A DNA stretch of 64,000 nucleotides from Aurantimicrobium minutum (lineage in GTDB: Bacteria; Actinomycetota; Actinomycetes; Actinomycetales; Microbacteriaceae). Shown here piece by piece: positions 1 to 64,000 of the stretch; the first letter of the stretch is position 1, and every line of letters begins with the position of its first letter. The notes below the pieces were generated by a model. It was not told the DNA's origin. It saw only the letters and a program-made list of their open reading frames with translations, and searched no databases. Position numbers and translations under genes: made by a program. Location of the stretch: contig NZ_JARXXU010000001.1 in NCBI RefSeq assembly GCF_029894165.1, positions 1,488,001 to 1,552,000 of the forward strand. Reading direction: 5' to 3'.

Positions 1-1192
1 CGTGGGCAAGCGTCGTCTTCCCCGAACCACTGTGGCCTTCCACCAGCAAGCATTCTCCAGCGCGAAGCGTGAACGAGAGGGGATGAAGGGCCGGAGTGCC
101 TGCCCCTGGCCAGGACGCCGACACACCAGATAACTCGAGCGAGTCAAAGCTTCCCAGGTTTGCCATCGGGAGTGTCGTGTTTTCGCGTGGGATTTCTGAA
201 GGAATTGTTTCCGGAGTCACCTCAGCAACTCGTGTTGCACTGGTTTTCACAGCTCGCCAGACGCCCAAAGCTTGAGGCAAAGTTTGGAAAACCTCAAAGA
301 CGGCCATCGGAACTAGAACAACGATGGCTAAATAGGGGCCACTGAAGACTCCCAAGCCCAGACCAGGTGTTTCATTGGCATCTGCGGGGAATACAAGATG
401 TGGAACGCTGATCCACAGCGCAATGAGTGTTGCCAGACCCGCAATCAGCGAAAGTACAGCCGCGACAGCCCCCGATGAGACCGCTCGACGAAGTTGAACA
501 TCTCTGAGCTCACGATCTGCTCGAGCAACATCTGTCACGCGACCATCCAAAGCCCCAAAGGCTGAAAGCACATCAAGTCGTGACACGACATCCATCACGG
601 TGTCATCCAGCTGAGCTCTCACACCGGCTAATGCCCGGTCAGATCCAGAGGCGAGCATCGATTGGAGCACAGTCCCCGCAAGACCGGCTAAGGCGAGAGC
701 GATGAGCAATGCGAACCCAGCTGGTGGCAAAATCATCCAAACCGCAATCACGCTTCCTAGGCTCACCACTAGTGTGATCACAACAGGCTGAATAACTCGA
801 AGCGGGAGATCTTGGAGTTGATCAACATCTGCCACGAGACGTGAAAGAAGATCTCCACGACGAGTTCTCGCTAACCCGTCAGGCGCTAACGGAACTAATC
901 GGCGATACATAGCCACTCGCAATGTTGAGAGTGAGCGGAATGCAGCATCGTGGCTTGATAGACGTTCTACATATCTGAATGAGGCTCGAGCGAGCGCAAA
1001 GAATCGAACCCCCACAATGGCCATATTCAAATACATAATGGGGGGCATATCGCCGGCACGAGTGATCAACCAAGAGGAGACGGCCAGCAAAGAGACAGCT
1101 GCTCCTGCAGAGAAAATGCCAAAAATAACGCCTGGCGCAAATTTACTCAACGGAGGTTGAGCTAAACGGAGAACTTCCTTCACCCCACTCAC
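1..1192 (-). CDS. cydC: CydC, ABC exporter subunit for cytochrome bd assembly (partial, cut at left edge)
   Basis: Translating the minus strand from a GTG at 1192 gives an open frame of 397 codons to the window edge. It has an ABC transmembrane half (about residues 15-300, several hydrophobic segments) and the start of a nucleotide-binding domain; the last visible residues are the Walker A motif GHSGSGKTT. With CydD it should form the heterodimeric inner-membrane exporter of glutathione/cysteine needed to assemble cytochrome bd (family knowledge). The GTG overlaps the cydD stop (GTGA) and is preceded by AGGAGGTGA at good spacing, so the start is well supported and translational coupling is likely. 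The missing C-terminus should hold the signature motif and Walker B. Confidence 0.9.
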   Translation of the reverse strand, partial: MSGVKEVLRLAQPPLSKFAPGVIFGIFSAGAAVSLLAVSSWLITRAGDMPPIMYLNMAIVGVRFFALARASFRYVERLSSHDAAFRSLSTLRVAMYRRLVPLAPDGLARTRRGDLLSRLVADVDQLQDLPLRVIQPVVITLVVSLGSVIAVWMILPPAGFALLIALALAGLAGTVLQSMLASGSDRALAGVRAQLDDTVMDVVSRLDVLSAFGALDGRVTDVARADRELRDVQLRRAVSSGAVAAVLSLIAGLATLIALWISVPHLVFPADANETPGLGLGVFSGPYLAIVVLVPMAVFEVFQTLPQALGVWRAVKTSATRVAEVTPETIPSEIPRENTTLPMANLGSFDSLELSGVSASWPGAGTPALHPLSFTLRAGECLLVEGHSGSGKTTLAH

Positions 1193-2952
1193 GAGCTCAC
1201 CTCCTCAGATGCAAGTTTGAGCTGACAAATCGCGTCTGCGGCAGCAATGACTGCAGGCCGGTGACTGACCACAATCACGGTGTGACCGCTCTCGGCAAAG
1301 GTGCGCATTCCTTCAACAACACGCTTTTCTGTTGCTGAATCCAAAGCTGAGGTGGGCTCATCTAAAACAAGAATGGGCGTGTTGTGAGTCAATGCTCGGA
1401 AATACGCACGTGCCAAAGACACTCGCTGAGCTTGACCTCCAGAAAGCCCAGCCCCTGCCACACCCAGCACAAGTTCACGGTCTAAGTCTTTGACTGCTGC
1501 GAGTTCACAAGCATGTTGCACCAGCTTTGAGTCGATTGTCCCCTTGGAACCCAAGGAGATGTTCTCGAAGATAGACCCAGCGACAAGACTGGCGGATTGG
1601 GGGGCCCAGGCAATTTCTGCCCGGGCAACACCACTACCAGTGAAGAATGTGTCGCCCCACCCGATATCTCCTCGAACAGGTACAAACCCCATGAGGGCAT
1701 TCACCAACGTGCTCTTGCCTACCCCACTCGGTCCCACCACTGCGGTGATGGCGCCAGGTAAGAACTCTGCAGTCAGGTTGTCCAGAATTTGTCGGTCTCC
1801 CAGGCGAACACTGAGTCCCCTCACCGTGAAGGCAGGACCTTGGTTAAGTTGGGTCGCGGGTGTTGGTCCCGAAAGAGTAACCATGAATTCTCGACCGTTT
1901 GCACTGAGTTCGCGATCATCACGGCGGATTCCATTATCAACAATGGCCGAATCTAATGAGCCCTGAGCTCGAGGAGTGTGCGCAGATTCGTGATCTGCCG
2001 AGTCCAGGATGTCGAAGACATCATCAGCCGCCGCGACACCTTCCGCTGCTGCATGGAATTGAGCACCAACGTTTCGAATGGGCAGATATGCCTCAGGAGT
2101 GAGCAAGAGCGCAAACAATCCCACGGAGAGGGCAAGACTTCCATCAATCAATCGAATGCCGATAGAGACGGCAACAAGTGCGACCGATAACGAAGCAATT
2201 AATTCCAGGGTGAACCCGGAGAGGAAGGAAATCCTCAGCACTTTCATCGTGCGCTTACGGTAATCCTCTGTCAGCGACTCAATGTGTTCAGACTGTCGCT
2301 GAGCACGACCAAAGATCTTGAGGGTTGAGAGTCCCTCGACAACATCGAGGAATCCTGAAGACAGAGTGGTCAATTGGCGCCATTGTTGTTCTTGAACACT
2401 CCTAGTTGCCCAGCCAATCAGAATCATGAACAGCGGGATAAGGGGCAACGTGATGAGCACAGTCAGCCCCGTAACAAAATCAGCGCTGAACAGAACGACC
2501 AACAGAACCGGTGTTGCTAACCCCGTCAGAATCAGCTGGGGCAAATACCGAGAAAAATAGGGGTCCATTGCCTCTAGGCCGCGACCGATGATGGTCGTGA
2601 GCTGGGCAGAGTTGTGTGTTGCCATCCACTGAGGTCCAAGTTTGGCTATTGCAGCCATCACACGTAAACGCAGCTGAGATTTGGCCTTCGCCGCTCCGCG
2701 GGTGGCGGCAAGATCCATCAACCACAACACCACAGCACGGACTGCCACAGACGCCAAGATGAGTTGAAAAGAGGGAATCAACTCGTGAAGGGACTTTCCA
2801 GAGACAGCACCGCTAATTCCCTGTGCGACACCCCACGCAAATCCAATTGTGGTAGCCACCTGCGCGAGCGCGAGAAAGGCGCCGGCGACGAGGAAGAACC
2901 TCGCCGCCGACGCGTATCTCAATAACCGGGGATCAACCGGTCCAGTAGCCAT
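1189..2952 (-). CDS. cydD: CydD, ABC exporter subunit for cytochrome bd assembly
   Basis: 587 residues: an ABC transmembrane domain (about 1-320) followed by a nucleotide-binding domain with Walker A GPSGVGKST (near 405), signature LSGGQAQR (near 502), Walker B ILVLDEP (near 525) and the H-loop His in VVSHRP. It pairs with CydC to move low-molecular-weight thiols across the membrane for cytochrome bd maturation. I chose the ATG at 2952. The frame extends to a GTG at 2985, but that would overlap cydB by 23 bp and has no ribosome site. Third gene of cydABDC, 10 bp after cydB. Position directly behind cydAB is the main argument for CydD over a generic ABC exporter. Confidence 0.92.
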   Translation of the reverse strand: MATGPVDPRLLRYASAARFFLVAGAFLALAQVATTIGFAWGVAQGISGAVSGKSLHELIPSFQLILASVAVRAVVLWLMDLAATRGAAKAKSQLRLRVMAAIAKLGPQWMATHNSAQLTTIIGRGLEAMDPYFSRYLPQLILTGLATPVLLVVLFSADFVTGLTVLITLPLIPLFMILIGWATRSVQEQQWRQLTTLSSGFLDVVEGLSTLKIFGRAQRQSEHIESLTEDYRKRTMKVLRISFLSGFTLELIASLSVALVAVSIGIRLIDGSLALSVGLFALLLTPEAYLPIRNVGAQFHAAAEGVAAADDVFDILDSADHESAHTPRAQGSLDSAIVDNGIRRDDRELSANGREFMVTLSGPTPATQLNQGPAFTVRGLSVRLGDRQILDNLTAEFLPGAITAVVGPSGVGKSTLVNALMGFVPVRGDIGWGDTFFTGSGVARAEIAWAPQSASLVAGSIFENISLGSKGTIDSKLVQHACELAAVKDLDRELVLGVAGAGLSGGQAQRVSLARAYFRALTHNTPILVLDEPTSALDSATEKRVVEGMRTFAESGHTVIVVSHRPAVIAAADAICQLKLASEEVSS

Positions 2953-2962
2953 AGGCGAAAGC

Positions 2963-3967
2963 CTAGTGAGCTGCCGCCAGAACACTCTGACGTGTCACGC
3001 GCTTGCGGAAAACCCAGTAGGTCCAGCCTTGGTAAACCAACACGACAGGCATGAAGATTAAGGCGGTCCACATCATCACTGTGAGCGTGTAATCCGAAGA
3101 CGACGCATTCTCAATGGTGAGACTGTAGGCAGGGTTGTTTGATGCAGGCATCACGTCAGGGAACAGTGCAAGGAACAAGCTCAACACGGCAGTTGCAACC
3201 GTGACTGACATGAATGCGAAGGACCAGCCTTCACGTCCACGCAGGTTAAGCAAGTAGGCAGTAATCAGTGCCAGAGCTGCAATAACAGCGACAGCGCCTG
3301 AGAGTACCGATCCAAAAGCAATCGTGGTCCACACCAAGAAGGTGGCAGCAACCACAATCGTGACGAGGCCTGACTTGATGGCCAGCTTGCGTGCTCGCTC
3401 TTTGAGCTCACCCTCTGTCTTCAAAGTGATAAACACAACTCCGTGAGTAAAGAACAAGACGAGAGTAGTGATTCCACCCAGAAGGGCATAGGGGTTGAGT
3501 AGTGGCAAAAGACCACCAGTGTAGATGTGGTTTTCACTCAGAGCCACACCTTGAACGATGTTGGCAAAAGCAACACCCCAGAGCAGTGCGGGCAGCGCTG
3601 ATCCGACGATGATCATTCCGTCGAACCACTTCTTCCACTTAGACTCAGGGTTCTTGTGGCGGTATTCGAATGAAACACCACGAACGATGAGCGCAAGAAG
3701 AATCAGCAACAGTGCGAGGTAGAAGCCACTGAAGAGTGTTGCGTACCACTCAGGGAAAGCAGCAAACAAGCTGGCACCTGCAACGATGACCCAGGTCTCG
3801 TTAAGGTCCCATACGGGGCCAATGGTGTTGATGAGGACACGACGATCCGTGTCATCTTTACCCAGGAAGGGCAGAGACATTCCAACGCCAAAGTCGAAGC
3901 CATCAAGTACGAAATACCCAATGAAGAGGAATCCAACGATAAAGAACCAGAGGTATGCGAGATCCAT
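2963..3967 (-). CDS. cydB: CydB, cytochrome bd ubiquinol/menaquinol oxidase subunit II
   Basis: 334 residues, about eight to nine hydrophobic helices, with the typical opening LAYLWFFIVGFLFIGYFVLD followed by a GFDFG motif and WDLNETWVI near residue 55. This is the smaller subunit of the cytochrome bd quinol oxidase, which reduces oxygen to water with high affinity in the cytoplasmic membrane. AGGAGG five bases before the ATG at 3967 overlaps the cydA stop, so the two subunits are probably coupled in translation. Length is normal for the family. Confidence 0.95.
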   Translation of the reverse strand: MDLAYLWFFIVGFLFIGYFVLDGFDFGVGMSLPFLGKDDTDRRVLINTIGPVWDLNETWVIVAGASLFAAFPEWYATLFSGFYLALLLILLALIVRGVSFEYRHKNPESKWKKWFDGMIIVGSALPALLWGVAFANIVQGVALSENHIYTGGLLPLLNPYALLGGITTLVLFFTHGVVFITLKTEGELKERARKLAIKSGLVTIVVAATFLVWTTIAFGSVLSGAVAVIAALALITAYLLNLRGREGWSFAFMSVTVATAVLSLFLALFPDVMPASNNPAYSLTIENASSSDYTLTVMMWTALIFMPVVLVYQGWTYWVFRKRVTRQSVLAAAH

Positions 3968-3976
3968 CGTGTCCTC

Positions 3977-5386
3977 CTAGTAGACAGTTCCGACGAGGAC
4001 GGGCTGCTCTTCATCAGAGCCATCCACCTTCGTCATCTCAACGGGAGCAGGACCCTTTTGGGCTGCCTTGAGGAAGAGTTTGGCTTCAACTACAGCCAGC
4101 ACTCCATAGATTGCCGTAAAGGCCACGAGAGAGATCAGTACTTCCAGTCCTGTCACTCCAGGTGAAACGCCGTCTTCGGTCTTGAGAAGCCCAAAGACAA
4201 TCCAAGGCTGACGACCCATCTCGGTGAAGATCCACCCGACAGTCATTGCGAGAAGTGGCAGTGGCCAGCTCCACGTGGCAGCCTTCCATGCCCATTTGCC
4301 AGGGTTGCGGTTTCCACGAGTAAGCCATAGACCCACAACAGCGACAAAAGCAGCAAGTGCTCCGAGGCCAATCATCCAACGGAAGGACCAGTAGGTCACC
4401 CAGATCAGTGGTGCATAGTCACCAGGGCCGTAGGCAGCAGTGTATGCAGCCTGGAGGTCGTTGATGCCTTCAACCTCACCGGTAAAGGTGTGGGTGGACA
4501 AGAATGACAAGAGTCCTGGGACGCGTACCGACCAGATTTCAGATGAACCGTCTGGTGTTCCGATTGAGAACACCGAGAAGGACGCATTTGCTGAGGTTGT
4601 GTAGAGAGCTTCTGCAGCTGCCATCTTCATGGGTTGTGCTTCAACCATGGCAAGACCCAGAGAGTCACCAGAGATGAACATCATGATTCCTGAACCCAAT
4701 AATGCCCACAGTCCAAATTTCAAAGCAGGACGCATGGTGTCGAGGTTCTGGTTTCGGGAAAGGTGCCATGCCGAAACAGAGACAATGATTGCAGCAGCAA
4801 CCATGATCGATCCCAGGATGGTGTGTGGGAATTGGTTTGTTGCAATGGGGTTAGCCAACACGGCAACAATGTCGACCAGTTCTGCGCGACCCTTTTCCGC
4901 GTTCATTTCAAACCCAACTGGGTTTTGCATGAATGCGTTCGCGGCAAGGATGAAGTACGCGGAGAGAACCGTACCTACCCAGGTGAGCCAAATCGTTGCG
5001 AGGTGGAGACCTCGTGGAAGCTTGTCCCAACCAAAGATCCACAATCCGATGAAGGTAGCTTCGAAGAAGAACGCCATCAAGCCTTCAAATGCCAGGGGTG
5101 CTCCAAAGATGTCACCTACGAAGCGTGAGTAGTCAGACCAGTTCATACCGAACTGGAATTCTTGAACGATTCCCGTCACGACGCCCATAGCGAAGTTGAT
5201 GAGGAATAAGTTTCCAAAGAAACGTGTGAGTTGCAGGTAGTGAACTTTGTCAGTCCGGTACCACGCGGTCTGGAAGAGGGCTACTGAGAGAGCCATACCA
5301 ATCGTGATGGGCACGAACAGGAAGTGGTAGACCGTCGTCAAACCAAACTGCCATCGTGCCAAAGCTAACGGGTCAAGCCATTCCAT
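3977..5386 (-). CDS. cydA: CydA, cytochrome bd oxidase subunit I
   Basis: 469 residues. Visible family marks are the early haem-ligand His in HFLFVPITIGM (residue 21), the segment EGLMAFFFEATFIG, the QFPHTILGS helix and GRQPW (near 390). It binds haems b558, b595 and d and oxidises quinol. The stretch after FRWMIG is of the short Q-loop type common outside enterobacteria. The start is the ATG at 5386, six bases after TTGGAGG; an in-frame TTG at 5398 lies inside that ribosome site and is rejected. First gene of cydABDC. Its 239 bp upstream gap carries two palindromes that may be operators. Confidence 0.95.
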   Translation of the reverse strand: MEWLDPLALARWQFGLTTVYHFLFVPITIGMALSVALFQTAWYRTDKVHYLQLTRFFGNLFLINFAMGVVTGIVQEFQFGMNWSDYSRFVGDIFGAPLAFEGLMAFFFEATFIGLWIFGWDKLPRGLHLATIWLTWVGTVLSAYFILAANAFMQNPVGFEMNAEKGRAELVDIVAVLANPIATNQFPHTILGSIMVAAAIIVSVSAWHLSRNQNLDTMRPALKFGLWALLGSGIMMFISGDSLGLAMVEAQPMKMAAAEALYTTSANASFSVFSIGTPDGSSEIWSVRVPGLLSFLSTHTFTGEVEGINDLQAAYTAAYGPGDYAPLIWVTYWSFRWMIGLGALAAFVAVVGLWLTRGNRNPGKWAWKAATWSWPLPLLAMTVGWIFTEMGRQPWIVFGLLKTEDGVSPGVTGLEVLISLVAFTAIYGVLAVVEAKLFLKAAQKGPAPVEMTKVDGSDEEQPVLVGTVY

Positions 5387-5451
5387 GGCTGCCTCCAAGG
5401 CATTGTGCGGTGTCTCTGATTGCTTTTCGGCTGAAAAACAATAGGTTCGAT

Positions 5452-5467
5452 ATACCCCTGAGGGTAT
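5452..5467. promoter_or_regulatory. Palindrome in the cydA upstream region (possible operator)
   Basis: ATACCC-CTGA-GGGTAT is a perfect 6+6 inverted repeat, 66-81 bp upstream of the cydA ATG. The C/G-run dyad resembles operators of the CsoR/CstR family (metal or persulfide sensing) as I remember them, but no such regulator is in the window. A run of five T follows on the plus strand, so a weak terminator is an alternative, although no plus-strand gene precedes it. Confidence 0.35.
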
Positions 5468-5568
5468 TTTTGTTCCTATTTCAACGCTACGCTCGTTCGT
5501 ATCCGAATGAGATGTTTGAAGGCCCTGATTTTTCTAACTATCGGAATTTATTCTCAGGAAACTCTCAG

Positions 5569-5594
5569 ATAAGGTTAGGCAACCCTAACCTTAT
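5569..5594. promoter_or_regulatory. Iron-box-like inverted repeat (IdeR/DtxR type) between UPF0182 gene and cydA
   Basis: Perfect 11+11 bp inverted repeat, arms ATAAGGTTAGG and CCTAACCTTAT around CAAC. Two overlapping 19-mers, one on each strand, each match the IdeR/DtxR consensus TWAGGTWAGSCTWACCTWA at 17 of 19 positions by hand count. It lies about 183-208 bp upstream of cydA and 32 bp past the UPF0182 stop. A DtxR-family repressor could link cyd expression to iron. An AT-rich terminator hairpin for the UPF0182 gene is the alternative, but no T-tract follows on either strand. Confidence 0.55.
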
Positions 5595-5625
5595 ACAGAG
5601 AGACTTTCCCAGAAATAAAGGGAAT

Positions 5626-8511
5626 TTACTGAGCCGAAGCGGCAAGCGCCCGAGTGAGGGCTTCCGTCAATGCTGCATCTGCAGCACCATAGGCAGCCCA
5701 GTCACCAGCGATACGAGCTGCTTCACGGTCTGCAAGTGCAGCCTTGGCAGCTTGGAGCGCCTGGTTCAAGGTTTCGTTCGTAGTAGGCGCATTGCCACCG
5801 TTGTCTGCTGCTGGATCAGGTTCCGGCGCTACGGCTCCCCCGTTTGTGGGGTCATCCACTCCAGCATTTCCACCGAAGAGGGCGTCAAGTGCAAGTGGCA
5901 GGGTGTCTTCGAAGGCAATCTTGTCACCGAAGGCGACCAGGATCTTCTTCAGCAGTGGGTAACTGGTGTTACCGGTGGACTGAACATAGACAGGCTGAAC
6001 ATAGAGCAGACCGCCACCCACAGGGAGGGTCAGCAGGTTACCCTTGAGGACGTTGGTTGAACCCTGCGAGAGCAGGTTCAGTTCCTTCGAGACATCAGGG
6101 TCGGCGTTGAAGTTGTTCTGCACCTGACCAGGTCCCGGCACGGTGACAACCTTCGGCAATGTGAGCAAACGAAGTTTGCCATAGCCGTCGGCCTTCTTTC
6201 CATTTTCGGAGCCCGCATCAGCGTCTGCAACGAGGTAACCGGTCAACACGTTACGGCTGGAGGTTCCTGAGGCCTTCGGAATGAAGGTGGAGTAGATGGA
6301 GTAGGCGGGAGCCTCTGCACCAGGAACCTTCATCGTGAGGTAGTAAGGCGACTGATACTTGGTGGCATCCGAGGTCGCAGTGGGATCGTTGGGGGTCACC
6401 CATGCGTCATCACCGGAGTAGAAAGAGCCAGCATCAGTCACGTGGTACTGACCCAAGATTGATCGCTGTGCTTTGAACAGGTCTGTGGGATAGCGCACGT
6501 GGCTCATCAGCTCACCCGACATCTTGCTCAAGGGCTGCAGGTTTGAAGGATAAATCTTCTGCCATGTCTTTAACACCGCATCGTTCTCATCCCAGGCATA
6601 CAGCGTGACAGAGCCGTCATAGGCATCCACGGTGGCTTTGACCGAGTTACGGATGTAGTTGACGTTATCCATGACGAATGCGTTGGCAGACTGCGCCTGG
6701 TCGCTGATGACCGAGGACAGGCTTTCCATCTTGGAGTAGGGGTAGTTAGCGCTCGTGGTGTATCCGTCTACAACCCAGACAACGCGACCATCCACGACGG
6801 TGGGATAGGGGTCAGAGTCCAAAGTCAGATACGGTGCAGCCTTCTGAACGCGCTGGAGGGGGTTACGGTCATAGATGATTTGTGAATCATTAGTGACAGC
6901 GTCGGAGAGCAGAATCTCTTCACTCTGGAACTTCAGGGCATAGACCAAACGGTTGAAGATGTTTTCGAGCTTCGGTCCAGCCTCACCTTGGAATGTGTTG
7001 TAGACCTGCTCGTTTTCACTTCCTGATGCAGGGTAATCAAGTTCTACCGGTTTGGTACTAGATGTTCCACCAATGATCGAGTAGAGCGGTGAGTTCTCGC
7101 CAAAGTAAATGCGGGGTTCAAATTCACCGAGTTCACCGCTGGAAGGAATGCCTGCCTCAAGGAAGACGGGCTGACCATCGGAGGACCGCTCGGTTCCATA
7201 GGCAGCGACAAGACCGTAACCGTGGGTATAAACCAGGGTGTTGTTATACCAACTCTGGTTACTTCCCACACCAGCCTGGTTGAGTTCACGAACTGACACA
7301 ACAGAGTCTTGGCTCTTGCCATCAATGGTGTAGCGGTCAACATCAAGCTCCTGGGGGAAGGAGTAGTACTGCTTGAACTGTTCCAGCTGGGCAAAGGATG
7401 CGCTGACCAACGCAGGGTCAATAATGCGGATGCTCGCAGTGGTCTCTGCGTCCGAACGCAGCGCACCCGGAGTGGCATCCGTGGTGGCGTTATAAGGAGT
7501 TGCATCAATTTCATCAACGCCATATGCCTGACGCGTCAGGTCAATGTTGCGTGCGATGTAGGGCTCTTCAAGCGAGCGCTCCGAGGGGTCCACAATAAAG
7601 CGCTGCATAATCCAGGGGTACCCCATGGTGAGGATCAATCCGGAAATAACGAGCATTGCGGTGCCCACCAGCGGCAAGCGCCAACGGCCGGTGAATGCTG
7701 TCACGATAAACAGAAGTGACACCAAGATGGCAATCAATGACAGTATCTGCAACCCAGGGATGGTGGCGTTGACATCGGTGTAGCTTGCACCGGTAATCAA
7801 GCCCTTTGCACTGGTCATGGTGGCGTATTGGTCCAGCCAGATGCTCACTGCCTGAATCAGAATGTAGATCGCACCGATGATGGCCAATTGAATGCGTGCG
7901 GCCTTCGCAATGCGAAGCTCACGACGGGCAACAGCAATCGAACCGTAGACATAGTTCGTGATCAGCGCAGCAATCGCAGAGAGCAAAACAATTGCCGAGA
8001 ACAGCGCGACGACTGCGCGGTAAAAGGGCAAATCAAAGAGATAAAAAGAAATATCGAGGTTGAACTGAGGATCCTTCTCCCCCGTGGGTGTGCTGTTGAA
8101 CCACAGCAATGCCATCTGCCAGCGGGTAGCCGTGGACAACCCCGCGAAGATTCCCAGGAGAGCCGGAACGCCCCAGGTCAGTAACTTACGCAGAGGCTCG
8201 ATGACATCCTGATAGCGGTCAAGCTGCGAGTTGAGACGCGCATATACCGGGCGTCGACGATAGGCGATCTCGATTGATAGCCACACGGGGACAGCCATCG
8301 CAATAAAACCGGCGATGAAGAATCCGGCGGCAGCAAACCACTGAGTTGTCAGAACGTTCAGGAAGCCGAGCTGCTGGTACCACAACACATCTGAGTACAC
8401 GCTGGCGAAAGCAAAAAAGACAATCAGCAACACAACCAAAACAACAATGGTGACGACCAAAGGTCGTCGGTTACCTTGCCGGCGTGCGGGGCGGGGTGAT
8501 GCGTTACTCAC
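5626..8511 (-). CDS. UPF0182 family membrane protein
   Basis: 961 residues, usual length for this actinobacterial family of unknown function. The N-terminal third has about seven membrane helices (first near 18-40, last near 280-302). A large domain of about 570 residues, presumably outside the membrane, follows and contains the family-typical stretch RLVYALKFQSEEILLSD and YPTVVDGRVVWVVDGYT. The C-terminus ends in an Asp/Pro/Asn linker and an Ala-rich helix. GTG start at 8511, with GAGGT six bases upstream. It sits next to the PDZ/Lon-like protease, as in mycobacteria (Rv3193c-Rv3194c), which suggests a shared envelope role; that is inference. Confidence 0.88.
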   Translation of the reverse strand: MSNASPRPARRQGNRRPLVVTIVVLVVLLIVFFAFASVYSDVLWYQQLGFLNVLTTQWFAAAGFFIAGFIAMAVPVWLSIEIAYRRRPVYARLNSQLDRYQDVIEPLRKLLTWGVPALLGIFAGLSTATRWQMALLWFNSTPTGEKDPQFNLDISFYLFDLPFYRAVVALFSAIVLLSAIAALITNYVYGSIAVARRELRIAKAARIQLAIIGAIYILIQAVSIWLDQYATMTSAKGLITGASYTDVNATIPGLQILSLIAILVSLLFIVTAFTGRWRLPLVGTAMLVISGLILTMGYPWIMQRFIVDPSERSLEEPYIARNIDLTRQAYGVDEIDATPYNATTDATPGALRSDAETTASIRIIDPALVSASFAQLEQFKQYYSFPQELDVDRYTIDGKSQDSVVSVRELNQAGVGSNQSWYNNTLVYTHGYGLVAAYGTERSSDGQPVFLEAGIPSSGELGEFEPRIYFGENSPLYSIIGGTSSTKPVELDYPASGSENEQVYNTFQGEAGPKLENIFNRLVYALKFQSEEILLSDAVTNDSQIIYDRNPLQRVQKAAPYLTLDSDPYPTVVDGRVVWVVDGYTTSANYPYSKMESLSSVISDQAQSANAFVMDNVNYIRNSVKATVDAYDGSVTLYAWDENDAVLKTWQKIYPSNLQPLSKMSGELMSHVRYPTDLFKAQRSILGQYHVTDAGSFYSGDDAWVTPNDPTATSDATKYQSPYYLTMKVPGAEAPAYSIYSTFIPKASGTSSRNVLTGYLVADADAGSENGKKADGYGKLRLLTLPKVVTVPGPGQVQNNFNADPDVSKELNLLSQGSTNVLKGNLLTLPVGGGLLYVQPVYVQSTGNTSYPLLKKILVAFGDKIAFEDTLPLALDALFGGNAGVDDPTNGGAVAPEPDPAADNGGNAPTTNETLNQALQAAKAALADREAARIAGDWAAYGAADAALTEALTRALAASAQ

Positions 8512-8548
8512 AGTGTGACCTCAATCATGGGGCGGGGGTTGTGCGTGC

Positions 8549-9718
8549 TTAATTCTGGCATGTGGGGAACATTCCCATTGTGGCGTTCATGGCGGCCGCT
8601 TTTTCACCGTGCATTTCGACGTAGTTCATGACGTTCAGCGCCTCATCGAGAGTGGAAACAGCAAAGACATCGAGGCCCGCGGGAACGTGTCCCACCACCT
8701 CGTCACAGTTATCGGCAGGGGCGAAGAAGTAGGTTGCTCCGGCTTTCTTCGCGCCATACAACTTCTGACGAATACCGCCAATCGGTCCTACATTTCCGGC
8801 CGCATCAATAGTTCCGGTGCCGGCGTAGTGATTGCCATCCGTGGTTTCGTGGGGCGTGAGCTTGTCAATGATGCCGAGAGCAAACATCAGGCCAGCACTG
8901 GGGCCGCCCACGTCATCGAGACGAATAGTTACGTCGAAAGGGAACTCATACTTGGACTTTGCGCCAATACCCAAAACAACATTCCCGTCGACGTCCATCG
9001 GCGTGATCTGGGCTTGTGCTGCAATGCCTGCCCGGGTGTAGTCAATGGTGCCGGCAACTTCCGTGCCGTTCGCATCGAGAAGTTCCCGGAGTTGAGGCAC
9101 ACTCTCCACAGCCGTTCCGTTGAACGCCGTGATGACGTCGCCTTCGTGGAGAACACCCTTGGCAGGAGAGGCATCGGTAAATCCGAGAACTTCCACACCA
9201 ACCACAACGTCGTATCCCAGATTTGTCAAAGCAGCTGCGATGGCATCCTGCTGAGAATCAACCATCAGAGCAGTGTTTGCGGCTTCGCGGTCTGTCGTGG
9301 ATTCGTTGGGCGGGTAGATCGCTTCCAAGGGAAGCACTGCTTTGGAAGGGTCGAACCAGGCACTGGCTACTTCCAGCCAGGACGGCGTCTGCTCGGGGTT
9401 GCCTAATACGGACACCGTGAGCAAATCAAGCTCACCTGTGGTGGGAAAAGTTTGAGCACCCTCAATGGTGATGAGGGGAATCTTGATTTTCTTCTCGTCA
9501 TCCTGAGGATCAGGCACGGAAACGGTGCCCAGAGTGTCAAACCAGGGTCCTGGTTGTTCAATCACGTACGCCGAAGGAACAGCGGCTAATCCGACAACAA
9601 GTACAAGGGATCCCACCAATAAGGTCACGCCAAGAGATCGACGACGTTGAGCCCTGGTCTTCTTGGGTTTCTGAGAACCCTCTGGTACGCCATGCTCGTC
9701 AGCACGAAACAGTGTCAC
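8549..9718 (-). CDS. PDZ and Lon-like (S16) membrane serine protease, YlbL type
   Basis: 389 residues: a basic N-terminus (KKTRAQRRRS), one membrane anchor near residues 28-50, a PDZ domain (about 150-230, with VLHEGDVITAFNG) and a Lon-type proteolytic domain. The catalytic Ser is in GGPSAGLMFALG (near 271) and the partner Lys in GGIRQKLYGAKKAG (near 318), the Ser/Lys dyad of family S16. It is expected to be anchored with the protease outside the cytoplasm. B. subtilis YlbL, same architecture, degrades the SOS division inhibitor YneA (family knowledge; no target is visible here). GTG start with GAAAGGTAG upstream. Probably same transcript as the UPF0182 gene, 37 bp downstream. Confidence 0.88.
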   Translation of the reverse strand: MTLFRADEHGVPEGSQKPKKTRAQRRRSLGVTLLVGSLVLVVGLAAVPSAYVIEQPGPWFDTLGTVSVPDPQDDEKKIKIPLITIEGAQTFPTTGELDLLTVSVLGNPEQTPSWLEVASAWFDPSKAVLPLEAIYPPNESTTDREAANTALMVDSQQDAIAAALTNLGYDVVVGVEVLGFTDASPAKGVLHEGDVITAFNGTAVESVPQLRELLDANGTEVAGTIDYTRAGIAAQAQITPMDVDGNVVLGIGAKSKYEFPFDVTIRLDDVGGPSAGLMFALGIIDKLTPHETTDGNHYAGTGTIDAAGNVGPIGGIRQKLYGAKKAGATYFFAPADNCDEVVGHVPAGLDVFAVSTLDEALNVMNYVEMHGEKAAAMNATMGMFPTCQN

Positions 9719-9887
9719 GGCAGTGGCTACCTTTCGTTGCGCTGAACTGGACTACAGACTCCAGCGTGTCAGGTATTGCTGAGTATTTCCCTCATGTTCG
9801 CGCCCAGCGCACGCAATTCTGTCCCGTTATCAGGAGAAATAAAGGCTTCGGGGTTTAGCGTTGTTGTACCGAGACAAAGGAAGAGCC

Positions 9888-11243
9888 ATGGCGGACGAGA
9901 ACGAACGCAGTCCCGAGGACGAGTTCCGCGATATGTTGCGTGACATTCTCGCGGGCAAGGAGGGCGTCGACCCCAGCCAGCTCGCTGCTGCGGCCGGACT
10001 TCCCAACGACCCGGCCAGCCTGGCCAAGATCATGAACCAGTTCCAAGCGGCCATGAATGCCAGCGCATCTGGAGACGGAATCAACTGGAATACCGCGATG
10101 GAACAGGCCAAGTCTTTGGCGCTCTCTACTGTGAAACCTGTCGGTGCGATCGAACGTGCTGAAATCGATCAAGCATTCCACATTGCGAACCTGTGGTTGG
10201 CCGAAGCCACCAACATTTCCGAGCTCTCCACCACCCCAGCACTCATCACACGGTTGGAGTGGATTGAGCGGACCATGCCGCTGTGGACACAGTTGGCAGA
10301 ACCGGTAGCGAACAGCATTTCCACCGCACTAACTAGTGTTCTTACCGAGCAAGCACCAGAAGAAATGAAAGGCATGATTGCCGGGGCCTCTCAGCTGATG
10401 AAGCAGATCGGTGGCAGCCTTTTTGCCATGCAGCTTGGTCAGGTCGTCGGTCAACTCTCCTCAGAAGTTGTCTCTGGCGGCGATGTTGGAATCCCCCTCC
10501 TCGATGAAGGCCAGGCTGCTCTGCTTCCCCAAAATATGGGGGAATTCGGTGCTGGACTTGATATTCCGATGGATCAGGTCCACCTCTACTTGGCCGTTCG
10601 GGAACTCGCACACGCACGCCTGTTCCGTCATGCCCGCTGGCTGCGCTTGAACCTGATTTCAGCCATCCAAGACTTTGCACGTGGCATCACGATTGATCTC
10701 TCCCGCGTGGAAGATATCGCCGGAAACTTCGACCCACAAAACCCTGACGAATTGCGCGAAGCACTCCAGAGTGGGGCACTGATACCACCGAAGTCCCCCG
10801 AACAGCTTGCTGCCCTAGCACGACTAGAAACTCAGCTTGCGCTGATTGAAGGGTGGGTTGATGTGGTCACCGGTCACGCCACCACTCGCCTGCCACGCGC
10901 AGATGCACTGTCCGAGACGGTGCGCCGCCGCCGCGCCTCTGGGGGACCGGCAGAATCTGCTTTTGCCACCCTGGTTGGCCTAGAACTGCGTCCTCGTCGC
11001 CTCCGCGAAGCGACCTCGCTCTGGCAACAAGTTACTGACGCTGTGGGTGCAGATGCCCGGGATGCGCTGTGGTCTCACCCCGATCTGATGCCCGGTGCAG
11101 ATGATCTCGACAACCCTGCAGCCTTGATTGCACGCATGGAAGCCACTGCGCGTGGTGAGGTTGCCGAGCCAGACGACATGGACCGCGCCCTGGCGGACCT
11201 GCTGGATGGCAACATCCCCCCTGTGGACGATTCAGAACAATAA
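9888..11243 (+). CDS. DUF2342 family zincin-like protein
   Basis: 451 residues. Recognised as DUF2342 (annotated elsewhere as zinc-dependent metalloprotease or F420-associated hydrolase) from MDQVHLYLAVRELAHARLF followed by HARWLR, where the ExxH-type helix corresponds to the family's metalloprotease-like motif. The N-terminus is acidic (ENERSPEDEFRDM). The activity is not proven. The ATG at 9888 follows AAAGGAAG at good spacing; a TTG at 9861 in the same frame is less likely. It heads a plus-strand pair with the next gene, as Rv3195-Rv3196 do in mycobacteria. Confidence 0.83.
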   Translation: MADENERSPEDEFRDMLRDILAGKEGVDPSQLAAAAGLPNDPASLAKIMNQFQAAMNASASGDGINWNTAMEQAKSLALSTVKPVGAIERAEIDQAFHIANLWLAEATNISELSTTPALITRLEWIERTMPLWTQLAEPVANSISTALTSVLTEQAPEEMKGMIAGASQLMKQIGGSLFAMQLGQVVGQLSSEVVSGGDVGIPLLDEGQAALLPQNMGEFGAGLDIPMDQVHLYLAVRELAHARLFRHARWLRLNLISAIQDFARGITIDLSRVEDIAGNFDPQNPDELREALQSGALIPPKSPEQLAALARLETQLALIEGWVDVVTGHATTRLPRADALSETVRRRRASGGPAESAFATLVGLELRPRRLREATSLWQQVTDAVGADARDALWSHPDLMPGADDLDNPAALIARMEATARGEVAEPDDMDRALADLLDGNIPPVDDSEQ

Positions 11244-11270
11244 TTGCTCTCATGCAGCATCCTGCGCTGC

Positions 11271-12149
11271 ATGTACAAACTCAATCCTGATCTCCCCCTC
11301 GTCTGGCGCACCCCCACCTCCCTGCAGTTTGGGGTCACTACCGTTGTCTGCACTCTCACCGACCTCGCCGTGGAATACGAACGCTTGCTTTCCCTCCTCC
11401 AGAAGGGATTTAGCGATCATTCACTTCCCCTCCTCGCACGGGAATGTGGGCTTTCACTCACCGCAGCACGGTCCTTTCTCTCTGACATTGAACCTGCACT
11501 GCGAGAAACACCTCGTCCCCAGAGTGTGCGGATTGTGCTGGATGGCCAGGGCTCGTTTGTTGACCAGTTAGGCAACCTGCTTGTGCAGTGTGGTCATCGC
11601 GTGGTCAACGCTTCTGCCCGTTCGGCAGGACAAACCGATCTCGCCATCGTGGTGGGCAACTTTGCCATCGCACCTCATCGCACCGGTGACTGGTTACGAC
11701 GCGGAATCCCCCACCTCACCGTGTGCTGGAGCGACTCCCACGTTCAGATCAGCCCCGCACTGGGAACAACCCCGGAACCTGGAGCGGATATCTCGAGGTT
11801 TCCCTGCGCAGAATGCCTCGAGCTTCACCACCGGGATGTCGACGAGGTCTGGCCTACGATTGCGAGCCAGGTTGTGGATCGGCCCGCGTCAAGCCTCACC
11901 CCACTGGCTCGTTATGAGGTTTCGACCATGCTGAGCCGCTGGATCTCGACACCAGAGCAGATACCGCTGACCTCTGAGAGTGGCATCCGGATGGACACCA
12001 TCACGGGAGAAAGGGAAAAGGTTACTTACGCCCTGCACCCGGATTGTGCATGCCAAGCTCTGCCACGAAACGTGAGCGTTCTCGGTTCGTCGCACGGCCG
12101 GTTCCCTGCTGTGCCCAGGAGAGAGAAAGTTGCTGTCGTGCCCTCGTAA
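11271..12149 (+). CDS. Putative zinc-site protein of the ThiF/cyclodehydratase-like (TOMM leader-binding) type
   Basis: 292 residues. The opening LNPDLPLVWRTPTSLQFG and the later pattern FPCAECLELHHRD (near 177) plus HPDCAC (near 256) resemble the actinobacterial family often labelled TOMM precursor leader peptide-binding or Rv3196-like. The four Cys could bind a structural zinc. No adenylation motif or RiPP precursor is visible, so the thiazole/oxazole label should not be taken literally. ATG at 11271, 27 bp after the DUF2342 stop, no clear ribosome site. Its last 128 bp overlap the 3' end of convergent uvrD2; the HPDCAC motif lies inside the overlap, so it is not a mere read-on. Confidence 0.7.
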   Translation: MYKLNPDLPLVWRTPTSLQFGVTTVVCTLTDLAVEYERLLSLLQKGFSDHSLPLLARECGLSLTAARSFLSDIEPALRETPRPQSVRIVLDGQGSFVDQLGNLLVQCGHRVVNASARSAGQTDLAIVVGNFAIAPHRTGDWLRRGIPHLTVCWSDSHVQISPALGTTPEPGADISRFPCAECLELHHRDVDEVWPTIASQVVDRPASSLTPLARYEVSTMLSRWISTPEQIPLTSESGIRMDTITGEREKVTYALHPDCACQALPRNVSVLGSSHGRFPAVPRREKVAVVPS

Positions 12150-13749
12150 TGGCCACATACAGCAAACGACGCTCTTCTGCGATGGCTTCTAAATCCTGCG
12201 CATAGCTAATTGGGAACAGTCCTTCAGACAGCCCAATCACATGGACGGAGTCCCACTCCAAACCCTTCGCTGAGTGCACGGAGGCGAGTGTGACGGCATG
12301 CAGGGTGGGTTCGTGTCGAGCTGCCTGGCGCGCCAAGAGTTCATCCGTAAACGCACGGAAGCTCGTTCCTTCCGGGGCCTCGTCTGCCATCACCATGAGG
12401 GCATTAAGGGCTTCCCACTTAGCCCGTGCTGCACCGGTGGTGTGAGGAGCCTCTTGACTCCACCCCACCGAGCGCAGCACATCACTGACGGACTTGAAGA
12501 GGGGTTCGCCAGCAACCGATACCGATGCTCCGCGCAGAGCCATGATGGCTTGCTTGACTTCAGGGAGGTCATAGAAGCGCTGTGCCCCATGGATGGTGCT
12601 ACTGATACCCAGATCAGAGAGGGCTTGCTCCAGCGCGACACCCTGGACATTGATGCGATACAGCACCGCAATATTTTCGGGTTGCGTGCCGGCAGCAATC
12701 TCAGCAGCGATCTTGGTTGCCACGCCCCGCGCTTCGGCAGCATCGTGGGGATATTCACTCCACTGTGGGGCTGGGCCGTCTGGCGTTGCCGCAGTGAGCG
12801 TCAACGCTCCAGGCCGATCCCGCATGAGTGCATTCGCCGTTGCCACAATCGGCGCGGTCGAGCGATAGTTGGTTTCCAACTTCACAATGTGTGCATCGGG
12901 GTAGGCCTGGCCAAAGTCGAGCAGATAATCACTGGTTGCCCCGGTGAACGAGTAGATGGTCTGGCTCGCATCACCCACCACACACAGATCCCGGTGGTCA
13001 CCCAGCCACAGACTCAAGAGGTGGTGTTGCAGTGGTGACACGTCCTGATATTCGTCCACGACGAAGAACCGATACCGCTCCCGAACTTCCATCGCTGCGG
13101 CAGCTTCCGATTCCAATAAACCTGCTGTCAACAAGAGAACGTCTTCCATGTCGATCTGACCGCGATCGTCTTTCAGATCTTCGTAGCCACTCATCACGGA
13201 GAGAACGTCTGAGACGGCAAGGTTTCCCGGCATGGGACGCGCATAAGCGCGCTTCTCATAGGAACCAAGATTGAGATTGCTCGTCTTGCGCCATTCCACT
13301 TCGGAGGCCAAGTCGCGAAGTGTGGCCGTGTCGAGTTTGAGGCCCAGTTTGGTGGCAACCTCTGCCAGTGGCCGTGACTTAGAGTCAAAGACCTTGGGTG
13401 CATCCCCACCCACAAACAATGGCCAGAAATGTCCGAGTTGTCGCAACGCTGCGGCGTGAAAAGTCTGGGCCTGGACCGGACCTGCACCTAATTGACGCAG
13501 GCGGGTTCGCATTTCACCCGCGGCGCGGTTGGTGAAGGTCAATGCCAGGACACGGTCGGGTGCATAGGTTCCTGTGGCCACTCCATAGGCAATGCGATGG
13601 GTTATCGCACGGGTCTTTCCCGTTCCTGCACCGGCGAGAACACAGACTGGACCGCGCAGTTCTTCCGCAACGCTGCGCTGGTCGTCATCGAGACCAGCGA
13701 GAAGTTCTTCGGGAGTGGCAGCAACGATGCCGGAAGCTCGTGAGGTCAC
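12022..13749 (-). CDS. uvrD2: UvrD2-like superfamily 1 DNA helicase, lacking an HRDC domain
   Basis: 575 residues with all SF1A motifs: LAGAGTGKT (near 40), DEYQD (near 228), DASQTIYSFTGA, LETNYRST, SVHSAKGLEWDSVHVIG and RRLLYVAITRAR (near 528). It should unwind DNA 3' to 5' with ATP. Mycobacterial UvrD2 carries a tetracysteine linker and HRDC domain after motif VI; here the protein stops about 45 residues after it. GTG start at 13749 overlaps the nudC stop (GTGA) and has AGGAAG upstream; the frame extends further upstream but inside nudC. Convergent with the zinc-site protein, with a 128 bp overlap. Confidence 0.88.
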   Translation of the reverse strand: MTSRASGIVAATPEELLAGLDDDQRSVAEELRGPVCVLAGAGTGKTRAITHRIAYGVATGTYAPDRVLALTFTNRAAGEMRTRLRQLGAGPVQAQTFHAAALRQLGHFWPLFVGGDAPKVFDSKSRPLAEVATKLGLKLDTATLRDLASEVEWRKTSNLNLGSYEKRAYARPMPGNLAVSDVLSVMSGYEDLKDDRGQIDMEDVLLLTAGLLESEAAAAMEVRERYRFFVVDEYQDVSPLQHHLLSLWLGDHRDLCVVGDASQTIYSFTGATSDYLLDFGQAYPDAHIVKLETNYRSTAPIVATANALMRDRPGALTLTAATPDGPAPQWSEYPHDAAEARGVATKIAAEIAAGTQPENIAVLYRINVQGVALEQALSDLGISSTIHGAQRFYDLPEVKQAIMALRGASVSVAGEPLFKSVSDVLRSVGWSQEAPHTTGAARAKWEALNALMVMADEAPEGTSFRAFTDELLARQAARHEPTLHAVTLASVHSAKGLEWDSVHVIGLSEGLFPISYAQDLEAIAEERRLLYVAITRARQQLSLSWAQQGTGRATNRERSRFVAELGMHNPGAGRK

Positions 13750-14708
13750 CAGATGGCTTCCTGATCGAGCGGACCACCAAACCATTCTTCGATGAGAGCA
13801 CGGGCGATCGAGACATGACCGGGCAGGACAATTTCGTCCAAACTGGCGACCAGCTCCTCCCGGGTAAACCAACGCAGTTTAAGAATCTCTTCCCCGTCCG
13901 CAACCGTGTTTTCGGCATTAAATCCTGGTGCAACACGGGCTTTGAAGCCCAACATGAGTGACTGTGGGAAAGGCCAGGGCTGTGAACCCAGATACATCGG
14001 GTCGACAACTTCGATGCCGGACTCTTCGCGAACTTCCCGGATCACAGCTGCTTCGAGCGACTCCCCGGGTTCGACAAAGCCGGCTAGCAAAGAAAATCTA
14101 TTGGATTCCCACATCGCGTTGTTGCCCATGAGGAGGCGATCCTGGTCATCGGTCACCATCACGATGATGGCAGGGTCTGTGCGAGGGAAATTTTGAGCTC
14201 TGTCATCCTCTGGACTGTGACGAACCCAGCCAGCCTGACCAGAGACAGTTGCGAGCCCATCCACGGGAGAATGCGGGTGGCTGCGGTGCCAGTTAGCCAG
14301 GGCAAGCGCTTGGGTAAACAGTCCTGCATCGCGGTCAGAAAACGCAGTTCCCAGAATCCGCAGATCACCCCAACTATTTTCTTCTGGGCCCAGGAGCTGT
14401 GCCACCTCATCGCTCACCGTCACCGCAAGAAACGGAGTGCCCACAGGTTCATGGGGAGCCGCCTCGGTGGAGACTCCGAGGAAAAGGATTTCCTGAGTGG
14501 CAGCAGGGGCCACAGCTTCCAGCTGATCCAGTGAAACAGTGGTCAATTCCGCACCGGAGACGAGGGCTTTACCCTGGTTCAGCACAATCACACGGGTTCT
14601 GGCGTCAGCTGCGAGTTCATCGAGTAGTTCTGGGCGGGTGCGCAGCTCTGCACGACGGTCTGTGGCATGACGGGCCAACGTGAGACGTTGGGTAAATTCG
14701 TGGTTCAT
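13746..14708 (-). CDS. nudC: NudC-type NAD(H) pyrophosphatase (Nudix hydrolase)
   Basis: 320 residues. The Nudix box GFVEPGESLEAAVIREVREE spans about 209-230 with the metal-binding REVREE core, and SQPWPFPQS (near 239) is the NudC signature that separates NADH pyrophosphatases from other Nudix enzymes. It hydrolyses NAD(H) to NMN(H) and AMP and, in some bacteria, removes NAD caps from RNA. The middle segment that carries a four-Cys zinc site in E. coli NudC has no cysteines (VSGQAGWVRHSPEDD), so the zinc ribbon is lost. Upstream partner of uvrD2 with a 4 bp overlap. Confidence 0.9.
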   Translation of the reverse strand: MNHEFTQRLTLARHATDRRAELRTRPELLDELAADARTRVIVLNQGKALVSGAELTTVSLDQLEAVAPAATQEILFLGVSTEAAPHEPVGTPFLAVTVSDEVAQLLGPEENSWGDLRILGTAFSDRDAGLFTQALALANWHRSHPHSPVDGLATVSGQAGWVRHSPEDDRAQNFPRTDPAIIVMVTDDQDRLLMGNNAMWESNRFSLLAGFVEPGESLEAAVIREVREESGIEVVDPMYLGSQPWPFPQSLMLGFKARVAPGFNAENTVADGEEILKLRWFTREELVASLDEIVLPGHVSIARALIEEWFGGPLDQEAIW

Positions 14709-14778
14709 GTCACTCGCTTAGCAGTATGAGTCGGGCATTCGATGCGTGGCGTTAGAGCCCACAAGCACATCCGCGACT

Positions 14779-14784
14779 TAGCCT
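14779..14784 (+). promoter_or_regulatory. Candidate -10 box of a leaderless transcript
   Basis: TAGCCT ends 7 nt before the ATG at 14792, and no ribosome site precedes that ATG, as expected for leaderless transcription. Confidence 0.5.
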
Positions 14785-14791
14785 GTATTTC

Positions 14792-15856
14792 ATGGCCAGA
14801 TCTCATATCACTCTAGCGGCGTTGGCAACAGCAGCTGTGCCCGGTTTTGACCCCGTACAAGCTCAAGCTTTCTCCACTGGAATGCACGGAGATTTCTTCG
14901 CTGCACTCGTCACAGACGCCACCGGTCGCGAGGTCATTGTCCGCGTTCCCAACTCTGCCGAAGCTGAAGCACAGCTTGGTGCAGAGAAATACGCCCTCGA
15001 GACGATGACCGCGGGTATTCGCTCCCGCCTCACCTTTGATGTGCCCAGCTTGGTGGGCCGCGCAAGTATTGGCAAAACTTTTGGTCTCGTGTTTGAATTC
15101 CTGCACGGCCACCAACTCACACTGGCAGATTTCACTGTGGAATCAGGACTTCCTGTATCCATCGGATCTGGAATTGCATCCATCCACTCACTCCCCACAC
15201 ACTTTGTTTCCGATGCGGGTTTACCTTTCTTCGCAGCGGCGGATATTCAGCGCCAAACAAGGGAACTTGTTTCACAAGCACAGGCCACAAACCTTCTGCC
15301 CGCTGCCCTGTCTGCTCGCTGGCAGGAAGCGGTGAACGACAGCAACCTGTGGATGTTTGAACCCACCGTGATTCATGGCTCCCTCGGCATTGACTCTTTC
15401 ATTGCCGGAGAAGACTCCATTTCTGGCGTGCTCGGATGGGCAGCACTGCGCGTGGGTGACCCCGCCGCAGATATGCACTGGATTATCAACGCCCCCATTG
15501 ACGCTCAAGATGCGGCATTCACCGCGTATGGTGACTCTCGCCACTCGCTGGTGGACCCCAAGCTGCGTCAGCGGGCAACCCTCTATTCAGAACTTGAATT
15601 GGCCCGCTGGCTCCTGCACGGTGTGGAGCACAAGAGCACCGACATCGTGGATGACGCTATCGACATGCTGGATCGACTCGTCGACAGCGTGCACCAAGAG
15701 AACAACAATTCCATTGGCACGGATACCGAACCCATTCTCACCGTGACGGAAGTTGTGGAGCTCCTCGACGAGACTCCCGGTGATTCTTCGGGTCGTTACC
15801 CCGGCATGAAGCCGGTCACTGACGACCAGCGCTCTTCCAACTCCCTCTCGGAGTAA
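14792..15856 (+). CDS. Phosphotransferase-fold protein, probable pseudokinase
   Basis: 354 residues with the general layout of aminoglycoside/choline kinase-like (APH) proteins: an N-lobe (VRVPNSAEAEAQL), a hinge-like LVFEFLHGHQL and a C-lobe. The Brenner motif, normally HGDxxxxN, reads HGSLGIDS (near 194-201), and the metal-binding Asp of the DFG-like motif is absent (VLGWAALRVGDP near 211-222). Both key acidic residues are missing, so phosphotransfer is unlikely; a binding or regulatory role is inferred. It lies between nudC and adnB in opposite orientation and overlaps adnB's end by 61 bp. The C-terminal 60 residues are low in complexity. Confidence 0.72.
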   Translation: MARSHITLAALATAAVPGFDPVQAQAFSTGMHGDFFAALVTDATGREVIVRVPNSAEAEAQLGAEKYALETMTAGIRSRLTFDVPSLVGRASIGKTFGLVFEFLHGHQLTLADFTVESGLPVSIGSGIASIHSLPTHFVSDAGLPFFAAADIQRQTRELVSQAQATNLLPAALSARWQEAVNDSNLWMFEPTVIHGSLGIDSFIAGEDSISGVLGWAALRVGDPAADMHWIINAPIDAQDAAFTAYGDSRHSLVDPKLRQRATLYSELELARWLLHGVEHKSTDIVDDAIDMLDRLVDSVHQENNNSIGTDTEPILTVTEVVELLDETPGDSSGRYPGMKPVTDDQRSSNSLSE

Positions 15857-18800
15857 ATGCGTTCAGGTCGAATGACCTTATCTTCTGCCACAAAGTAGAA
15901 GGCGGCAGTGATGTTCTCTTCGGGAACTCCGGACCACCGTGCATACGCCATTCGATACAGCGCAAGCTGAAACTGTTTGAGTTCCAGATCAGCTGCATCC
16001 TTGGGCGCTTTGCCCGTTTTCCAGTCGACGATTTCGAAACGTGTTCCGTGTGAACCTTCAATTTCATAGATTGCGTCGATCTTGCAAATCACCACGCTGT
16101 TTCCGAAGGGAACGTTGACTTCGAGCTCTATCGCGACGGGTTTGCGGTGTGCCCATTCACTCTGCTCAAAGGTTGCTTTGAGCGCCTGAAGTGTCTGTTC
16201 ATCTCCGGCAACACGTGAATCGGGATCCCTTCCATCAAGTTCACCGGGATGCGCATCGAGAACCTCGAGGTGTGAGCTGATCTGTGAACGTTCTTCCACC
16301 CAGGAGTGGAACAGCGTCCCCAGTGCTGTGGCGCGATAGGGGCGCTCGGGCAGGGGCCTGCGAAGCGCCTTGGCGACTGCTTCTGGGTTGTCAATAAAAT
16401 CTTTGAAGCGAGAGGCAGGGATGCGCTCGGGCAGTGGAATGAGCAGGTCTTCGCGGCCACGACGTGCTCGTTCAGCCAAAAGAAGTTCTATCTCGGCATC
16501 CCAGGGCGTCTCGAATCCAGGGTCGGCGAGATACACAGCCTCGGCGGCACAGTGCACAACATCTCTCCGTGTGCCCAGTGGGTCCAGTGGCCACTGAACG
16601 AGTTCTTCGTTGTCCCCCAGGGGGTTTGCTGAATTATGCGGCGCGTCGGGGATCTGTGAACCGACCACTCCCGCAGCACAAAGCTCCTGCACGAAAACAC
16701 CCACAGGTCGTGGCGACACTTGAGAAGCCCAGAAAGATGCCGACAGTAGCAGGCTCTGCTTGGCGCGGGTAATGGCAACGTAGGCCAATCTTCGTTGTTC
16801 ATCGTCATAGCGTTGACGAACAGCTTCCCGAAATTCTTCATACTGTGCAGCCAGCTCAACCTGCGTAGTGGCAGCACGCCAGTTGAACGCGGGCAAATGG
16901 GCAGCATCTCCCCGGAAAGGGAACGGGAGCCGGCCAAAGCCCAACCACGTTTCTGCTCGGGTGCGATCGCCGGGCAGTTCGTCTTTGACCATGCGGGGAA
17001 TGGTCACAACGTCCCATTCCAAGCCTTTCGAGCCGTGGATGGTCATGATTTGAACTGTTCCTGGCTCGGCAGGAGCGGACTGCGGGCTCAGGCGCTCCCG
17101 GCGTTCTGCTTCACGCAACCAGGAAAGGAAACCGCCCAGAGTGGCACGATCTTCGCCATCCACATAAGCCGACAGCGGCTCCATGAACGCTTCCAGGCTC
17201 GACAACGCCGTGGCTGCCGATTCGTTCGCCACAGCTTCAATATCGAGCAAGAGCTCTTGTTGAACAATCGTGACCAGTTCCCGAAGGTCGACACCCACGC
17301 GGCGGCGCAGCAGAGCCAGCTGCTCCCCTGCTTTTTTGAGACGGCTCAGCCCAATGGCGGAGATTCGTTCCAGCGCACGGTGTGAATCGGGGGCGGTCAC
17401 AACAAAGTCGAGTGCATCCACCAAAGAGGCGCCATCTTCAGAGAGCACTGAGTTCTTGAGGGCAGACCGGACTTCATCGGTTAGTTTTTGTTGGCGGTGA
17501 TCACGTTCGGAGATCCACCGCGCGACGGCGTTCAATCCGACGATATCTTTCGGAGCTATCGCCCAGCGAGCTCCGGTGAGCAGGCGCACCAATTCAGAAT
17601 CTGCAGTGGCATCGTGCAGGACGCGAAGGGTACACACCAGATCCACAATCACGGGTTCATCGAGCAAACCACCTAAACCAACCACGTGGTAGCGCACACC
17701 CTGGGCCTCGAGTGCTCTCTTGAACGGCTCTATGCCCTTGAGTGAGCGGCACAGCAGTGCAGCTGTGGTGGAGTCGGAAACTCTCTCCGAGAGCCAGTGC
17801 GCGACTGCTGAGGCCTCCTCGAGGATTGTCTCGGCCACGACGAGCTCCAGCTCACCTTGCCCAGCACCCTCGCGGGAATGGAGCTGTTCCACGGGGATGC
17901 GGGTTTTGGCGGTCAGCGGAGTAACGAGGACATTGGCTGCGTTCAGAACAGAAACAGGATTGCGCCAACTTGTCGAAAGCGAATAGGTCGGAGTGGAGTC
18001 AACTCCGGAACCAAAGGCGGCACCAAATTGTTCGATGTTGTCCGCAGAGGCGCCGCGCCAGCCATAAATCGACTGGTGGGGATCTCCCACGGCCATGACA
18101 GGTGTGGAAGAGAACAGAAGAGACAACAACTGGGTTTGCACCACGGAAGTATCTTGGTATTCATCGAGCAAAATGACTTTGAACTGGCTTCGGAAATCCG
18201 CCACAACGCTGTCATAGCGTTGACAGATTTCCAGAGCTAACGCGACCTGGTCGCTGTATTCAATGAGGCCCTGTCGGCGCTTTGCGGCAGCAAATTCGAT
18301 AGCGAGATCGGCCAGCACAGGAAGGGTCGTTCCCACTTCACGGGCCTTCAGCCACGAATCGACCGGGGAGGTTTTCTTAGAGCCTGGGTCAATGGGCATA
18401 TTGACAGTGTGTGCGTCGAGCTCACGTGCATACGAGGCCACTTGCGCCGGGTCTGCCACGTTGTCTGCCAGAGCACGTGATAACCGCAGAATTGCCTCGG
18501 TGAGCACGTCGAGGCTCTTGTCCATATCTGCGAGCGCATCCCCGGTACCTTCACGGGCAATGGTTCGGGCTAGTTGCCATGCGGCAGCCTCTCCCAGAAC
18601 AGTGGCATCCGGATCCCGGCCAATCAACACGGCGTATTGGGAGTAAATCCGATTCGCAAAAGAGTTATAAGTCGTGACGGTGGCCTGGTCGAGTTCATCG
18701 AGATCAAGGGGAACAACCTTCTTCTCCACCAGAGTGGCCACACGGTGACGAATACGTTCGCCCAGTTCACCGGCAGCCTTGCGTGTGAAGGTCATACCCA

Positions 18801-18999
18801 GGATTTCTTCCACACGAACGAGACCATTTGCAACTAACCACACGACACGATTCGCCATCGTTTCGGTCTTTCCACTGCCGGCCCCGGCGATCACCAATGC
18901 GGGCTCGAGTGGAGCTTCAATAATGCGTTGTTGTTCTTCGGTGGGGTCTGGCAATCCCAATGCACGGGCTAATTCGAGTGCGCTAATCTGAACGGTCAT
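15796..18999 (-). CDS. adnB: AdnB, helicase-nuclease subunit of the AdnAB end-resection complex
   Basis: 1067 residues. N-terminal UvrD-like motor: VIAGAGSGKTE (near 38-46), DEYQDTS (near 278), MTIHGSKGLEWDVV and RRLAYVAITRAK. C-terminal PD-(D/E)XK nuclease around FEIVDWKTGK (near 986) with a following QFQLALYRMAY helix (the usual QxxxY). AdnAB resects double-strand breaks in actinobacteria in place of RecBCD; the AdnB motor is the main driver in mycobacteria (family knowledge). The start overlaps the adnA stop by 4 bp (ATGA), so the subunits are co-translated. Its 3' end overlaps the pseudokinase gene by 61 bp. Confidence 0.93.
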   Translation of the reverse strand: MTVQISALELARALGLPDPTEEQQRIIEAPLEPALVIAGAGSGKTETMANRVVWLVANGLVRVEEILGMTFTRKAAGELGERIRHRVATLVEKKVVPLDLDELDQATVTTYNSFANRIYSQYAVLIGRDPDATVLGEAAAWQLARTIAREGTGDALADMDKSLDVLTEAILRLSRALADNVADPAQVASYARELDAHTVNMPIDPGSKKTSPVDSWLKAREVGTTLPVLADLAIEFAAAKRRQGLIEYSDQVALALEICQRYDSVVADFRSQFKVILLDEYQDTSVVQTQLLSLLFSSTPVMAVGDPHQSIYGWRGASADNIEQFGAAFGSGVDSTPTYSLSTSWRNPVSVLNAANVLVTPLTAKTRIPVEQLHSREGAGQGELELVVAETILEEASAVAHWLSERVSDSTTAALLCRSLKGIEPFKRALEAQGVRYHVVGLGGLLDEPVIVDLVCTLRVLHDATADSELVRLLTGARWAIAPKDIVGLNAVARWISERDHRQQKLTDEVRSALKNSVLSEDGASLVDALDFVVTAPDSHRALERISAIGLSRLKKAGEQLALLRRRVGVDLRELVTIVQQELLLDIEAVANESAATALSSLEAFMEPLSAYVDGEDRATLGGFLSWLREAERRERLSPQSAPAEPGTVQIMTIHGSKGLEWDVVTIPRMVKDELPGDRTRAETWLGFGRLPFPFRGDAAHLPAFNWRAATTQVELAAQYEEFREAVRQRYDDEQRRLAYVAITRAKQSLLLSASFWASQVSPRPVGVFVQELCAAGVVGSQIPDAPHNSANPLGDNEELVQWPLDPLGTRRDVVHCAAEAVYLADPGFETPWDAEIELLLAERARRGREDLLIPLPERIPASRFKDFIDNPEAVAKALRRPLPERPYRATALGTLFHSWVEERSQISSHLEVLDAHPGELDGRDPDSRVAGDEQTLQALKATFEQSEWAHRKPVAIELEVNVPFGNSVVICKIDAIYEIEGSHGTRFEIVDWKTGKAPKDAADLELKQFQLALYRMAYARWSGVPEENITAAFYFVAEDKVIRPERIYSERELEERWSSVTGFMPG

Positions 19000-21900
19000 G
19001 AGGAGCTCACCGCCGGTGCGGTGTGGATGCGGAACTCATAGCGCGAGTGAGGATCGCCTTTTTCTTCCTGAATAACCAGTGGCGCAGAAAAAGAATGTCC
19101 AGCCATACCGGCAGCGGCTGCCTCAATGCGCTCTCGGATACTCGCAAGCGCTTCTTCGTCGTAGGTATCTTGGATGATCTCTCGATAGAGCTTGCCGCGC
19201 ACGCCGTTCGTGACGTAGAGCAGCTTTGCCCCGCCTGGTGTTGCCCCTTCAGGCACTTCTTCGAGAGCACCCTCGGCAACAGCCAGCTGATAGCAGGCCA
19301 GTTGTGCATGCTCAGGAACATCTTTAGCGGCAGGAAAATACTTCCCTGTTTTCAAATCGACAATGACAACGTGACCGAGCACATCCTGCTCGATGCGGTC
19401 AATATATCCCCGCACGGTGGCATGCCCCATCTCCAGGGTGAATCCGCCCTCTGAAGCCAAAAGGGTTTTCCCCTCATTTCTGAAATTCTGTAAATACTCC
19501 GAGAGGGCAGCAACCATTTTGCGCACCCGGCGACGTTCACCTTCGCTGAGCCACGGGGCATCAAAGCTCAATTCATGCCATCGCGCGTCAACGGCTTGCC
19601 AGAGCGTATCCGCATCTAGGGGGGCCTCGGCGTCCGCGCTGGCATCTTCCATGACGGCGTGCACGATGGTGCCAATACCTTGCGCGGAGGTAGACGTTCT
19701 TCCCACAACCGATTCAATGAACCAGGCCAGCTGGTTCTTCTCCCACGTTTCCAGACGCGAGGGAGAGACTGAAACCTGCGCGTCTGGCACGGTGAGATCA
19801 ACCACAGGCTCAGATGTGGAAGGTTCCATCATGCCGTACCACTGCGTGGGAGCTGCGCCGGGCACCTCCGCTGCCGTGAGTTTCGCGAGGGCAGCAGCCA
19901 CTGTGGGGTCTGGTGTTGCACCTGGTCGCAGGGACAAGGTGAGAGCCCGGCGGAGCGATCCCACGAGACCGCGCAAAGTGAGGGGATACTCTGCCAGGCG
20001 GGATGGTGCGGATGCCCTCTTTTCTGCTGGAGCGACAAAAGCGTGAGCGCGGCGCACGAACGCAGAGGGCAGAGTGTCATCGTTGGCCGTTGCCGTGACG
20101 ATGACATGTGAAGTGGCTCGGGATACTGCGAGTGCAAACATTCGAAGCTCGTCTTCGAGGACCTCCTTGCGGGCGGCCGCGAAATCCTGACTCATTCCCA
20201 CGGTCTCCGTGGACAGTTCTTGCGCATGGAGAAGAGAACCCCGAGGTCGCAGATTAGGCCACACGTTCTCTTGCACGGCAGCGAGAGCAACCACTTCGAA
20301 CTCTATTCCGATTAGAGCGGAAGGGGTGCAGACCAACACAGCTTCAGCCTGCGCCTGAGGTGCCAGGGTGTCCTCGGGCACATCAGCTTCTAAGAGTTCT
20401 GCGATGTATTCAGCGGCCGGGCGATCAGGAAACCGTTCCACATAACGCTTGGCAGAAGTGAACAGTGCCATGACACCATCGAGGTTGCGGTTGGCATCAT
20501 CCGCGACGAGTCCTGAACTCAGAGCATCCTTGCCCCAGGTTTTTGCCAATCCACTGCGATCCCATGCGGTCCACAACAACTCTTCAATTGAATGCCCTGC
20601 GGCACTTTCTCGGGAAAGTTGGGCCAGGGTCTGAGCGAAATGTGCCGCGCGACGGGCCGGAGCAAAATCTAGGGTGAGGAGATCTCCCGGGCTGGTCAAC
20701 GCAGCTGTCAGCAGTTCTTCTCCGGTTCGCACTCCGCCCTGAGCAAGTTCATCATGGCGCAAAGCTTGTCGAAGCCGCCGCAGGTCCAACACCGTCAACC
20801 CCACCATGGGACTTTGCAGGAGGTCGTGAGCTACAGCGGGAGTTAATTCCATCCGCCCCATGGCCACCGCAATAGCAGCGATGAGATCCAGTGCAGCGGG
20901 ATGCTCTTTGAGGGAACGTTCGGACAAGAGCGTTCTCGTGGGTACTTCGGCCACCGCTAATGCGCGGGCGATCTGAGGTACGAGGGAACTTGTGCGAACG
21001 ACGACAACCATCTGGGACCATGACATTCCACGCAGAATGTGGTGTTCCCTCAAGGAACGAGCAAGTGCCGTGGTTTCAGAAACCCGTGAACCACGTTCAC
21101 ATACCTCGATGGGAATATATTCTGCATCAGGGACAGTAGAAACAGCTCTGCGCTGTTGCCCCGCGTGGGCAGAACCCATTTCGGTAACTTTACTGACGAG
21201 GGCGCGAAGTGCCGGGCCATGGCGATACACCTGGGGCAAGACAAACGTGGTAGTTCGAGTTGGATCGATTCCGATTTCCGTAGCAAAACGTCCCAAAAAC
21301 TGTGGCACTGCGCCCCGGAAACTGGTCGACGTGATGTCGGGATCGCCCGCGACAACGATGGGAACGCCTCGAGTTGCAAAGGCCCTCAGCATTCGAATAG
21401 CACCCTGAGTGATTTCTTGCGCGTCATCCACCACCACAAGTTGGACATCGGGCATCACCTGAGGATCTCGCAATGCGGTGGCACCCACAGCCAACAATTC
21501 TGCCGAATCGAAGGACGTGGCTCTGAGGCTGGCGATCACCGTACGATATTCTTCCCAGAATTGCGCTGCCGCTCCCCATTCGGGGTGTTCACGGAGGAGT
21601 CCTTGGTCACGAAGTTGGGCTGGGCCCCACCCACATTCTGTGGCCCGCGCAAAGAGATCACGGAGTTCACTGCGAAAAGCGCGGCGAGATCGCACTTCGG
21701 GCACGAGCGGGTCAGGCCACAGCGGACCTGTGCCATCTGCGAGGTGGCCGGCGAGGAGTTCTGAGATGATGCTGTCTTGCTCGCTACCTGTCAGCAATCG
21801 TGGCTGTTCGTCACCGTGGGCATAGGCCTGTGCCTGTGCAAGTGCAAAGGCGAGCGAACCTGGAGTGCGCGCGAGGGCACCATTGGTGGGAATTCCCAGC

Positions 21901-22157
21901 CGCAGCGCCAGCGCAGTGCGCAGGCGCCCCGCGGCCACACGGTGTGGGGTCAAGACCACAATGTTGTCAGGATTGACACCTGCAGCAACACGTGTGGCTA
22001 CGAGCTCAATCAGAAGCCGGGTTTTACCTGAACCAGGAGCACCAATAATGGCGGCCGAGGCATCGAGAGGCAGGGCTAGGATCTGTTGCTGAATCTCGTC
22101 CGGAGTCCAGGCAGGCAGGTGCGTACGTTCACGCTCAACAAACCCCGCTTTAGCCAC
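18996..22157 (-). CDS. adnA: AdnA, helicase-nuclease subunit of the AdnAB complex
   Basis: 1053 residues. Motor-like N-terminus with Walker A GAPGSGKTRLL (near 39-49), motif II LVVVDDAQE (near 241, more divergent than in AdnB) and motif VI ALAVSRATS. C-terminal nuclease core VIVDLKTGK (near 929) with a following AQLACYQLAV helix. Each AdnAB nuclease cuts one DNA strand in mycobacteria. GTG start at 22157, exactly 6 nt after TAACGT, so the mRNA may be leaderless. Operon adnA-adnB. Confidence 0.92.
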   Translation of the reverse strand: MAKAGFVERERTHLPAWTPDEIQQQILALPLDASAAIIGAPGSGKTRLLIELVATRVAAGVNPDNIVVLTPHRVAAGRLRTALALRLGIPTNGALARTPGSLAFALAQAQAYAHGDEQPRLLTGSEQDSIISELLAGHLADGTGPLWPDPLVPEVRSRRAFRSELRDLFARATECGWGPAQLRDQGLLREHPEWGAAAQFWEEYRTVIASLRATSFDSAELLAVGATALRDPQVMPDVQLVVVDDAQEITQGAIRMLRAFATRGVPIVVAGDPDITSTSFRGAVPQFLGRFATEIGIDPTRTTTFVLPQVYRHGPALRALVSKVTEMGSAHAGQQRRAVSTVPDAEYIPIEVCERGSRVSETTALARSLREHHILRGMSWSQMVVVVRTSSLVPQIARALAVAEVPTRTLLSERSLKEHPAALDLIAAIAVAMGRMELTPAVAHDLLQSPMVGLTVLDLRRLRQALRHDELAQGGVRTGEELLTAALTSPGDLLTLDFAPARRAAHFAQTLAQLSRESAAGHSIEELLWTAWDRSGLAKTWGKDALSSGLVADDANRNLDGVMALFTSAKRYVERFPDRPAAEYIAELLEADVPEDTLAPQAQAEAVLVCTPSALIGIEFEVVALAAVQENVWPNLRPRGSLLHAQELSTETVGMSQDFAAARKEVLEDELRMFALAVSRATSHVIVTATANDDTLPSAFVRRAHAFVAPAEKRASAPSRLAEYPLTLRGLVGSLRRALTLSLRPGATPDPTVAAALAKLTAAEVPGAAPTQWYGMMEPSTSEPVVDLTVPDAQVSVSPSRLETWEKNQLAWFIESVVGRTSTSAQGIGTIVHAVMEDASADAEAPLDADTLWQAVDARWHELSFDAPWLSEGERRRVRKMVAALSEYLQNFRNEGKTLLASEGGFTLEMGHATVRGYIDRIEQDVLGHVVIVDLKTGKYFPAAKDVPEHAQLACYQLAVAEGALEEVPEGATPGGAKLLYVTNGVRGKLYREIIQDTYDEEALASIRERIEAAAAGMAGHSFSAPLVIQEEKGDPHSRYEFRIHTAPAVSSS

Positions 22158-22163
22158 GATTCC

Positions 22164-22169
22164 ACGTTA
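22164..22169 (-). promoter_or_regulatory. Candidate -10 box of leaderless adnAB transcript
   Basis: TAACGT on the minus strand ends 6 nt before the adnA GTG, and no ribosome site is seen. Confidence 0.45.
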
Positions 22170-22213
22170 CTGGGAACCACCGACAGCCCCGAGGAAGCCA
22201 GCGGTGCGCGGGA

Positions 22214-23452
22214 CTAATCGCTGTCGTGTTCGTGCAACATGGCGTTCTTTTCCCATTCATTCATGAGGTGGGAAATAGCGTCATGGAAGCGCTGCGTGGG
22301 CACGCCTGGAGAGATGTCCCCAAAATAGTGGGTGCACCACCGATCCAGACGTGCCTGTGCTTCGGGATCATGTTCGAGCTGATCAATGAGGGAGACGATC
22401 TTGCCTGCGTCGGCCGCCTGCAGCCATTCACAATCGCTGAGGTAACCACCCGTGTCGATTTCTGCCCCTGGGTTGACCGGCTTGGTAATGATCAGTGGCT
22501 TTCCTGCCGCCAGACGGTCGTACACCATGGCCGAAATATCCACGATGGCCATATCCGCTACTGAGAGTTGCCACCCGAGCTCTGCTCCCTCATCGACAAC
22601 GTGGTGAGCGCTGCGGTCATGAGCATTTGCCCGACGCAGCAGTGACTTAATCTGGTCGTTGGCTTCGCCATATTCAAAATCAACGGCCCCGCTTCGGGGG
22701 TGGGGACGGTAGATCACACGGTGACGACCGGTGGCAATAAGTGCTTCCACCAGTGCAAGCCCGTGTGTGGCCACCGAGCCGTAGGCCGCGGCCGCACGGT
22801 CACCTTCCCAGGTGGGTGCATAGAGCACCACTTCCCGTTCGTCCGGTTCAAAAGGAATCGTTCCGGTGTAGTGATCTGCTTGCGGACGCCCAATAGGAAT
22901 CGCACGCTTGTTAAAGTCGTAATCCCAGAGAACCTTGCCGAGACGTTCACGAGCGGCTTGCCCGGCAATCAAACTGTAGTCATAGGCCTTGAACTGGTTC
23001 GTGGTCATGTACATCTTGTCCGATTCACCATGGTTGATGAAAACGTGGAATCTAGATCCGTAGCGGAACATTTGGAAGTTCCGGGTGTTCTGGTTGACGT
23101 AGAGAATAATTTGCAGATCTTGCTCTGCGATGAAGTATTCAAGGTCCACAACTGTGCGCACGAAAGCAACCGGAAGTGGCGATTCATCCAGCAGCTTAAG
23201 CGCGCCGAGGGTATTTCTACTCAGAATGACAACCGGCCAGGTTTTGGCAAGAACCTCGAGCGGTTTGTACCACTGCCGCACCTGATACATGTTGACTTCA
23301 CCATCAGCGAAGTAGACACCAATCTTGAACTGGTGGGGCACAAATGCGGGTTGATCATGTAACTTACGTGAAAGTTCACGCCGCTTCAGTCGTGCTTTCA
23401 GGGCATTCGAGACCAACGTACTGGCCGACCTGGCATCTTGAAACAAACCCAT
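22214..23452 (-). CDS. CDP-glycerol glycerophosphotransferase-like (TagF/TarL type) enzyme
   Basis: 412 residues. The second half carries family motifs: FINHGESDK (first His), VVLYAPTWEGDR, VIYRPHPRSG and MAIVDISAMVYDRLA with the D-S-x-x-x-Y-D pattern. Such enzymes polymerise glycerol- or ribitol-phosphate, or transfer single units, onto wall glycopolymers at the inner face of the membrane. It is shorter than full TagF because a long N-terminal domain is missing; this is common for actinobacterial members. Last gene of a minus-strand envelope group with two glycosyltransferases and a CDP-alcohol phosphotransferase, but a TAGGCT box 7 nt before its ATG suggests its own promoter. Confidence 0.8.
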   Translation of the reverse strand: MGLFQDARSASTLVSNALKARLKRRELSRKLHDQPAFVPHQFKIGVYFADGEVNMYQVRQWYKPLEVLAKTWPVVILSRNTLGALKLLDESPLPVAFVRTVVDLEYFIAEQDLQIILYVNQNTRNFQMFRYGSRFHVFINHGESDKMYMTTNQFKAYDYSLIAGQAARERLGKVLWDYDFNKRAIPIGRPQADHYTGTIPFEPDEREVVLYAPTWEGDRAAAAYGSVATHGLALVEALIATGRHRVIYRPHPRSGAVDFEYGEANDQIKSLLRRANAHDRSAHHVVDEGAELGWQLSVADMAIVDISAMVYDRLAAGKPLIITKPVNPGAEIDTGGYLSDCEWLQAADAGKIVSLIDQLEHDPEAQARLDRWCTHYFGDISPGVPTQRFHDAISHLMNEWEKNAMLHEHDSD

Positions 23453-23459
23453 AACTTTT

Positions 23460-23465
23460 AGCCTA
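23460..23465 (-). promoter_or_regulatory. Candidate -10 box of a leaderless transcript (TagF-like gene)
   Basis: TAGGCT on the minus strand ends 7 nt before the ATG at 23452; no ribosome site is present. Confidence 0.4.
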
Positions 23466-23504
23466 ACTTGATGAGAAAAATGTTCGTGTCCCCCTGAACG
23501 CGAA

Positions 23505-24383
23505 CTAAAGAATCGGGAAACGACCCGCTGAGGTCATGCGCGCCACGGTCTTCCAGCTCATGCCCACTCGGCCCCCCGGGTTCTGCGCCCAGCCTTGCCC
23601 CCACCCTCGGAGCCACGAGCCAAGCCCAGTTCCGCCGGTGCGAATGGAGCGCACGAGCTGAACTCCTGTCCAGGACAACACATAAAACGGAACCAGAATC
23701 CAGGGAAGATTTCGTTTGGCTAGCCAGACCCTGTTGCGGGCATTGAGACGGTAGTACTCTGCGTGCCTCGTGGGAGAGGTAACCGGGTGCTGCACCACGA
23801 GTTCACCGTCATACCAAACCGTTTTTCCTGTGTTCCATACTCGCCAGGCGAGCTCGATACCCTCATGCGCGTAAAAGTAGGGATCTCCCCATCCGCCGAT
23901 GGCGTCACACACTGCCCGAGGCATCACCACGGCTGCCTCGAGCACCGAGAAGACAAAACTCGAGTGCGTTGCCTCACCTTTACGGAGACGAGGAATCCAG
24001 CGTCGGGGGGTTTGCCCGCCGAGTGGATCGGCAATGCGGGGCTGGAGCAATCCCACGTTTTCGTTTGTAACAAATTTCGCGACGGCATGGGAAAGGAAAA
24101 GGGGATCCGGAATGAGCGCATCGTCATCGAGGAAGAACAGGTACTCCCCCGTCACCGCAGGAATTCCCGCATTACGGCCGGCAGGAATACCGAGGTTTTC
24201 AGGGAGATACACGCCCTTTACCCCCGCGGGCAGCGGCTCTGGCTTCCAGCCGTTACCTACCACCACCACATCAAGACTGACCAGCTGTTGCGCCAGAACG
24301 CTGTGGAGCGCTCGAGAAAGATCCTCGGGGCGAGAACCCATAGTCAGCACCACCACACCCACGGTTGGTTTGTTGTTGAACAT
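23505..24383 (-). CDS. Glycosyltransferase family 2 (rhamnosyltransferase-like)
   Basis: 292 residues, GT-A fold: VGVVVLTMGSRPEDL at the start, YLFFLDDDALI (metal-binding DxD region near 100) and DPYFYAHEGIELAWRVWNTG with the ED-like catalytic acid. A weak membrane-associated segment (WILVPFYVLSWTGVQLV) follows. It should transfer a nucleotide-activated sugar to an envelope glycan or lipid carrier; donor and acceptor are unknown. The ATG at 24383 is preferred over the adjacent GTG at 24386. It lies a few bases after the CDP-alcohol phosphotransferase stop, so the two are co-transcribed. Confidence 0.82.
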   Translation of the reverse strand: MFNNKPTVGVVVLTMGSRPEDLSRALHSVLAQQLVSLDVVVVGNGWKPEPLPAGVKGVYLPENLGIPAGRNAGIPAVTGEYLFFLDDDALIPDPLFLSHAVAKFVTNENVGLLQPRIADPLGGQTPRRWIPRLRKGEATHSSFVFSVLEAAVVMPRAVCDAIGGWGDPYFYAHEGIELAWRVWNTGKTVWYDGELVVQHPVTSPTRHAEYYRLNARNRVWLAKRNLPWILVPFYVLSWTGVQLVRSIRTGGTGLGSWLRGWGQGWAQNPGGRVGMSWKTVARMTSAGRFPIL

Positions 24384-24387
24384 CACG

Positions 24388-25185
24388 CTACGCAGGACGA
24401 ACGCGAGAGCTGGTCATGATGGCCACGAAGTGACCAACCAGGGCCAGCAGTGACAGCGGGAGCAAAAGTGCAACGAGCACTTGACTGATTTCCAGTTGAC
24501 CTACGAAAAGTCCAACTACTGCGGCAAGAAAGGAAATGATGGTCAGTTCAACCGAGTGATAAATCCTGTGGAAGGGGAAGAAGCGCGCCAGGCGGCGAAG
24601 TTTCGCCACGACACCCGGGCGGGGCGCATTCGCTCCCTTTGCATCAGCCAACTTGGGCAGGTCAGACATAGCGCGAGCCACACGAACCAAATCGTTTAAT
24701 GCCTTGTTCCAGATAATGACGATGGAGAGGAATGCACCGAGTGCAACCCAGAACCAGTCAATCTCTGTTCCCCCCTGAGCAAAACCGGCGGCGCGCAGAC
24801 CCAAGGCAACAGGAATGAGGCCCTCGGTTGTGTAGTGCCCTACGGCATCGAGGAAGTGCCCGGCAGGACTCTTCGTCTTTCTCCAGCGTGCGACTTCACC
24901 ATCACAGCAGTCGATCAGCATTTGCAACTGCCCCAGAATCAACGCCAACACGGGGCCCCAAATTCCGGGGATCAACAAGGCCGCAGCGGCGGCCCAGCCC
25001 GTGAAAATCATGAGTGCGGTGACCCCGTTGGCGGAGATGGGGGTTTTAAGAAGTAACCAGGTCACGTACGGCGATAAATCACGCAGATAAAGATGGGCGA
25101 CCCAGTGCTCAGCATTGGCACGGGTTCGCACTTCTGGGGGCTGTGTCACTGCACGCAACTGTGCGAGAGAGGTCGGTTTTTCCAC
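24388..25185 (-). CDS. CDP-alcohol phosphotransferase family membrane protein
   Basis: 265 residues with about six hydrophobic helices. The family motif is DCCDGEVARWRK...GHFLDAVGH (about residues 92-116). The first three Asp are in place, but the fourth (D-x3-D) is His. Members with this change occur in actinobacteria, so activity may be kept. These enzymes displace CMP from a CDP-alcohol and join the alcohol phosphate to a second alcohol. Here the neighbours point to synthesis of a polyol-phosphate lipid or wall-polymer precursor rather than bulk phospholipid; that is inference. GTG start three bases after the upstream stop, with GGAAGG overlapping it. Confidence 0.82.
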   Translation of the reverse strand: MEKPTSLAQLRAVTQPPEVRTRANAEHWVAHLYLRDLSPYVTWLLLKTPISANGVTALMIFTGWAAAAALLIPGIWGPVLALILGQLQMLIDCCDGEVARWRKTKSPAGHFLDAVGHYTTEGLIPVALGLRAAGFAQGGTEIDWFWVALGAFLSIVIIWNKALNDLVRVARAMSDLPKLADAKGANAPRPGVVAKLRRLARFFPFHRIYHSVELTIISFLAAVVGLFVGQLEISQVLVALLLPLSLLALVGHFVAIMTSSRVRPA

Positions 25186-25188
25186 CGT

Positions 25189-26241
25189 TTACCTTCCGCT
25201 CTGTCCGGCAATGTTCGAGGTGAGTCTGGTGTAACTCATGATGAAACCTACACCCCATGCGAAGTGAATACAGGGAAGCACGAGGGGGAACCACGCAGCC
25301 CCCTTGGCGCCCATTCCGCGCCCATAGACAGTCGTGGAAAGAAGAACGAAGATGACATAAGTTGCGGGAATAATCCAGCCCATGAGTGCCCAGGCAGGGC
25401 TTCCGTTCGCCAGTTGCACTACTCCACCGAGACCGAATAGCGCACCAATCAATGTGGCCATCACCATCACGGGAGGGATGAAGTAGCGCACACCACTGCC
25501 GAAACGGCGCGAGAGCTCCCCGCGCCACAGACCTGTGGAATACATCTGCTTCACGAGCGCCTTCACAGAAGTTCTGGGGCGATAGAGAACTTTCAGGCGG
25601 GGGGTAAACCACACCAAGCCTCCGGCGTCACGGAAGCGACGGTTGAGTTCCCAGTCCTGGCCACGACGAATCTCTTCGTTAAACAACCCCACAGCAAGGA
25701 GGCTCTCACGATTGAATACCCCGAGATACACAGTGTCCACTGGACCTTCTTTGCCACCCACGTGGAAGGGTGTTCCACCCAAACCCACTTTGGTGTCATA
25801 GGCCCGCGCCACAGCGCGCTCAAAGGGCGAGGTACCCTGGGCATCCATGATTCCGCCGACATTGTCTGCTTGGGTGCGCAGCAACGTTTCAACGGCGATG
25901 CTGGCGTAGTCCTGGGGAAGAACAGAATGGGCATCCACACGAATAACGATGGGATATTGCGAAGCACGGATAGCAAGGTTCATGCCGACCGGCGTCGCGG
26001 CGGCAGGGTTATCGACCCACTTGATGCGCTGATCTTCGCTAGACATCTGATGCACCAGCTCCGAAGTGCCATCTGAACTGGGCCCGAGTGCGAGCGTGAC
26101 CTCCATGGGGCCTGTGTAGTCCTGCTCCAGCAAACTGGCCACCGCGGCACGAATATGGGTGACTTCGTTGAGTACAGGCATCACATAAGAAACACCCGGG
26201 AGGGGCGTTGCCGAGATAGGCGCGGAGCCGAGTGCAGACAT
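25189..26241 (-). CDS. Glycosyltransferase family 2, ExoA-like
   Basis: 350 residues. GT-A catalytic domain: VSYVMPVLNEVTHIRAAVAS at the start, VIRVDAHSVLP (DxD-like, near 98) and EIRRGQDWELNRRF (QxxRW-like, near 195). Two to three C-terminal hydrophobic segments (from about 255) suggest a membrane enzyme. Resembles ExoA of succinoglycan synthesis. First gene of the envelope group ExoA-like, CDP-alcohol phosphotransferase, GT2, TagF-like. ATG with AAGGA four bases upstream. Confidence 0.85.
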   Translation of the reverse strand: MSALGSAPISATPLPGVSYVMPVLNEVTHIRAAVASLLEQDYTGPMEVTLALGPSSDGTSELVHQMSSEDQRIKWVDNPAAATPVGMNLAIRASQYPIVIRVDAHSVLPQDYASIAVETLLRTQADNVGGIMDAQGTSPFERAVARAYDTKVGLGGTPFHVGGKEGPVDTVYLGVFNRESLLAVGLFNEEIRRGQDWELNRRFRDAGGLVWFTPRLKVLYRPRTSVKALVKQMYSTGLWRGELSRRFGSGVRYFIPPVMVMATLIGALFGLGGVVQLANGSPAWALMGWIIPATYVIFVLLSTTVYGRGMGAKGAAWFPLVLPCIHFAWGVGFIMSYTRLTSNIAGQSGR

Positions 26242-26256
26242 AGAGTCCTTGTGAAT

Positions 26257-26293
26257 GAAGGCCGGCTTCTAGGTTACCAAGAGCCGGCCCTTC
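26257..26293 (-). terminator. Hairpin after htrA-like gene
   Basis: Arms GAAGGCCGGCT and AGCCGGCCCTTC (one bulged base) lie just past the protease stop at 26300. No T-tract follows. Confidence 0.5.
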
Positions 26294-26299
26294 ACAGGC

Positions 26300-27622
26300 T
26301 TACTTCAGCGTGCCGAGTGTGACCTTAACTGTCTGGCTCTCTCCGCCACGATTCACCACGATAGTGGCAGATGAACCACCTGCAGCTGTTCGAACCTGGG
26401 CCGTGAGGTCATTTGCATCAGTTATGCGCACACCGTTGAACTGGGTGACGATGTCACCCTTCTTGATTCCAGCGTTGGCAGCAGCGCCATCCTTGACAGC
26501 TTCTTCAATGAAGGCACCCACTGCGGTGCTACCTTCCTTGGCAGCGGCATCGGAAACCTGAGCACCGAGAAGGCCATGAGTTGCAGCCTGGTTGGCAATG
26601 AGCTCAGCGGAGACTCGCTTCGCCAGATTCGACGGCAGGGCAAAGCCCACACCAATACTTCCCGAACCCTCTGAAGATCCTGCACTGGCGATCGCCACGT
26701 TGATACCGATGAGGCGACCCTGTGAATCCAACAGTGCACCGCCTGAGTTACCAGGGTTGATCGCAGCGTCGGTCTGAATGACGGGGATGGAGATCACGGC
26801 ACCTTGGGTCTGTGTTTGAGTCTGACCTTGGCCAAAGTCGAAGTTGAAGGGGTTAGAGCCATCTGAACCTGGAGCTCCAGAGTCGGATCCGGAAGACTCA
26901 GGTACTGCAGAACTGGCAATCTGAATCGAACGGTTGAGTGCAGAAACAATGCCGGTGGTGACGGTGCCCGCCAGACCAAGTGGTGCACCCAACGCAATAG
27001 TGAGGTCACCCACGTTGAGCTTGGAAGAGTCAGCCCACTCAATCGGGGTGAAGGTGCCCTTTCCCTCGATCTTCAGAACGGCCATGTCGACGGTGGGATC
27101 GGTCCCGACAATCGAGGCAGGGTAGATATTCCCATCGTTGTCCTGAACAGTAATCGTGACGTCCGTGGCTGCGCCATCCATGGTGGCCACATGGTTATTG
27201 GTCAGCACATAACCCTCGGAGTTGAGAATCACACCCGACCCGGTTCCACCACCGGTGGAGCCGTTCACGGAGATTGTCACCACAGAGGGCGATGCTTTGG
27301 CCGCAACGGCTGTCACCGTCGACACCTCGTCAGTGTCGTTGATCGTGATGCCTTGAACGGCAGTAGTGGCCGAGGTGGTGCTGTTCTGGTTACTGAAGTA
27401 GATGGCCATTCCTGCACCGGAAACACCGCCTACCAGTGCGGCAGCTACGGCAACAGCAACGAGAGGCACGAGCTTGCTCTGTGTGTTCTTGCGAACCATG
27501 GCTGGGCCTGCAAACGTCTCCGGAACTACCTGCTCTGCCACCGGCGGCACTGGTGGCGCTGCACCATCACCCACGGGTGGGAAGTAGTACTCAGGAATTC
27601 CTTTGTCACTGTTCTCAGTCAT
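26300..27622 (-). CDS. HtrA/DegP-like membrane-anchored serine protease
   Basis: 440 residues: a Pro-rich cytoplasmic N-terminus, one membrane helix (about 51-77), a trypsin-like domain with His in LTNNHVATMDG (near 141), Asp in DPTVDMAVLKI (near 180) and Ser in NPGNSGGALLD (near 289), then one PDZ domain (about 345-440, ending GESQTVKVTLG). The layout is that of actinobacterial HtrA/PepD proteases, which degrade damaged exported proteins at the outer face of the membrane. A Ser/Asp/Gly-rich linker plus QGQTQTQTQG near 240-265 is an unusual low-complexity insert before the catalytic Ser. ATG with AAAGGAG upstream; single gene. Confidence 0.9.
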   Translation of the reverse strand: MTENSDKGIPEYYFPPVGDGAAPPVPPVAEQVVPETFAGPAMVRKNTQSKLVPLVAVAVAAALVGGVSGAGMAIYFSNQNSTTSATTAVQGITINDTDEVSTVTAVAAKASPSVVTISVNGSTGGGTGSGVILNSEGYVLTNNHVATMDGAATDVTITVQDNDGNIYPASIVGTDPTVDMAVLKIEGKGTFTPIEWADSSKLNVGDLTIALGAPLGLAGTVTTGIVSALNRSIQIASSAVPESSGSDSGAPGSDGSNPFNFDFGQGQTQTQTQGAVISIPVIQTDAAINPGNSGGALLDSQGRLIGINVAIASAGSSEGSGSIGVGFALPSNLAKRVSAELIANQAATHGLLGAQVSDAAAKEGSTAVGAFIEEAVKDGAAANAGIKKGDIVTQFNGVRITDANDLTAQVRTAAGGSSATIVVNRGGESQTVKVTLGTLK

Positions 27623-27735
27623 CTGCTCATGCTCCTTTCAAGCCCCTTCAGCATTGCGGACGAATCTGGGGGAATCCTATGCTCTGGCTGAATGTTGTCT
27701 GAGTGTTTCATCACAGCATTGAGGCCAAGCATTTC

Positions 27736-28476
27736 TCAGGCTAACAGCGACTTCAGCGCCAAATAGTGTGCACGCTCAGTAGCGTCCAAATGCTCGATGG
27801 CATACCGCAACATTGTGCGAGGCATCACGGTTGCATACTCGTCGAGAAAGCGTCGCAGAACCCCACGATCACGCCGCCCAATTTCTCGCAGCATCCATCC
27901 CGTGGCCTTGTGAATGAGGTCGTGTGGATCACCGAGCAGATCTCGGCACAGTGTGAGTGTCGGCTCGAAAACATCCAATCGAATAAGTCCTCCGGTTAAC
28001 ATCACCGCAGTCCTGCGTTCCCAGAGATTTTCGGACCGAGCCAGCGAACTCAGTAACGCTTGGTAATCCTTGATCTGGAGTAAGTAGCTTCCGACATAGG
28101 GAGCGGACGTATCCACCAGATCCCAATTGTTCACACGTTCCTCTGTGACCAGCGTAAGAAGAAGGTGAAAGAGCTCTTCTTGTTGTTCACGATGTCGGGA
28201 ACGCTTGAATTGATTGGCCAAGATTTGAACAGCACACAACCGGTGCTCGTGCAGGGGCGACTGAGCTAGTTCATAGATTTCGTCGGGTGAAAGATCTCTA
28301 AATCTCTTTCCCACCGACCGAACAACGGGCACTCTCACCCCGATGAACACATCGCCCTCGCCGTATTCACCTGGGCCGGTCTTGAAATACCGCTGTGAAT
28401 GTTCAGCAATAACAGGATCACCCAACTCGTTGAGTTCTTCCTGGAGCTCGAGGACACGATTGCTGCTGTTGTTCAC
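27736..28476 (-). CDS. DNA alkylation repair protein, AlkD-like HEAT repeats
   Basis: 246 residues, almost all helical. The opening GDPVIAEHSQRYFKTGPGEYG and FIGVRVPVVR are typical of AlkD, and NNWDLVDTSAPYVG contains the Trp and Asp that correspond to the active-site pair of B. cereus AlkD. It should be a DNA glycosylase removing bulky alkylated purines without base flipping (family knowledge). I start at the second of two adjacent GTG codons (28476) because it lies exactly 6 nt after TAGCGT, a leaderless arrangement. Confidence 0.85.
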   Translation of the reverse strand: MNNSSNRVLELQEELNELGDPVIAEHSQRYFKTGPGEYGEGDVFIGVRVPVVRSVGKRFRDLSPDEIYELAQSPLHEHRLCAVQILANQFKRSRHREQQEELFHLLLTLVTEERVNNWDLVDTSAPYVGSYLLQIKDYQALLSSLARSENLWERRTAVMLTGGLIRLDVFEPTLTLCRDLLGDPHDLIHKATGWMLREIGRRDRGVLRRFLDEYATVMPRTMLRYAIEHLDATERAHYLALKSLLA

Positions 28477-28482
28477 CACTCC

Positions 28483-28488
28483 ACGCTA
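28483..28488 (-). promoter_or_regulatory. Candidate -10 box of a leaderless transcript (AlkD-like gene)
   Basis: TAGCGT on the minus strand ends 6 nt before the GTG at 28476. Confidence 0.45.
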
Positions 28489-28498
28489 GCCCAGAGCC

Positions 28499-29356
28499 TT
28501 AAGGGCAGCTCCTCGCATCACGCGCAGTGATGCAATCACCCTTGGTTAAAACTGTGTCCGCGCTGAGAACCAGAACCAGAGATGTGGACGCATCGCGACT
28601 AAGAACTCCTGAAACAGAAGACCAGCCACCAGAACCTATTCGATACTCAACGCCATAACGGACGGTGACCGAAGCGGTGAATGTTCCTGCGTGATCAAAC
28701 ACGTGGCTGGTCGAAGTAGTCGAGAAGTCTGCCACTCCCAATTGTTCCCAGCGCGAACCACCCTGTGAGGTAGTTGTGGCCGTTCCATCTCCAAAACTCC
28801 ACTCAAATGTGTGAGGAGTGAATCTCACCTCAGTCGCTTGACCAAACAAACCTCCAGAGACGACATGAGTAGACGAAGATGCAATGAAATTCACGGGTAA
28901 TGCAACCACTCCCCAGCCAGCTGGTTGTGAGCTCAGGGAAATAGTTTGAGGTGAGAAGCTGGCTAGATCTGCCAGATCGATGGGGTCATAGACGACTTCA
29001 ACGGGCGTGACCGGAGCGGGCACTGCAGGTGCTGCAGGTTTACAAACATTGTCGACCTTCAATAGCCCCATGCAGAACACATATCGCCAGGGTGAAACGA
29101 TGGGGGCGGTAGTTCTCACCCCAGTTCGACGTACGACTGCCGGTGAGCTGTTGCCTGGTTGAACCACAGTCCTCCCAGGAGTAGTCGTTCTCGCCCAGAC
29201 GTCTACGGTGTCGGTGTTGGTTTGGGCGCCGGTGCATGTGCCATACAGCGAGGACGAAGAAGAACAATTTGTAGGGATTGCGAAAGCAGCTTGCTCACTC
29301 AAAAAAGCGAAACTAATGGCTAATGCACTACCTAACAGAAGTTTTCGCCAACCCAC
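28499..29356 (-). CDS. Exported protein with a PKD-like domain
   Basis: 285 residues. Signal peptide MGWRKLLLGSALAISFAFLS with cleavage after AFA near residue 27. The mature part is Ser/Thr-rich, then contains a PKD-like Ig fold: FEWSFGDGTATTT and HVFDHAGTFTASVTVRYG (about 185-235). The family of short actinobacterial exported proteins with one PKD domain has no known function; adhesion or wall binding is possible. Its start overlaps the end of the lipoprotein gene by 25 bp, so the two are made together. The protein has several Cys (NCSSSSSLYGTC, DCITARDARSC) that could form disulfides. Confidence 0.72.
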   Translation of the reverse strand: MGWRKLLLGSALAISFAFLSEQAAFAIPTNCSSSSSLYGTCTGAQTNTDTVDVWARTTTPGRTVVQPGNSSPAVVRRTGVRTTAPIVSPWRYVFCMGLLKVDNVCKPAAPAVPAPVTPVEVVYDPIDLADLASFSPQTISLSSQPAGWGVVALPVNFIASSSTHVVSGGLFGQATEVRFTPHTFEWSFGDGTATTTSQGGSRWEQLGVADFSTTSTSHVFDHAGTFTASVTVRYGVEYRIGSGGWSSVSGVLSRDASTSLVLVLSADTVLTKGDCITARDARSCP

Positions 29357-29883
29357 GTTTCGCTCGATTCAATTTTGAAATTGGTTCCATCTTCAAGAGC
29401 AAAAGTCACCTGAAGTGGATATCGGTCAATGCGAGAAGGGCTCGTAACATCCGTGGAGGTCTTATCGAAAAGCCGAATTCTGGAATGGTCTATGCATAGA
29501 TAAGTCGTGAGCTTGGATCCCGACTTAACTTGCATTGCAAAGTTGTCAAAAAAAGAGTTGCCTTCGGCATGCCAAGCATTATTTTCGATTACTTGAAATC
29601 CTGTAATTTCATCTTTCAGTAGTTCTGGTGAAACGTATGGCTCCATACGTTCAGGATTCACCCCGCCCTCCTGAGCAATGAGATCAGACATTGCCAAATA
29701 CTCTGCATAAGCGCTCTGCGCAGCTTCAAGTGCTTCTTGTTCTGTCATCTCGATTGGCAGTACAGAAGATTCACTATTCTCCAGCGCGGGCTTTTCTGCA
29801 GGCTGCTGTGCGCACCCCACAATCCCGAACAGCACAACTGGTGCGATGAGTGTGGCGCTGAGCGCACTCTTGGAAATACCCAT
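29332..29883 (-). CDS. Small lipoprotein of unknown function
   Basis: 183 residues. N-terminal signal with lipobox IVGC, so Cys is near residue 24 of the chosen start, followed by an acidic Ser/Glu spacer and a domain beginning TEQEALEAAQSAYAEYLAMS that could be an NTF2-like fold. Two Cys near the C-terminus may form a disulfide. ATG at 29883 is preferred over a TTG at 29892; a TACCTT box lies 7 nt upstream. Cotranscribed with the PKD protein. I do not recognise a named family. Confidence 0.65.
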   Translation of the reverse strand: MGISKSALSATLIAPVVLFGIVGCAQQPAEKPALENSESSVLPIEMTEQEALEAAQSAYAEYLAMSDLIAQEGGVNPERMEPYVSPELLKDEITGFQVIENNAWHAEGNSFFDNFAMQVKSGSKLTTYLCIDHSRIRLFDKTSTDVTSPSRIDRYPLQVTFALEDGTNFKIESSETWVGENFC

Positions 29884-29890
29884 GCCGAGC

Positions 29891-29896
29891 AAGGTA
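29891..29896 (-). promoter_or_regulatory. Candidate -10 box of a leaderless transcript (lipoprotein gene)
   Basis: TACCTT on the minus strand ends 7 nt before the ATG at 29883. Confidence 0.35.
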
Positions 29897-29945
29897 TCTG
29901 AGTCGAGTGGTCACTGGCAGGAGTTATCCACATCGCTTAAATGTC

Positions 29946-29977
29946 GAGTGGGAAGGACCCGAAGGCCCTTCCCACTC
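29946..29977 (-). terminator. Hairpin after purine permease gene
   Basis: Perfect 11 bp arms GAGTGGGAAGG and CCTTCCCACTC around a 10 nt loop, 23 bp past the permease stop. No T-tract. Confidence 0.6.
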
Positions 29978-29999
29978 ATACGAGGAGTATTCGGTGGTG

Positions 30000-31481
30000 T
30001 TAGCCGCCGAATGCTGCCTGGATCGGCGCAGCTACGAAGTAGAGCACGAAGCCCGCAGCAACAATCCAGAGCAGTGGATGAATTTCTTTTGCCTTGCCCG
30101 AGAATGCGCGGACGATAACCCAGGTGATGAACCCGATACCAATACCGTTTGCGATCGAGTAAGTGAAAGGCATGATGATGATCGTCAGGAAGGCAGGGAA
30201 TGAAGTACTCCAGTCCTTCCAGTCGATGTCTACAACCTGAGCCATCATGAGTGCACCCACGATGACCAGTGCCGAAGCGCCAACCTCAATAGGAACAACA
30301 GAGGTCAGTGGAGTAAAGAACATCGCAACGAGGAACAGCACACCTGTGAAGACGGTGGCCAGACCCGTGCGAGCACCACCGGCAATACCTGAAGCCGACT
30401 CGATGTAGACGGTGTTGGAAGAGGTCGAGGTGAAACCACCAACAACAGCACCCGCACCTTCAACAACCAGTGCGGACTGCAGACGTGGGAAGTTTCCATC
30501 CTTGTCCGCAAGGCCAGCCTGCTTAGACAGACCTGTCATGGTTCCCATGGCGTCGAAGAAGTTCGAGAACACGAGGGTGAAGATCAGCATGATGGCAGCA
30601 AGTGCACCAATGCGACCGAAGGAACCGAAGAGGTCAACCTGACCAATGGTCGTGAAGTCAGGAAGAGCGAAGACGCTGGTTGGCAGGCCAGGAACGGTGG
30701 TGTCCCAACCGAAGGGAGTGACGAATTCACCCTTGACGAACTTGCCGCCTACCTTGAAAATCGCCTCGGCAATGATGGCGATCACGGTGGTGGAGATCAG
30801 ACCGATCAGGATTGCAGCACGAACGCGCAATGCCATCAATACAGCAATGGTGAGAACACCAATGATGAAGATGGTGGTGGGGAGACCAATTCCGTGGTCC
30901 GTGCCCACACCCAAGTTCACGGGGACTGGACCAGCGTCATTGATGCGAACCAGACCACCGTCAACCAGACCGATGAATGCGATGAAAAGACCAATACCTA
31001 CGGTGATGGCGGTCTTCAGTGCGGGAGGTACTGCGTTGAAGATCAGTCGTCGAAGACCAGTCAGCGCCAGGATGAGGATGATAATACCGTCGATGACGAC
31101 GAGGCCCATGGCCTCCTGCCAGGTAACATCCTTGACGATGGTGACGGCCAGGAACGAGTTGATACCCAAACCAGCCGCGAGCGCGAAGGGCAGGCGTGCA
31201 ACAAGACCAAAGGCGATGGTCAACACACCTGCGGCAAGTGCTGTTGCCGACGCAATTGCTACTTGGTTGGGTGCACCTCCGCCGATAACGTTGCCGTTAA
31301 CGTCAGGGCTGAAAGCCAGAATGATGGGGTTCAGGATGATGATGTAAACCATCGTCATGAAGATGACAAGACCGCCACGGAATTCCGTACCAATCGTGGA
31401 TCCACGTTTGGCGATTTGGAAGTAGCGATCAAGGGACGCTGCGAAGCCTGACTTTGGCTTCTCGGTGGTCGAAGACGACAA
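30000..31481 (-). CDS. NCS2-family purine permease, AzgA/GhxP type
   Basis: 493 residues with about 12-14 membrane helices. The start FRGGLVIFMTMVYIIILNP and the segments ALAAGLGINSFLAVT and SSNTVYIESASGIAGGARTGL match the AzgA branch of nucleobase:cation symporters, which import hypoxanthine, guanine or adenine with protons. TTG start at 31481 with AAAGGAG eight bases upstream. Single gene, divergent from the alpha/beta hydrolase. No purine riboswitch is recognisable in the 165 bp gap. Confidence 0.9.
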   Translation of the reverse strand: MSSSTTEKPKSGFAASLDRYFQIAKRGSTIGTEFRGGLVIFMTMVYIIILNPIILAFSPDVNGNVIGGGAPNQVAIASATALAAGVLTIAFGLVARLPFALAAGLGINSFLAVTIVKDVTWQEAMGLVVIDGIIILILALTGLRRLIFNAVPPALKTAITVGIGLFIAFIGLVDGGLVRINDAGPVPVNLGVGTDHGIGLPTTIFIIGVLTIAVLMALRVRAAILIGLISTTVIAIIAEAIFKVGGKFVKGEFVTPFGWDTTVPGLPTSVFALPDFTTIGQVDLFGSFGRIGALAAIMLIFTLVFSNFFDAMGTMTGLSKQAGLADKDGNFPRLQSALVVEGAGAVVGGFTSTSSNTVYIESASGIAGGARTGLATVFTGVLFLVAMFFTPLTSVVPIEVGASALVIVGALMMAQVVDIDWKDWSTSFPAFLTIIIMPFTYSIANGIGIGFITWVIVRAFSGKAKEIHPLLWIVAAGFVLYFVAAPIQAAFGG

Positions 31482-31634
31482 ACCGATCTCCTTTTTGAGT
31501 AGGGATAAGGGAACTACGAGACTGACAATACCTTTTCTTAGAATTTGCTTAGAGTTTTCGTGCGGAAAGTCTTAAGCATGACTTGAAGTGCTATTCGGCA
31601 CTTTTCACGAGAATTGCTCGTCATCTGCTTGTCG

Positions 31635-31640
31635 TAGCAT
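31635..31640 (+). promoter_or_regulatory. Candidate -10 box of a leaderless transcript (alpha/beta hydrolase)
   Basis: TAGCAT ends exactly 6 nt before the ATG at 31647. TTGCTC at 31614-31619 could be the -35 element. Confidence 0.5.
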
Positions 31641-31646
31641 GGAGCC

Positions 31647-32546
31647 ATGACGCAGAATCTGCCTCCCAATGGTGTTGAACTTGAAGCCCAAGGCATCCAC
31701 GCCGCCGCTCAGTTTCCCTCTCGTGCAGTCCGTGGCACGGTCATGGTGGATGGCTATGCCCTCGCCACAACACAGATTGAGGCAGTGGGAAAACCGCGTG
31801 GACAGGCTCTCCTCATCCCCGGATACACCAGCTCCGCAGACACGTTCAACTGCCTCCTCGAACCGCTGTCCCAGCGGGGATACTCCGTCACCGCGTTCTC
31901 TCAGCGGGGGCAAGCACTCTCTGCAGGACCCGACACGACAGATGGTTATTCCCTCGAACGCCTGGGTCAGGATGTGCACGACGTCATGGAGGAACTTCAG
32001 CTGGGGACGAATGTGCATCTCCTCGGCCACAGCTTTGGCGGAGTTGTCTCCACTGCCGCTGTACTGCGTGATCCCTCCCCTTTCGCCAGTTTGACGATGT
32101 GGAACTCAGGCCCTCGCACTATGGGTGGAGATCTGCTGGAACAGAGATACGGCCTCTTGGAACATGGTCCTCGTGCCTTCTATCTTGGGGTGCGCATGGC
32201 AGCAGGCCTGGACCCTGATGCCGACCTCAAAGGTGAACTCAACGTGATCGAGCAGTACTACTACGACCGCTTAATGAGCACGAACCCCGCACAGCTCGAG
32301 GCGGGAATCAACATTCTCATTGATCAACGTGATCGAACCGCCGAACTTGCGAACACAGGGCTCCCCGTTCTCGTCTCCCACGGCGCCAACGATGACGCCT
32401 GGCCGATCGAGATGCAACGCGAGATGGCCGAACAACTCGGAGCTGACTACTGGGTTATTGCCCACGCGGGACACTCTGCACACGCAGATCGCACACATGC
32501 CTCAGCTCAGCTCCTCGCCACCTTCTGGGACGAGCACTCGGCCTAA
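31647..32546 (+). CDS. Alpha/beta hydrolase
   Basis: 299 residues. Nucleophile elbow GHSFGG (Ser near 131), acid in NDDAWPIE and His in HAGHSAHAD complete the triad; the oxyanion stretch is LLIPGYTSSADTF. Looks like a monoglyceride lipase or proline-iminopeptidase type cytosolic hydrolase; the substrate cannot be told. Its stop overlaps that of the convergent ZIP transporter by 4 bp. Confidence 0.83.
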   Translation: MTQNLPPNGVELEAQGIHAAAQFPSRAVRGTVMVDGYALATTQIEAVGKPRGQALLIPGYTSSADTFNCLLEPLSQRGYSVTAFSQRGQALSAGPDTTDGYSLERLGQDVHDVMEELQLGTNVHLLGHSFGGVVSTAAVLRDPSPFASLTMWNSGPRTMGGDLLEQRYGLLEHGPRAFYLGVRMAAGLDPDADLKGELNVIEQYYYDRLMSTNPAQLEAGINILIDQRDRTAELANTGLPVLVSHGANDDAWPIEMQREMAEQLGADYWVIAHAGHSAHADRTHASAQLLATFWDEHSA

Positions 32547-33274
32547 ACCAGTTCGTGAATGACGAGGCTCACCAAAAAGCCAAGCGTCACCAACAGGCCC
32601 GTATAGTTGTGAGCTTTCCGGAATGCTTCCGGAATCATGGTGTCCGTGACCATCGCCAGCATGGCGCCAGCCGCTAAGGAAGTGATGAACCCTGTGGTTT
32701 CAGGCGTGGCATCTGCCAGGATCGTGAAACCAATCACACTGGAGAGCGCGGCGGCAAGAGCGATGCCGCCCCACAACGTGAAGACATACTTGGCAGACTT
32801 TCCTGCTGTTTTGAACTCTGCGGTACTGGAAAGACCTTCAGGGAAGTTCGAGATGGCCACGGCTACGAGGATAGGAATACTGACGCCCTGACCTCCGACC
32901 ATGGACAAACCGAGGACCATAGATTCGGGCACACCGTCGAGCAGGGCTCCCACCGCAATACCGACGCCAGTTCCTGGATGCTCTCCCGTTCCACGGCGAT
33001 TACGTGCGTTGCGGTAGTCGAGGAAGATATTGGTAAACACATAGACGAGGGCGCCGACAGAAAATCCAGCAATGGTGGGCCAGAGGCCCGCCTCGGCGAT
33101 GGCTTCACCCACCAAGTCGAAGGCCAGTGCGGAGATGAGCACACCCGCGCCGAAGGCCATAATGCTGACCACGAGTTTGCCCGGAACGTTGACGAACCAG
33201 GCGATGAGTGCACCCACGAACAGCATGCCGCCGGCAAATAAGCCAGCCCCTGCTGCCGTGAGCACATCGAACAT
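32543..33274 (-). CDS. ZIP-family divalent metal transporter
   Basis: 243 residues, about eight membrane helices. The conserved metal-site helices are ALLDGVPESMVLG (near 110) and AISNFPEGLSSTAEF (near 142), the PExx/NFPEG motifs of ZIP proteins. It would import zinc or related metals. The start ATG lies 6 nt after TAGCCT, a box that overlaps the stop of the upstream SNF2 gene, so it may be transcribed by its own promoter. Confidence 0.87.
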   Translation of the reverse strand: MFDVLTAAGAGLFAGGMLFVGALIAWFVNVPGKLVVSIMAFGAGVLISALAFDLVGEAIAEAGLWPTIAGFSVGALVYVFTNIFLDYRNARNRRGTGEHPGTGVGIAVGALLDGVPESMVLGLSMVGGQGVSIPILVAVAISNFPEGLSSTAEFKTAGKSAKYVFTLWGGIALAAALSSVIGFTILADATPETTGFITSLAAGAMLAMVTDTMIPEAFRKAHNYTGLLVTLGFLVSLVIHELV

Positions 33275-33280
33275 AACTAC

Positions 33281-33286
33281 AGGCTA
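33281..33286 (-). promoter_or_regulatory. Candidate -10 box of a leaderless transcript (ZIP gene)
   Basis: TAGCCT on the minus strand ends 6 nt before the ATG at 33274 and includes the stop codon of the SNF2 gene. Confidence 0.45.
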
Positions 33287-35401
33287 GGCGTATTGCGCAG
33301 CGATCGCGCGGTTCAAAATGTGAACCAGCGCATCGAGCTGGATCGAATCCTGCGATCCAGCTTCAATTTCTTCACCCTCAAGTGCTCGTGCAGCAAGGCC
33401 GCGTTTGCTATCGATGAGTTCAGCGATCTTGGCATCAATTGTTTGCGCTGCGATGATGCGCCATGCGGTAACCGGCATTTCTTGCCCGATACGGTGAACG
33501 CGGTCAATGGCCTGGGTCTGCTCTGCAGAAGTCCAGGACAATTCAGCGAGTACCACGTTAGAGGAAGCTTGCAGGTTCAAACCCACACCTGCTGCGGTGA
33601 GTGAACACACGGCAACCTGGACGGACTCGTCCTTGTTGAACGCGTCGATAGCTTCTTGGCGTGCGGCAGTGGTCTGGTCCCCACGAATAGAGACAGACGT
33701 GATGCCTTGCGCCGCAAAAGCGCGCTCTGCGGTGTCCATCACGTCGATGTGCTTGGCAAAGAAAACAACCTTGCCCACTGAACGTGCCAGCTGTGCTGCG
33801 TAGTCGGACGCAAGGCCAGCCTTGGCTTGTCCAATCTTGCGCACCATGGTGAAGACGTTCTCGCCCGTCTTTTGGCCCTTGGATTCGTCGAGTTCTTGTT
33901 GGGCCACCATGCGGATGAGTTCTGTCGTGGAGCCACGGAAGTTACCGGAGACAGAGAAGCGGTTGTAGCGCTCGAGCAGGCGCTTGGCCAACTCTGCCTC
34001 GGCGGCCTTGATCGAGTTGCCCAGTTCGTCATCGAGTTCAACAGGCAGATCCACCACGCGCTTGGCGGGGAGGTCCTTAGCCACATCAATCTTGCGTCGA
34101 CGAACAATACCCATCGACACCACAGTGTCACGGGCGGCTGCATAAAAGGCTTGGTCTGCTGGGGTCAGGCCTGTTTCTTCCAGTTTGGCGGTGAGCTGGG
34201 CCGAAGGCTTCTCGCCGTCAATCCAGCCCAGGAACTTCCAGATAGCGCGGAAGTCGTCAATGTCGTTGATGAGCGGAGTACCCGTGAGTGCAATGCGGAG
34301 AGGGTTGTGACCGGGCGTGCGTGCCACAATTTTGTCCGCCAGCGCCAGTACGTGCTTGGAACGCTGCGAGGTGAGGTTCTTAATGAAGTGCGCTTCATCA
34401 ACGACCATGCCTTTGAAGCCCATCTGTCCAATCCAGGACAGGTGACGGTCGAGTACTTCGTAGTTCACGATGAACACATCGGCGAAAGCGTCCACATCTG
34501 TTCCATCACCGTGGATCACGGTGGCCTTGCGGCCTGGAATCCAGCGTTCAACTTCTCGTGCCCAGTTCATCTTCACCACGTTAGGAACGATGGCAAGCAA
34601 GGGGAAAGCATTGGCGACGGAAGCGGCAATGAGGCTTTGTGCAGTTTTACCCAAACCAGGCTCATCGGCCAGCAGGAAAGTACGGTGACCCTCGCGCACA
34701 CTTTCAATGAAGCGGACCTGGTGCGGCATGAGCTCTCGGCCCTGCGGAGAGAAACGGTCATAACGGGGCACTGCCGGCATCTCCATGCAGGCTGATCCAC
34801 CACCGGCGCCGGTTTCAAAAGACTTGAACAAAGGACCCAACAGTTCCCAGTTCGACAAACGCATGACGGGAATAGATCCCGTGACGGGCTGACTGAAGTC
34901 TGGCTCTAAGAAGGGGGTCGACTTCAAGCGTGCCTTGACTGAAACGGGAAGGACCTGCTTCTCAGCAAGCTCGGGAGCAAACTCCTGAACAGGCTTGACG
35001 ACCTCGGTGGTGATAATAAGGTCTTCAGGGTTAATTTCTGCGCCCGATTCAACCAACCAGTCACGTCGCATTTTCTGCGCAACAGGGCTGGTGGCGTGGT
35101 CGACCTCGAGAAGCTGAATCAGTGAGGTATCCCGGGCTGCCGTCTTCGCCAGAATCGTGGCCACGCCATCTAAGCGCTTGAGCTGTTCTGCCCGAGATAC
35201 ATCAGTCAGGGTGGTGTCGGTTTTGACGCGGGCGCGCTCTTCGCGCACGAGGAAGGCGATGACCTGGAACTTCGTCCGGTTGGTGGGTCCGACCTTCTTA
35301 CCGGTTTGAGCTTTAGCTTCTACCTCTCGAACCTTGCGGGCGAGGATAGGAATCAACCCCGAATTATCGAGGGTGTTACGACGAGTGCCTGTACGGGCCA
35401 C
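33284..35401 (-). CDS. SNF2-family DEAD/DEAH ATPase
   Basis: 705 residues. N-terminal 200 residues are of unknown fold; then the Snf2 motor: Walker A DEPGLGKTAQSL (near 245), VVDEAHF (near 332), ALTGTPLINDI, and the C-terminal lobe with FFAKHIDVMDTAERAF, AAGVGLNLQ and QTQAIDRVHRIGQEMPV. The motor resembles the compact SMARCAL1-like bacterial type and should translocate on double-stranded DNA. No nuclease or methylase partner lies nearby, so it does not look like part of a restriction or DISARM system. GTG start with GGAG five bases upstream. Confidence 0.88.
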   Translation of the reverse strand: MARTGTRRNTLDNSGLIPILARKVREVEAKAQTGKKVGPTNRTKFQVIAFLVREERARVKTDTTLTDVSRAEQLKRLDGVATILAKTAARDTSLIQLLEVDHATSPVAQKMRRDWLVESGAEINPEDLIITTEVVKPVQEFAPELAEKQVLPVSVKARLKSTPFLEPDFSQPVTGSIPVMRLSNWELLGPLFKSFETGAGGGSACMEMPAVPRYDRFSPQGRELMPHQVRFIESVREGHRTFLLADEPGLGKTAQSLIAASVANAFPLLAIVPNVVKMNWAREVERWIPGRKATVIHGDGTDVDAFADVFIVNYEVLDRHLSWIGQMGFKGMVVDEAHFIKNLTSQRSKHVLALADKIVARTPGHNPLRIALTGTPLINDIDDFRAIWKFLGWIDGEKPSAQLTAKLEETGLTPADQAFYAAARDTVVSMGIVRRRKIDVAKDLPAKRVVDLPVELDDELGNSIKAAEAELAKRLLERYNRFSVSGNFRGSTTELIRMVAQQELDESKGQKTGENVFTMVRKIGQAKAGLASDYAAQLARSVGKVVFFAKHIDVMDTAERAFAAQGITSVSIRGDQTTAARQEAIDAFNKDESVQVAVCSLTAAGVGLNLQASSNVVLAELSWTSAEQTQAIDRVHRIGQEMPVTAWRIIAAQTIDAKIAELIDSKRGLAARALEGEEIEAGSQDSIQLDALVHILNRAIAAQYA

Positions 35402-35410
35402 TTGGTCTCC

Positions 35411-35491
35411 ATGACTAACGAAACGACGACATCCCCCTCCGAGCAGAAATGCCCGAACTGTGATGCCCCAAACTGCACCTCACCCGAGTAG
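35411..35491 (+). CDS. Candidate 26-residue CxxC micropeptide
   Basis: ATG at 35411 to TAG at 35489-35491 encodes 26 residues, Thr/Ser-rich at first and ending KCPNCDAPNCTSPE, a half-zinc-ribbon-like knuckle. It is divergent from the SNF2 gene, whose start is 10 bp away. There is no strong ribosome site, so this is only a candidate; conservation in relatives is the key test. Confidence 0.3.
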   Translation: MTNETTTSPSEQKCPNCDAPNCTSPE

Positions 35492-35553
35492 GTCACGCAT
35501 CACGCATAAGCGCCGGCGACGAGAAAACGGGGATGTGGTGCGTCTTAACTCTA

Positions 35554-35913
35554 CTACTTCGGAGCGGGTGTCTTAATCATGAAGCCGCCGAGGAAGAATA
35601 TGGCAGCGGCAAAAGTCTGCACGAGCATCCACCACTGAATTCCGGGGGTGAATCCATCGGTCAGACGGAAGATGGGATTCCAGAACACAGCGATGGCAAC
35701 AAAGAGGGGAAGGAAGATCCATTTCTTCTTATCCACGGATTGCCACGAGAACACCACCATGATGGCCGCAAGAATACTGATCGCGAAGAGTACGGTGATG
35801 TACCACTCGGACTCATAGACGCCCATGCCAATAAACATGGCAATGACGCCGGCAAGACCGGGAACTATTCCCGGACGAATGTACTCAGGCTGCTGTTGCT
35901 TCTTTGTGGCCAC
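35554..35913 (-). CDS. Small four-helix membrane protein
   Basis: 119 residues, four hydrophobic helices (about 14-32, 36-55, 64-82, 90-112), basic N-terminus. FVAIAVFWNPIFRLT is a recognisable small-actinobacterial-membrane-protein pattern (possibly DUF6804), but I have no function for it. GTG start at 35913 lies 6 nt after TAAACT, which overlaps the desaturase stop. Confidence 0.65.
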   Translation of the reverse strand: MATKKQQQPEYIRPGIVPGLAGVIAMFIGMGVYESEWYITVLFAISILAAIMVVFSWQSVDKKKWIFLPLFVAIAVFWNPIFRLTDGFTPGIQWWMLVQTFAAAIFFLGGFMIKTPAPK

Positions 35914-35919
35914 GGGACA

Positions 35920-35925
35920 AGTTTA
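35920..35925 (-). promoter_or_regulatory. Candidate -10 box of a leaderless transcript (small membrane protein)
   Basis: TAAACT on the minus strand ends 6 nt before the GTG at 35913 and contains the desaturase stop codon. Confidence 0.4.
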
Positions 35926-37017
35926 GCGGCGACGCATCCGGTCGGCTTCCGGGCAATCAAAGGGGTCACGTGCTGCAAGTCCCACCTTGTTGAGGTAGTC
36001 CACCACGATGGCGTAGGAATGCAGCAACGTTGTCTGTGTGTAGTTAATGTCTTCGGTCCGGCAGTGTTCTTGCACAAGCTTGCTGGCACGCTTGAGATGA
36101 GGCCGAGACATGCTGGGGAACAAGTGGTGTTCAATTTGGTAATTGAGTCCACCCATCAGCGCGGTGGTCCCACGGCCTGTGATGTTGCGTGAGGTCAGAA
36201 CCTGCTTGTTCAGGAAGTCCACACGAGCAGTTTTCGGAATCAAGGGCATGCCTTTGTGGTTGGGTGCAAAGGATGCCCCCATGTACACACCAAACACAGC
36301 GAGCTGAACTCCCAGGAACGCAAATGCCAACCCGAGAGGAAGCACCCAGAAGATGATTGCAACATAGACGCTGAGTCGCAAAGCAATCAGGCTCAATTCC
36401 ACGGCACGACCTTCAAGACGTTCTTTCCGGAAGAGGGTTGCGATGGAGCGGAAGTGAAGATTGATGCCCTCGAGGGTGAGGAGGGGGAAAAAGAGGTATC
36501 CCTGGCGTTGGGTCATCCATCGCAGCATGCCCTTTTGTTTGCTGGCGTCTTCTTCGGTGAAAGAAATGGTGTCCCAGGCGATATCTGGATCTTTCCCCAC
36601 AGTGTTGGGGTTTCCGTGGTGACGTGTGTGCTTGGTCATCCACCAGGCATAGGAGATACCTACGACTGCCGTTGCCAGAATCCGACCAATCCAGTCGTTG
36701 ACCTTGCCAGATTTGAACACCGCACGGTGCGAAGCCTCATGAGTGATGAAGGCGAACTGGGTCAGCAAAATGCCGAGACCACCTGCGATGAGCAGCTGGA
36801 ACCAGGAATCCCCGATCAACACAAAACCGGTGATGAGGCCACCCAGCGCCAGGCTCAAACCAACGAACAGCCAGATATAGAAAGCCGGCGAGCGCTTGAG
36901 CAATCCTGCATCGGTGACCGACTTCAACAAGGCCGAATAGGTACTCGTCATCGGCCGGCGAGAAGGGTCTTTCCGCTCTGTCAAACGGATAGGACCAAGG
37001 GTAGAGCTCAGCGTCAT
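35923..37017 (-). CDS. Membrane fatty acid desaturase
   Basis: 364 residues with four to six helices and the three His boxes of di-iron desaturases: HEASH (near 89), HTRHH (near 128) and QIEHH (near 291). The QxxHH third box is that of front-end and linoleoyl-CoA-type desaturases (COG3239). It should insert a double bond in membrane lipid acyl chains using oxygen. I use the ATG at 37017; a GTG at 37026 is also possible and neither has a convincing ribosome site. Confidence 0.87.
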   Translation of the reverse strand: MTLSSTLGPIRLTERKDPSRRPMTSTYSALLKSVTDAGLLKRSPAFYIWLFVGLSLALGGLITGFVLIGDSWFQLLIAGGLGILLTQFAFITHEASHRAVFKSGKVNDWIGRILATAVVGISYAWWMTKHTRHHGNPNTVGKDPDIAWDTISFTEEDASKQKGMLRWMTQRQGYLFFPLLTLEGINLHFRSIATLFRKERLEGRAVELSLIALRLSVYVAIIFWVLPLGLAFAFLGVQLAVFGVYMGASFAPNHKGMPLIPKTARVDFLNKQVLTSRNITGRGTTALMGGLNYQIEHHLFPSMSRPHLKRASKLVQEHCRTEDINYTQTTLLHSYAIVVDYLNKVGLAARDPFDCPEADRMRRR

Positions 37018-37087
37018 TTTCGCCACTTCTGAAAAGTCAGGTCGACTTCACAGCCGGCGAGATATTGCGTAATGCAGTTAAGTCAAT

Positions 37088-39310
37088 CTATCGTGCGAAC
37101 CTGCGAAGACGCAGTGAATTGAGCACGACGAACAAACTCGAGAAGGCCATGGCGGCACCGGCGATCATGGGATTAAGAAATCCCAGCGCAGCTAAGGGGA
37201 TAGCGGCCACGTTGTAGGCGAAAGCCCAGAACAAATTCCCTCGAATAATGCCTAGTGTCCGGCGCGCCAGACGGAGCGAATCCACTGCGGCACTGAGAGT
37301 GCCCCGCACCAGCGTGATGTCACTAGCCGCAATCGCCACATCCGTGCCGGTTCCCATTGCAATACCCAGATCAGCCTGAGCTAAGGCTGCAGCATCGTTG
37401 ACGCCATCGCCCACCATGGCCACACGGTGACCTTGGGACTGGAGCTCCATAATCCGTGCAATCTTGTGTTCTGGACTGGCCCCTGCAATGACCTGCGTAA
37501 TACCAACCTGCGCAGCAATCGACTGTGCGGCGTCCTCATGATCTCCCGTCAGGAGAAACACATCTAGTCCCAGGGCGCGGAGTTCGGCGATGGCGAGCGC
37601 CGAGTCTGGCTTGATGGTGTCGGAAACTTCGACAACCATGCGGACATGATCATCCCACCCTGCCAATACTGCAGTTGCACCGTGTGACCGGGCAGTCTGC
37701 ACTGCGGCGTGCATTTCCACACCGAGAGAAAGTTTCTGGCTCTGCATCCACGCCTCGGTCCCCACGACAACATCGTGACCTGAGACAGTGCCTCGAACCC
37801 CCTGACCAGCGGTAGAGCGGAAATGCTCAACCTCGAGCAGGATGTCTTGATCTGCCTCTCTCACAATGGCTTTCGCAATGGGGTGTTCAGAACGTGCCTC
37901 CACGGCTGCAACGAGCGCACGAGCTGTCAATCCCTCTGTCCCCGGAGCCAGCGTTACCTCCGTCACACTCATGACCCCGGTCGTCACCGTGCCCGTTTTG
38001 TCCACCACGATGGTGTCGATGTGCGAGGAGCTTTCGATGGCGTCTGGTCCTGAAATGATGATCCCCAACTGCGCAGCGCGACCTGTACCCACCAACAGGG
38101 CAACAGGTGTGGCCAGACCGAGTGCACACGGACAGGCAATGACGAGAACGGCGATGGCGGCTGTGGCACCGGCAGCAGCTCCCCCACCCAGCAGTATCCA
38201 AGACACAAGTGTGACCAGCGCAATGCCCATCACGATGGGAACAAATACAGCAGAAATACGGTCTGCGAGCTTTTGCACGGCGGCTTTATGGAGCTGTGCG
38301 TCCTCCACAAGTGCAGCTAACTGTGCTATCCGAGTGTTACGGCCGACCTCGGTGGCTCGGATAGTGAGCTGCCCATCCAACACGATGGTTGATCCTGTGA
38401 CACGAGATTCAGCTGCCACGTCAACCGGCAGTGATTCACCTGTCAGGGCACTTTCATCAACCGCTGCTTCACCGTCGACAACAACTCCGTCCGTCGGGAT
38501 GATTTCTCCCGGGCGAACAATGAACACATCGCCGACTGCCAGGGACTGAGCTGGAATGAGCTCCTCAACCCCGGAAATAATGACGCGAGCCTCGGTGGCC
38601 TTCAGCTCTCCCAGTGCACGAAGGGCTGCCCCGGCACTGCGCTGGGAACGCTCTTCGAGATATCGGCCTAACAACAGAAAAGTGGTGACACCTGCAGCAG
38701 CTTCGAGATAAATGTTGTGGGTGGGGTCTGCTTGCCACGCGAACAGCTCCATGTCATGGCTCATCCCCACCATGCCTGCTTCACCAAAGAAAAGGGCATA
38801 AAGCGACCAGCTATACGCGGCGAAGGTTCCCATGGTGATGAGGGTGTCCATGGTGAGGGTGCCATGGCGAAGATTGATAAATGTCGCCCGGTGGAAGGGG
38901 TAGCCACACCAGAACACGACGGGCGTAGCCAGCAACAGAGAGATCCACTGCCAATAATCAAACTGCCACGCGGGAACCATAGCGAGAACAATGACGGGAA
39001 CGCTCAGCACGATTGAAATAATCAAACGCTCGAGCAGACTTACTTTTCCCGCGCCAGCGTGCTCATGTTCCGAAGCACTGTGTGCGCTCGTGGGCAAAAT
39101 GGCCGAGTAACCCAGCTTCGTCACTTGCGCAACCAGAGCTGTTTCGGGCGTATTTGATGGAAATTCGACCTTGGCGCTCTGTGTCGCCAGGTTCACAGAA
39201 GCGTGAACACCCGGGAGTTCATTGAGGCTTTTTTCAACTCGAGCCACACAGCTCGAACATGTCATTCCCTCAATACCGAGAACTATCGTCGAGGTGGTCT
39301 GATCTGCCAT
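37088..39310 (-). CDS. copA: CopA-type Cu(I)-exporting P1B ATPase
   Basis: 740 residues. One N-terminal metal-binding domain with GMTCSSC (Cys 18 and 21), eight membrane helices with the CPC motif in VIACPCALGLA (near 388), phosphorylation site DKTGT (near 433), SEHPIAKAI and GDGVNDAAALAQADLG. CPC plus a single HMA is the Cu+ class. It exports copper from the cytosol. ATG at 39310 with GAGGA upstream is chosen over a longer frame to 39373 that would run into a terminator hairpin. Confidence 0.92.
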   Translation of the reverse strand: MADQTTSTIVLGIEGMTCSSCVARVEKSLNELPGVHASVNLATQSAKVEFPSNTPETALVAQVTKLGYSAILPTSAHSASEHEHAGAGKVSLLERLIISIVLSVPVIVLAMVPAWQFDYWQWISLLLATPVVFWCGYPFHRATFINLRHGTLTMDTLITMGTFAAYSWSLYALFFGEAGMVGMSHDMELFAWQADPTHNIYLEAAAGVTTFLLLGRYLEERSQRSAGAALRALGELKATEARVIISGVEELIPAQSLAVGDVFIVRPGEIIPTDGVVVDGEAAVDESALTGESLPVDVAAESRVTGSTIVLDGQLTIRATEVGRNTRIAQLAALVEDAQLHKAAVQKLADRISAVFVPIVMGIALVTLVSWILLGGGAAAGATAAIAVLVIACPCALGLATPVALLVGTGRAAQLGIIISGPDAIESSSHIDTIVVDKTGTVTTGVMSVTEVTLAPGTEGLTARALVAAVEARSEHPIAKAIVREADQDILLEVEHFRSTAGQGVRGTVSGHDVVVGTEAWMQSQKLSLGVEMHAAVQTARSHGATAVLAGWDDHVRMVVEVSDTIKPDSALAIAELRALGLDVFLLTGDHEDAAQSIAAQVGITQVIAGASPEHKIARIMELQSQGHRVAMVGDGVNDAAALAQADLGIAMGTGTDVAIAASDITLVRGTLSAAVDSLRLARRTLGIIRGNLFWAFAYNVAAIPLAALGFLNPMIAGAAMAFSSLFVVLNSLRLRRFAR

Positions 39311-39375
39311 GGCATCCTCATTCCTGTGCTCGATATAACGCTCGTCAGCCCCAGAATATTCCTTTCCGCGCACAA

Positions 39376-39403
39376 AAATGCCGCCCGGTGTGGGGCGGCA
39401 TTT
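39376..39403 (-). terminator. Rho-independent terminator after the Gly/His/acid-rich gene
   Basis: Arms AAATGCCGCCC and GGGCGGCATTT (11 bp, 6 nt loop); on the minus strand the stem is followed by TTTTTG. It separates the anchored-protein gene from copA. Confidence 0.8.
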
Positions 39404-39414
39404 CTGCGGGGGCT

Positions 39415-39927
39415 TTAGTTCGTTGTGGACGGGGTTGGTGCTGTGGTGTTGTACCCCTCAGGAATGATGTCCTCACCGTTCTCATCGTGTTCGTGAGGAA
39501 CGTTACCGGGCATGGAGCCATCAGCTTCCAGGCCGCCCTTCATCGGACCACCTGGCTTGTGTTCACCCTTGGGGCCGTGCTGACCACCTTCGCGTGGACC
39601 GTCATCGTCCATGTCGCCCATGTGTGCTTGGGGGCCTGCCTGACCAACCTGTCCGACCTGACCCATGGGTGGAGGGCCGGAATGGGCTACGGCGTTCGCG
39701 GTTGCAACACCGGCGCCAAAAATACCGGCGAGCAATGCCACACCGGCGGCGGAGATGCCAATGATGGCTCCAGTGCCGAGGCTGCGCTTGCGAGCGGAAG
39801 CAATCGGGGTTACAGCTGCGTCGGCTTCAGTTGCGGCAGCTTCTGTCTCCGGAGTTGGGGTGTACTCAGCAGGAGCCTGAGTTGCCTCTGCGTTGTCGAG
39901 GTTCTCGGTGTTGTCGTCTTTAGGCAT
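39415..39927 (-). CDS. Single-pass membrane protein with Gly/His/Asp-rich exterior
   Basis: 170 residues. The acidic N-terminal arm is about 50 residues, then a basic RKR and one helix (IIGISAAGVALLAGIFGAGV), then an exterior segment rich in Gly, Pro, Met, His and Asp: GPPPMGQVGQVGQAG, HMGDMDDDGP and PHEHDENGED. Met/His/Asp content and the neighbouring copA suggest copper or other metal binding, but this is inference; no family is recognised. The start is the ATG at 39927, placed 7 bases after AGGAGG. Confidence 0.7.
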   Translation of the reverse strand: MPKDDNTENLDNAEATQAPAEYTPTPETEAAATEADAAVTPIASARKRSLGTGAIIGISAAGVALLAGIFGAGVATANAVAHSGPPPMGQVGQVGQAGPQAHMGDMDDDGPREGGQHGPKGEHKPGGPMKGGLEADGSMPGNVPHEHDENGEDIIPEGYNTTAPTPSTTN

Positions 39928-40036
39928 CTGCATGCCTCCTAACTTTCGTCGATTCTGTGGTGAGGTTGGGATCCTCCGACCGTCTGGCCGATAACTCCAC
40001 AATGCAGAGGGTTCCTATGAGGACCCTATGAACGAC

Positions 40037-41545
40037 TTAAGAAAGAGCAGAGAGTTTTGCGTGGATTTTTCGTTCAAGAAAACGTTGTTCAGCAGTGGCC
40101 ACAATCTTGTTAGCCATGCCGTTGAAGATAATTCCATGGGCCGGCAGGATCGACAGCCAATACAAGCGCCCACCCAAACCTCGAGGGAAGAAAATTGCGC
40201 GCTGAGTGTAGTGAGAAGTTCCGTCCGGGAGAGCAGTTGCCGTGAGCTCCAGCCAGGCAAGCCCCGGAACTTTCATCTCTGCACGCAACCTCAAGAAGCT
40301 TCCGTGATCGATGCGTTCGACCCGCCACCAGTCCACGGCCTCCCCCACACGCAAATGAACGGGATTGATCCGGCCTCGGCGAAGCCCCACCCCTCCGACT
40401 AGCTTGTCGGCGAATCCTCGAGCAGCCCAGGCAATGGGGAGGGAATACCAGCCGTTTTCTCCACCGATTCCTTCAATCAAGGCCCATAAATCTTCAACGG
40501 GTGCGTCACAGTCCCGCTGTTTGAGGTCGATATAGACCCGGTGCCCAGCCCACTCAGGGTCGCTCGGCAGAGGGTCGCTGGGAGCACCCTCCACGCTCGC
40601 GTTTTGCCAACTGGTTTCAATATCTCCCTCTTTCATCTTGCCCAGGGCAAGATGCACAGACCGGCGATAGGTCAACAAGCCCTCTGCGGGCGGGGGGATA
40701 AGGGAATCCACATCATGTTCGTTCATGATGCAGTCGTGTTGCAACGACGCAATGATGGGCACCGCAAGTGTCCGCGGGATGGGGGTGACCAGGTTCACCC
40801 ACTGACTGGCCAGATAGGGAGTCAGCACGGGAAGTTTGAGAATAGCCCGTTCTTTCATGCCGGCCTCGACCGCGTAGCCATTCATCATTTCCGAATACTT
40901 CAGAACTTCAGGCCCGCCAATATCGATGGTGCGATTGACAGTGGGCGGCAGATCTGCCGCTTTAATGAGGTAATACATCACGTCGCGCACGGCAATGGGT
41001 TGAATCAGATTGCCCACCCACTTAGGGGCCGTCATGACCGGGAGAACATCGGTGAGGTGACGAATCATTTCAAAACTTGTTGAACCTGAACCAATGATCA
41101 CCCCAGCTTGTAACGCCGCGGTGGGAACCCCCGAGTCCAAAAGAATCTGTCCCACCTCAGCACGTGAGCGCAGATGTTTGGAAAGTTCACCCTGTGATGG
41201 GTGAAGACCACCGAGATAGACAATGCGAGAAACACCTGCTGCTTTCGCCGACTCCGCCACGTGATGTGCACCCTGGAGTTCTTTACTTTCAAAGTCACCC
41301 TTTTGCCCCATGGCATGCACGAGGTAGTAGAGCACGTCGATTTTGTGGCAGGCACGTTCCACGGCCGCAGCATCGAGTAGGTCGCCCTCGTGAATTTCAA
41401 CCTGTGCTCGCCAGGGGACATCTTTGAGCTTTTCTGCATTGCGCACGAGGACGCGGACGGTAAATCCAGCCTCGAGAAGACGAGGCACAAGACGTCCACC
41501 GATATAGCCCGTAGCTCCGGTGACAAGTGCTCGTTTTAGCGCCAT
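40037..41545 (-). CDS. NAD(P)-binding SDR with C-terminal DUF2867
   Basis: 502 residues. N-terminal Rossmann domain with GATGYIGGRLVPRLL (near 9) and YYLVHAMGQKG, of the atypical NDUFA9-like SDR type; the last 170 residues form a DUF2867 START-like domain (from RVYIDLKQRDCDAP). Function unknown; likely a quinone or isoprenoid-related reductase. ATG at 41545, 6 nt after TAGAGT, so a leaderless mRNA is likely. Confidence 0.82.
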   Translation of the reverse strand: MALKRALVTGATGYIGGRLVPRLLEAGFTVRVLVRNAEKLKDVPWRAQVEIHEGDLLDAAAVERACHKIDVLYYLVHAMGQKGDFESKELQGAHHVAESAKAAGVSRIVYLGGLHPSQGELSKHLRSRAEVGQILLDSGVPTAALQAGVIIGSGSTSFEMIRHLTDVLPVMTAPKWVGNLIQPIAVRDVMYYLIKAADLPPTVNRTIDIGGPEVLKYSEMMNGYAVEAGMKERAILKLPVLTPYLASQWVNLVTPIPRTLAVPIIASLQHDCIMNEHDVDSLIPPPAEGLLTYRRSVHLALGKMKEGDIETSWQNASVEGAPSDPLPSDPEWAGHRVYIDLKQRDCDAPVEDLWALIEGIGGENGWYSLPIAWAARGFADKLVGGVGLRRGRINPVHLRVGEAVDWWRVERIDHGSFLRLRAEMKVPGLAWLELTATALPDGTSHYTQRAIFFPRGLGGRLYWLSILPAHGIIFNGMANKIVATAEQRFLERKIHAKLSALS

Positions 41546-41551
41546 TCTCAG

Positions 41552-41557
41552 ACTCTA
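41552..41557 (-). promoter_or_regulatory. Candidate -10 box of a leaderless transcript (SDR gene)
   Basis: TAGAGT on the minus strand ends 6 nt before the ATG at 41545. Confidence 0.5.
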
Positions 41558-41594
41558 CGCCCTGCGCTTGATACCTTCTATGCAGGGAGGAAAA

Positions 41595-42581
41595 ATGCCT
41601 GCGAAAAATCGCATCTGGCTCGTCGGCACCTTTGCTGTGCTCATCCTCTTGGTTATCCTCGCCATTGGCTCCGCGGTCAATGCTGTGAAGTCGATGCAAA
41701 CCGTGACGGCCGTGGAATCTCTCGAGAAAGCCCTCCGTGGCACGGAAGCTCCGATAGATATTGCCGTTCCCACAGAAACAGCGTCCGCGGCGCCCTCTAC
41801 TGTGCCTGCAGACACAACATCTCACTCGGTGAGTGCGTTCTATGCTCTGCTGTCTGAGCTGCCCACGGATGATGCCCTTACGTCACATCCTGGCTATAAC
41901 CGGGATTATTTCAACGCGTGGATTGATGCAGACAGCGATGGGTGCAACACCCGTGCCGAGGTACTCATGATGGAGTCGAATGTCGCGGTGAGTACTCGGG
42001 GAACCTGCACCGTGACCACCGGGTCCTGGTACTCGGCGTATGACGGCTCGAGTACGACGGAGGCAAGTGGCCTAGATATTGACCACTTTGTCCCCCTCAA
42101 TGAGGCGTGGGTTTCCGGAGCTGACACCTGGGACGCCGCCACCCGAGTGCAGTTCGGCAACGACCTCGGTTATGACTATTCCCTCCTTGCGGTGAGTGCG
42201 TCATCGAACCGGTCGAAAAGCGATCAAGATCCGGCAGAGTGGATGCCCGCACAACGGGATTATTACTGCGACTATGTCGCCACGTGGATCTCTGTGAAAT
42301 GGCGTTGGGGTCTCAGCGTGGATTCTCTGGAACGGCTTGCGTTGAACTCCGTGTTGGAACAATGTTCTGGCTTCGCGATTGACCTGCCAGAAAAAGCGAA
42401 TGTGGTCACCGGCGCCCCCTCAGCCGAGGAACCAGTTCCCCCCTCCGACGGGGTTCTCGATCCGAATTACGGAACATGCTCTATCGCCCAAGCCAATGGT
42501 GCCGGTCCCTACCGTCAGGGGGTTGACCCTGAATATGACTGGTATCGCGACCGCGACAAAGACGGGGTTGTCTGCGAGTAG
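41595..42581 (+). CDS. Membrane-anchored HNH nuclease (DUF1524) with Excalibur domain
   Basis: 328 residues. One N-terminal helix (WLVGTFAVLILLVILAIGSA) anchors the protein, then a linker, then a DUF1524-type HNH endonuclease domain with DHFVPLNEAW (near 162), FGNDLGYDYSLLAVSA and NRSKSDQDPAEW; the C-terminal 40 residues form an Excalibur calcium-binding domain (YRDRDKDGVVCE). It is expected to act outside the cell, possibly to degrade DNA for nutrients. ATG at 41595 follows GGGAGGAAAA; a GTG/ATG further upstream is rejected. Confidence 0.85.
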   Translation: MPAKNRIWLVGTFAVLILLVILAIGSAVNAVKSMQTVTAVESLEKALRGTEAPIDIAVPTETASAAPSTVPADTTSHSVSAFYALLSELPTDDALTSHPGYNRDYFNAWIDADSDGCNTRAEVLMMESNVAVSTRGTCTVTTGSWYSAYDGSSTTEASGLDIDHFVPLNEAWVSGADTWDAATRVQFGNDLGYDYSLLAVSASSNRSKSDQDPAEWMPAQRDYYCDYVATWISVKWRWGLSVDSLERLALNSVLEQCSGFAIDLPEKANVVTGAPSAEEPVPPSDGVLDPNYGTCSIAQANGAGPYRQGVDPEYDWYRDRDKDGVVCE

Positions 42582-42582
42582 A

Positions 42583-42634
42583 CACACAGCAAGGGCTCGA
42601 CTTCTCACGAAGTCGAGCCCTTGTGCGCTGTGTG
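42583..42634. terminator. Strong bidirectional hairpin between the nuclease and Cys-rich peptide genes
   Basis: Inner arms CAAGGGCTCGACTTC and GAAGTCGAGCCCTTG are a perfect 15 bp stem with loop TCAC; outer arms CACACAGC and GCTGTGTG extend it after a small bulge. It lies between converging stop codons at 42581 and 42640. Confidence 0.75.
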
Positions 42635-42639
42635 GATGC

Positions 42640-42738
42640 TTACTTGCCGCCGCAGCACGCGCCGCCGCAGCAGCCGCCCTCTTCGCCGCCACCAACGGTT
42701 GCGGAAGGGGTCTCAAGCTTGATGTTCGCGGTTGCCAT
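42640..42738 (-). CDS. 32-residue Cys/Gly-rich peptide
   Basis: ATG at 42738 to TAA at 42642-42640 on the minus strand. Strong AAAGGAG six bases upstream, so it is likely translated. The N-terminal half begins MATANIKLETPS (leader-like or structured) and passes through Gly/Glu into GGCCGGACCGGK, with four Cys as two CC pairs. The pattern would suit metal binding, or a peptide that is modified. No maturation enzyme lies next to it. The frame is shorter than gene-callers usually report. It ends at a strong terminator hairpin and lies 122 bp downstream of the SMR gene. Confidence 0.75.
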   Translation of the reverse strand: MATANIKLETPSATVGGGEEGGCCGGACCGGK

Positions 42739-42860
42739 GTGTTCTCCTTTGATTAAGGGTGATTGTCACAGCGAGGCCGGGCAATCGAGGTCTGTAATAA
42801 GTGTGCGCTTGTTTGCTCTTCCCGTCAACGCAGCAGAGGGGCATGTCGCCCACAGCGTAA

Positions 42861-43193
42861 CTAGTTGTGCGAGCTGCCCATCTCCAACATCACGACACCG
42901 ATAATGATGAGAGCGATACCCACAAAGCCCCACACGTTGAGGGTTTCTTTGAACAGGAAGATACCTAAGATAGCCACCAGCGCCGTGCCGGCGCCTGCCC
43001 AAATACCGTAGGCGACACCCATGCTGAGACCTTTGGACAGGCCCAACCCCAAGGAGGCAAACGCTGTGAGGTAGCCGACAAACACAAAGATCGTGGGGAC
43101 CACTTTGGTAAAGCCCTCACTCATTTTGAGCGCCAGGGTTCCCACCACTTCAGCAATGATGGCAAGGGCGAGAAGTAAATATGCAACAACCAT
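42861..43193 (-). CDS. SMR-family small multidrug efflux protein
   Basis: 110 residues, four membrane helices. Glu in LALAIIAEVVGTLALK (residue 14-like, helix 1) is the proton/drug site, and VAYGIWAGAGTALVAILG is the SMR signature. Exports cationic drugs or guanidinium-like ions by proton antiport. ATG at 43193 follows TAAAGT by 6 nt, a leaderless arrangement. Confidence 0.88.
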   Translation of the reverse strand: MVVAYLLLALAIIAEVVGTLALKMSEGFTKVVPTIFVFVGYLTAFASLGLGLSKGLSMGVAYGIWAGAGTALVAILGIFLFKETLNVWGFVGIALIIIGVVMLEMGSSHN

Positions 43194-43199
43194 GGCTCT

Positions 43200-43205
43200 A
43201 CTTTA
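43200..43205 (-). promoter_or_regulatory. Candidate -10 box of a leaderless transcript (SMR gene)
   Basis: TAAAGT on the minus strand ends 6 nt before the ATG at 43193. Confidence 0.5.
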
Positions 43206-43215
43206 ACTTTCGAGA

Positions 43216-43578
43216 CTATTTCGACGAGGCAGAATCGGCGGCCTTGGCCGCTTTCTGCCCCTGAACACCGGCGAAGAGAACACCCACCACCAGAACGCCA
43301 AGTGCCAAAGAAATCAGCGGTACTCGGAGCTGGAGCGGAACGAACAACGCCACAATCATGAGTACCCCGTTGGCTATTGCAGTGTCACGCATGATCGGAT
43401 ACGCCACAACGTGGGCGGCGAGCCATGTTTTGTCATTCTTGCGAGTGGTTCTCGTGCGAATTCCTGCCCACGCGTTTGGGCCAACTTTGCCGGTTGCCGC
43501 TCGGGCCACAACCCCATAGAGCACAATGTCCGCCACGATCGACAGCGAAACGATGAGGTAGAGGGCGCCGGAATCCAT
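43216..43578 (-). CDS. SdpI-family membrane protein
   Basis: 120 residues, three helices. VGPNAWAGIRTRTTRKNDKTW is the SdpI-family loop (GPNxxAGIRTxxTxxxxxxW) followed by AAHVVAYP. SdpI in Bacillus gives immunity to the toxin SdpC; members elsewhere are mostly of unknown role. ATG at 43578 is 6 nt after TAGCCT. Confidence 0.8.
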   Translation of the reverse strand: MDSGALYLIVSLSIVADIVLYGVVARAATGKVGPNAWAGIRTRTTRKNDKTWLAAHVVAYPIMRDTAIANGVLMIVALFVPLQLRVPLISLALGVLVVGVLFAGVQGQKAAKAADSASSK

Positions 43579-43584
43579 AGTCTT

Positions 43585-43590
43585 AGGCTA
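43585..43590 (-). promoter_or_regulatory. Candidate -10 box of a leaderless transcript (SdpI gene)
   Basis: TAGCCT on the minus strand ends 6 nt before the ATG at 43578. Confidence 0.5.
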
Positions 43591-43595
43591 CTTCC

Positions 43596-44978
43596 CTAGC
43601 GAGGATGAGTGAGGTCAATCTCTTCACCATGATGAGGGGCCCGGACATTCCATTTCAACTCGGTCGCCACTCTCCATCGCATCCGATCTGACGCATCCAT
43701 TTCCCCGTGCGTGATGTAGGTCATGGTGGGAGCCTGCGGTGCTGCTTTCATCCAGGCCACCATTTCATCTGCATCGGCATGACCAGACATGCTTTGGAGC
43801 TGAATAACCTCTGCACGAATGGGGACATCTCGGCCAAAGATCCGAAGTGTCCGATCCCCTGCGGCAAGGTAAGCGCCTCGCGTCCCCCCTGCTTGGTAAC
43901 CAGATAACACAATGGCGTTATTGGGATCTTCCCCGAAAGCTACTAAATGGTGCAGCACGCGACCGCCCGTCATCATGCCGGAGGCGGCAATGATAATCAT
44001 GGGCCCATGCCTCTCATTGAGGGCCTTGGATTCCTCGACGGTACCCACCATGTGCGCAACGTCATAGACGGCTTCAAACTCCTCAACGGGAATCGTGTGC
44101 TCCTCCTGATGCTTGTGATACATCCGCGTTGCACTAGCTGCCATCGGCGAGTTCACATAGATCGGAACACGAGGAATAAGGCCCTGGTCCATCAACCGCC
44201 AGATGTGCAACATCAACCCTTGCGTACGGCCCACGGCAAAGGCGGGAATGACCACCACGCCACCACGCTCCAACACAGGCTTGAGCGCAGGGCCAAGTTC
44301 TTTCTCGGGATCGATGTTGGGATGTGACCTATTTCCATAGGTTGATTCAGCTATCAGAATCTTCGAGCCTTCAAAAGGTCGAGGTGGTTTCATCAAAGGA
44401 TCATGCTGTCGACCCATGTCCCCCGTGAAATGCAGACTCGTTCCTGCCACCTCAAGATGCAGTTGTGACGCACCCAAGATGTGACCTGCAGGTAAGAAGG
44501 TTGCGGTGACACCGGGTGCGATGTCGAGTACTTCATCAAAGCGTGCGGTGCGGAACTGACTAAGTGCCTGTTCCACATCTTGGATTGTGTAGAGAGGTGT
44601 CGGTGGGGTGTGTTTCGAATATCCCTTCCGTGCTGCGTGGTGCGCTTCCTCTTCCAATAAGTGGGCAGAATCGGGCAGCAGGATGGAACATAACTCTGCG
44701 GTCCCCGTGGTGGAAATAATCTGTCCACGGAAACCGTCACGCACGAGGGCAGGGATATACCCCGAGTGGTCAAGGTGTGCATGCGTGAGCAACACGACGT
44801 CAATAGTGTCAGGCGGGACAGGGAACGGCTCACGGTTGCGTTCCCGCAAAGACTTGTATCCCTGAAACAAACCACAGTCAACAAGAATGCGTGTTCCTGC
44901 ACTCTCGATGAGGTATTTACTTCCCGTGACAGTTTCGGTTCCGCCTAGGAATTTCAGTGTGTGCTCTATCTTCCCCAT
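43596..44978 (-). CDS. Beta-CASP metallo-beta-lactamase-fold RNA hydrolase
   Basis: 460 residues. Zinc-binding LTHAHLDHSGY (HxHxDH, near 62), then the beta-CASP domain (IYVNSPMAASATRMY, MIIIAASGMMTGGR) and a C-terminal SGHADADEM plus THGE motif. Such KH-less proteins (YsgA-like/CPSF73-like) are probably RNA-processing or decay nucleases. The ATG at 44978 is preferred over a longer frame starting at 45077, because that frame runs through the tRNA gene; a TAGGCT box lies 7 nt upstream. Confidence 0.87.
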   Translation of the reverse strand: MGKIEHTLKFLGGTETVTGSKYLIESAGTRILVDCGLFQGYKSLRERNREPFPVPPDTIDVVLLTHAHLDHSGYIPALVRDGFRGQIISTTGTAELCSILLPDSAHLLEEEAHHAARKGYSKHTPPTPLYTIQDVEQALSQFRTARFDEVLDIAPGVTATFLPAGHILGASQLHLEVAGTSLHFTGDMGRQHDPLMKPPRPFEGSKILIAESTYGNRSHPNIDPEKELGPALKPVLERGGVVVIPAFAVGRTQGLMLHIWRLMDQGLIPRVPIYVNSPMAASATRMYHKHQEEHTIPVEEFEAVYDVAHMVGTVEESKALNERHGPMIIIAASGMMTGGRVLHHLVAFGEDPNNAIVLSGYQAGGTRGAYLAAGDRTLRIFGRDVPIRAEVIQLQSMSGHADADEMVAWMKAAPQAPTMTYITHGEMDASDRMRWRVATELKWNVRAPHHGEEIDLTHPR

Positions 44979-44985
44979 ACGTCGA

Positions 44986-44991
44986 AGCCTA
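44986..44991 (-). promoter_or_regulatory. Candidate -10 box of a leaderless transcript (beta-CASP gene)
   Basis: TAGGCT on the minus strand ends 7 nt before the ATG at 44978. Confidence 0.4.
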
Positions 44992-45040
44992 CGCCTGTGG
45001 TCAGAGCAACACACCAGCCGTGGTAAAGTTGAACTACCGA

Positions 45041-45114
45041 CGCGGGGTGGAGCAGCTCGGTAGCTCGCTGGGCTCATAACCCAGAGGTCGCAGGTTCAAA
45101 TCCTGTCCCCGCAA
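45041..45114 (+). tRNA. Initiator tRNA-fMet (CAT)
   Basis: 74 nt that folds with all arms: acceptor CGCGGGG/CCCCGCA, anticodon stem CTGGG/CCCAG around CTCATAA, T arm GCAGG-TTCAAAT-CCTGT. C1 faces A72 as a mismatch and the anticodon stem has three G:C pairs, the marks of initiator tRNA. The CCA is not encoded. TAAAGT at 45024-45029 may be its -10 box. Confidence 0.95.
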
Positions 45115-45121
45115 CACAGAT

Positions 45122-45154
45122 CACAAGCCCTTCCTGATTCAGGAGGGGCTTGTG
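45122..45154 (+). terminator. Terminator after initiator tRNA
   Basis: Arms CACAAGCCCTTCCTGA and TCAGGAGGGGCTTGTG pair with one mismatch around a 2 nt loop, followed by TGTTT. Confidence 0.75.
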
Positions 45155-45168
45155 TGTTTCTAGCCGGG

Positions 45169-45174
45169 TATCGT
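45169..45174 (+). promoter_or_regulatory. Candidate -10 box of leaderless hisN transcript
   Basis: TATCGT ends 6 nt before the GTG at 45181, which supports that GTG over the in-frame ATG at 45202. Confidence 0.45.
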
Positions 45175-45180
45175 TGAGCT

Positions 45181-46080
45181 GTGACCAGAAGCCACTTCAC
45201 TATGAACGAAGACCTCCAACTCGCCCTCGAGCTTGCGGATGCTGCAGACGCTATTTCGCGCACCCGTTTCCTCGCACTCGACCTTGAGGTAACGACAAAG
45301 CCTGATAAGACACCCGTCACAGATGCTGACCGTGCAGTCGAACAGGCCATTATCGACATTCTGAGCCGCGAGCGCGGTAACGACTACATGCTCGGGGAAG
45401 AATTTGGCGAGCAAGCAGGCTCCGTGTCGGAACACCCCACCGGCACCGCTGATCACCCTCACCGCCAGTGGATTATTGATCCCATTGACGGAACCTCTAA
45501 CTTCCTTCGCGGCGTTCCCGTCTGGGCAACCCTCATTGCCCTCGCCATCGATGGGGAACCCGTCGTCGGAGTGGTCAGTGCACCAGCGTTGGGCAAGCGC
45601 TGGTGGGCATCTAAAGGCAATGGGGCATGGGTTGATGAGTCACACGATCCCCTCGCCACTGTTCCCCTGCCCTTTGAACTGGCAGACGTCGTCGAACAGC
45701 CGATGGTTGCTCTTGGGACGCCTCGTCGTCTCGAAGTTTCTGGTGTGAGCGAGCTGGCAGATGCCAGCATCAGCTACAACTCCCTGCAGCAGTGGGATCA
45801 GGCTGGCTACCTCGACGAGCTTGTTTCCCTGAGCCGTAAAGTCTGGCGCACGCGTGCCTATGGCGACATGTGGTCGTACATGATGGTTGCTGAAGGCATT
45901 CTGGATGTGGCAGGAGAGTTTGATCTGAAGCCCTACGACATGGCTGCCCTGATGCCCATCGTGACAGAAGCAGGTGGTACCTTCACTTCCATCGATGGTC
46001 ATGCAGATGTGTGGCACGGCAGCGCCCTGGCTACCAACGGACAGCTTCACGCAGCAATCCTGACAGAGCTAGCTCGCTAG
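45181..46080 (+). CDS. hisN: HisN-type histidinol-phosphatase (inositol monophosphatase family)
   Basis: 299 residues. Metal sites: GEEFGEQAG (near 77), WIIDPIDGTSNFLRGVP (near 100) and the C-terminal DLKPYDMAALMPIVTEAGG (GWDxAA-like, near 244). The IDPIDGTxNFxRGVP variant and WASKGNGAW are typical of actinobacterial HisN, which dephosphorylates histidinol phosphate in histidine synthesis; an inositol or other sugar phosphate cannot be excluded. Convergent with the MpaB-like gene, overlapping it by 12 bp. Confidence 0.82.
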   Translation: MTRSHFTMNEDLQLALELADAADAISRTRFLALDLEVTTKPDKTPVTDADRAVEQAIIDILSRERGNDYMLGEEFGEQAGSVSEHPTGTADHPHRQWIIDPIDGTSNFLRGVPVWATLIALAIDGEPVVGVVSAPALGKRWWASKGNGAWVDESHDPLATVPLPFELADVVEQPMVALGTPRRLEVSGVSELADASISYNSLQQWDQAGYLDELVSLSRKVWRTRAYGDMWSYMMVAEGILDVAGEFDLKPYDMAALMPIVTEAGGTFTSIDGHADVWHGSALATNGQLHAAILTELAR

Positions 46081-46998
46081 CTTTCCTTCAACTTCCAGTC
46101 GTGCAATACGCACCCGGGCTGCATCTTCCGAGGTGGAGGAAGGCCCGAGAAGTGCACGCAACAGTCCCAAAATGAGTCCGGTCAGCCACTGTGCAGGCCA
46201 CCACGGCTTTTTGAGACCCAAAATCCGCCGGTATTCCTCCGGAATCGAGGCCACAGCGCCGGCAAACATAATCCGATAAAACGGCAGCATGCTTCTGCGC
46301 AGAGGTGGCTTACGCAGGAACGCAATCGTTTCTTCTACCCGCTCATCGTGTTTGAGGATCCCCTCCACGTTGAACTGGTGCATGGCGGAAATCAGTTCCG
46401 CCTCGGAACGTGGCGGGTTCGCAACCCCCACTAACTCGCCGGCTTTGGACCACTCCCGCACATACTGATCAGCCCCACCGGGGATGTCATCTCCCCACGC
46501 TTGGTGGCAGCCGAGGAAGGCATCGGTGAAGACAACGTGCACCCAGTAGAGCAGTTCCGGATCTCCTGCTGAATACGTCCGTTCGATTCCTTGGGCATCC
46601 AGGTAGGTACCCTTCACACGGTCGTGAAAGTGAGAAACTCGAGAAGATTCATATTCAGCAAGCGCCGTGTCACCAAAGGTGACGGTAATCAGCCACTGAA
46701 TAGTTCCTGCCAGTCTGCCCAGAGGATCTTCTTTATAGCGAGACCAGTCGTGCACGCCGGCCATTGCCCCGGGATGCAGTGTTTGCATGAGAAGAGCACG
46801 AATGCCGGCAACCATGGTCGGCATTCCGCCATGCACTGCCCAAGAGGCTGAACCAGGACCAAAGAAACCGACATCTTCACCGGCTTCAATATTCTTCACC
46901 CAGTAGGGAGTTCCCGCCGTGTCACCGGAGAATGTCTCGAGCAAATGCGAGCGCATGCTGTCGCTGAATTTAGACAAGACGTGCTCCGAACACAACAC
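46069..46998 (-). CDS. MpaB-like oxygenase (DUF2236)
   Basis: 309 residues. FGPGSASWAVHGGMPTMVAGIRALLMQTLHPGAMAGV is the DUF2236 opening (shown here in parts: FGPGSASWAVHG near 46, MQTLHPGAMAGV near 68). The family includes latex-clearing protein and MpaB, b-type haem oxygenases; substrate unknown. Start uncertain: GTG at 46998 or ATG at 46956. Confidence 0.82.
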   Translation of the reverse strand: MLCSEHVLSKFSDSMRSHLLETFSGDTAGTPYWVKNIEAGEDVGFFGPGSASWAVHGGMPTMVAGIRALLMQTLHPGAMAGVHDWSRYKEDPLGRLAGTIQWLITVTFGDTALAEYESSRVSHFHDRVKGTYLDAQGIERTYSAGDPELLYWVHVVFTDAFLGCHQAWGDDIPGGADQYVREWSKAGELVGVANPPRSEAELISAMHQFNVEGILKHDERVEETIAFLRKPPLRRSMLPFYRIMFAGAVASIPEEYRRILGLKKPWWPAQWLTGLILGLLRALLGPSSTSEDAARVRIARLEVEGKLAS

Positions 46999-47060
46999 AT
47001 GGAGAAGCAGGGTTCTCTGCAGGCGAAAGGATTCTCATGGTGTCCTCATTGTTTCACCGT

Positions 47061-47066
47061 TAGCCT
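47061..47066 (+). promoter_or_regulatory. Candidate -10 box of leaderless peroxidase transcript
   Basis: TAGCCT ends 6 nt before the ATG at 47073. Confidence 0.5.
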
Positions 47067-47072
47067 CAAGAT

Positions 47073-47555
47073 ATGAGCCTCTCAGAGATCGCAGTCACGA
47101 CCCTTGATGGTCGTCCCACCACATTCGGCGAGTATGCAGACAAGGTTGTCCTCGTCGTGAATGTGGCGTCCAGGTGTGGACTCTCACCGCAATACCAGCA
47201 GCTCGAAGAACTCCAGAAGGAATACGGCGAGCGCGGCTTCACCGTGCTGGGAGTGCCTTCCAACCAGTTCCTACAAGAACTCAAGACCAGTGATGACATC
47301 GCTGAGTACTGCTCGACCACCTGGGGAGTCACGTTCCCCATGCTGGAGAAAGCAAGCGTCAATGGGCGCAAGCGCCATCCACTTTATGTCGAGTTAGTCA
47401 AAGCCAAGGATGGTTCTGGCAAGGCAGGACCCGTGATGTGGAACTTTGAAAAGTTCCTCGTCCTTCCCACTGGTGAAATAAAGCGTTTCCGCCCCACCAC
47501 GAAGCCCGATGATCCTGCGGTTATTTCGGCCATCGAGTCGGCTCTAGGCCACTAG
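47073..47555 (+). CDS. Cys-type glutathione peroxidase-like protein
   Basis: 160 residues, thioredoxin fold. Peroxidatic Cys35 in NVASRCGLSPQY, Gln in PSNQF and Trp-Asn in MWNFEKFLV complete the GPx tetrad; a second Cys in AEYCSTTWGVTF is placed as the resolving Cys of thioredoxin-dependent GPx. It reduces hydroperoxides in the cytosol, most likely with thioredoxin or mycoredoxin instead of glutathione (inference). Single gene, leaderless, with a hairpin after the stop. Confidence 0.9.
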   Translation: MSLSEIAVTTLDGRPTTFGEYADKVVLVVNVASRCGLSPQYQQLEELQKEYGERGFTVLGVPSNQFLQELKTSDDIAEYCSTTWGVTFPMLEKASVNGRKRHPLYVELVKAKDGSGKAGPVMWNFEKFLVLPTGEIKRFRPTTKPDDPAVISAIESALGH

Positions 47556-47565
47556 TCCCTTAACC

Positions 47566-47595
47566 ACAACAGCCCCGTTTTCACGGGGCTGTTGT
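47566..47595 (+). terminator. Hairpin after peroxidase gene
   Basis: Perfect 13 bp arms ACAACAGCCCCGT and ACGGGGCTGTTGT around TTTC, 11 bp past the stop. Confidence 0.65.
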
Positions 47596-47629
47596 CGACT
47601 CTGCAGCGCATGATGTGCCAACCCACAAG

Positions 47630-48000
47630 TGGTGGAGATGGGGGGAATTGAACCCCCGTCCACTGCTGAAATTGTGAGTCTTCTACGGGTGTAGCTGATT
47701 AGAGGCGTTCTACTTGGCTCCGACCTTTGTTACCAGCATCTAAGTCGACAAGCCCAGTCTGAGTTAAAGTCCCGCAGTGCCCTCAGGCATAACACTGCAG
47801 CAAGTTTCCTAAGATGATGCCAGGACACGGGTCGGAAACACTCCCGGTCTGACAGACTTCAGGCTCGCTTAGGCAGCGAGGGCGAAGTCGGCGCGGTTAG
47901 ATTTTGCACCTATTGTTTGCAGAGGTCGTTAACGAGATATCCCTGCATCCTCGACCCGCTTCTCTCTCGCTCGCAGGCAATGTCGAATCCGATCATCCCC
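47630..48000 (-). ncRNA. ssrA: tmRNA (transfer-messenger RNA)
   Basis: 371 nt on the minus strand. The 5' end GGGGATGATCGGATTCGAC and the 3' end CATCTCCACCA form the tRNA-like acceptor (seven pairs, one G:U), with a T arm GGGGGTTCAATTCCCCC. The tag frame is 47869-47907 (minus), encoding AKSNRADFALAA and stop TAA. It rescues stalled ribosomes and marks nascent proteins for proteolysis. CCA is encoded. It lies 141 bp downstream of smpB, its protein partner. Confidence 0.95.
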
Positions 48001-48141
48001 CTGAGAGTGCGTTGTCACATCATGCGCTGTTGAGTTGTGAGTGCAGGATTTTCACCCTACTCAGGCGCGTATTTCAGCGCTCTTGAAGTGTATAACGCGA
48101 AGCTGGGAAAAGTTATTCCTTCACTCCACAGAATGTGCTTT

Positions 48142-48618
48142 CTAGTCGCCGACGTTTTTGCGGGCAGACATGGCCCGGTCCGCTTCACGCTTGTCCTGGC
48201 GTTCACGCAAGGTCTGACGCTTGTCATATTCCTTCTTACCCTTCGCCAATGCCAGTTCAACTTTTGCGCGGCCATCACTGAAATAGAGGGAAAGAGGAAT
48301 AAGGGTGTAGCCACCCTCTTTTACTTTGCTGTGCAGTTTGAGAATCTCTTGCTTGTGCATCAAAAGCTTGCGCTTGCGCCGGGGCGCGTGGTTATTCCAG
48401 GTTCCCTGCGTGTATTCAGGGATATGGACGGCATCCAGCCACGCCTCACCGTTCTCAATAAAGGCATACCCATCCGTCAGGGACGCACGTCCTTGACGCA
48501 GAGACTTCACTTCCGTCCCCCACAGAACGACGCCAGCTTCCACTGTGTCGATGATGTTGTAGTCGTGGCGGGCTTTACGGTTGGTGGCAACAACCTTCTG
48601 GCCTTTTTCCTTGGGCAT
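48142..48618 (-). CDS. smpB: SmpB, tmRNA-binding protein
   Basis: 158 residues, OB-fold with basic C-terminal tail. [20 protein letters not shown] at the start and [19 protein letters not shown] with [15 protein letters not shown] are SmpB signatures. It binds the tRNA-like domain of tmRNA and delivers it to stalled ribosomes. AAGGAGGT six bases before the ATG. Encoded between ftsX and ssrA. Confidence 0.95.
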
Positions 48619-48677
48619 TGCACACCTCCTTCAAGCTCGTTGCGCAAAGCATCAGTTTACGCGCCTGTGAGGCTCGA

Positions 48678-49592
48678 CTAAATCTTGAGGTATCGGGTGA
48701 TGGCGAAGTTGGCCGAGATAGCCGCTAAGAGTGAACCCACCACAATCAGAACCGGCACCACAATGAGCGCTTCGGGGATCCCCACGAAGGAGGTCAGTGG
48801 AATGTTGACCGCGAGGTAACCCTGGACAAAGAAGTGCACGATGCCCACAATGGCCGCACCGGCCAAGATTGAGCCGATGAAGGCAGCAAAGACACCTTCC
48901 AGGATGAACGGAGTCTGAATGAACCGGTTCGAGGCACCCACGAGGCGCATAATGCCGAGTTCACGTCGGCGCGAGAAGGCCGAAAGTCGAATGGTCGTCG
49001 CAATCAGCAGCACAGCCGCAATGAGCATCAAACCCGCCACACCAATGGCTGTGTAACTGGCGGAGTTCAAGATCGCGAAAATTTGGTCGAGGTAGCTGCG
49101 CTGATCCGTGACAGACTCCACACCCTTTTGTGACGAGAGTGCTTCGACCAGGACGGCGGACTGCGAGGGGTCCTTGAGGTTGACCCAGAAGGTCTCGTTG
49201 AGCTGTTCAGGGGTGACGTATTCCGCGACAGGGTTTCCCTTGAACTGTTCCTGGAAGTTGGCATATGCCTGGTCGTGATCTTCGAAGTAGTACTGGTCAA
49301 TGAACGGCGCGAGAGTGGGAGACGACAATGCGTCATCCACTTCAGCTATCTGTTCAGGCGTGGCCGCCCCGTCGAGGCAGTTCTCCCCCGCCGACACATC
49401 GGTGCACATGTACACGGCAACCTGCGCCTTGTCGTACCAATAGTTCTTCATCTGGCCAATCTGCATTTGCAGCAAAATGGCAGTTCCGACAAAGGTCAAA
49501 GAAATGAAGGTCACCAAAATGACCGAGACAACCATGGAGAAGTTCCGGCGAAGACCGTTAGCGACCTCCGACCAAATCAGGGCGAACCTCAT
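48678..49592 (-). CDS. ftsX: FtsX, cell-division ABC-like membrane subunit
   Basis: 304 residues: N-terminal helix (SMVVSVILVTFISLTFVGTA), a large outside loop (ECD, about 45-170) and three C-terminal helices with LRLSAFSRRRELGIMRLVGAS type motif (RRRELGIMRLVGAS). With FtsE it activates peptidoglycan hydrolases at the septum. Start overlaps the ftsE stop by 4 bp (ATGA). Confidence 0.93.
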   Translation of the reverse strand: MRFALIWSEVANGLRRNFSMVVSVILVTFISLTFVGTAILLQMQIGQMKNYWYDKAQVAVYMCTDVSAGENCLDGAATPEQIAEVDDALSSPTLAPFIDQYYFEDHDQAYANFQEQFKGNPVAEYVTPEQLNETFWVNLKDPSQSAVLVEALSSQKGVESVTDQRSYLDQIFAILNSASYTAIGVAGLMLIAAVLLIATTIRLSAFSRRRELGIMRLVGASNRFIQTPFILEGVFAAFIGSILAGAAIVGIVHFFVQGYLAVNIPLTSFVGIPEALIVVPVLIVVGSLLAAISANFAITRYLKI

Positions 49593-50740
49593 CGAACAGG
49601 CCCCACATTCTGGTCATTCTCGCCAGCTTCTTTTGCACGTGCTTGAGCCTGGAGGCGCAGACGCTCGGCCAACGGCAAGCTTGAGGTGTCCACCGGAGGC
49701 TTGGTCAAGGGATCAGGAGCTGCTGGGGCTTGATCGGCAAATGCAGAGGGATCTAAGCGCTGAACAGGCTTGGATTCGTTCATGTTAAACAACTCGTTGA
49801 GATCGCCCAAGTCATCAATCTCACCAGTGTCATAGGCACTCGGGATCGCGGGAACCGCATCCATGGTGATTTCGTCAACAGGTTCAAAGACGGGAGTGGG
49901 AACCACGATGTCCGTGGTTTCAATAATCTGTGGCTGTTCGGAAGCCGTCACGATGCCCTGCGGGCGTGTGGTCGCTGCCACAGCTGCGGCCGCGGCCGCG
50001 GTGTGGTCACCGGTGGAGTTGATGGAGGTATCTGCCCCAATGATGGGGAGGGCGGCGGTGTTACCGTAGCCCGATTCGCGTTCGTCACGCACAATCTGTC
50101 CGGCAACCAGCTCAATCACGCGCTTTTGCATGCGGTCCACGAAATCTGCCGCGTGGGTTGCCATCACGATGGTGGTTCCACCAGCGTTAATGCGCTCCAG
50201 AAGTGCCATGATGCCGGCGCTGGTTGCGGGGTCGAGGTTACCGGTGGGCTCATCAGCCAACAGCAATGCCGGCTTGTTCACAATGGCGCGGGCAATGGCC
50301 ACACGCTGCTGTTCACCACCGGAAAGTTCATGGGGGTAACGCTGGGCCTTACCGGCAAGACCCACCATCTTGAGGACGTCCGGAACGGCTTCCTGGATAA
50401 ATCCACGGGACTTCCCAATGACCTGCAGAGTGAACGCCACGTTGTCGAAGACGGTCTTGTTAGGAAGCAGGCGGAAGTCTTGAAAAACAACGCCCAAGTT
50501 GCGACGGAAGTACGGCACCTTGCGGTTCGAAATGGACCCCAGATCCTGACCCAAGACATGAATAGAACCAGAGTTGGGCTTGTCTTCTTTGATCATCAAG
50601 CGCAGGCAGGAAGATTTGCCCGAACCCGAGGCGCCCACAAGGAAGACAAACTCGCCGCGCAGAATCTCAAAATCAACGCCGTTGAGGGCGGGACGCGAGG
50701 AACCTGCGTACTTTTTGGTGACCGTACTAAAGCGAATCAT
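49589..50740 (-). CDS. ftsE: FtsE with a long C-terminal tail
   Basis: 383 residues. Standard FtsE ATPase over the first 229: VGASGSGKSSC (near 36-44), LSGGEQQRVAIARA and LLLADEPTGNLDP. The remaining 150 residues are low-complexity and acidic: an AAAAAAVAATT run (near 250), Pro/Ile/Val/Asp repeats, then LAERLRLQAQARAKEAGEN at the end. Typical FtsE stops at about 220-230, so the tail is an extra cytoplasmic domain, possibly for FtsZ or regulatory contacts (inference). No ribosome site; TAGGCT lies 9 nt before the ATG. Confidence 0.92.
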   Translation of the reverse strand: MIRFSTVTKKYAGSSRPALNGVDFEILRGEFVFLVGASGSGKSSCLRLMIKEDKPNSGSIHVLGQDLGSISNRKVPYFRRNLGVVFQDFRLLPNKTVFDNVAFTLQVIGKSRGFIQEAVPDVLKMVGLAGKAQRYPHELSGGEQQRVAIARAIVNKPALLLADEPTGNLDPATSAGIMALLERINAGGTTIVMATHAADFVDRMQKRVIELVAGQIVRDERESGYGNTAALPIIGADTSINSTGDHTAAAAAAVAATTRPQGIVTASEQPQIIETTDIVVPTPVFEPVDEITMDAVPAIPSAYDTGEIDDLGDLNELFNMNESKPVQRLDPSAFADQAPAAPDPLTKPPVDTSSLPLAERLRLQAQARAKEAGENDQNVGPVR

Positions 50741-50831
50741 GACTCAATGAGCCTAAGCGGGCAGCACTCGAATGGGCTGAAAGACGCGGGCGTGCCGACG
50801 AACCGGTAACCTTGAATTGAGGGAGGTTTCC

Positions 50832-51035
50832 ATGCGCAAATTCATTTTCAACGCCAGTGTGCTCGGTGCCATTTTTGGTGGATTCAGTGCCTTGCGTGCA
50901 ACGCTGCGTGGGCCTCGAGATTGGCGCCTGATTTTGGTCTGGGTTGGCTGGGGAATTTCCCTCGCACTCGCCATTGCGGATGTAGCTAAAGAACACAAGG
51001 AAGAAGAGCTCGAAAACGAGCCCTACGACTTCTAA
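50832..51035 (+). CDS. Small membrane protein of unknown function
   Basis: 67 residues with two hydrophobic segments (about 6-22 and 36-52) joined by a short basic RGPRDWR loop, and an acidic tail KEHKEEELENEPYDF. ATG at 50832 follows GGGAGG at good spacing. It precedes the VIT1-type gene by 12 bp on the same strand, so an operon is likely. No family recognised. Confidence 0.65.
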   Translation: MRKFIFNASVLGAIFGGFSALRATLRGPRDWRLILVWVGWGISLALAIADVAKEHKEEELENEPYDF

Positions 51036-51047
51036 GGGGCTACGTCG

Positions 51048-51773
51048 ATGATTTCCACTCCCCTCAAGGGCGCCGATCCCCACGACTATGACCATTCCCA
51101 CCCCGATCTCTCCGGCGGCTGGTTGCGTGCGTCCGTTTTCGGTGCCATGGATGGCCTTGTTTCCAACATTGCCTTGATTGCCGGTATTGGTGCAGCAGGG
51201 GCAAACCCACAGACCGTGGTTCTCACTGGTGCTGCTGGCCTCGTCGCAGGCGCATTTTCCATGGCGTTGGGTGAATACGCCTCCGTCAAGACTGCCAATG
51301 AACAGGTTGATTCAGAGCTTGAAGTCGAACGCCAAGCCCATGCTCGCAACCCCCAGGGTGAAGAAAATGAACTCGTGCTCAACTTCATTGACATGGGCAT
51401 GACGGAGAAGACTGCAAAATACGCTGCCGCGGAGGTTCACCTCAATACCGAGCAGGCTGCGCGCATTCACATCACCCAAGAATTGGGTGTCGATCCAGAC
51501 TCTAAGCCCTCCCCCTGGATTGCCGCTGTTTCTTCCTTTGCCATGTTTGCGACCGGCGCGTTTATCCCCCTGATCCCCTATGCCCTGGGCTTTGAGTCAC
51601 TGTGGCTCGGACTTGGTGTCGGTGGAGTAGGTCTGCTCATCGCCGGTGGCATCGCGGCCCGCTACACCCGGAAATCGTGGTGGAAAAGCGCACTTCGTCA
51701 GCTCTTCTTTGGTGCTATCGCCGTGGGAGCCACCTATCTGGTTGGTTCACTTCTCGGCGTGGGTGCGCACTAA
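51048..51773 (+). CDS. VIT1/CCC1-family iron or manganese transporter
   Basis: 241 residues, five membrane helices. RASVFGAMDGLVSNIALIAG and MALGEYASVKTANEQ are VIT1 hallmarks, and the cytoplasmic metal-binding loop (about 85-150) is rich in Glu (EVERQAHARNPQGEENE). VIT1 family members move Fe2+ or Mn2+ out of the cytosol. Coding overlap with no other gene; downstream of the small membrane protein. Confidence 0.88.
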   Translation: MISTPLKGADPHDYDHSHPDLSGGWLRASVFGAMDGLVSNIALIAGIGAAGANPQTVVLTGAAGLVAGAFSMALGEYASVKTANEQVDSELEVERQAHARNPQGEENELVLNFIDMGMTEKTAKYAAAEVHLNTEQAARIHITQELGVDPDSKPSPWIAAVSSFAMFATGAFIPLIPYALGFESLWLGLGVGGVGLLIAGGIAARYTRKSWWKSALRQLFFGAIAVGATYLVGSLLGVGAH

Positions 51774-51788
51774 CGTCACACTTAACCA

Positions 51789-51821
51789 ACTGTGCCCCAC
51801 ACCAGTGGTGTGGGGCACAGT
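51789..51821. terminator. Bidirectional hairpin between VIT1-type and OYE genes
   Basis: Perfect 15 bp arms ACTGTGCCCCACACC and GGTGTGGGGCACAGT around AGT, between converging stops. Confidence 0.75.
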
Positions 51822-51831
51822 GACGTGAAAA

Positions 51832-52962
51832 CTAGAAAGCAACCTTGCCTGTGGTGGGGCCTGCTACTGCCTTACGGGGACGAGAACGCAGGTACTGGTG
51901 AGGCCAGTAGTCAATCTCGATATCCAGCTCAGCTGCTGCACGCAGTGCAAAGTGAGGGTCGCGCATGTGCTCGCGGCCCAGCAGGACTGCATCTGCCTGA
52001 CCGGCAACGATGATGTCGTTGGCCTGTACAGCGTCGGTGATGAGGCCCACAGCAGCGGTCGGAACGTTTGCGTCGCGCTTGACCTGGTCGCTGAAAGGAA
52101 CCTGGTAGTTAGGACCAGTCGGAATGGTCACACCGATGACATTTCCACCGGTGGAGATATCAAAGAGGTCGACATCACGGTCATAGCACCAGGTGGCCAC
52201 GGTGGAGGTCTCCTCGGGAGTCCAGCCGCCGTCCTTCCAATCCGTTGCAGAAAAACGAACGAAAACAGCAATGTCTTTGCCCGCAACTTCACGAACGACG
52301 TCCACAATACGAAGCAGCAGACGGGCACGGTTCTCGAGAGATCCACCGTATTCGTCAGTGCGAGTGTTGGAGAGGGGCGAGAGGAACTCGTGCAACAAGT
52401 AGCCGTGGGCTCCATGAATTTCGAGAACCTTGAAACCTGCGTCAACCGAACGCTGTGCAGCGGTCTTGAAGTCTTCTACAACACGGTCAATGTCTTCCAG
52501 GGTCATCTCACGAGGAGTAGAGGACGTGTCATCGAAAGGAATCGCGGAGGGCGCGATAGGAATCCAGCCACCCTCTGATTCAGGCATGGGTCCTGCAGCG
52601 CCTGCAAAGTTCCAGTCAGGGCGCACAGATGCCTTGCGGCCTGCGTGAGCAAGCTGAATACCTGCGACGGCACCGTGCTCGGTGATGAACTCCACAATGT
52701 CGGCCCAGGCGTCACGCTGTTCGTCGTTCCAGATACCGGTGTCATGGACGGTAATGCGGCCATCGAAGGAGACGGCTGTTGCCTCCACGATGATGAGACC
52801 GGCGCCACCAACTGCCATGGAACCGAGGTGAACCATGTGCCACGAGGTGGGCACGCCATCACGGTTGAAAACCGAGTACTGGCACATGGGGGGAACCCAC
52901 ACGCGGTTACGAATCTCAACGGACCGAATCTTCATCGGCGAAAACAGGTTGATGTCAGACAT
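51832..52962 (-). CDS. Old Yellow Enzyme-like flavin oxidoreductase, YqjM type
   Basis: 376 residues, FMN-binding TIM barrel. PPMCQYSVFN has the Cys of the YqjM/thermophilic-like class, and HGAHGYLLHEFLSPLSN plus NTRTDEYGGS are family signatures; VLLGREHMRDP closes the barrel. It reduces activated C=C bonds with NAD(P)H. ATG at 52962, 6 nt after TAAAAT. Downstream of the thiolase but probably with its own promoter. Confidence 0.9.
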   Translation of the reverse strand: MSDINLFSPMKIRSVEIRNRVWVPPMCQYSVFNRDGVPTSWHMVHLGSMAVGGAGLIIVEATAVSFDGRITVHDTGIWNDEQRDAWADIVEFITEHGAVAGIQLAHAGRKASVRPDWNFAGAAGPMPESEGGWIPIAPSAIPFDDTSSTPREMTLEDIDRVVEDFKTAAQRSVDAGFKVLEIHGAHGYLLHEFLSPLSNTRTDEYGGSLENRARLLLRIVDVVREVAGKDIAVFVRFSATDWKDGGWTPEETSTVATWCYDRDVDLFDISTGGNVIGVTIPTGPNYQVPFSDQVKRDANVPTAAVGLITDAVQANDIIVAGQADAVLLGREHMRDPHFALRAAAELDIEIDYWPHQYLRSRPRKAVAGPTTGKVAF

Positions 52963-52968
52963 GACTCA

Positions 52969-52974
52969 ATTTTA
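52969..52974 (-). promoter_or_regulatory. Candidate -10 box of leaderless OYE transcript
   Basis: TAAAAT on the minus strand ends 6 nt before the ATG at 52962. Confidence 0.5.
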
Positions 52975-53033
52975 GGTCAGCACAGTAGGCCCATTTTTCA
53001 CGGTGTTCAATCTCACAACACGCGAGAAACAGG

Positions 53034-53063
53034 GGTGGGGCCTGGCAAATGCCAGACCCCACC
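53034..53063 (-). terminator. Hairpin after thiolase gene
   Basis: Arms GGTGGGGCCTGGC and GCCAGACCCCACC with one mismatch around AAAT, 15 bp past the thiolase stop. Confidence 0.6.
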
Positions 53064-53078
53064 GCGAAGAAACAATCC

Positions 53079-54287
53079 TTAGATGCGTTCCCAGACTGCT
53101 GCCAGACCCTGGCCGCCACCAATACACATTGTTTCGAGCATGAAGTTTCCACCGCTCCGCACGAGTTCGCGCGAACCGGTCGCAAGGATACGAGCTCCGG
53201 TCGCACCAATGGGGTGACCGAGCGAAATTCCAGAACCCAATACGTTGGTGCGGTCCCAGTCGCTGTCGGTGAATCCCCACTCGCGAGAGACAGCCAGAAC
53301 CTGGGCTGCGAAAGCTTCGTTGAGCTCAATCATGGACATGTCCGCTAAGCCCAGACCAGCACGATCGAGTGCCTTGTAGCTGGCAGGAACAGGACCGATA
53401 CCCATCCGGCTGGGCTCGACACCGGCACGTGCCCAGGAGCGCAGCTTCACAATAGGCTTCAAGCCCAGCTCAGCAGCAATCTCGGGGGTGGTGAGGATAC
53501 AGGCAGCAGCAGCATCGTTCTGGGTGCTGGCGTTACCTGCAGTTACCGTCGCCTCTGCATCGCTCTTGAGCATGATGGGGCTGAGTTTCTGCAAATCTTC
53601 AATGGTGGTTGCGCGAGGAGTCTCGTCAGCGTCGATGAGCTTTTCGCCACCCTTGACCTTGACAGAAATAGGAACGATCTCATCGGTGAACTTTCCCGCT
53701 TCTACAGCAGCTGCTGCGCGAGCCTGTGAACGCAGTGCGAGTTCATCCTGCTCCTGGCGAGAAATACCGAACTCACGGCGAAGGTTTTCCGCCGTTTCGA
53801 TCATGCCGCCGGGGACCGGGTAGAACTTTCCACCGGCAGTCTGGCGGGCACGGCCGAGAGAGTCTTCCATCTTGTAGCCATCGGTGCCCCGGATGCCCCA
53901 GCGAGTGTTCACGGTGTACATCGGAGCCTGGCTCATGGTGTCCGCGCCACCAGCGATGACAACATCGCTGACGCCGGTTTGAATCTGCATGCAGCCATCG
54001 AGAATGGCCTGCAGGCCAGAGCCACAGCGGCGGTCAACCTGTGAGCCACCCACGGTGACGGGCAGTCCTGCGTTGAGTGCAGCAACACGGCCGATCGGCG
54101 CAGCTTCAGCGCTGGGGTATCCCTGACCAAAAATGATGTCATCGATGCGGCTGGTGTCAATACCGGTGCGCTCAACGAGCGCGCTGATGACAGCTGCAGC
54201 GAGATCGACGGGGGCAATGGTGGAAAACATTCCACCGAACTTGCCAATGGGCGTGCGAAGTGGTTCGCAGACGACAACTTCCCTCAT
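53079..54287 (-). CDS. Thiolase (acetyl-CoA acyltransferase)
   Basis: 402 residues. Catalytic Cys in RRCGSGLQAI (near 91), His in GHPIGATGARI (near 352) and the last Cys in CIGGGQG complete the thiolase site. It cleaves 3-ketoacyl-CoA to acetyl-CoA plus shortened acyl-CoA (or the reverse). ATG at 54287 with AAAGGT upstream is preferred over a frame extending to 54371. Other steps of the cycle (3-hydroxyacyl-CoA dehydrogenase, enoyl-CoA hydratase) lie nearby. Confidence 0.9.
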   Translation of the reverse strand: MREVVVCEPLRTPIGKFGGMFSTIAPVDLAAAVISALVERTGIDTSRIDDIIFGQGYPSAEAAPIGRVAALNAGLPVTVGGSQVDRRCGSGLQAILDGCMQIQTGVSDVVIAGGADTMSQAPMYTVNTRWGIRGTDGYKMEDSLGRARQTAGGKFYPVPGGMIETAENLRREFGISRQEQDELALRSQARAAAAVEAGKFTDEIVPISVKVKGGEKLIDADETPRATTIEDLQKLSPIMLKSDAEATVTAGNASTQNDAAAACILTTPEIAAELGLKPIVKLRSWARAGVEPSRMGIGPVPASYKALDRAGLGLADMSMIELNEAFAAQVLAVSREWGFTDSDWDRTNVLGSGISLGHPIGATGARILATGSRELVRSGGNFMLETMCIGGGQGLAAVWERI

Positions 54288-54412
54288 GGTGTGACCTTTC
54301 ATTCGTTCACGTAAATCAAAACCTCTTCTCACTTTAGAGCGAGGAGGCAGACGGCGTTCGAAAACGCTCAATCTCTAAACACTGCACAGTTCGCAGTGCT
54401 GGGGGTTAATCA

Positions 54413-54445
54413 CGAATGGGCGGACCACAAGGATCCGCCCATTCG
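54413..54445 (-). terminator. Hairpin after ABC importer operon
   Basis: Arms CGAATGGGCGGA and TCCGCCCATTCG (12 bp, 9 nt loop) just past the last permease stop. Confidence 0.65.
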
Positions 54446-54455
54446 CACACGAGAA

Positions 54456-55424
54456 TTACGCCTCGGAGGTCGCAATCTTTCGTAATTTTTTCTTTCGGTC
54501 ATTTTCGGCAATTGCACCAATGAGGTAGTCGAAGACCAGCACGACCAGCAGCAGGACACCGGTGAAGAGTTCGGCAACGAATGCCTTCGCTCCCATAGCG
54601 GAAAGACCTGCGGACAGGATCGCGATGATGGCGAAACCGAGGAACACGTTGACCATGGTTCCGCGGCCACCAGCGAGGCTGATACCACCGACGAGAACAA
54701 CAGCCAGTGCGCCCAACAGGAGGCTACCGAATGCGGTGGGCGACGCAGATCCCCCCAGTGCACTGGTCATACCACCGGCAACTGCACCCAAACCACCGGA
54801 GATGGCGAAGGCAACAATCATGCCGCGCTTGTAGCGCACACCAGCTGCAATAGCTTCGTTACGTGCGCCACCGAGAGCATAGATCTCACGGCCCCATCGG
54901 GTGTAGGCGAGGAAGATACCCAAAGCAATGAAGATGAGGATACCTGTCAGCGACAGAGGGGTCAGGAAACCAATCTTGTCGCGGAACACGTCGGTTGCGG
55001 TGACATCGGAAACACGAACCGATACACCGTTGGTGACAACCCAGGTCAGACCTCGGAACAGAATTAATGTTCCGATTGTAAAGACCAGCGAGTTGATTCC
55101 GAGCTTGGCGATTGCCCAACCTTGCAGTGCACCCAGTGCAGTACCCACGATGATCGAGATGATCAGTGCAGGGACAAGACCGATAGGCGAAAGAACGATG
55201 GTCAAAGCGCCCGAGAAGGCTGCCATGGATGCGATGGAAAGGTCGAACTCTCCAGCAATCATGGTGACCGCAAGACCCGCTGCGACCACACCGAGAGGCA
55301 TGATGCGCTCGATGGAGGACTCAACGTGGAAGCGGGGGTAGAACGCGTACATCGAGGCAAGCACGATGACGAGAACAATGAACTGAAGCAGGTATCCCTT
55401 GAACCAGGTGCCTATAGCCCTCAT
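54456..55424 (-). CDS. Ribose-type ABC permease 2
   Basis: 322 residues, about eight helices, BPD_transp_2 family (RbsC/XylH/LsrC type). Recognised by IAGEFDLSIASMAAFSGAL and IGTLILFRGLTWVVTNG and LGGARNEAIAAGVRYK (coupling loop). It overlaps the preceding permease by 4 bp (ATGA). Confidence 0.9.
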   Translation of the reverse strand: MRAIGTWFKGYLLQFIVLVIVLASMYAFYPRFHVESSIERIMPLGVVAAGLAVTMIAGEFDLSIASMAAFSGALTIVLSPIGLVPALIISIIVGTALGALQGWAIAKLGINSLVFTIGTLILFRGLTWVVTNGVSVRVSDVTATDVFRDKIGFLTPLSLTGILIFIALGIFLAYTRWGREIYALGGARNEAIAAGVRYKRGMIVAFAISGGLGAVAGGMTSALGGSASPTAFGSLLLGALAVVLVGGISLAGGRGTMVNVFLGFAIIAILSAGLSAMGAKAFVAELFTGVLLLVVLVFDYLIGAIAENDRKKKLRKIATSEA

Positions 55425-56413
55425 CGTGAACCAGCCTTTCGTAGAACGTGAAGAATGACGACCAGTGCGACCACGACGATACCGAGGATGAGTTGCTTCA
55501 ATCCGTCTGGCACCGAGGTGAGAACCATGATCTGAGCGATAGTTGCGATGAACAACGCACCAATCGCAGACTTGATGGGCGAACCATCTCCACCTGTCAC
55601 GGCTGTTCCACCAACCAGCACAGCTGCGACGGTGTCGAGTGTGAGGTTAGGCAGCTGGTCAGCCTGGACAGAGTGAATTTGAGCCGAGGCAATAACCGCA
55701 GCGATACCGAATCCGAGAGACATTGCGATGAATGCCCAGACGGTGGTGGCGCGAGGCGAGATTCCGCTGTTGCGAGCAGTTTCCTTGTTTGCACCCAGCA
55801 GGTGAACGTTACGACCAATCAGAGTGTGTTCGGTGAGGAACCACGCCAGAGCGGTGAACACGATGAACACAACGATGGGAAGTGGGATACCAAAGATGTC
55901 GAAGGTTGCGAAGCCTGCGAGGTCTACTTTTTCGCTGGGCTCCACAAGAGCACCCTTGGTCACAATTGCGGTCACACCGTAGATCACAGAACCCACGGCG
56001 AGCGTCACGATCACGGCATTCAATCCCAGGCTCACGATGAAACCCTGAATGATTCCGAGAATGACAACAACAATGATTGCGGCAGCGGCACCGAGCCACA
56101 TGCTTGTGGTGCCTTCACCAACCCAGATGTAGACCATGGCCCCGAGGATGACTGTTGGTGTCACACCGAGCGAGAACATGTTGCCCGACAAGGTCAATGC
56201 GGTCATACCCACCGCAGCGATACCAATTAAGGAGGCCTGCAGGAAGATAGCGCGGATGGTGGTCAACTCTGCGAACTTCGGAACAAGGAAGATCGAGAGA
56301 ACGAACAACAAAACAACGAGAATAGGCAATGCCCAGTTACGCAGGAAGTTGATCAGCGAGCGGGTTCCAGCACGATTCTGGAAACCGACGGAAATGGTTT
56401 CAGTAGTTGTCAT
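55421..56413 (-). CDS. Ribose-type ABC permease 1
   Basis: 330 residues, about eight helices, same family: TLSGNMFSLGVTPTVILG, VGSVIYGVTAIVTKGALV and LGANKETARNSGI (coupling loop). Two different permeases imply a heterodimeric channel, as in Lsr or Xyl-type systems. Confidence 0.9.
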   Translation of the reverse strand: MTTTETISVGFQNRAGTRSLINFLRNWALPILVVLLFVLSIFLVPKFAELTTIRAIFLQASLIGIAAVGMTALTLSGNMFSLGVTPTVILGAMVYIWVGEGTTSMWLGAAAAIIVVVILGIIQGFIVSLGLNAVIVTLAVGSVIYGVTAIVTKGALVEPSEKVDLAGFATFDIFGIPLPIVVFIVFTALAWFLTEHTLIGRNVHLLGANKETARNSGISPRATTVWAFIAMSLGFGIAAVIASAQIHSVQADQLPNLTLDTVAAVLVGGTAVTGGDGSPIKSAIGALFIATIAQIMVLTSVPDGLKQLILGIVVVALVVILHVLRKAGSR

Positions 56414-56418
56414 GATTC

Positions 56419-57918
56419 CTAATCCTCACGGTGCATAACTTCGCGAACGAGCGCAGGCTCGGTCCACTCTGTTGCAGGTTTGATAGTTGTCTGCTTACCC
56501 CGGTAGTAGGTGGCAATGGTGTCGGATAGACCGAGGATTTCGTTGGTGTCAGAAGAGACCACAACGACGCCAACGCCCGAGTCGCACAGGCGACGCAGCT
56601 GGGTGTAAATCTCGGCACGAGCACCGACGTCCACACCACGGGTTGGCTCTTCAACAAGAAGAACGCGGGGACGGATACCGACCCACTTGCCCAGTGCAAC
56701 CTTCTGCTGGTTACCACCAGAGAGGTTACCCACGAGAGCGTTGAGACGATTCACGTCGAGTGCAAAGTTGGTTGCACCGCGAAGGGCTTCGTCATTCTCC
56801 TGCTTGCCACTGACGAATCCCAGAGAGGAAACCCTGCGCAGCCACGGTGAGGAGAGGTTACGACGGATCGACAGGCCGGCAAAGATACCGTCCTTCTTTC
56901 GGTCAGGCGAGCAATAGGCGATACCGGTGACGATTCCGCGACGGCGACCGCGAAGGTCAACGGGTGCACCCTCGAGGTAAACTTCACCAGCAAGGACGTC
57001 GTTGGTTCCAGCCAGAGCTTTGAGTAGCTCGGAGGTACCCGAACCCAACTGACCGGTCAGGCCCAGGATCTCTCCACGGCGAACGGTGAGGTTGACCTCG
57101 CCGCGGATGCCGGGAACTTTGAGCGCACGAGCTTCCAGGACAGGCTCACCGTGAACGCCGGAACGCTCTGGGTAGAGGTGACCAAGTTCGCGACCAATCA
57201 TCTTCGCGACAACGGTGTCCACGGTCAGATCTGACACGTTTTCTGCAGGCTGGCTGCGACCGTTACGGAAGATGGTGACGCGGTCTGCGATTTCGAAGAC
57301 TTCACCAAGTCGGTGGGTTACATAGATGATGCTGCGACCTTCGCTGGCGAGACGCTTAACCGCCTCGAGAACGCGCACGATTTCAGCATCTGAGAGGGCC
57401 GCGGTGGGCTCATCGAAGATGATGATCTTGGCGTCTTTAGCGAGTACACGAGCGATTTCCAGAAGCTGCATTTCTGCAACGGAAAGCTTGTCAACGGGAG
57501 TGCTGGGGTCCAGCTCTTCGAGACCAACGCGGGCGAGGATTTCCTTTGCGTTTGCCTTGAGCTTCTTGGGGCTCCACCAGGCTGGTGCACCGTTCTGGCC
57601 GAGAACGAGGTTCTCAGCAACCGTCATGGTTCCTACCGTGCTGAATTCCTGCTGCACAACGGCAATACCGGCTTCTTGAGAAGCGCGCACGCTATTGAGC
57701 TGAACAACGTCACCATCAATGGTGATTTCGCCTTGGTCGGGGATGATCAGACCGGAGATGACCTTCACGATGGTGCTCTTACCTGCACCATTCTCACCCA
57801 GGAGAGCCATGACTTCGCCGGCTTTAAGTTCGAAATTGACGTCTGAGAGCGCGTTGACAGCTCCGTAAGACTTTGTGATGCCCGAGGCCCTAAGGCGGAA
57901 GGGGACTTTGTCGTTCAC
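56419..57918 (-). CDS. Ribose-type ABC ATPase with two nucleotide-binding domains
   Basis: 499 residues. First NBD: LLGENGAGKSTIVK (near 40), LSVAEMQLLEIARVL and IIIFDEPTAAL. Second NBD: Walker A altered to GLTGQLGSGTSELLK (near 280), LSGGNQQKVALGKW and VLLVEEPTRGVD, as in RbsA/MglA types. GTG at 57918 follows GGAGG by 5 nt; a GTG at 57930 precedes the ribosome site and is rejected. Confidence 0.9.
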   Translation of the reverse strand: MNDKVPFRLRASGITKSYGAVNALSDVNFELKAGEVMALLGENGAGKSTIVKVISGLIIPDQGEITIDGDVVQLNSVRASQEAGIAVVQQEFSTVGTMTVAENLVLGQNGAPAWWSPKKLKANAKEILARVGLEELDPSTPVDKLSVAEMQLLEIARVLAKDAKIIIFDEPTAALSDAEIVRVLEAVKRLASEGRSIIYVTHRLGEVFEIADRVTIFRNGRSQPAENVSDLTVDTVVAKMIGRELGHLYPERSGVHGEPVLEARALKVPGIRGEVNLTVRRGEILGLTGQLGSGTSELLKALAGTNDVLAGEVYLEGAPVDLRGRRRGIVTGIAYCSPDRKKDGIFAGLSIRRNLSSPWLRRVSSLGFVSGKQENDEALRGATNFALDVNRLNALVGNLSGGNQQKVALGKWVGIRPRVLLVEEPTRGVDVGARAEIYTQLRRLCDSGVGVVVVSSDTNEILGLSDTIATYYRGKQTTIKPATEWTEPALVREVMHRED

Positions 57919-57968
57919 ATGATCCTCCACGTTGAGTTAAAAAGTTACGTCACGCCGAAGCGTGGTGT

Positions 57969-58002
57969 GTGGCCGGGACGTGATTTCTCACGCCCCGGCC
58001 AC
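57969..58002 (-). terminator. Intercistronic hairpin between binding protein and ATPase genes
   Basis: Arms GTGGCCGGGACGTGA and TCACGCCCCGGCCAC (one mismatch, loop TTTC). Such hairpins often stabilise the binding-protein mRNA and lower downstream expression. Confidence 0.55.
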
Positions 58003-58035
58003 GATGGTTCAAACCCGAAGGTTTAGACCGAGTGC

Positions 58036-59199
58036 TTACTCAGAAGCAGCCTTACCCATGAGCTGGTAGAAGTCCCAGCCCCAGATCTGGAACGTACCGA
58101 TGTTGTCGGCGGTCACAGTTGGGTTCATCATGAAGGTGGTGTAGCTAGGCGATACAACCTCAAGCTTTGGCTTGTCCTTGTCAGATGCGAGGGTTACGGT
58201 ACCAGGAGTGCTGGAACCGGTTGCCAGGTACTGAGCTGCAACGTCAACGATGAGGGTACCCTCAAGCGCTGGTGGCTGAAGAACAGTCGAGGTGATCTTG
58301 CCAGACTTCAGGTTAGCCATCGAACCGGAAGAGGTACCGGTGATGATGAAGACGTCCTTACCAGGGGTAAGGCCAGCCTGCTCTGCAGCCTGAACTACAC
58401 CGTTTGCCATGTCGTTGGTCTGAACAGCAATGATGTCGATACCTTCGGAGAGGTACTTAGGGATAACGATGGAAGCGGTCTTGTAACCACCCTCAGCACC
58501 GAAACCGTCAGCAAGAGGAGAACCTTCGGTTGCGAGGAGGTTGATCTGGTCTCCTACGACATCCTCGAAGCCCTTGGTGCGGTCAAGACCTGCACCGTAG
58601 TCACCCTGACCGAGCTGGATCTGGATTACGTTTGGCTTGTCGCCGCCCTTCCACTTGTATCCCTCTTTAGCGAGAGACTCCATCTTGGTGATGGTGTCCT
58701 TACCGGTCTGGTCACCGATACCGATGTCAGAAACACCTGCGTAACCGATCTTGATGAACTCTTCTGCGTCAGGCATGATGAGCTGGTTCCACTGGAGCAC
58801 AGGGGCTACCTCGGAAAGAGCACGGATCGATGCGGTTGCGTTAGCAGCGGAGGTTGGCCAGAAGAGAACTGCAGCAGCGGTTTCGCCGGATGCAAGCCAT
58901 TCCTGAACCTGAGCGTCCTGCTCAGTGGGGTCCCACTGGTTTTCTACAACAGAGATCTCGAAGCCGAGAGCTGCTGCCTCTTCCTTAGCTGCGTTTGCTG
59001 CAGCTTCAAGGTATACGTTCGAGGTGGAAGGCATGAAGACCTTGAGAAGAGCGCCGTTGCCCTCGATGGTTCCAGTTCCCTGAGCGTCGGTCGAGCCGCC
59101 GCCGGAAGAGTCTGAGCTACATGCGCTCATGGATACAGCTACACCAGCAACAACAGCTACTGCTACAGCCTTCTTCCACATGTTTTTGTTAAATCCCAT
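58036..59199 (-). CDS. Periplasmic-type sugar-binding lipoprotein of ABC importer
   Basis: 387 residues. Lipobox SMSACSS (Cys near 26), Ser/Gly-rich linker, then a type I binding fold: LLKVFMPSTSNVYLEAAANA, VAPVLQWNQLIMPD and ALEGTLIVDVAAQYLATG. Closest by eye to ribose/autoinducer-2/rhamnose binding proteins (peripla_BP_4). It is encoded first and should be the most expressed gene of the operon. ATG at 59199 with AAGGAG eight bases upstream. Confidence 0.88.
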   Translation of the reverse strand: MGFNKNMWKKAVAVAVVAGVAVSMSACSSDSSGGGSTDAQGTGTIEGNGALLKVFMPSTSNVYLEAAANAAKEEAAALGFEISVVENQWDPTEQDAQVQEWLASGETAAAVLFWPTSAANATASIRALSEVAPVLQWNQLIMPDAEEFIKIGYAGVSDIGIGDQTGKDTITKMESLAKEGYKWKGGDKPNVIQIQLGQGDYGAGLDRTKGFEDVVGDQINLLATEGSPLADGFGAEGGYKTASIVIPKYLSEGIDIIAVQTNDMANGVVQAAEQAGLTPGKDVFIITGTSSGSMANLKSGKITSTVLQPPALEGTLIVDVAAQYLATGSSTPGTVTLASDKDKPKLEVVSPSYTTFMMNPTVTADNIGTFQIWGWDFYQLMGKAASE

Positions 59200-59561
59200 A
59201 ATGATTAACTCCTTGGTTTTTGTTTCAACCGCACCATTCATCTGGCATGGACCAGAGGAAGCTGGAAATGAGGTGATCTCATTCCTGTCAACAAATAAAC
59301 CAAGGTGTACACACTCGCGTGTGGTGAACCTGGCATCATTGGCAGACCCGGCTGTTACTTACTAGTTTGGAGCCACTATTTCACCCATTTCTGTTGCTTG
59401 TTCAGAATTCGAACAGACTTTACCTATTTGTTATCTTTCAACCGATTCTGTACTTTCCCCCCATTTTTTATTGTGTGATTCCCACAACAGAAAGATCCCG
59501 GCTTCCTCACGGAAACCGGGATCTTCTTTTTCTCTGCTGGGAGAAACTAGTGCATCAACAC
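59200..59561. other. 362 bp intergenic region holding the ABC-operon promoter and dehydrogenase terminator
   Basis: No gene seen. On the minus strand TTGACA (59291-59286) is followed two bases later by the inverted repeat AATGAG-ATCAC-CTCATT (59283-59267), which would sit inside a promoter as an operator, though no good -10 is visible. A second dyad, TGTTC-N7-GAACA at 59399-59415, lies further upstream. A bidirectional hairpin is at 59492-59525. Confidence 0.45.
59492..59525. terminator. Hairpin after dehydrogenase gene
   Basis: Arms AAGATCCCGG and CCGGGATCTT (inner TTCC/GGAA pairs extend it); a T-rich stretch CTTTTTC follows on the plus strand and TCTGTTG on the minus strand. Confidence 0.7.
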
Positions 59562-60620
59562 TTAGGGGTGAACGAGAATCTTGACGTTCTCTTCCTTGTT
59601 GTTGATGAGCTGGTCGATACCCTTTTCGACAACATCTTCAGCCGAGATACGGCCGGTGATGAACTGCTCAACGTTCTTGAGCTTGCCCTCCTGGAGCAGC
59701 TTGATAACGGGAGCGTGGTCGTTGCAGTAGGCGAGGGTACCCATGAGGTTTACTTCGCGTGCAACGAGGCCGAAGAGGTTGATGTCTGCGTTGTGGCTCC
59801 AGATGGAGATGTTCACAACGTTTCCACCGGTCTTGGTTGCGTCGATTGCAGTCTGCAGTGCAGGAGAAGCACCTACTGCTTCGAATGCAACGTCGACACC
59901 GCGGCCACCAGTCAGTTCGTGGATTTTGGCCACGGCGTTCTCAGCGGTGGGGTCAATAACCAGAGTCGAACCTGCAGCCTCAGCCTTTGCCTTACGGATA
60001 GCGGAGATTTCTACGTTGTAGACCGTCTCCACACCGATTGCGCGGAGGATGGCGGTAACGAACAGACCGATGGGGCCTGCACCGACAACCAGAGCAGTTT
60101 GACCAGGCTTGATGCCCGAACGAACGATGGCGTGGTGTGCAACGGCGAGAGGCTCAACAAGTGCGCCAACCTCGGTGGAGAGGTCACCCAGAGGGTGAAC
60201 AAAACGCTCTTCAGCTACGCAGTACTCAGCGAAACCACCGGACTCACCGGACAGACCGAGGAATGCAGCCTTGGTGCAGATGTTGTAACGGCCATCGAGG
60301 CAGAATTCACACTCGTTACAAACGAGGTAAGGCTCGACAGAAACCTTGTCGCCAACCTTGACCTTGGTGACGCCTTCGCCAACCTCAGCGACAACACCAG
60401 CGATCTCGTGACCGAGAACGATAGGCAGTGCAACACCGGTGAGGGGGTGCGAGTGTCCAGGTGCTGGGCAGAACATGGGGCCATCGTCGTATTCGTGCAG
60501 GTCGGTTCCACAGATACCGGTCCACTCGTTGCGTACCTTGACATAACCAGCGCTGACCTGAGGCTCGTCGATCTCCTCGGTGCGGATGTCGTGCTTACCG
60601 TAGTAACGGGTAGCTTTCAT
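59562..60620 (-). CDS. Zinc-dependent medium-chain dehydrogenase, 2,3-butanediol/polyol type
   Basis: 352 residues, MDR superfamily. Catalytic zinc Cys in GICGTDLHEYDDGP (near 36), GHEIAGVV with Glu, structural zinc CNECEFCLDGRYNIC (near 92-106), NAD-binding VVGAGPIGLFVTAILRA (near 172). Very similar in order and motif to B. subtilis BdhA (butanediol dehydrogenase), including HPLTG and FLGLSGESGGFAEY. It should oxidise a secondary alcohol (butanediol, sorbitol-like polyol) to a ketone. ATG at 60620, nine bases after AAAGGAG. Confidence 0.85.
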   Translation of the reverse strand: MKATRYYGKHDIRTEEIDEPQVSAGYVKVRNEWTGICGTDLHEYDDGPMFCPAPGHSHPLTGVALPIVLGHEIAGVVAEVGEGVTKVKVGDKVSVEPYLVCNECEFCLDGRYNICTKAAFLGLSGESGGFAEYCVAEERFVHPLGDLSTEVGALVEPLAVAHHAIVRSGIKPGQTALVVGAGPIGLFVTAILRAIGVETVYNVEISAIRKAKAEAAGSTLVIDPTAENAVAKIHELTGGRGVDVAFEAVGASPALQTAIDATKTGGNVVNISIWSHNADINLFGLVAREVNLMGTLAYCNDHAPVIKLLQEGKLKNVEQFITGRISAEDVVEKGIDQLINNKEENVKILVHP

Positions 60621-60753
60621 TGCGTTCATCTCCTTTGATAGTTGGCATAAGCATCTCGACATTGAGCACTCAACGGAGAGATACCTATAAAAATCTGAAC
60701 CACGAAACCTGAGCACATGGAACAGAACAATGTTAGTCAGCAGACATTCGACT

Positions 60754-60767
60754 CACCACGAGTGGTG
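60754..60767. promoter_or_regulatory. Palindrome upstream of dehydrogenase gene
   Basis: CACCAC-GA-GTGGTG, a perfect 6+6 dyad 134-147 bp upstream of the dehydrogenase ATG. Possible operator; regulator unknown. Confidence 0.3.
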
Positions 60768-60815
60768 TTCAAGGCTTAGACACTCCCGTTCTGCACAATA
60801 CAGACCGATCGAGTC

Positions 60816-61661
60816 TTAGTCGTTGTAGTCGAAGAAGCCCTTTCCTGACTTACGACCCAGTTCACCGCGAGCCACCATGTCACGCAGAATCTGTGGTGGA
60901 GCGAAACGCTCACCCAGGTTTGCGTGGAGATATTCCGCAATGTTGAGGCGTACATCCAAACCGACGAGGTCGGTGGTCTTCAAAGGGCCGGCTGCGTGGC
61001 GGTAACCCAGCACCATGGCGGTGTCGATGTCTTCTGCAGACGCAACGCCCTCCTCGAGCATGCGCATTGCTTCAAGAGCAATCGCGACACCGAGGCGAGA
61101 ACTCGCAAAGCCTGGAGCATCGTTAACAACAATGGGGGTCTTGCCCAAACCGCGGACCCACTTCGACGCTAACGCCGCGAGTTCCTCGGAGGTCCGAGGG
61201 GCAAGGACAACCTCAACCAGGGCCGACTGGGGGACGGGGTTGAAGAAGTGCAGACCACAGAAGCGTTCTGGGTTCTTCAACTCAGCAGCAATGTTGGTGA
61301 TGGAGAGCGACGACGTGTTGGTTGTGAGCCATGCAGAAGATGAAAGGTTTGCTTCCACCGCAGTGAGCGCATTGACCTTGAGGGTGAAGTCTTCAGGAAC
61401 AGCTTCAACGACGAGCTCGACGTTCTGGAAAGCGGCGTAATCCGTGGTGAAGGTAAAACGTGAGAGGGCTTCTGCGGCATCGATTCCGGTCTTCTCGGCA
61501 GCACGCGAGATGGACTTCTCAATGCGGCCACGTGCTGCATCAACCGATGCGTCGTCGCGCTCGACCAGAGTGACGCTGGAACCGGACACGACAAAGGCGT
61601 GCGCAATACCGGCACCCATAGTGCCACCGCCGAGCACACCAACTTCTGCTGGAACGTCCAT
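60816..61661 (-). CDS. 3-hydroxyacyl-CoA (3-hydroxybutyryl-CoA) dehydrogenase
   Basis: 281 residues. NAD-binding GVLGGGTMGAGIAHAF at the start, catalytic His in CGLHFFNPVPQS (near 137) and NDAPGFASSRLG; C-terminal helical dimer domain ends GKKSGKGFFDY. It oxidises 3-hydroxyacyl-CoA to 3-ketoacyl-CoA with NAD+. Directly downstream of the enoyl-CoA hydratase (12 bp gap). Confidence 0.9.
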   Translation of the reverse strand: MDVPAEVGVLGGGTMGAGIAHAFVVSGSSVTLVERDDASVDAARGRIEKSISRAAEKTGIDAAEALSRFTFTTDYAAFQNVELVVEAVPEDFTLKVNALTAVEANLSSSAWLTTNTSSLSITNIAAELKNPERFCGLHFFNPVPQSALVEVVLAPRTSEELAALASKWVRGLGKTPIVVNDAPGFASSRLGVAIALEAMRMLEEGVASAEDIDTAMVLGYRHAAGPLKTTDLVGLDVRLNIAEYLHANLGERFAPPQILRDMVARGELGRKSGKGFFDYND

Positions 61662-61673
61662 CTGTACTACTTT

Positions 61674-62420
61674 CTACTTTTTGTTCTTGGTGAGGAATGC
61701 ATCCATGCGTGCATACTTCTCAGGAGATTCGAACAGGATGGCCTGGGCCAGTTCGTCCACCATGGGGTGTGCTTCACGCGGGGCGTGCATCACCTTCTTG
61801 GTCAACTGCACGGCCAGCGAATCCTGGGTGGAAATCTTGTTAGCCAACTCGATGGCAGCCTCAATGAGGTTTTCGGGTTCGTGAATCTCGGTCACGAGGT
61901 GGATCGCGAGGGCTTCTTCCGCTTTGAGAATGCGGCCAGCGAGCAGAATCTGCTTCGCAATGGGCTCGCCGACGAGTTCGGTTAGACGCCAGGTGCCACC
62001 GGCCGCCGCCAGGATACCGAGACCGGTCTCCGGGTTTCCAATGCGCACGCGGGGAGTGGCGATGCGGAAGTCCGCTGCAAAGGCCAGCTCTGCACCTCCG
62101 CCGAGGGCGAAGCCATCTAAGGCCGCAATGACGGGCATGGGCAGTGCTGCAATGCGACGGAAAATTCGGGAGTTGATTCCACGCAGTGCGTCAATGTTGC
62201 GTCGTTCCCGCAGCTGAGAGATATCAGCACCAGAGGCAAAGATGGCACCCTTTTCAGTTTCACACCCGGAGAGGATCAAAATCTTGGGCTCGCGCTCGAG
62301 GGTGTCACAGAGTTCGTGCAGCTCGTCGACCATCTGCTGGTCAATCGCGTTGCGAACCTCGGGTCGGTTCAGCCGCACATGCACATACGTGGGTGCCTCT
62401 TCGATGAGCAGTGCCTTCAT
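61674..62420 (-). CDS. Enoyl-CoA hydratase/isomerase
   Basis: 248 residues, crotonase fold. FASGADISQLRER (oxyanion region), ALGGGAELAFAADFRIA with the first Glu and GNPETGLGILAAAGG with the second Glu, which both belong to the hydratase active site. It hydrates 2-enoyl-CoA. ATG at 62420 with AGGGG upstream is preferred over a frame starting at 62480. Confidence 0.9.
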   Translation of the reverse strand: MKALLIEEAPTYVHVRLNRPEVRNAIDQQMVDELHELCDTLEREPKILILSGCETEKGAIFASGADISQLRERRNIDALRGINSRIFRRIAALPMPVIAALDGFALGGGAELAFAADFRIATPRVRIGNPETGLGILAAAGGTWRLTELVGEPIAKQILLAGRILKAEEALAIHLVTEIHEPENLIEAAIELANKISTQDSLAVQLTKKVMHAPREAHPMVDELAQAILFESPEKYARMDAFLTKNKK

Positions 62421-62670
62421 GACAACCCCTATTCCGGTTATTTCGGGACATGAAACTGGATTTAGTGTGTCATTCCTCATCGATGCGCGTCAAATACCAA
62501 GTGAGTAGGCGATTAGTGACTTTTTTGTATCAATGACCGTGTCCGCGCAGTTCCTCCCGAGAAATTCACACTTCTTGTCAAAAGTGCCTAAGGACTAAAC
62601 ACATCGATGGACATCGCCGGTGTCAGGCAGGAAAATTGAAAAACATCTTTTCATTACATTGGAGTTTGAC

Positions 62671-64000
62671 ATGGCAAAATATGCCACCATAAACCCTGCA
62701 ACCGGCGAGCGCGTTGCAGAGTTCGATGTCATTTCTGACGCAGAGGCGCGACAGATCACCGACCGCTCGAGTGCGGCATACACCGCATGGAAGAAGACCG
62801 ACCTTGCTGCCCGTACCGAGGTACTGCGCAAGATGGCAACCTTGCACCGTGAACGTGCGGAAGAACTAGCTGCCATCCTCACCCTCGAAATGGGTAAAAC
62901 CAAGACTCAGGCTCTGGGCGAAGTTGCCCTCGTTGCCAACATCTACGAGTACTACGCAGACAAGGCACCTGAGTTCACTGCAGACGAGCCTCTAGACATT
63001 ACGGGGACCGGTTCTGCATATGTGCGCACGGAACCTATTGGCGCCCTCGTGGGCATCATGCCGTGGAACTACCCCTACTACCAGGTAGCACGTTTCGCAG
63101 CTCCCAACATTGCCTTGGGTAACACCATCATTTTGAAGCACGCCCGTAACTGCCCTCAGTCAGCATTGGCTATTGAGAAGCTGTTCCACGAGGCCGGCCT
63201 TCCTGCTGATGTCTACATCAACGCTTTCGCGTCTGCTGCCCAGATCTCTGAGATGATCGCCGACCCTCGCATCCAGGGCGTCTCGCTGACTGGTTCTGAA
63301 AAGGCCGGTTCTGCAGTGGGTGAAGTAGCTGGTCGCCACATGAAGAAGTATGTTCTGGAGCTTGGCGGCTCTGACCCCTTCATCGTGTTGGATGATGCCG
63401 ACCTGGACGCTACTGCGGCAGCTGCTGCCCTGGGTCGCCTGGGTAACTGCGGTCAGGCATGCACCGCCTCCAAGCGCTTCATTGTGTTAGATGCTGTCTA
63501 TGACGCTTTCGTGGAGAAGTTCGTCGCTGCCGTCAACACCTACCAGACCGGTGACCCCACCGATGCAGAGACAAAGCTCGGCCCCATGTCGTCGAACGAG
63601 GCACTCACAGACCTCGACGAACTCGTTCAGGACGCTATCTCTAAGGGTGCAACTGTTCTCGCTGGTGGCGCGAAGCAGGACTCCCCTGGTTCCTTCTACT
63701 CCGCGACTCTTCTCTCCGATGTGACCGAAGATATGCGCGCGTATAAAGAAGAGCTCTTTGGACCTGCCGGTGTTGTTTACCGCGTCAAGGATGAGGCTGC
63801 AGCTATCGAGTTGGCAAACAACTCTCCCTTCGGCCTCTCCAGCTCCATCTTCACCACCAACCAGGCTCGTGCAGAAAAGATTGCAACGCAGCTGGAAGCG
63901 GGTATGGTCTGGATCAACAGCACCAGCCGCAGTGCACCTGACCTCCCCTTCGGTGGCGTCAAGCTCTCTGGTGTGGGCCGCGAGTTGGCTCGATTTGGAT
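62671..64000 (+). CDS. Aldehyde dehydrogenase, succinate-semialdehyde type (partial, cut at right edge)
   Basis: Open frame of 443 codons from ATG at 62671 to the window edge, with GGAG at 62661-62664. ALDH fold: IMPWNYPYYQVARFAAP (near 131), ELGGSDPFIV with Glu near 231, catalytic Cys in GNCGQACTASKRF near 265, and FGPAGVVYRV. Family closest to short NAD(P)+-dependent succinate-semialdehyde dehydrogenases. It is divergent from the enoyl-CoA hydratase, and would oxidise an aldehyde from the same catabolic route (inference). Confidence 0.88.
   Translation, partial: MAKYATINPATGERVAEFDVISDAEARQITDRSSAAYTAWKKTDLAARTEVLRKMATLHRERAEELAAILTLEMGKTKTQALGEVALVANIYEYYADKAPEFTADEPLDITGTGSAYVRTEPIGALVGIMPWNYPYYQVARFAAPNIALGNTIILKHARNCPQSALAIEKLFHEAGLPADVYINAFASAAQISEMIADPRIQGVSLTGSEKAGSAVGEVAGRHMKKYVLELGGSDPFIVLDDADLDATAAAAALGRLGNCGQACTASKRFIVLDAVYDAFVEKFVAAVNTYQTGDPTDAETKLGPMSSNEALTDLDELVQDAISKGATVLAGGAKQDSPGSFYSATLLSDVTEDMRAYKEELFGPAGVVYRVKDEAAAIELANNSPFGLSSSIFTTNQARAEKIATQLEAGMVWINSTSRSAPDLPFGGVKLSGVGRELARFG

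Follow-up and report, generated by a model that had tools for sequence, protein, structure and literature searches.

A short gene encoding a four-cysteine peptide in the freshwater bacterium Aurantimicrobium minutum is real, easily overlooked and conserved in relatives that also have small genomes, and it is under purifying selection. Because it is conserved and usually lies near a copper-export gene, its product is a candidate for a very small metal-binding protein. On the sequence evidence we give roughly even odds (about 0.5) to the peptide acting in the cytosol as a minimal buffer whose thiols take up Cu(I) or Zn(II), with copper as the first choice. Should this hold, few metal-buffering proteins with a gene of their own would be as small, and this one is kept in reduced genomes. 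The window referred to below is the whole stretch of DNA that was analysed, 64,000 nucleotides in length; its features are collected in Table 1.

Table 1. Features of the peptide locus and its surroundings, with positions counted from the first base of the window
Feature	Position	Strand	Remarks
CopA, copper-translocating P-type ATPase	37088..39373	-	HMA domain, CPC motif; TIGR01511 511.6 bits, cut-off 397
Small Met/His/Gly-rich protein	39415..39933	-	one apparent membrane helix (by eye); no family match
CATAG-type repeat region	39934-40050		homologues in L056, L057, L058, L060, L061 and L063
NmrA/NAD-binding + DUF2867 protein	40037..41545	-	anchor of the neighbourhood
Nuclease-like gene	41520..42581	+	GmrSD_C and Excalibur (calcium-binding); convergent with the peptide gene
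Perfect 15-bp inverted repeat	42590..42623	.	arms 42590-42604 and 42609-42623, loop of 4, no T-run
Peptide gene	42640..42738	-	N-terminal IKLExPxA conserved, Gly-rich linker, C-terminal GGCCGGACCGGK
Shine-Dalgarno AAAGGAG	42744..42750	-	five bases (AACAC) before the ATG
Promoter-like element TTGACG-N17-CACACT	42800..42828	-	conserved upstream of the peptide gene
SMR-family efflux protein	42861..43193	-	Multi_Drug_Res, E 4e-24
tRNA	45041-45114	+	Rfam
tmRNA	47630-48000	-	Rfam

Conservation of the peptide gene

The open reading frames of the window include a gene of 32 codons, stop included, that runs from 42738 to 42640 and so lies on the minus strand, a point missing from the preliminary reading described next. 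Its translation is MATANIKLETPSATVGGGEEGGCCGGACCGGK, followed by the stop codon TAA, with four cysteines arranged as two CC pairs, and the gene is present in a single copy in its own genome. A preliminary sequence-only reading had described a 32-codon frame ending in a Cys/Gly-rich peptide; frame, length and sequence were as it had stated, and the frame proved to be conserved. The window contains 261 ORFs of 25-60 aa that start with ATG, of which one has at least four cysteines among its last 12 residues, and 20 simulated windows (first-order Markov) contained a mean of 0.4 such ORFs each. Since about 0.4 comparable ORFs are expected per simulated window, the cysteine content alone is not significant; the gene is considered real because it is conserved across genomes of the family, composition not being enough.

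Matches at E ≤ 1.3e-6 were obtained in 11 of 150 family genomes, belonging to five genera. A profile search of 398 family genomes, representing 85 genera, detected the peptide in 21 genomes from five genera; its own genome is counted in both cases. At least three loci were confirmed in a scan of genome contigs. Within Aurantimicrobium the peptide was found in all eight genomes of the genus, again with its own included. A weak family match (L012) sits inside what we take to be a recF-like gene.

The alignments comprise 19 copies, namely those of the 21 carriers minus L039 (genome G489) and L042 (G491). The four cysteines are kept in 19/19 copies, with a peptide length of 31-33 aa, and the I-K-L-E, P and A positions of the N-terminal part are as invariant as the cysteines. 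The two CC pairs of the sequence-only reading are found in the gene's own copy; in the alignment 11 copies keep CC as the second pair, and the other 8 have CGC there. Over 164 of 171 pairs of copies, dN/dS has a median of 0.19. Cysteine codons exchange synonymously between TGC and TGT. The earlier reading had proposed to search Microbacteriaceae genomes for the peptide and to analyse synonymous sites, and both bore it out; lack of a conserved frame, or changes that break the cysteine pairs and the ribosome site, which it had named as counter-evidence, were not encountered, save for the split second pair.

No strong match was seen beyond the five genera in either 347 genomes of the order or 396 genomes of the phylum. 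The order-level search returned five non-self matches, only at E 0.01-0.05, and these were treated as chance. The phylum-level profile search also returned five non-self matches (E ≤ 0.01), three of which are tails of FmdB-type proteins, considered further below, while two lie in frames overlapping larger genes. A mobile origin was considered and rejected: plasmids and phages gave no match, and viral contigs no confirmed one. Our literature searches found no paper on this peptide, and a term search of the main text of an RNA-seq paper on this group (PMC8591293) found copper and cysteine nowhere mentioned.

Expression signals

The ribosome site of the sequence-only reading stands, its spacing to the ATG being five bases rather than the six given there; its AGG is present in 19/19 aligned copies. 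Further upstream, the promoter-like GCGCACACT is matched exactly in 17/19 copies. The TTG is spaced by 17 bases in 16 copies and by 18 in the other 3, and the end of the CACACT-type hexamer lies 47-74 bases from the ATG. By its sequence this element resembles a promoter of the sigma-70 type whose -10 is unusual; a consensus promoter scan of the window did not call it. The SMR efflux gene had been correctly named as a flank, and can now be placed 122 bp upstream on the same minus strand. The genes flanking the peptide differ between genera, while the promoter-like element and the ribosome site stay, and because of this variation the peptide gene is probably its own transcription unit.

What had been read as a strong terminator beside the gene is an inverted repeat that separates the peptide gene from the nuclease-like gene running towards it. 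No T-run accompanies the repeat, and a consensus scan found no terminator at 42590-42623. From its sequence it may possibly serve as a two-way transcript end. The start of the nuclease-like ORF was set mechanically, and the true start may be further in. Folding predictions place hairpins in the 5' leaders, with z-scores from -0.02 to -2.37 in 12 copies, too weak to claim a conserved RNA structure, and the peptide locus gave no Rfam match at gathering scores.

Cys-rich attenuator upstream ORFs have been described in mycobacteria, and a short Cys-rich ORF with a promoter-like element of its own could similarly be a regulatory uORF, its cysteine codons sensing cysteine supply on behalf of a downstream gene. 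The arrangement in the two g83 genomes leaves room for this: the nuclease-like gene is missing between the peptide and NmrA, and NmrA follows the peptide on the same strand. Such an attenuator would, however, go with a conserved downstream gene on the same strand, and the genes found there are convergent or differ; the neighbour that follows in the window points towards the peptide gene, and between genera the downstream gene varies. Conservation also extends to residues other than cysteine. We therefore regard a uORF function as highly improbable.

The copper-ATPase neighbourhood

In the carriers the peptide gene belongs to a block in which it is followed by, often, the nuclease-like gene, then the NmrA/DUF2867 gene, the Met/His/Gly-rich protein and a P-type ATPase bearing an HMA domain and a CPC motif; the middle genes of the block were tested for family membership in some loci and judged elsewhere from ORF size and place. 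A copper-type P-ATPase starts 2.4-3.5 kb from the peptide, beyond NmrA/DUF2867, in 15 of the 17 carriers that could be assessed. It was recognised by Pfam in the window and in L057, L058, L059, L061 and L063, and by NCBIfam in nine loci (L056, L064, L107, L110 and L142-L146), and the CPC motif was seen in all 14 ATPase loci besides the window. Among the matches listed, the copper model TIGR01511 was reached in seven of the nine NCBIfam loci, and L107 and L110 were over the cut-off only of the broader heavy-metal model. In the four remaining carriers of the 21 (G146, G094, G498 and G587) the contigs end too early for the presence of CopA to be judged.

The two assessable exceptions are G117 and G513 (L060 and L106), in which the peptide is present with neither an HMA nor a CPC motif nearby. 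At both loci the interval between the Met/His-type ORF and an SNF2-sized ORF holds no copper-ATPase motif. The missing CopA looks like a local loss. Copper-related motifs also occur on the other side of the peptide: in G146 an HMA protein (CopZ-like) is found there together with an SRAP-like gene, and G012 and G622 have an HMA motif on the side opposite CopA.

A different picture was obtained from genomes that do not carry the peptide. An NmrA homologue at E ≤ 1e-40 is present in 12 of 22 such genomes, and at none of the 11 assessable loci does the surrounding sequence, out to about 1.5 kb, contain an HMA motif or a CPC motif; this count omits L100, which lies at a contig edge, and the match in L101 is distant and partial. 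In carrier loci (n=9), an HMA motif lies less than 0.9 kb from the end of NmrA. No peptide-like frame was seen at the non-carrier NmrA loci, for which the downstream ORFs of five and the upstream ORFs of five were inspected. The peptide and the CopA block thus occur together at this site, in part through common ancestry; the linkage may in part reflect vertical inheritance within one clade.

The Met/His/Gly-rich protein was aligned in six loci and adjoins CopA in five of them, CopA being missing in L060. It is possibly a copper-binding protein itself.

Regulation of the peptide and of CopA

Tandem CATAG-type repeats, 11 bp apart, precede the Met/His-CopA genes in 7/7 aligned loci and resemble a site where a response regulator would bind to control the copper genes. 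The pair was found upstream of the peptide in 0/19 copies, with a lone CATAG in L044, and its absence leaves co-regulation of the peptide and copA unsupported. A copper operator common to both was sought in the upstream regions and none was found; the promoter of the peptide is separate from that of the CopA operon. The genome has one CsoR-family gene (L086, near 1,118,650), which is not by copA and directly follows a gene resembling, by eye, a CoA-disulfide reductase/rhodanese. This location suggests persulfide rather than copper sensing, and the protein may be a persulfide sensor. With the CATAG pair missing upstream and CsoR away from copA, nothing links expression of the peptide to copper.

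A proposed minimal thiol metal buffer and its alternatives

The gene neighbourhood suggests that the peptide may bind metal ions through its thiolates. The product would be a free peptide of 31-33 residues, probably cytosolic, expressed from its own promoter, whose flexible Gly-rich C-terminus would present the four invariant cysteines as CCGGxC[G]C. These could bind a soft metal ion, Cu(I) most likely and Zn(II) as second choice, and so provide a metallothionein-like buffer that holds the metal before CopA exports it, presumably by hand-over; the IKLExPxA segment perhaps docks to a partner. A metal-buffer role had been suggested in the sequence-only reading. It is the best-supported explanation, strengthened by the copper-ATPase neighbourhood, which that reading had not reported.

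By its properties the peptide resembles a metallothionein, being small and Cys-rich with invariant cysteines (31-33 aa, four in 19/19 copies). By sequence it joined none of the known metallothionein families, as judged from family models and solved sequences, which for so short a query is weak evidence: no family was matched in Pfam (E up to 0.1) or NCBIfam (E up to 1) and no sequence in the PDB (E up to 10), short sequences scoring poorly in each. Bacterial metallothioneins of the SmtA/BmtA type are small thiol-rich metal-buffering proteins; the peptide differs from them in lacking a family match, and SmtA carries more cysteines. The peptide can also be compared with MymT, the copper metallothionein of M. 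tuberculosis, likewise a small Cys-rich actinobacterial protein linked to copper. MymT came to light as a short ORF that annotation had missed, has a mass of 4.9 kDa and has a predicted capacity of up to six Cu(I) (PMC7558416). The comparison is one of descriptions, and for the peptide, with four cysteines in 31-33 residues, copper binding is deduced from context.

Several observations speak against the buffer. G117 and G513 keep the peptide without CopA nearby, co-regulation with copA is unsupported, four cysteines are few for a metallothionein, and no family model or solved-structure sequence was matched. Moreover, IKLExPxA is as invariant as the cysteines, and a pure thiol buffer has no need of it.

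The invariant N-terminal motif and the Gly/Cys-rich end could instead be the leader and core of a ribosomally synthesised, modified peptide, with IKLExPxA as leader, GGCCGGxC(G)CGGK as core and the enzyme encoded elsewhere, much as the sequence-only reading had it in proposing modification by a distant enzyme. Bufferins, which are MNIO-modified RiPPs, chelate excess copper (PMC12452194), and in contrast to them no MNIO gene was found for the peptide: the MNIO family PF05114 occurred in 0/28 genomes. These 28 include all 21 carriers, several of which are only 82-90% complete. YcaO was found in a single one of the 28, a non-carrier, and hence in 0/21 carriers. Radical-SAM proteins were counted in 28/28 genomes and identified in the peptide's own genome, where the four are the housekeeping enzymes RlmN, HemW, LipA and MiaB. 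For the classes covered (MNIO, YcaO and the radical-SAM proteins of its own genome), no cognate enzyme was found. Nor is a Ser or Thr kept at any position in all 19 copies, as a lanthipeptide would have it, which makes rings from dehydrated residues unlikely. The proposal of a modified peptide finds little support in these results, and we consider it quite improbable.

The FmdB matches bring in a further explanation, in which the peptide is a free-standing thiol/redox module resembling the Cys tail that certain zinc-ribbon proteins of the FmdB type carry; its thiols would respond to oxidation or metal, and its N-terminal segment would act on protein quality control or on another partner. Ruc belongs to the FmdB group. 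This protein (Rv0991c) is a chaperone under redox control, in which a zinc ribbon is joined to a tail that is variable and disordered (PMC7448276). The three FmdB-type proteins among the five non-self phylum matches end in GGGGGCCGGSCCS, GDGGCCGGACGCAR and TGGGCCGGACGCGR, with Zn_ribbon_8 matches in the same frames directly before the Cys tails, and the invariant N-terminal motif of the peptide suggests a partner. Some FmdB-type proteins therefore share its GGCCGG[AS]C(G)C module; they differ in that the peptide has no zinc ribbon and its N-terminal IKLExPxA is unrelated. The N-terminal CxxC...CxxC ribbon that marks FmdB and Ruc is absent from the peptide, which has no cysteine in its N-terminal half and no match in Pfam.

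A search for FmdB-type proteins in 16 carriers gave matches in seven, two of them below the cut-off. Those examined, from G000, G083 and G059 (the second match in the last), have no Cys tail, so that no origin of the peptide by splitting is seen in the clade. The FmdB-type proteins of three non-carriers are also without the tail. Short Gly/Cys tails can be convergent, and a thiol/redox module would leave the copper neighbourhood unexplained. On balance we find this reading unlikely.

Elements of the metal buffer and of the FmdB likeness can be combined, and we put this forward tentatively, as a possibility on which we would not insist: the peptide may represent a new ultra-short Cu(I)-thiolate family (IKLExPxA plus GGCCGG[AS]C(G)C), kept by a single group of Microbacteriaceae with small genomes and acting together with CopA, whose thiol module also occurs on FmdB-type proteins of some other Actinomycetota. 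If that were so, the FmdB-type Cys tail would be an unrecognised copper/redox element. Gene-inactivation tools have been published for this genus (PMC11577799). The peptide in any case draws attention to a Cys module that also ends some FmdB-type proteins; those with GGCCGG[AS]C(G)C-like tails are located at L051:1312-1554, L054:1492-1704 and L055:1336-1542.
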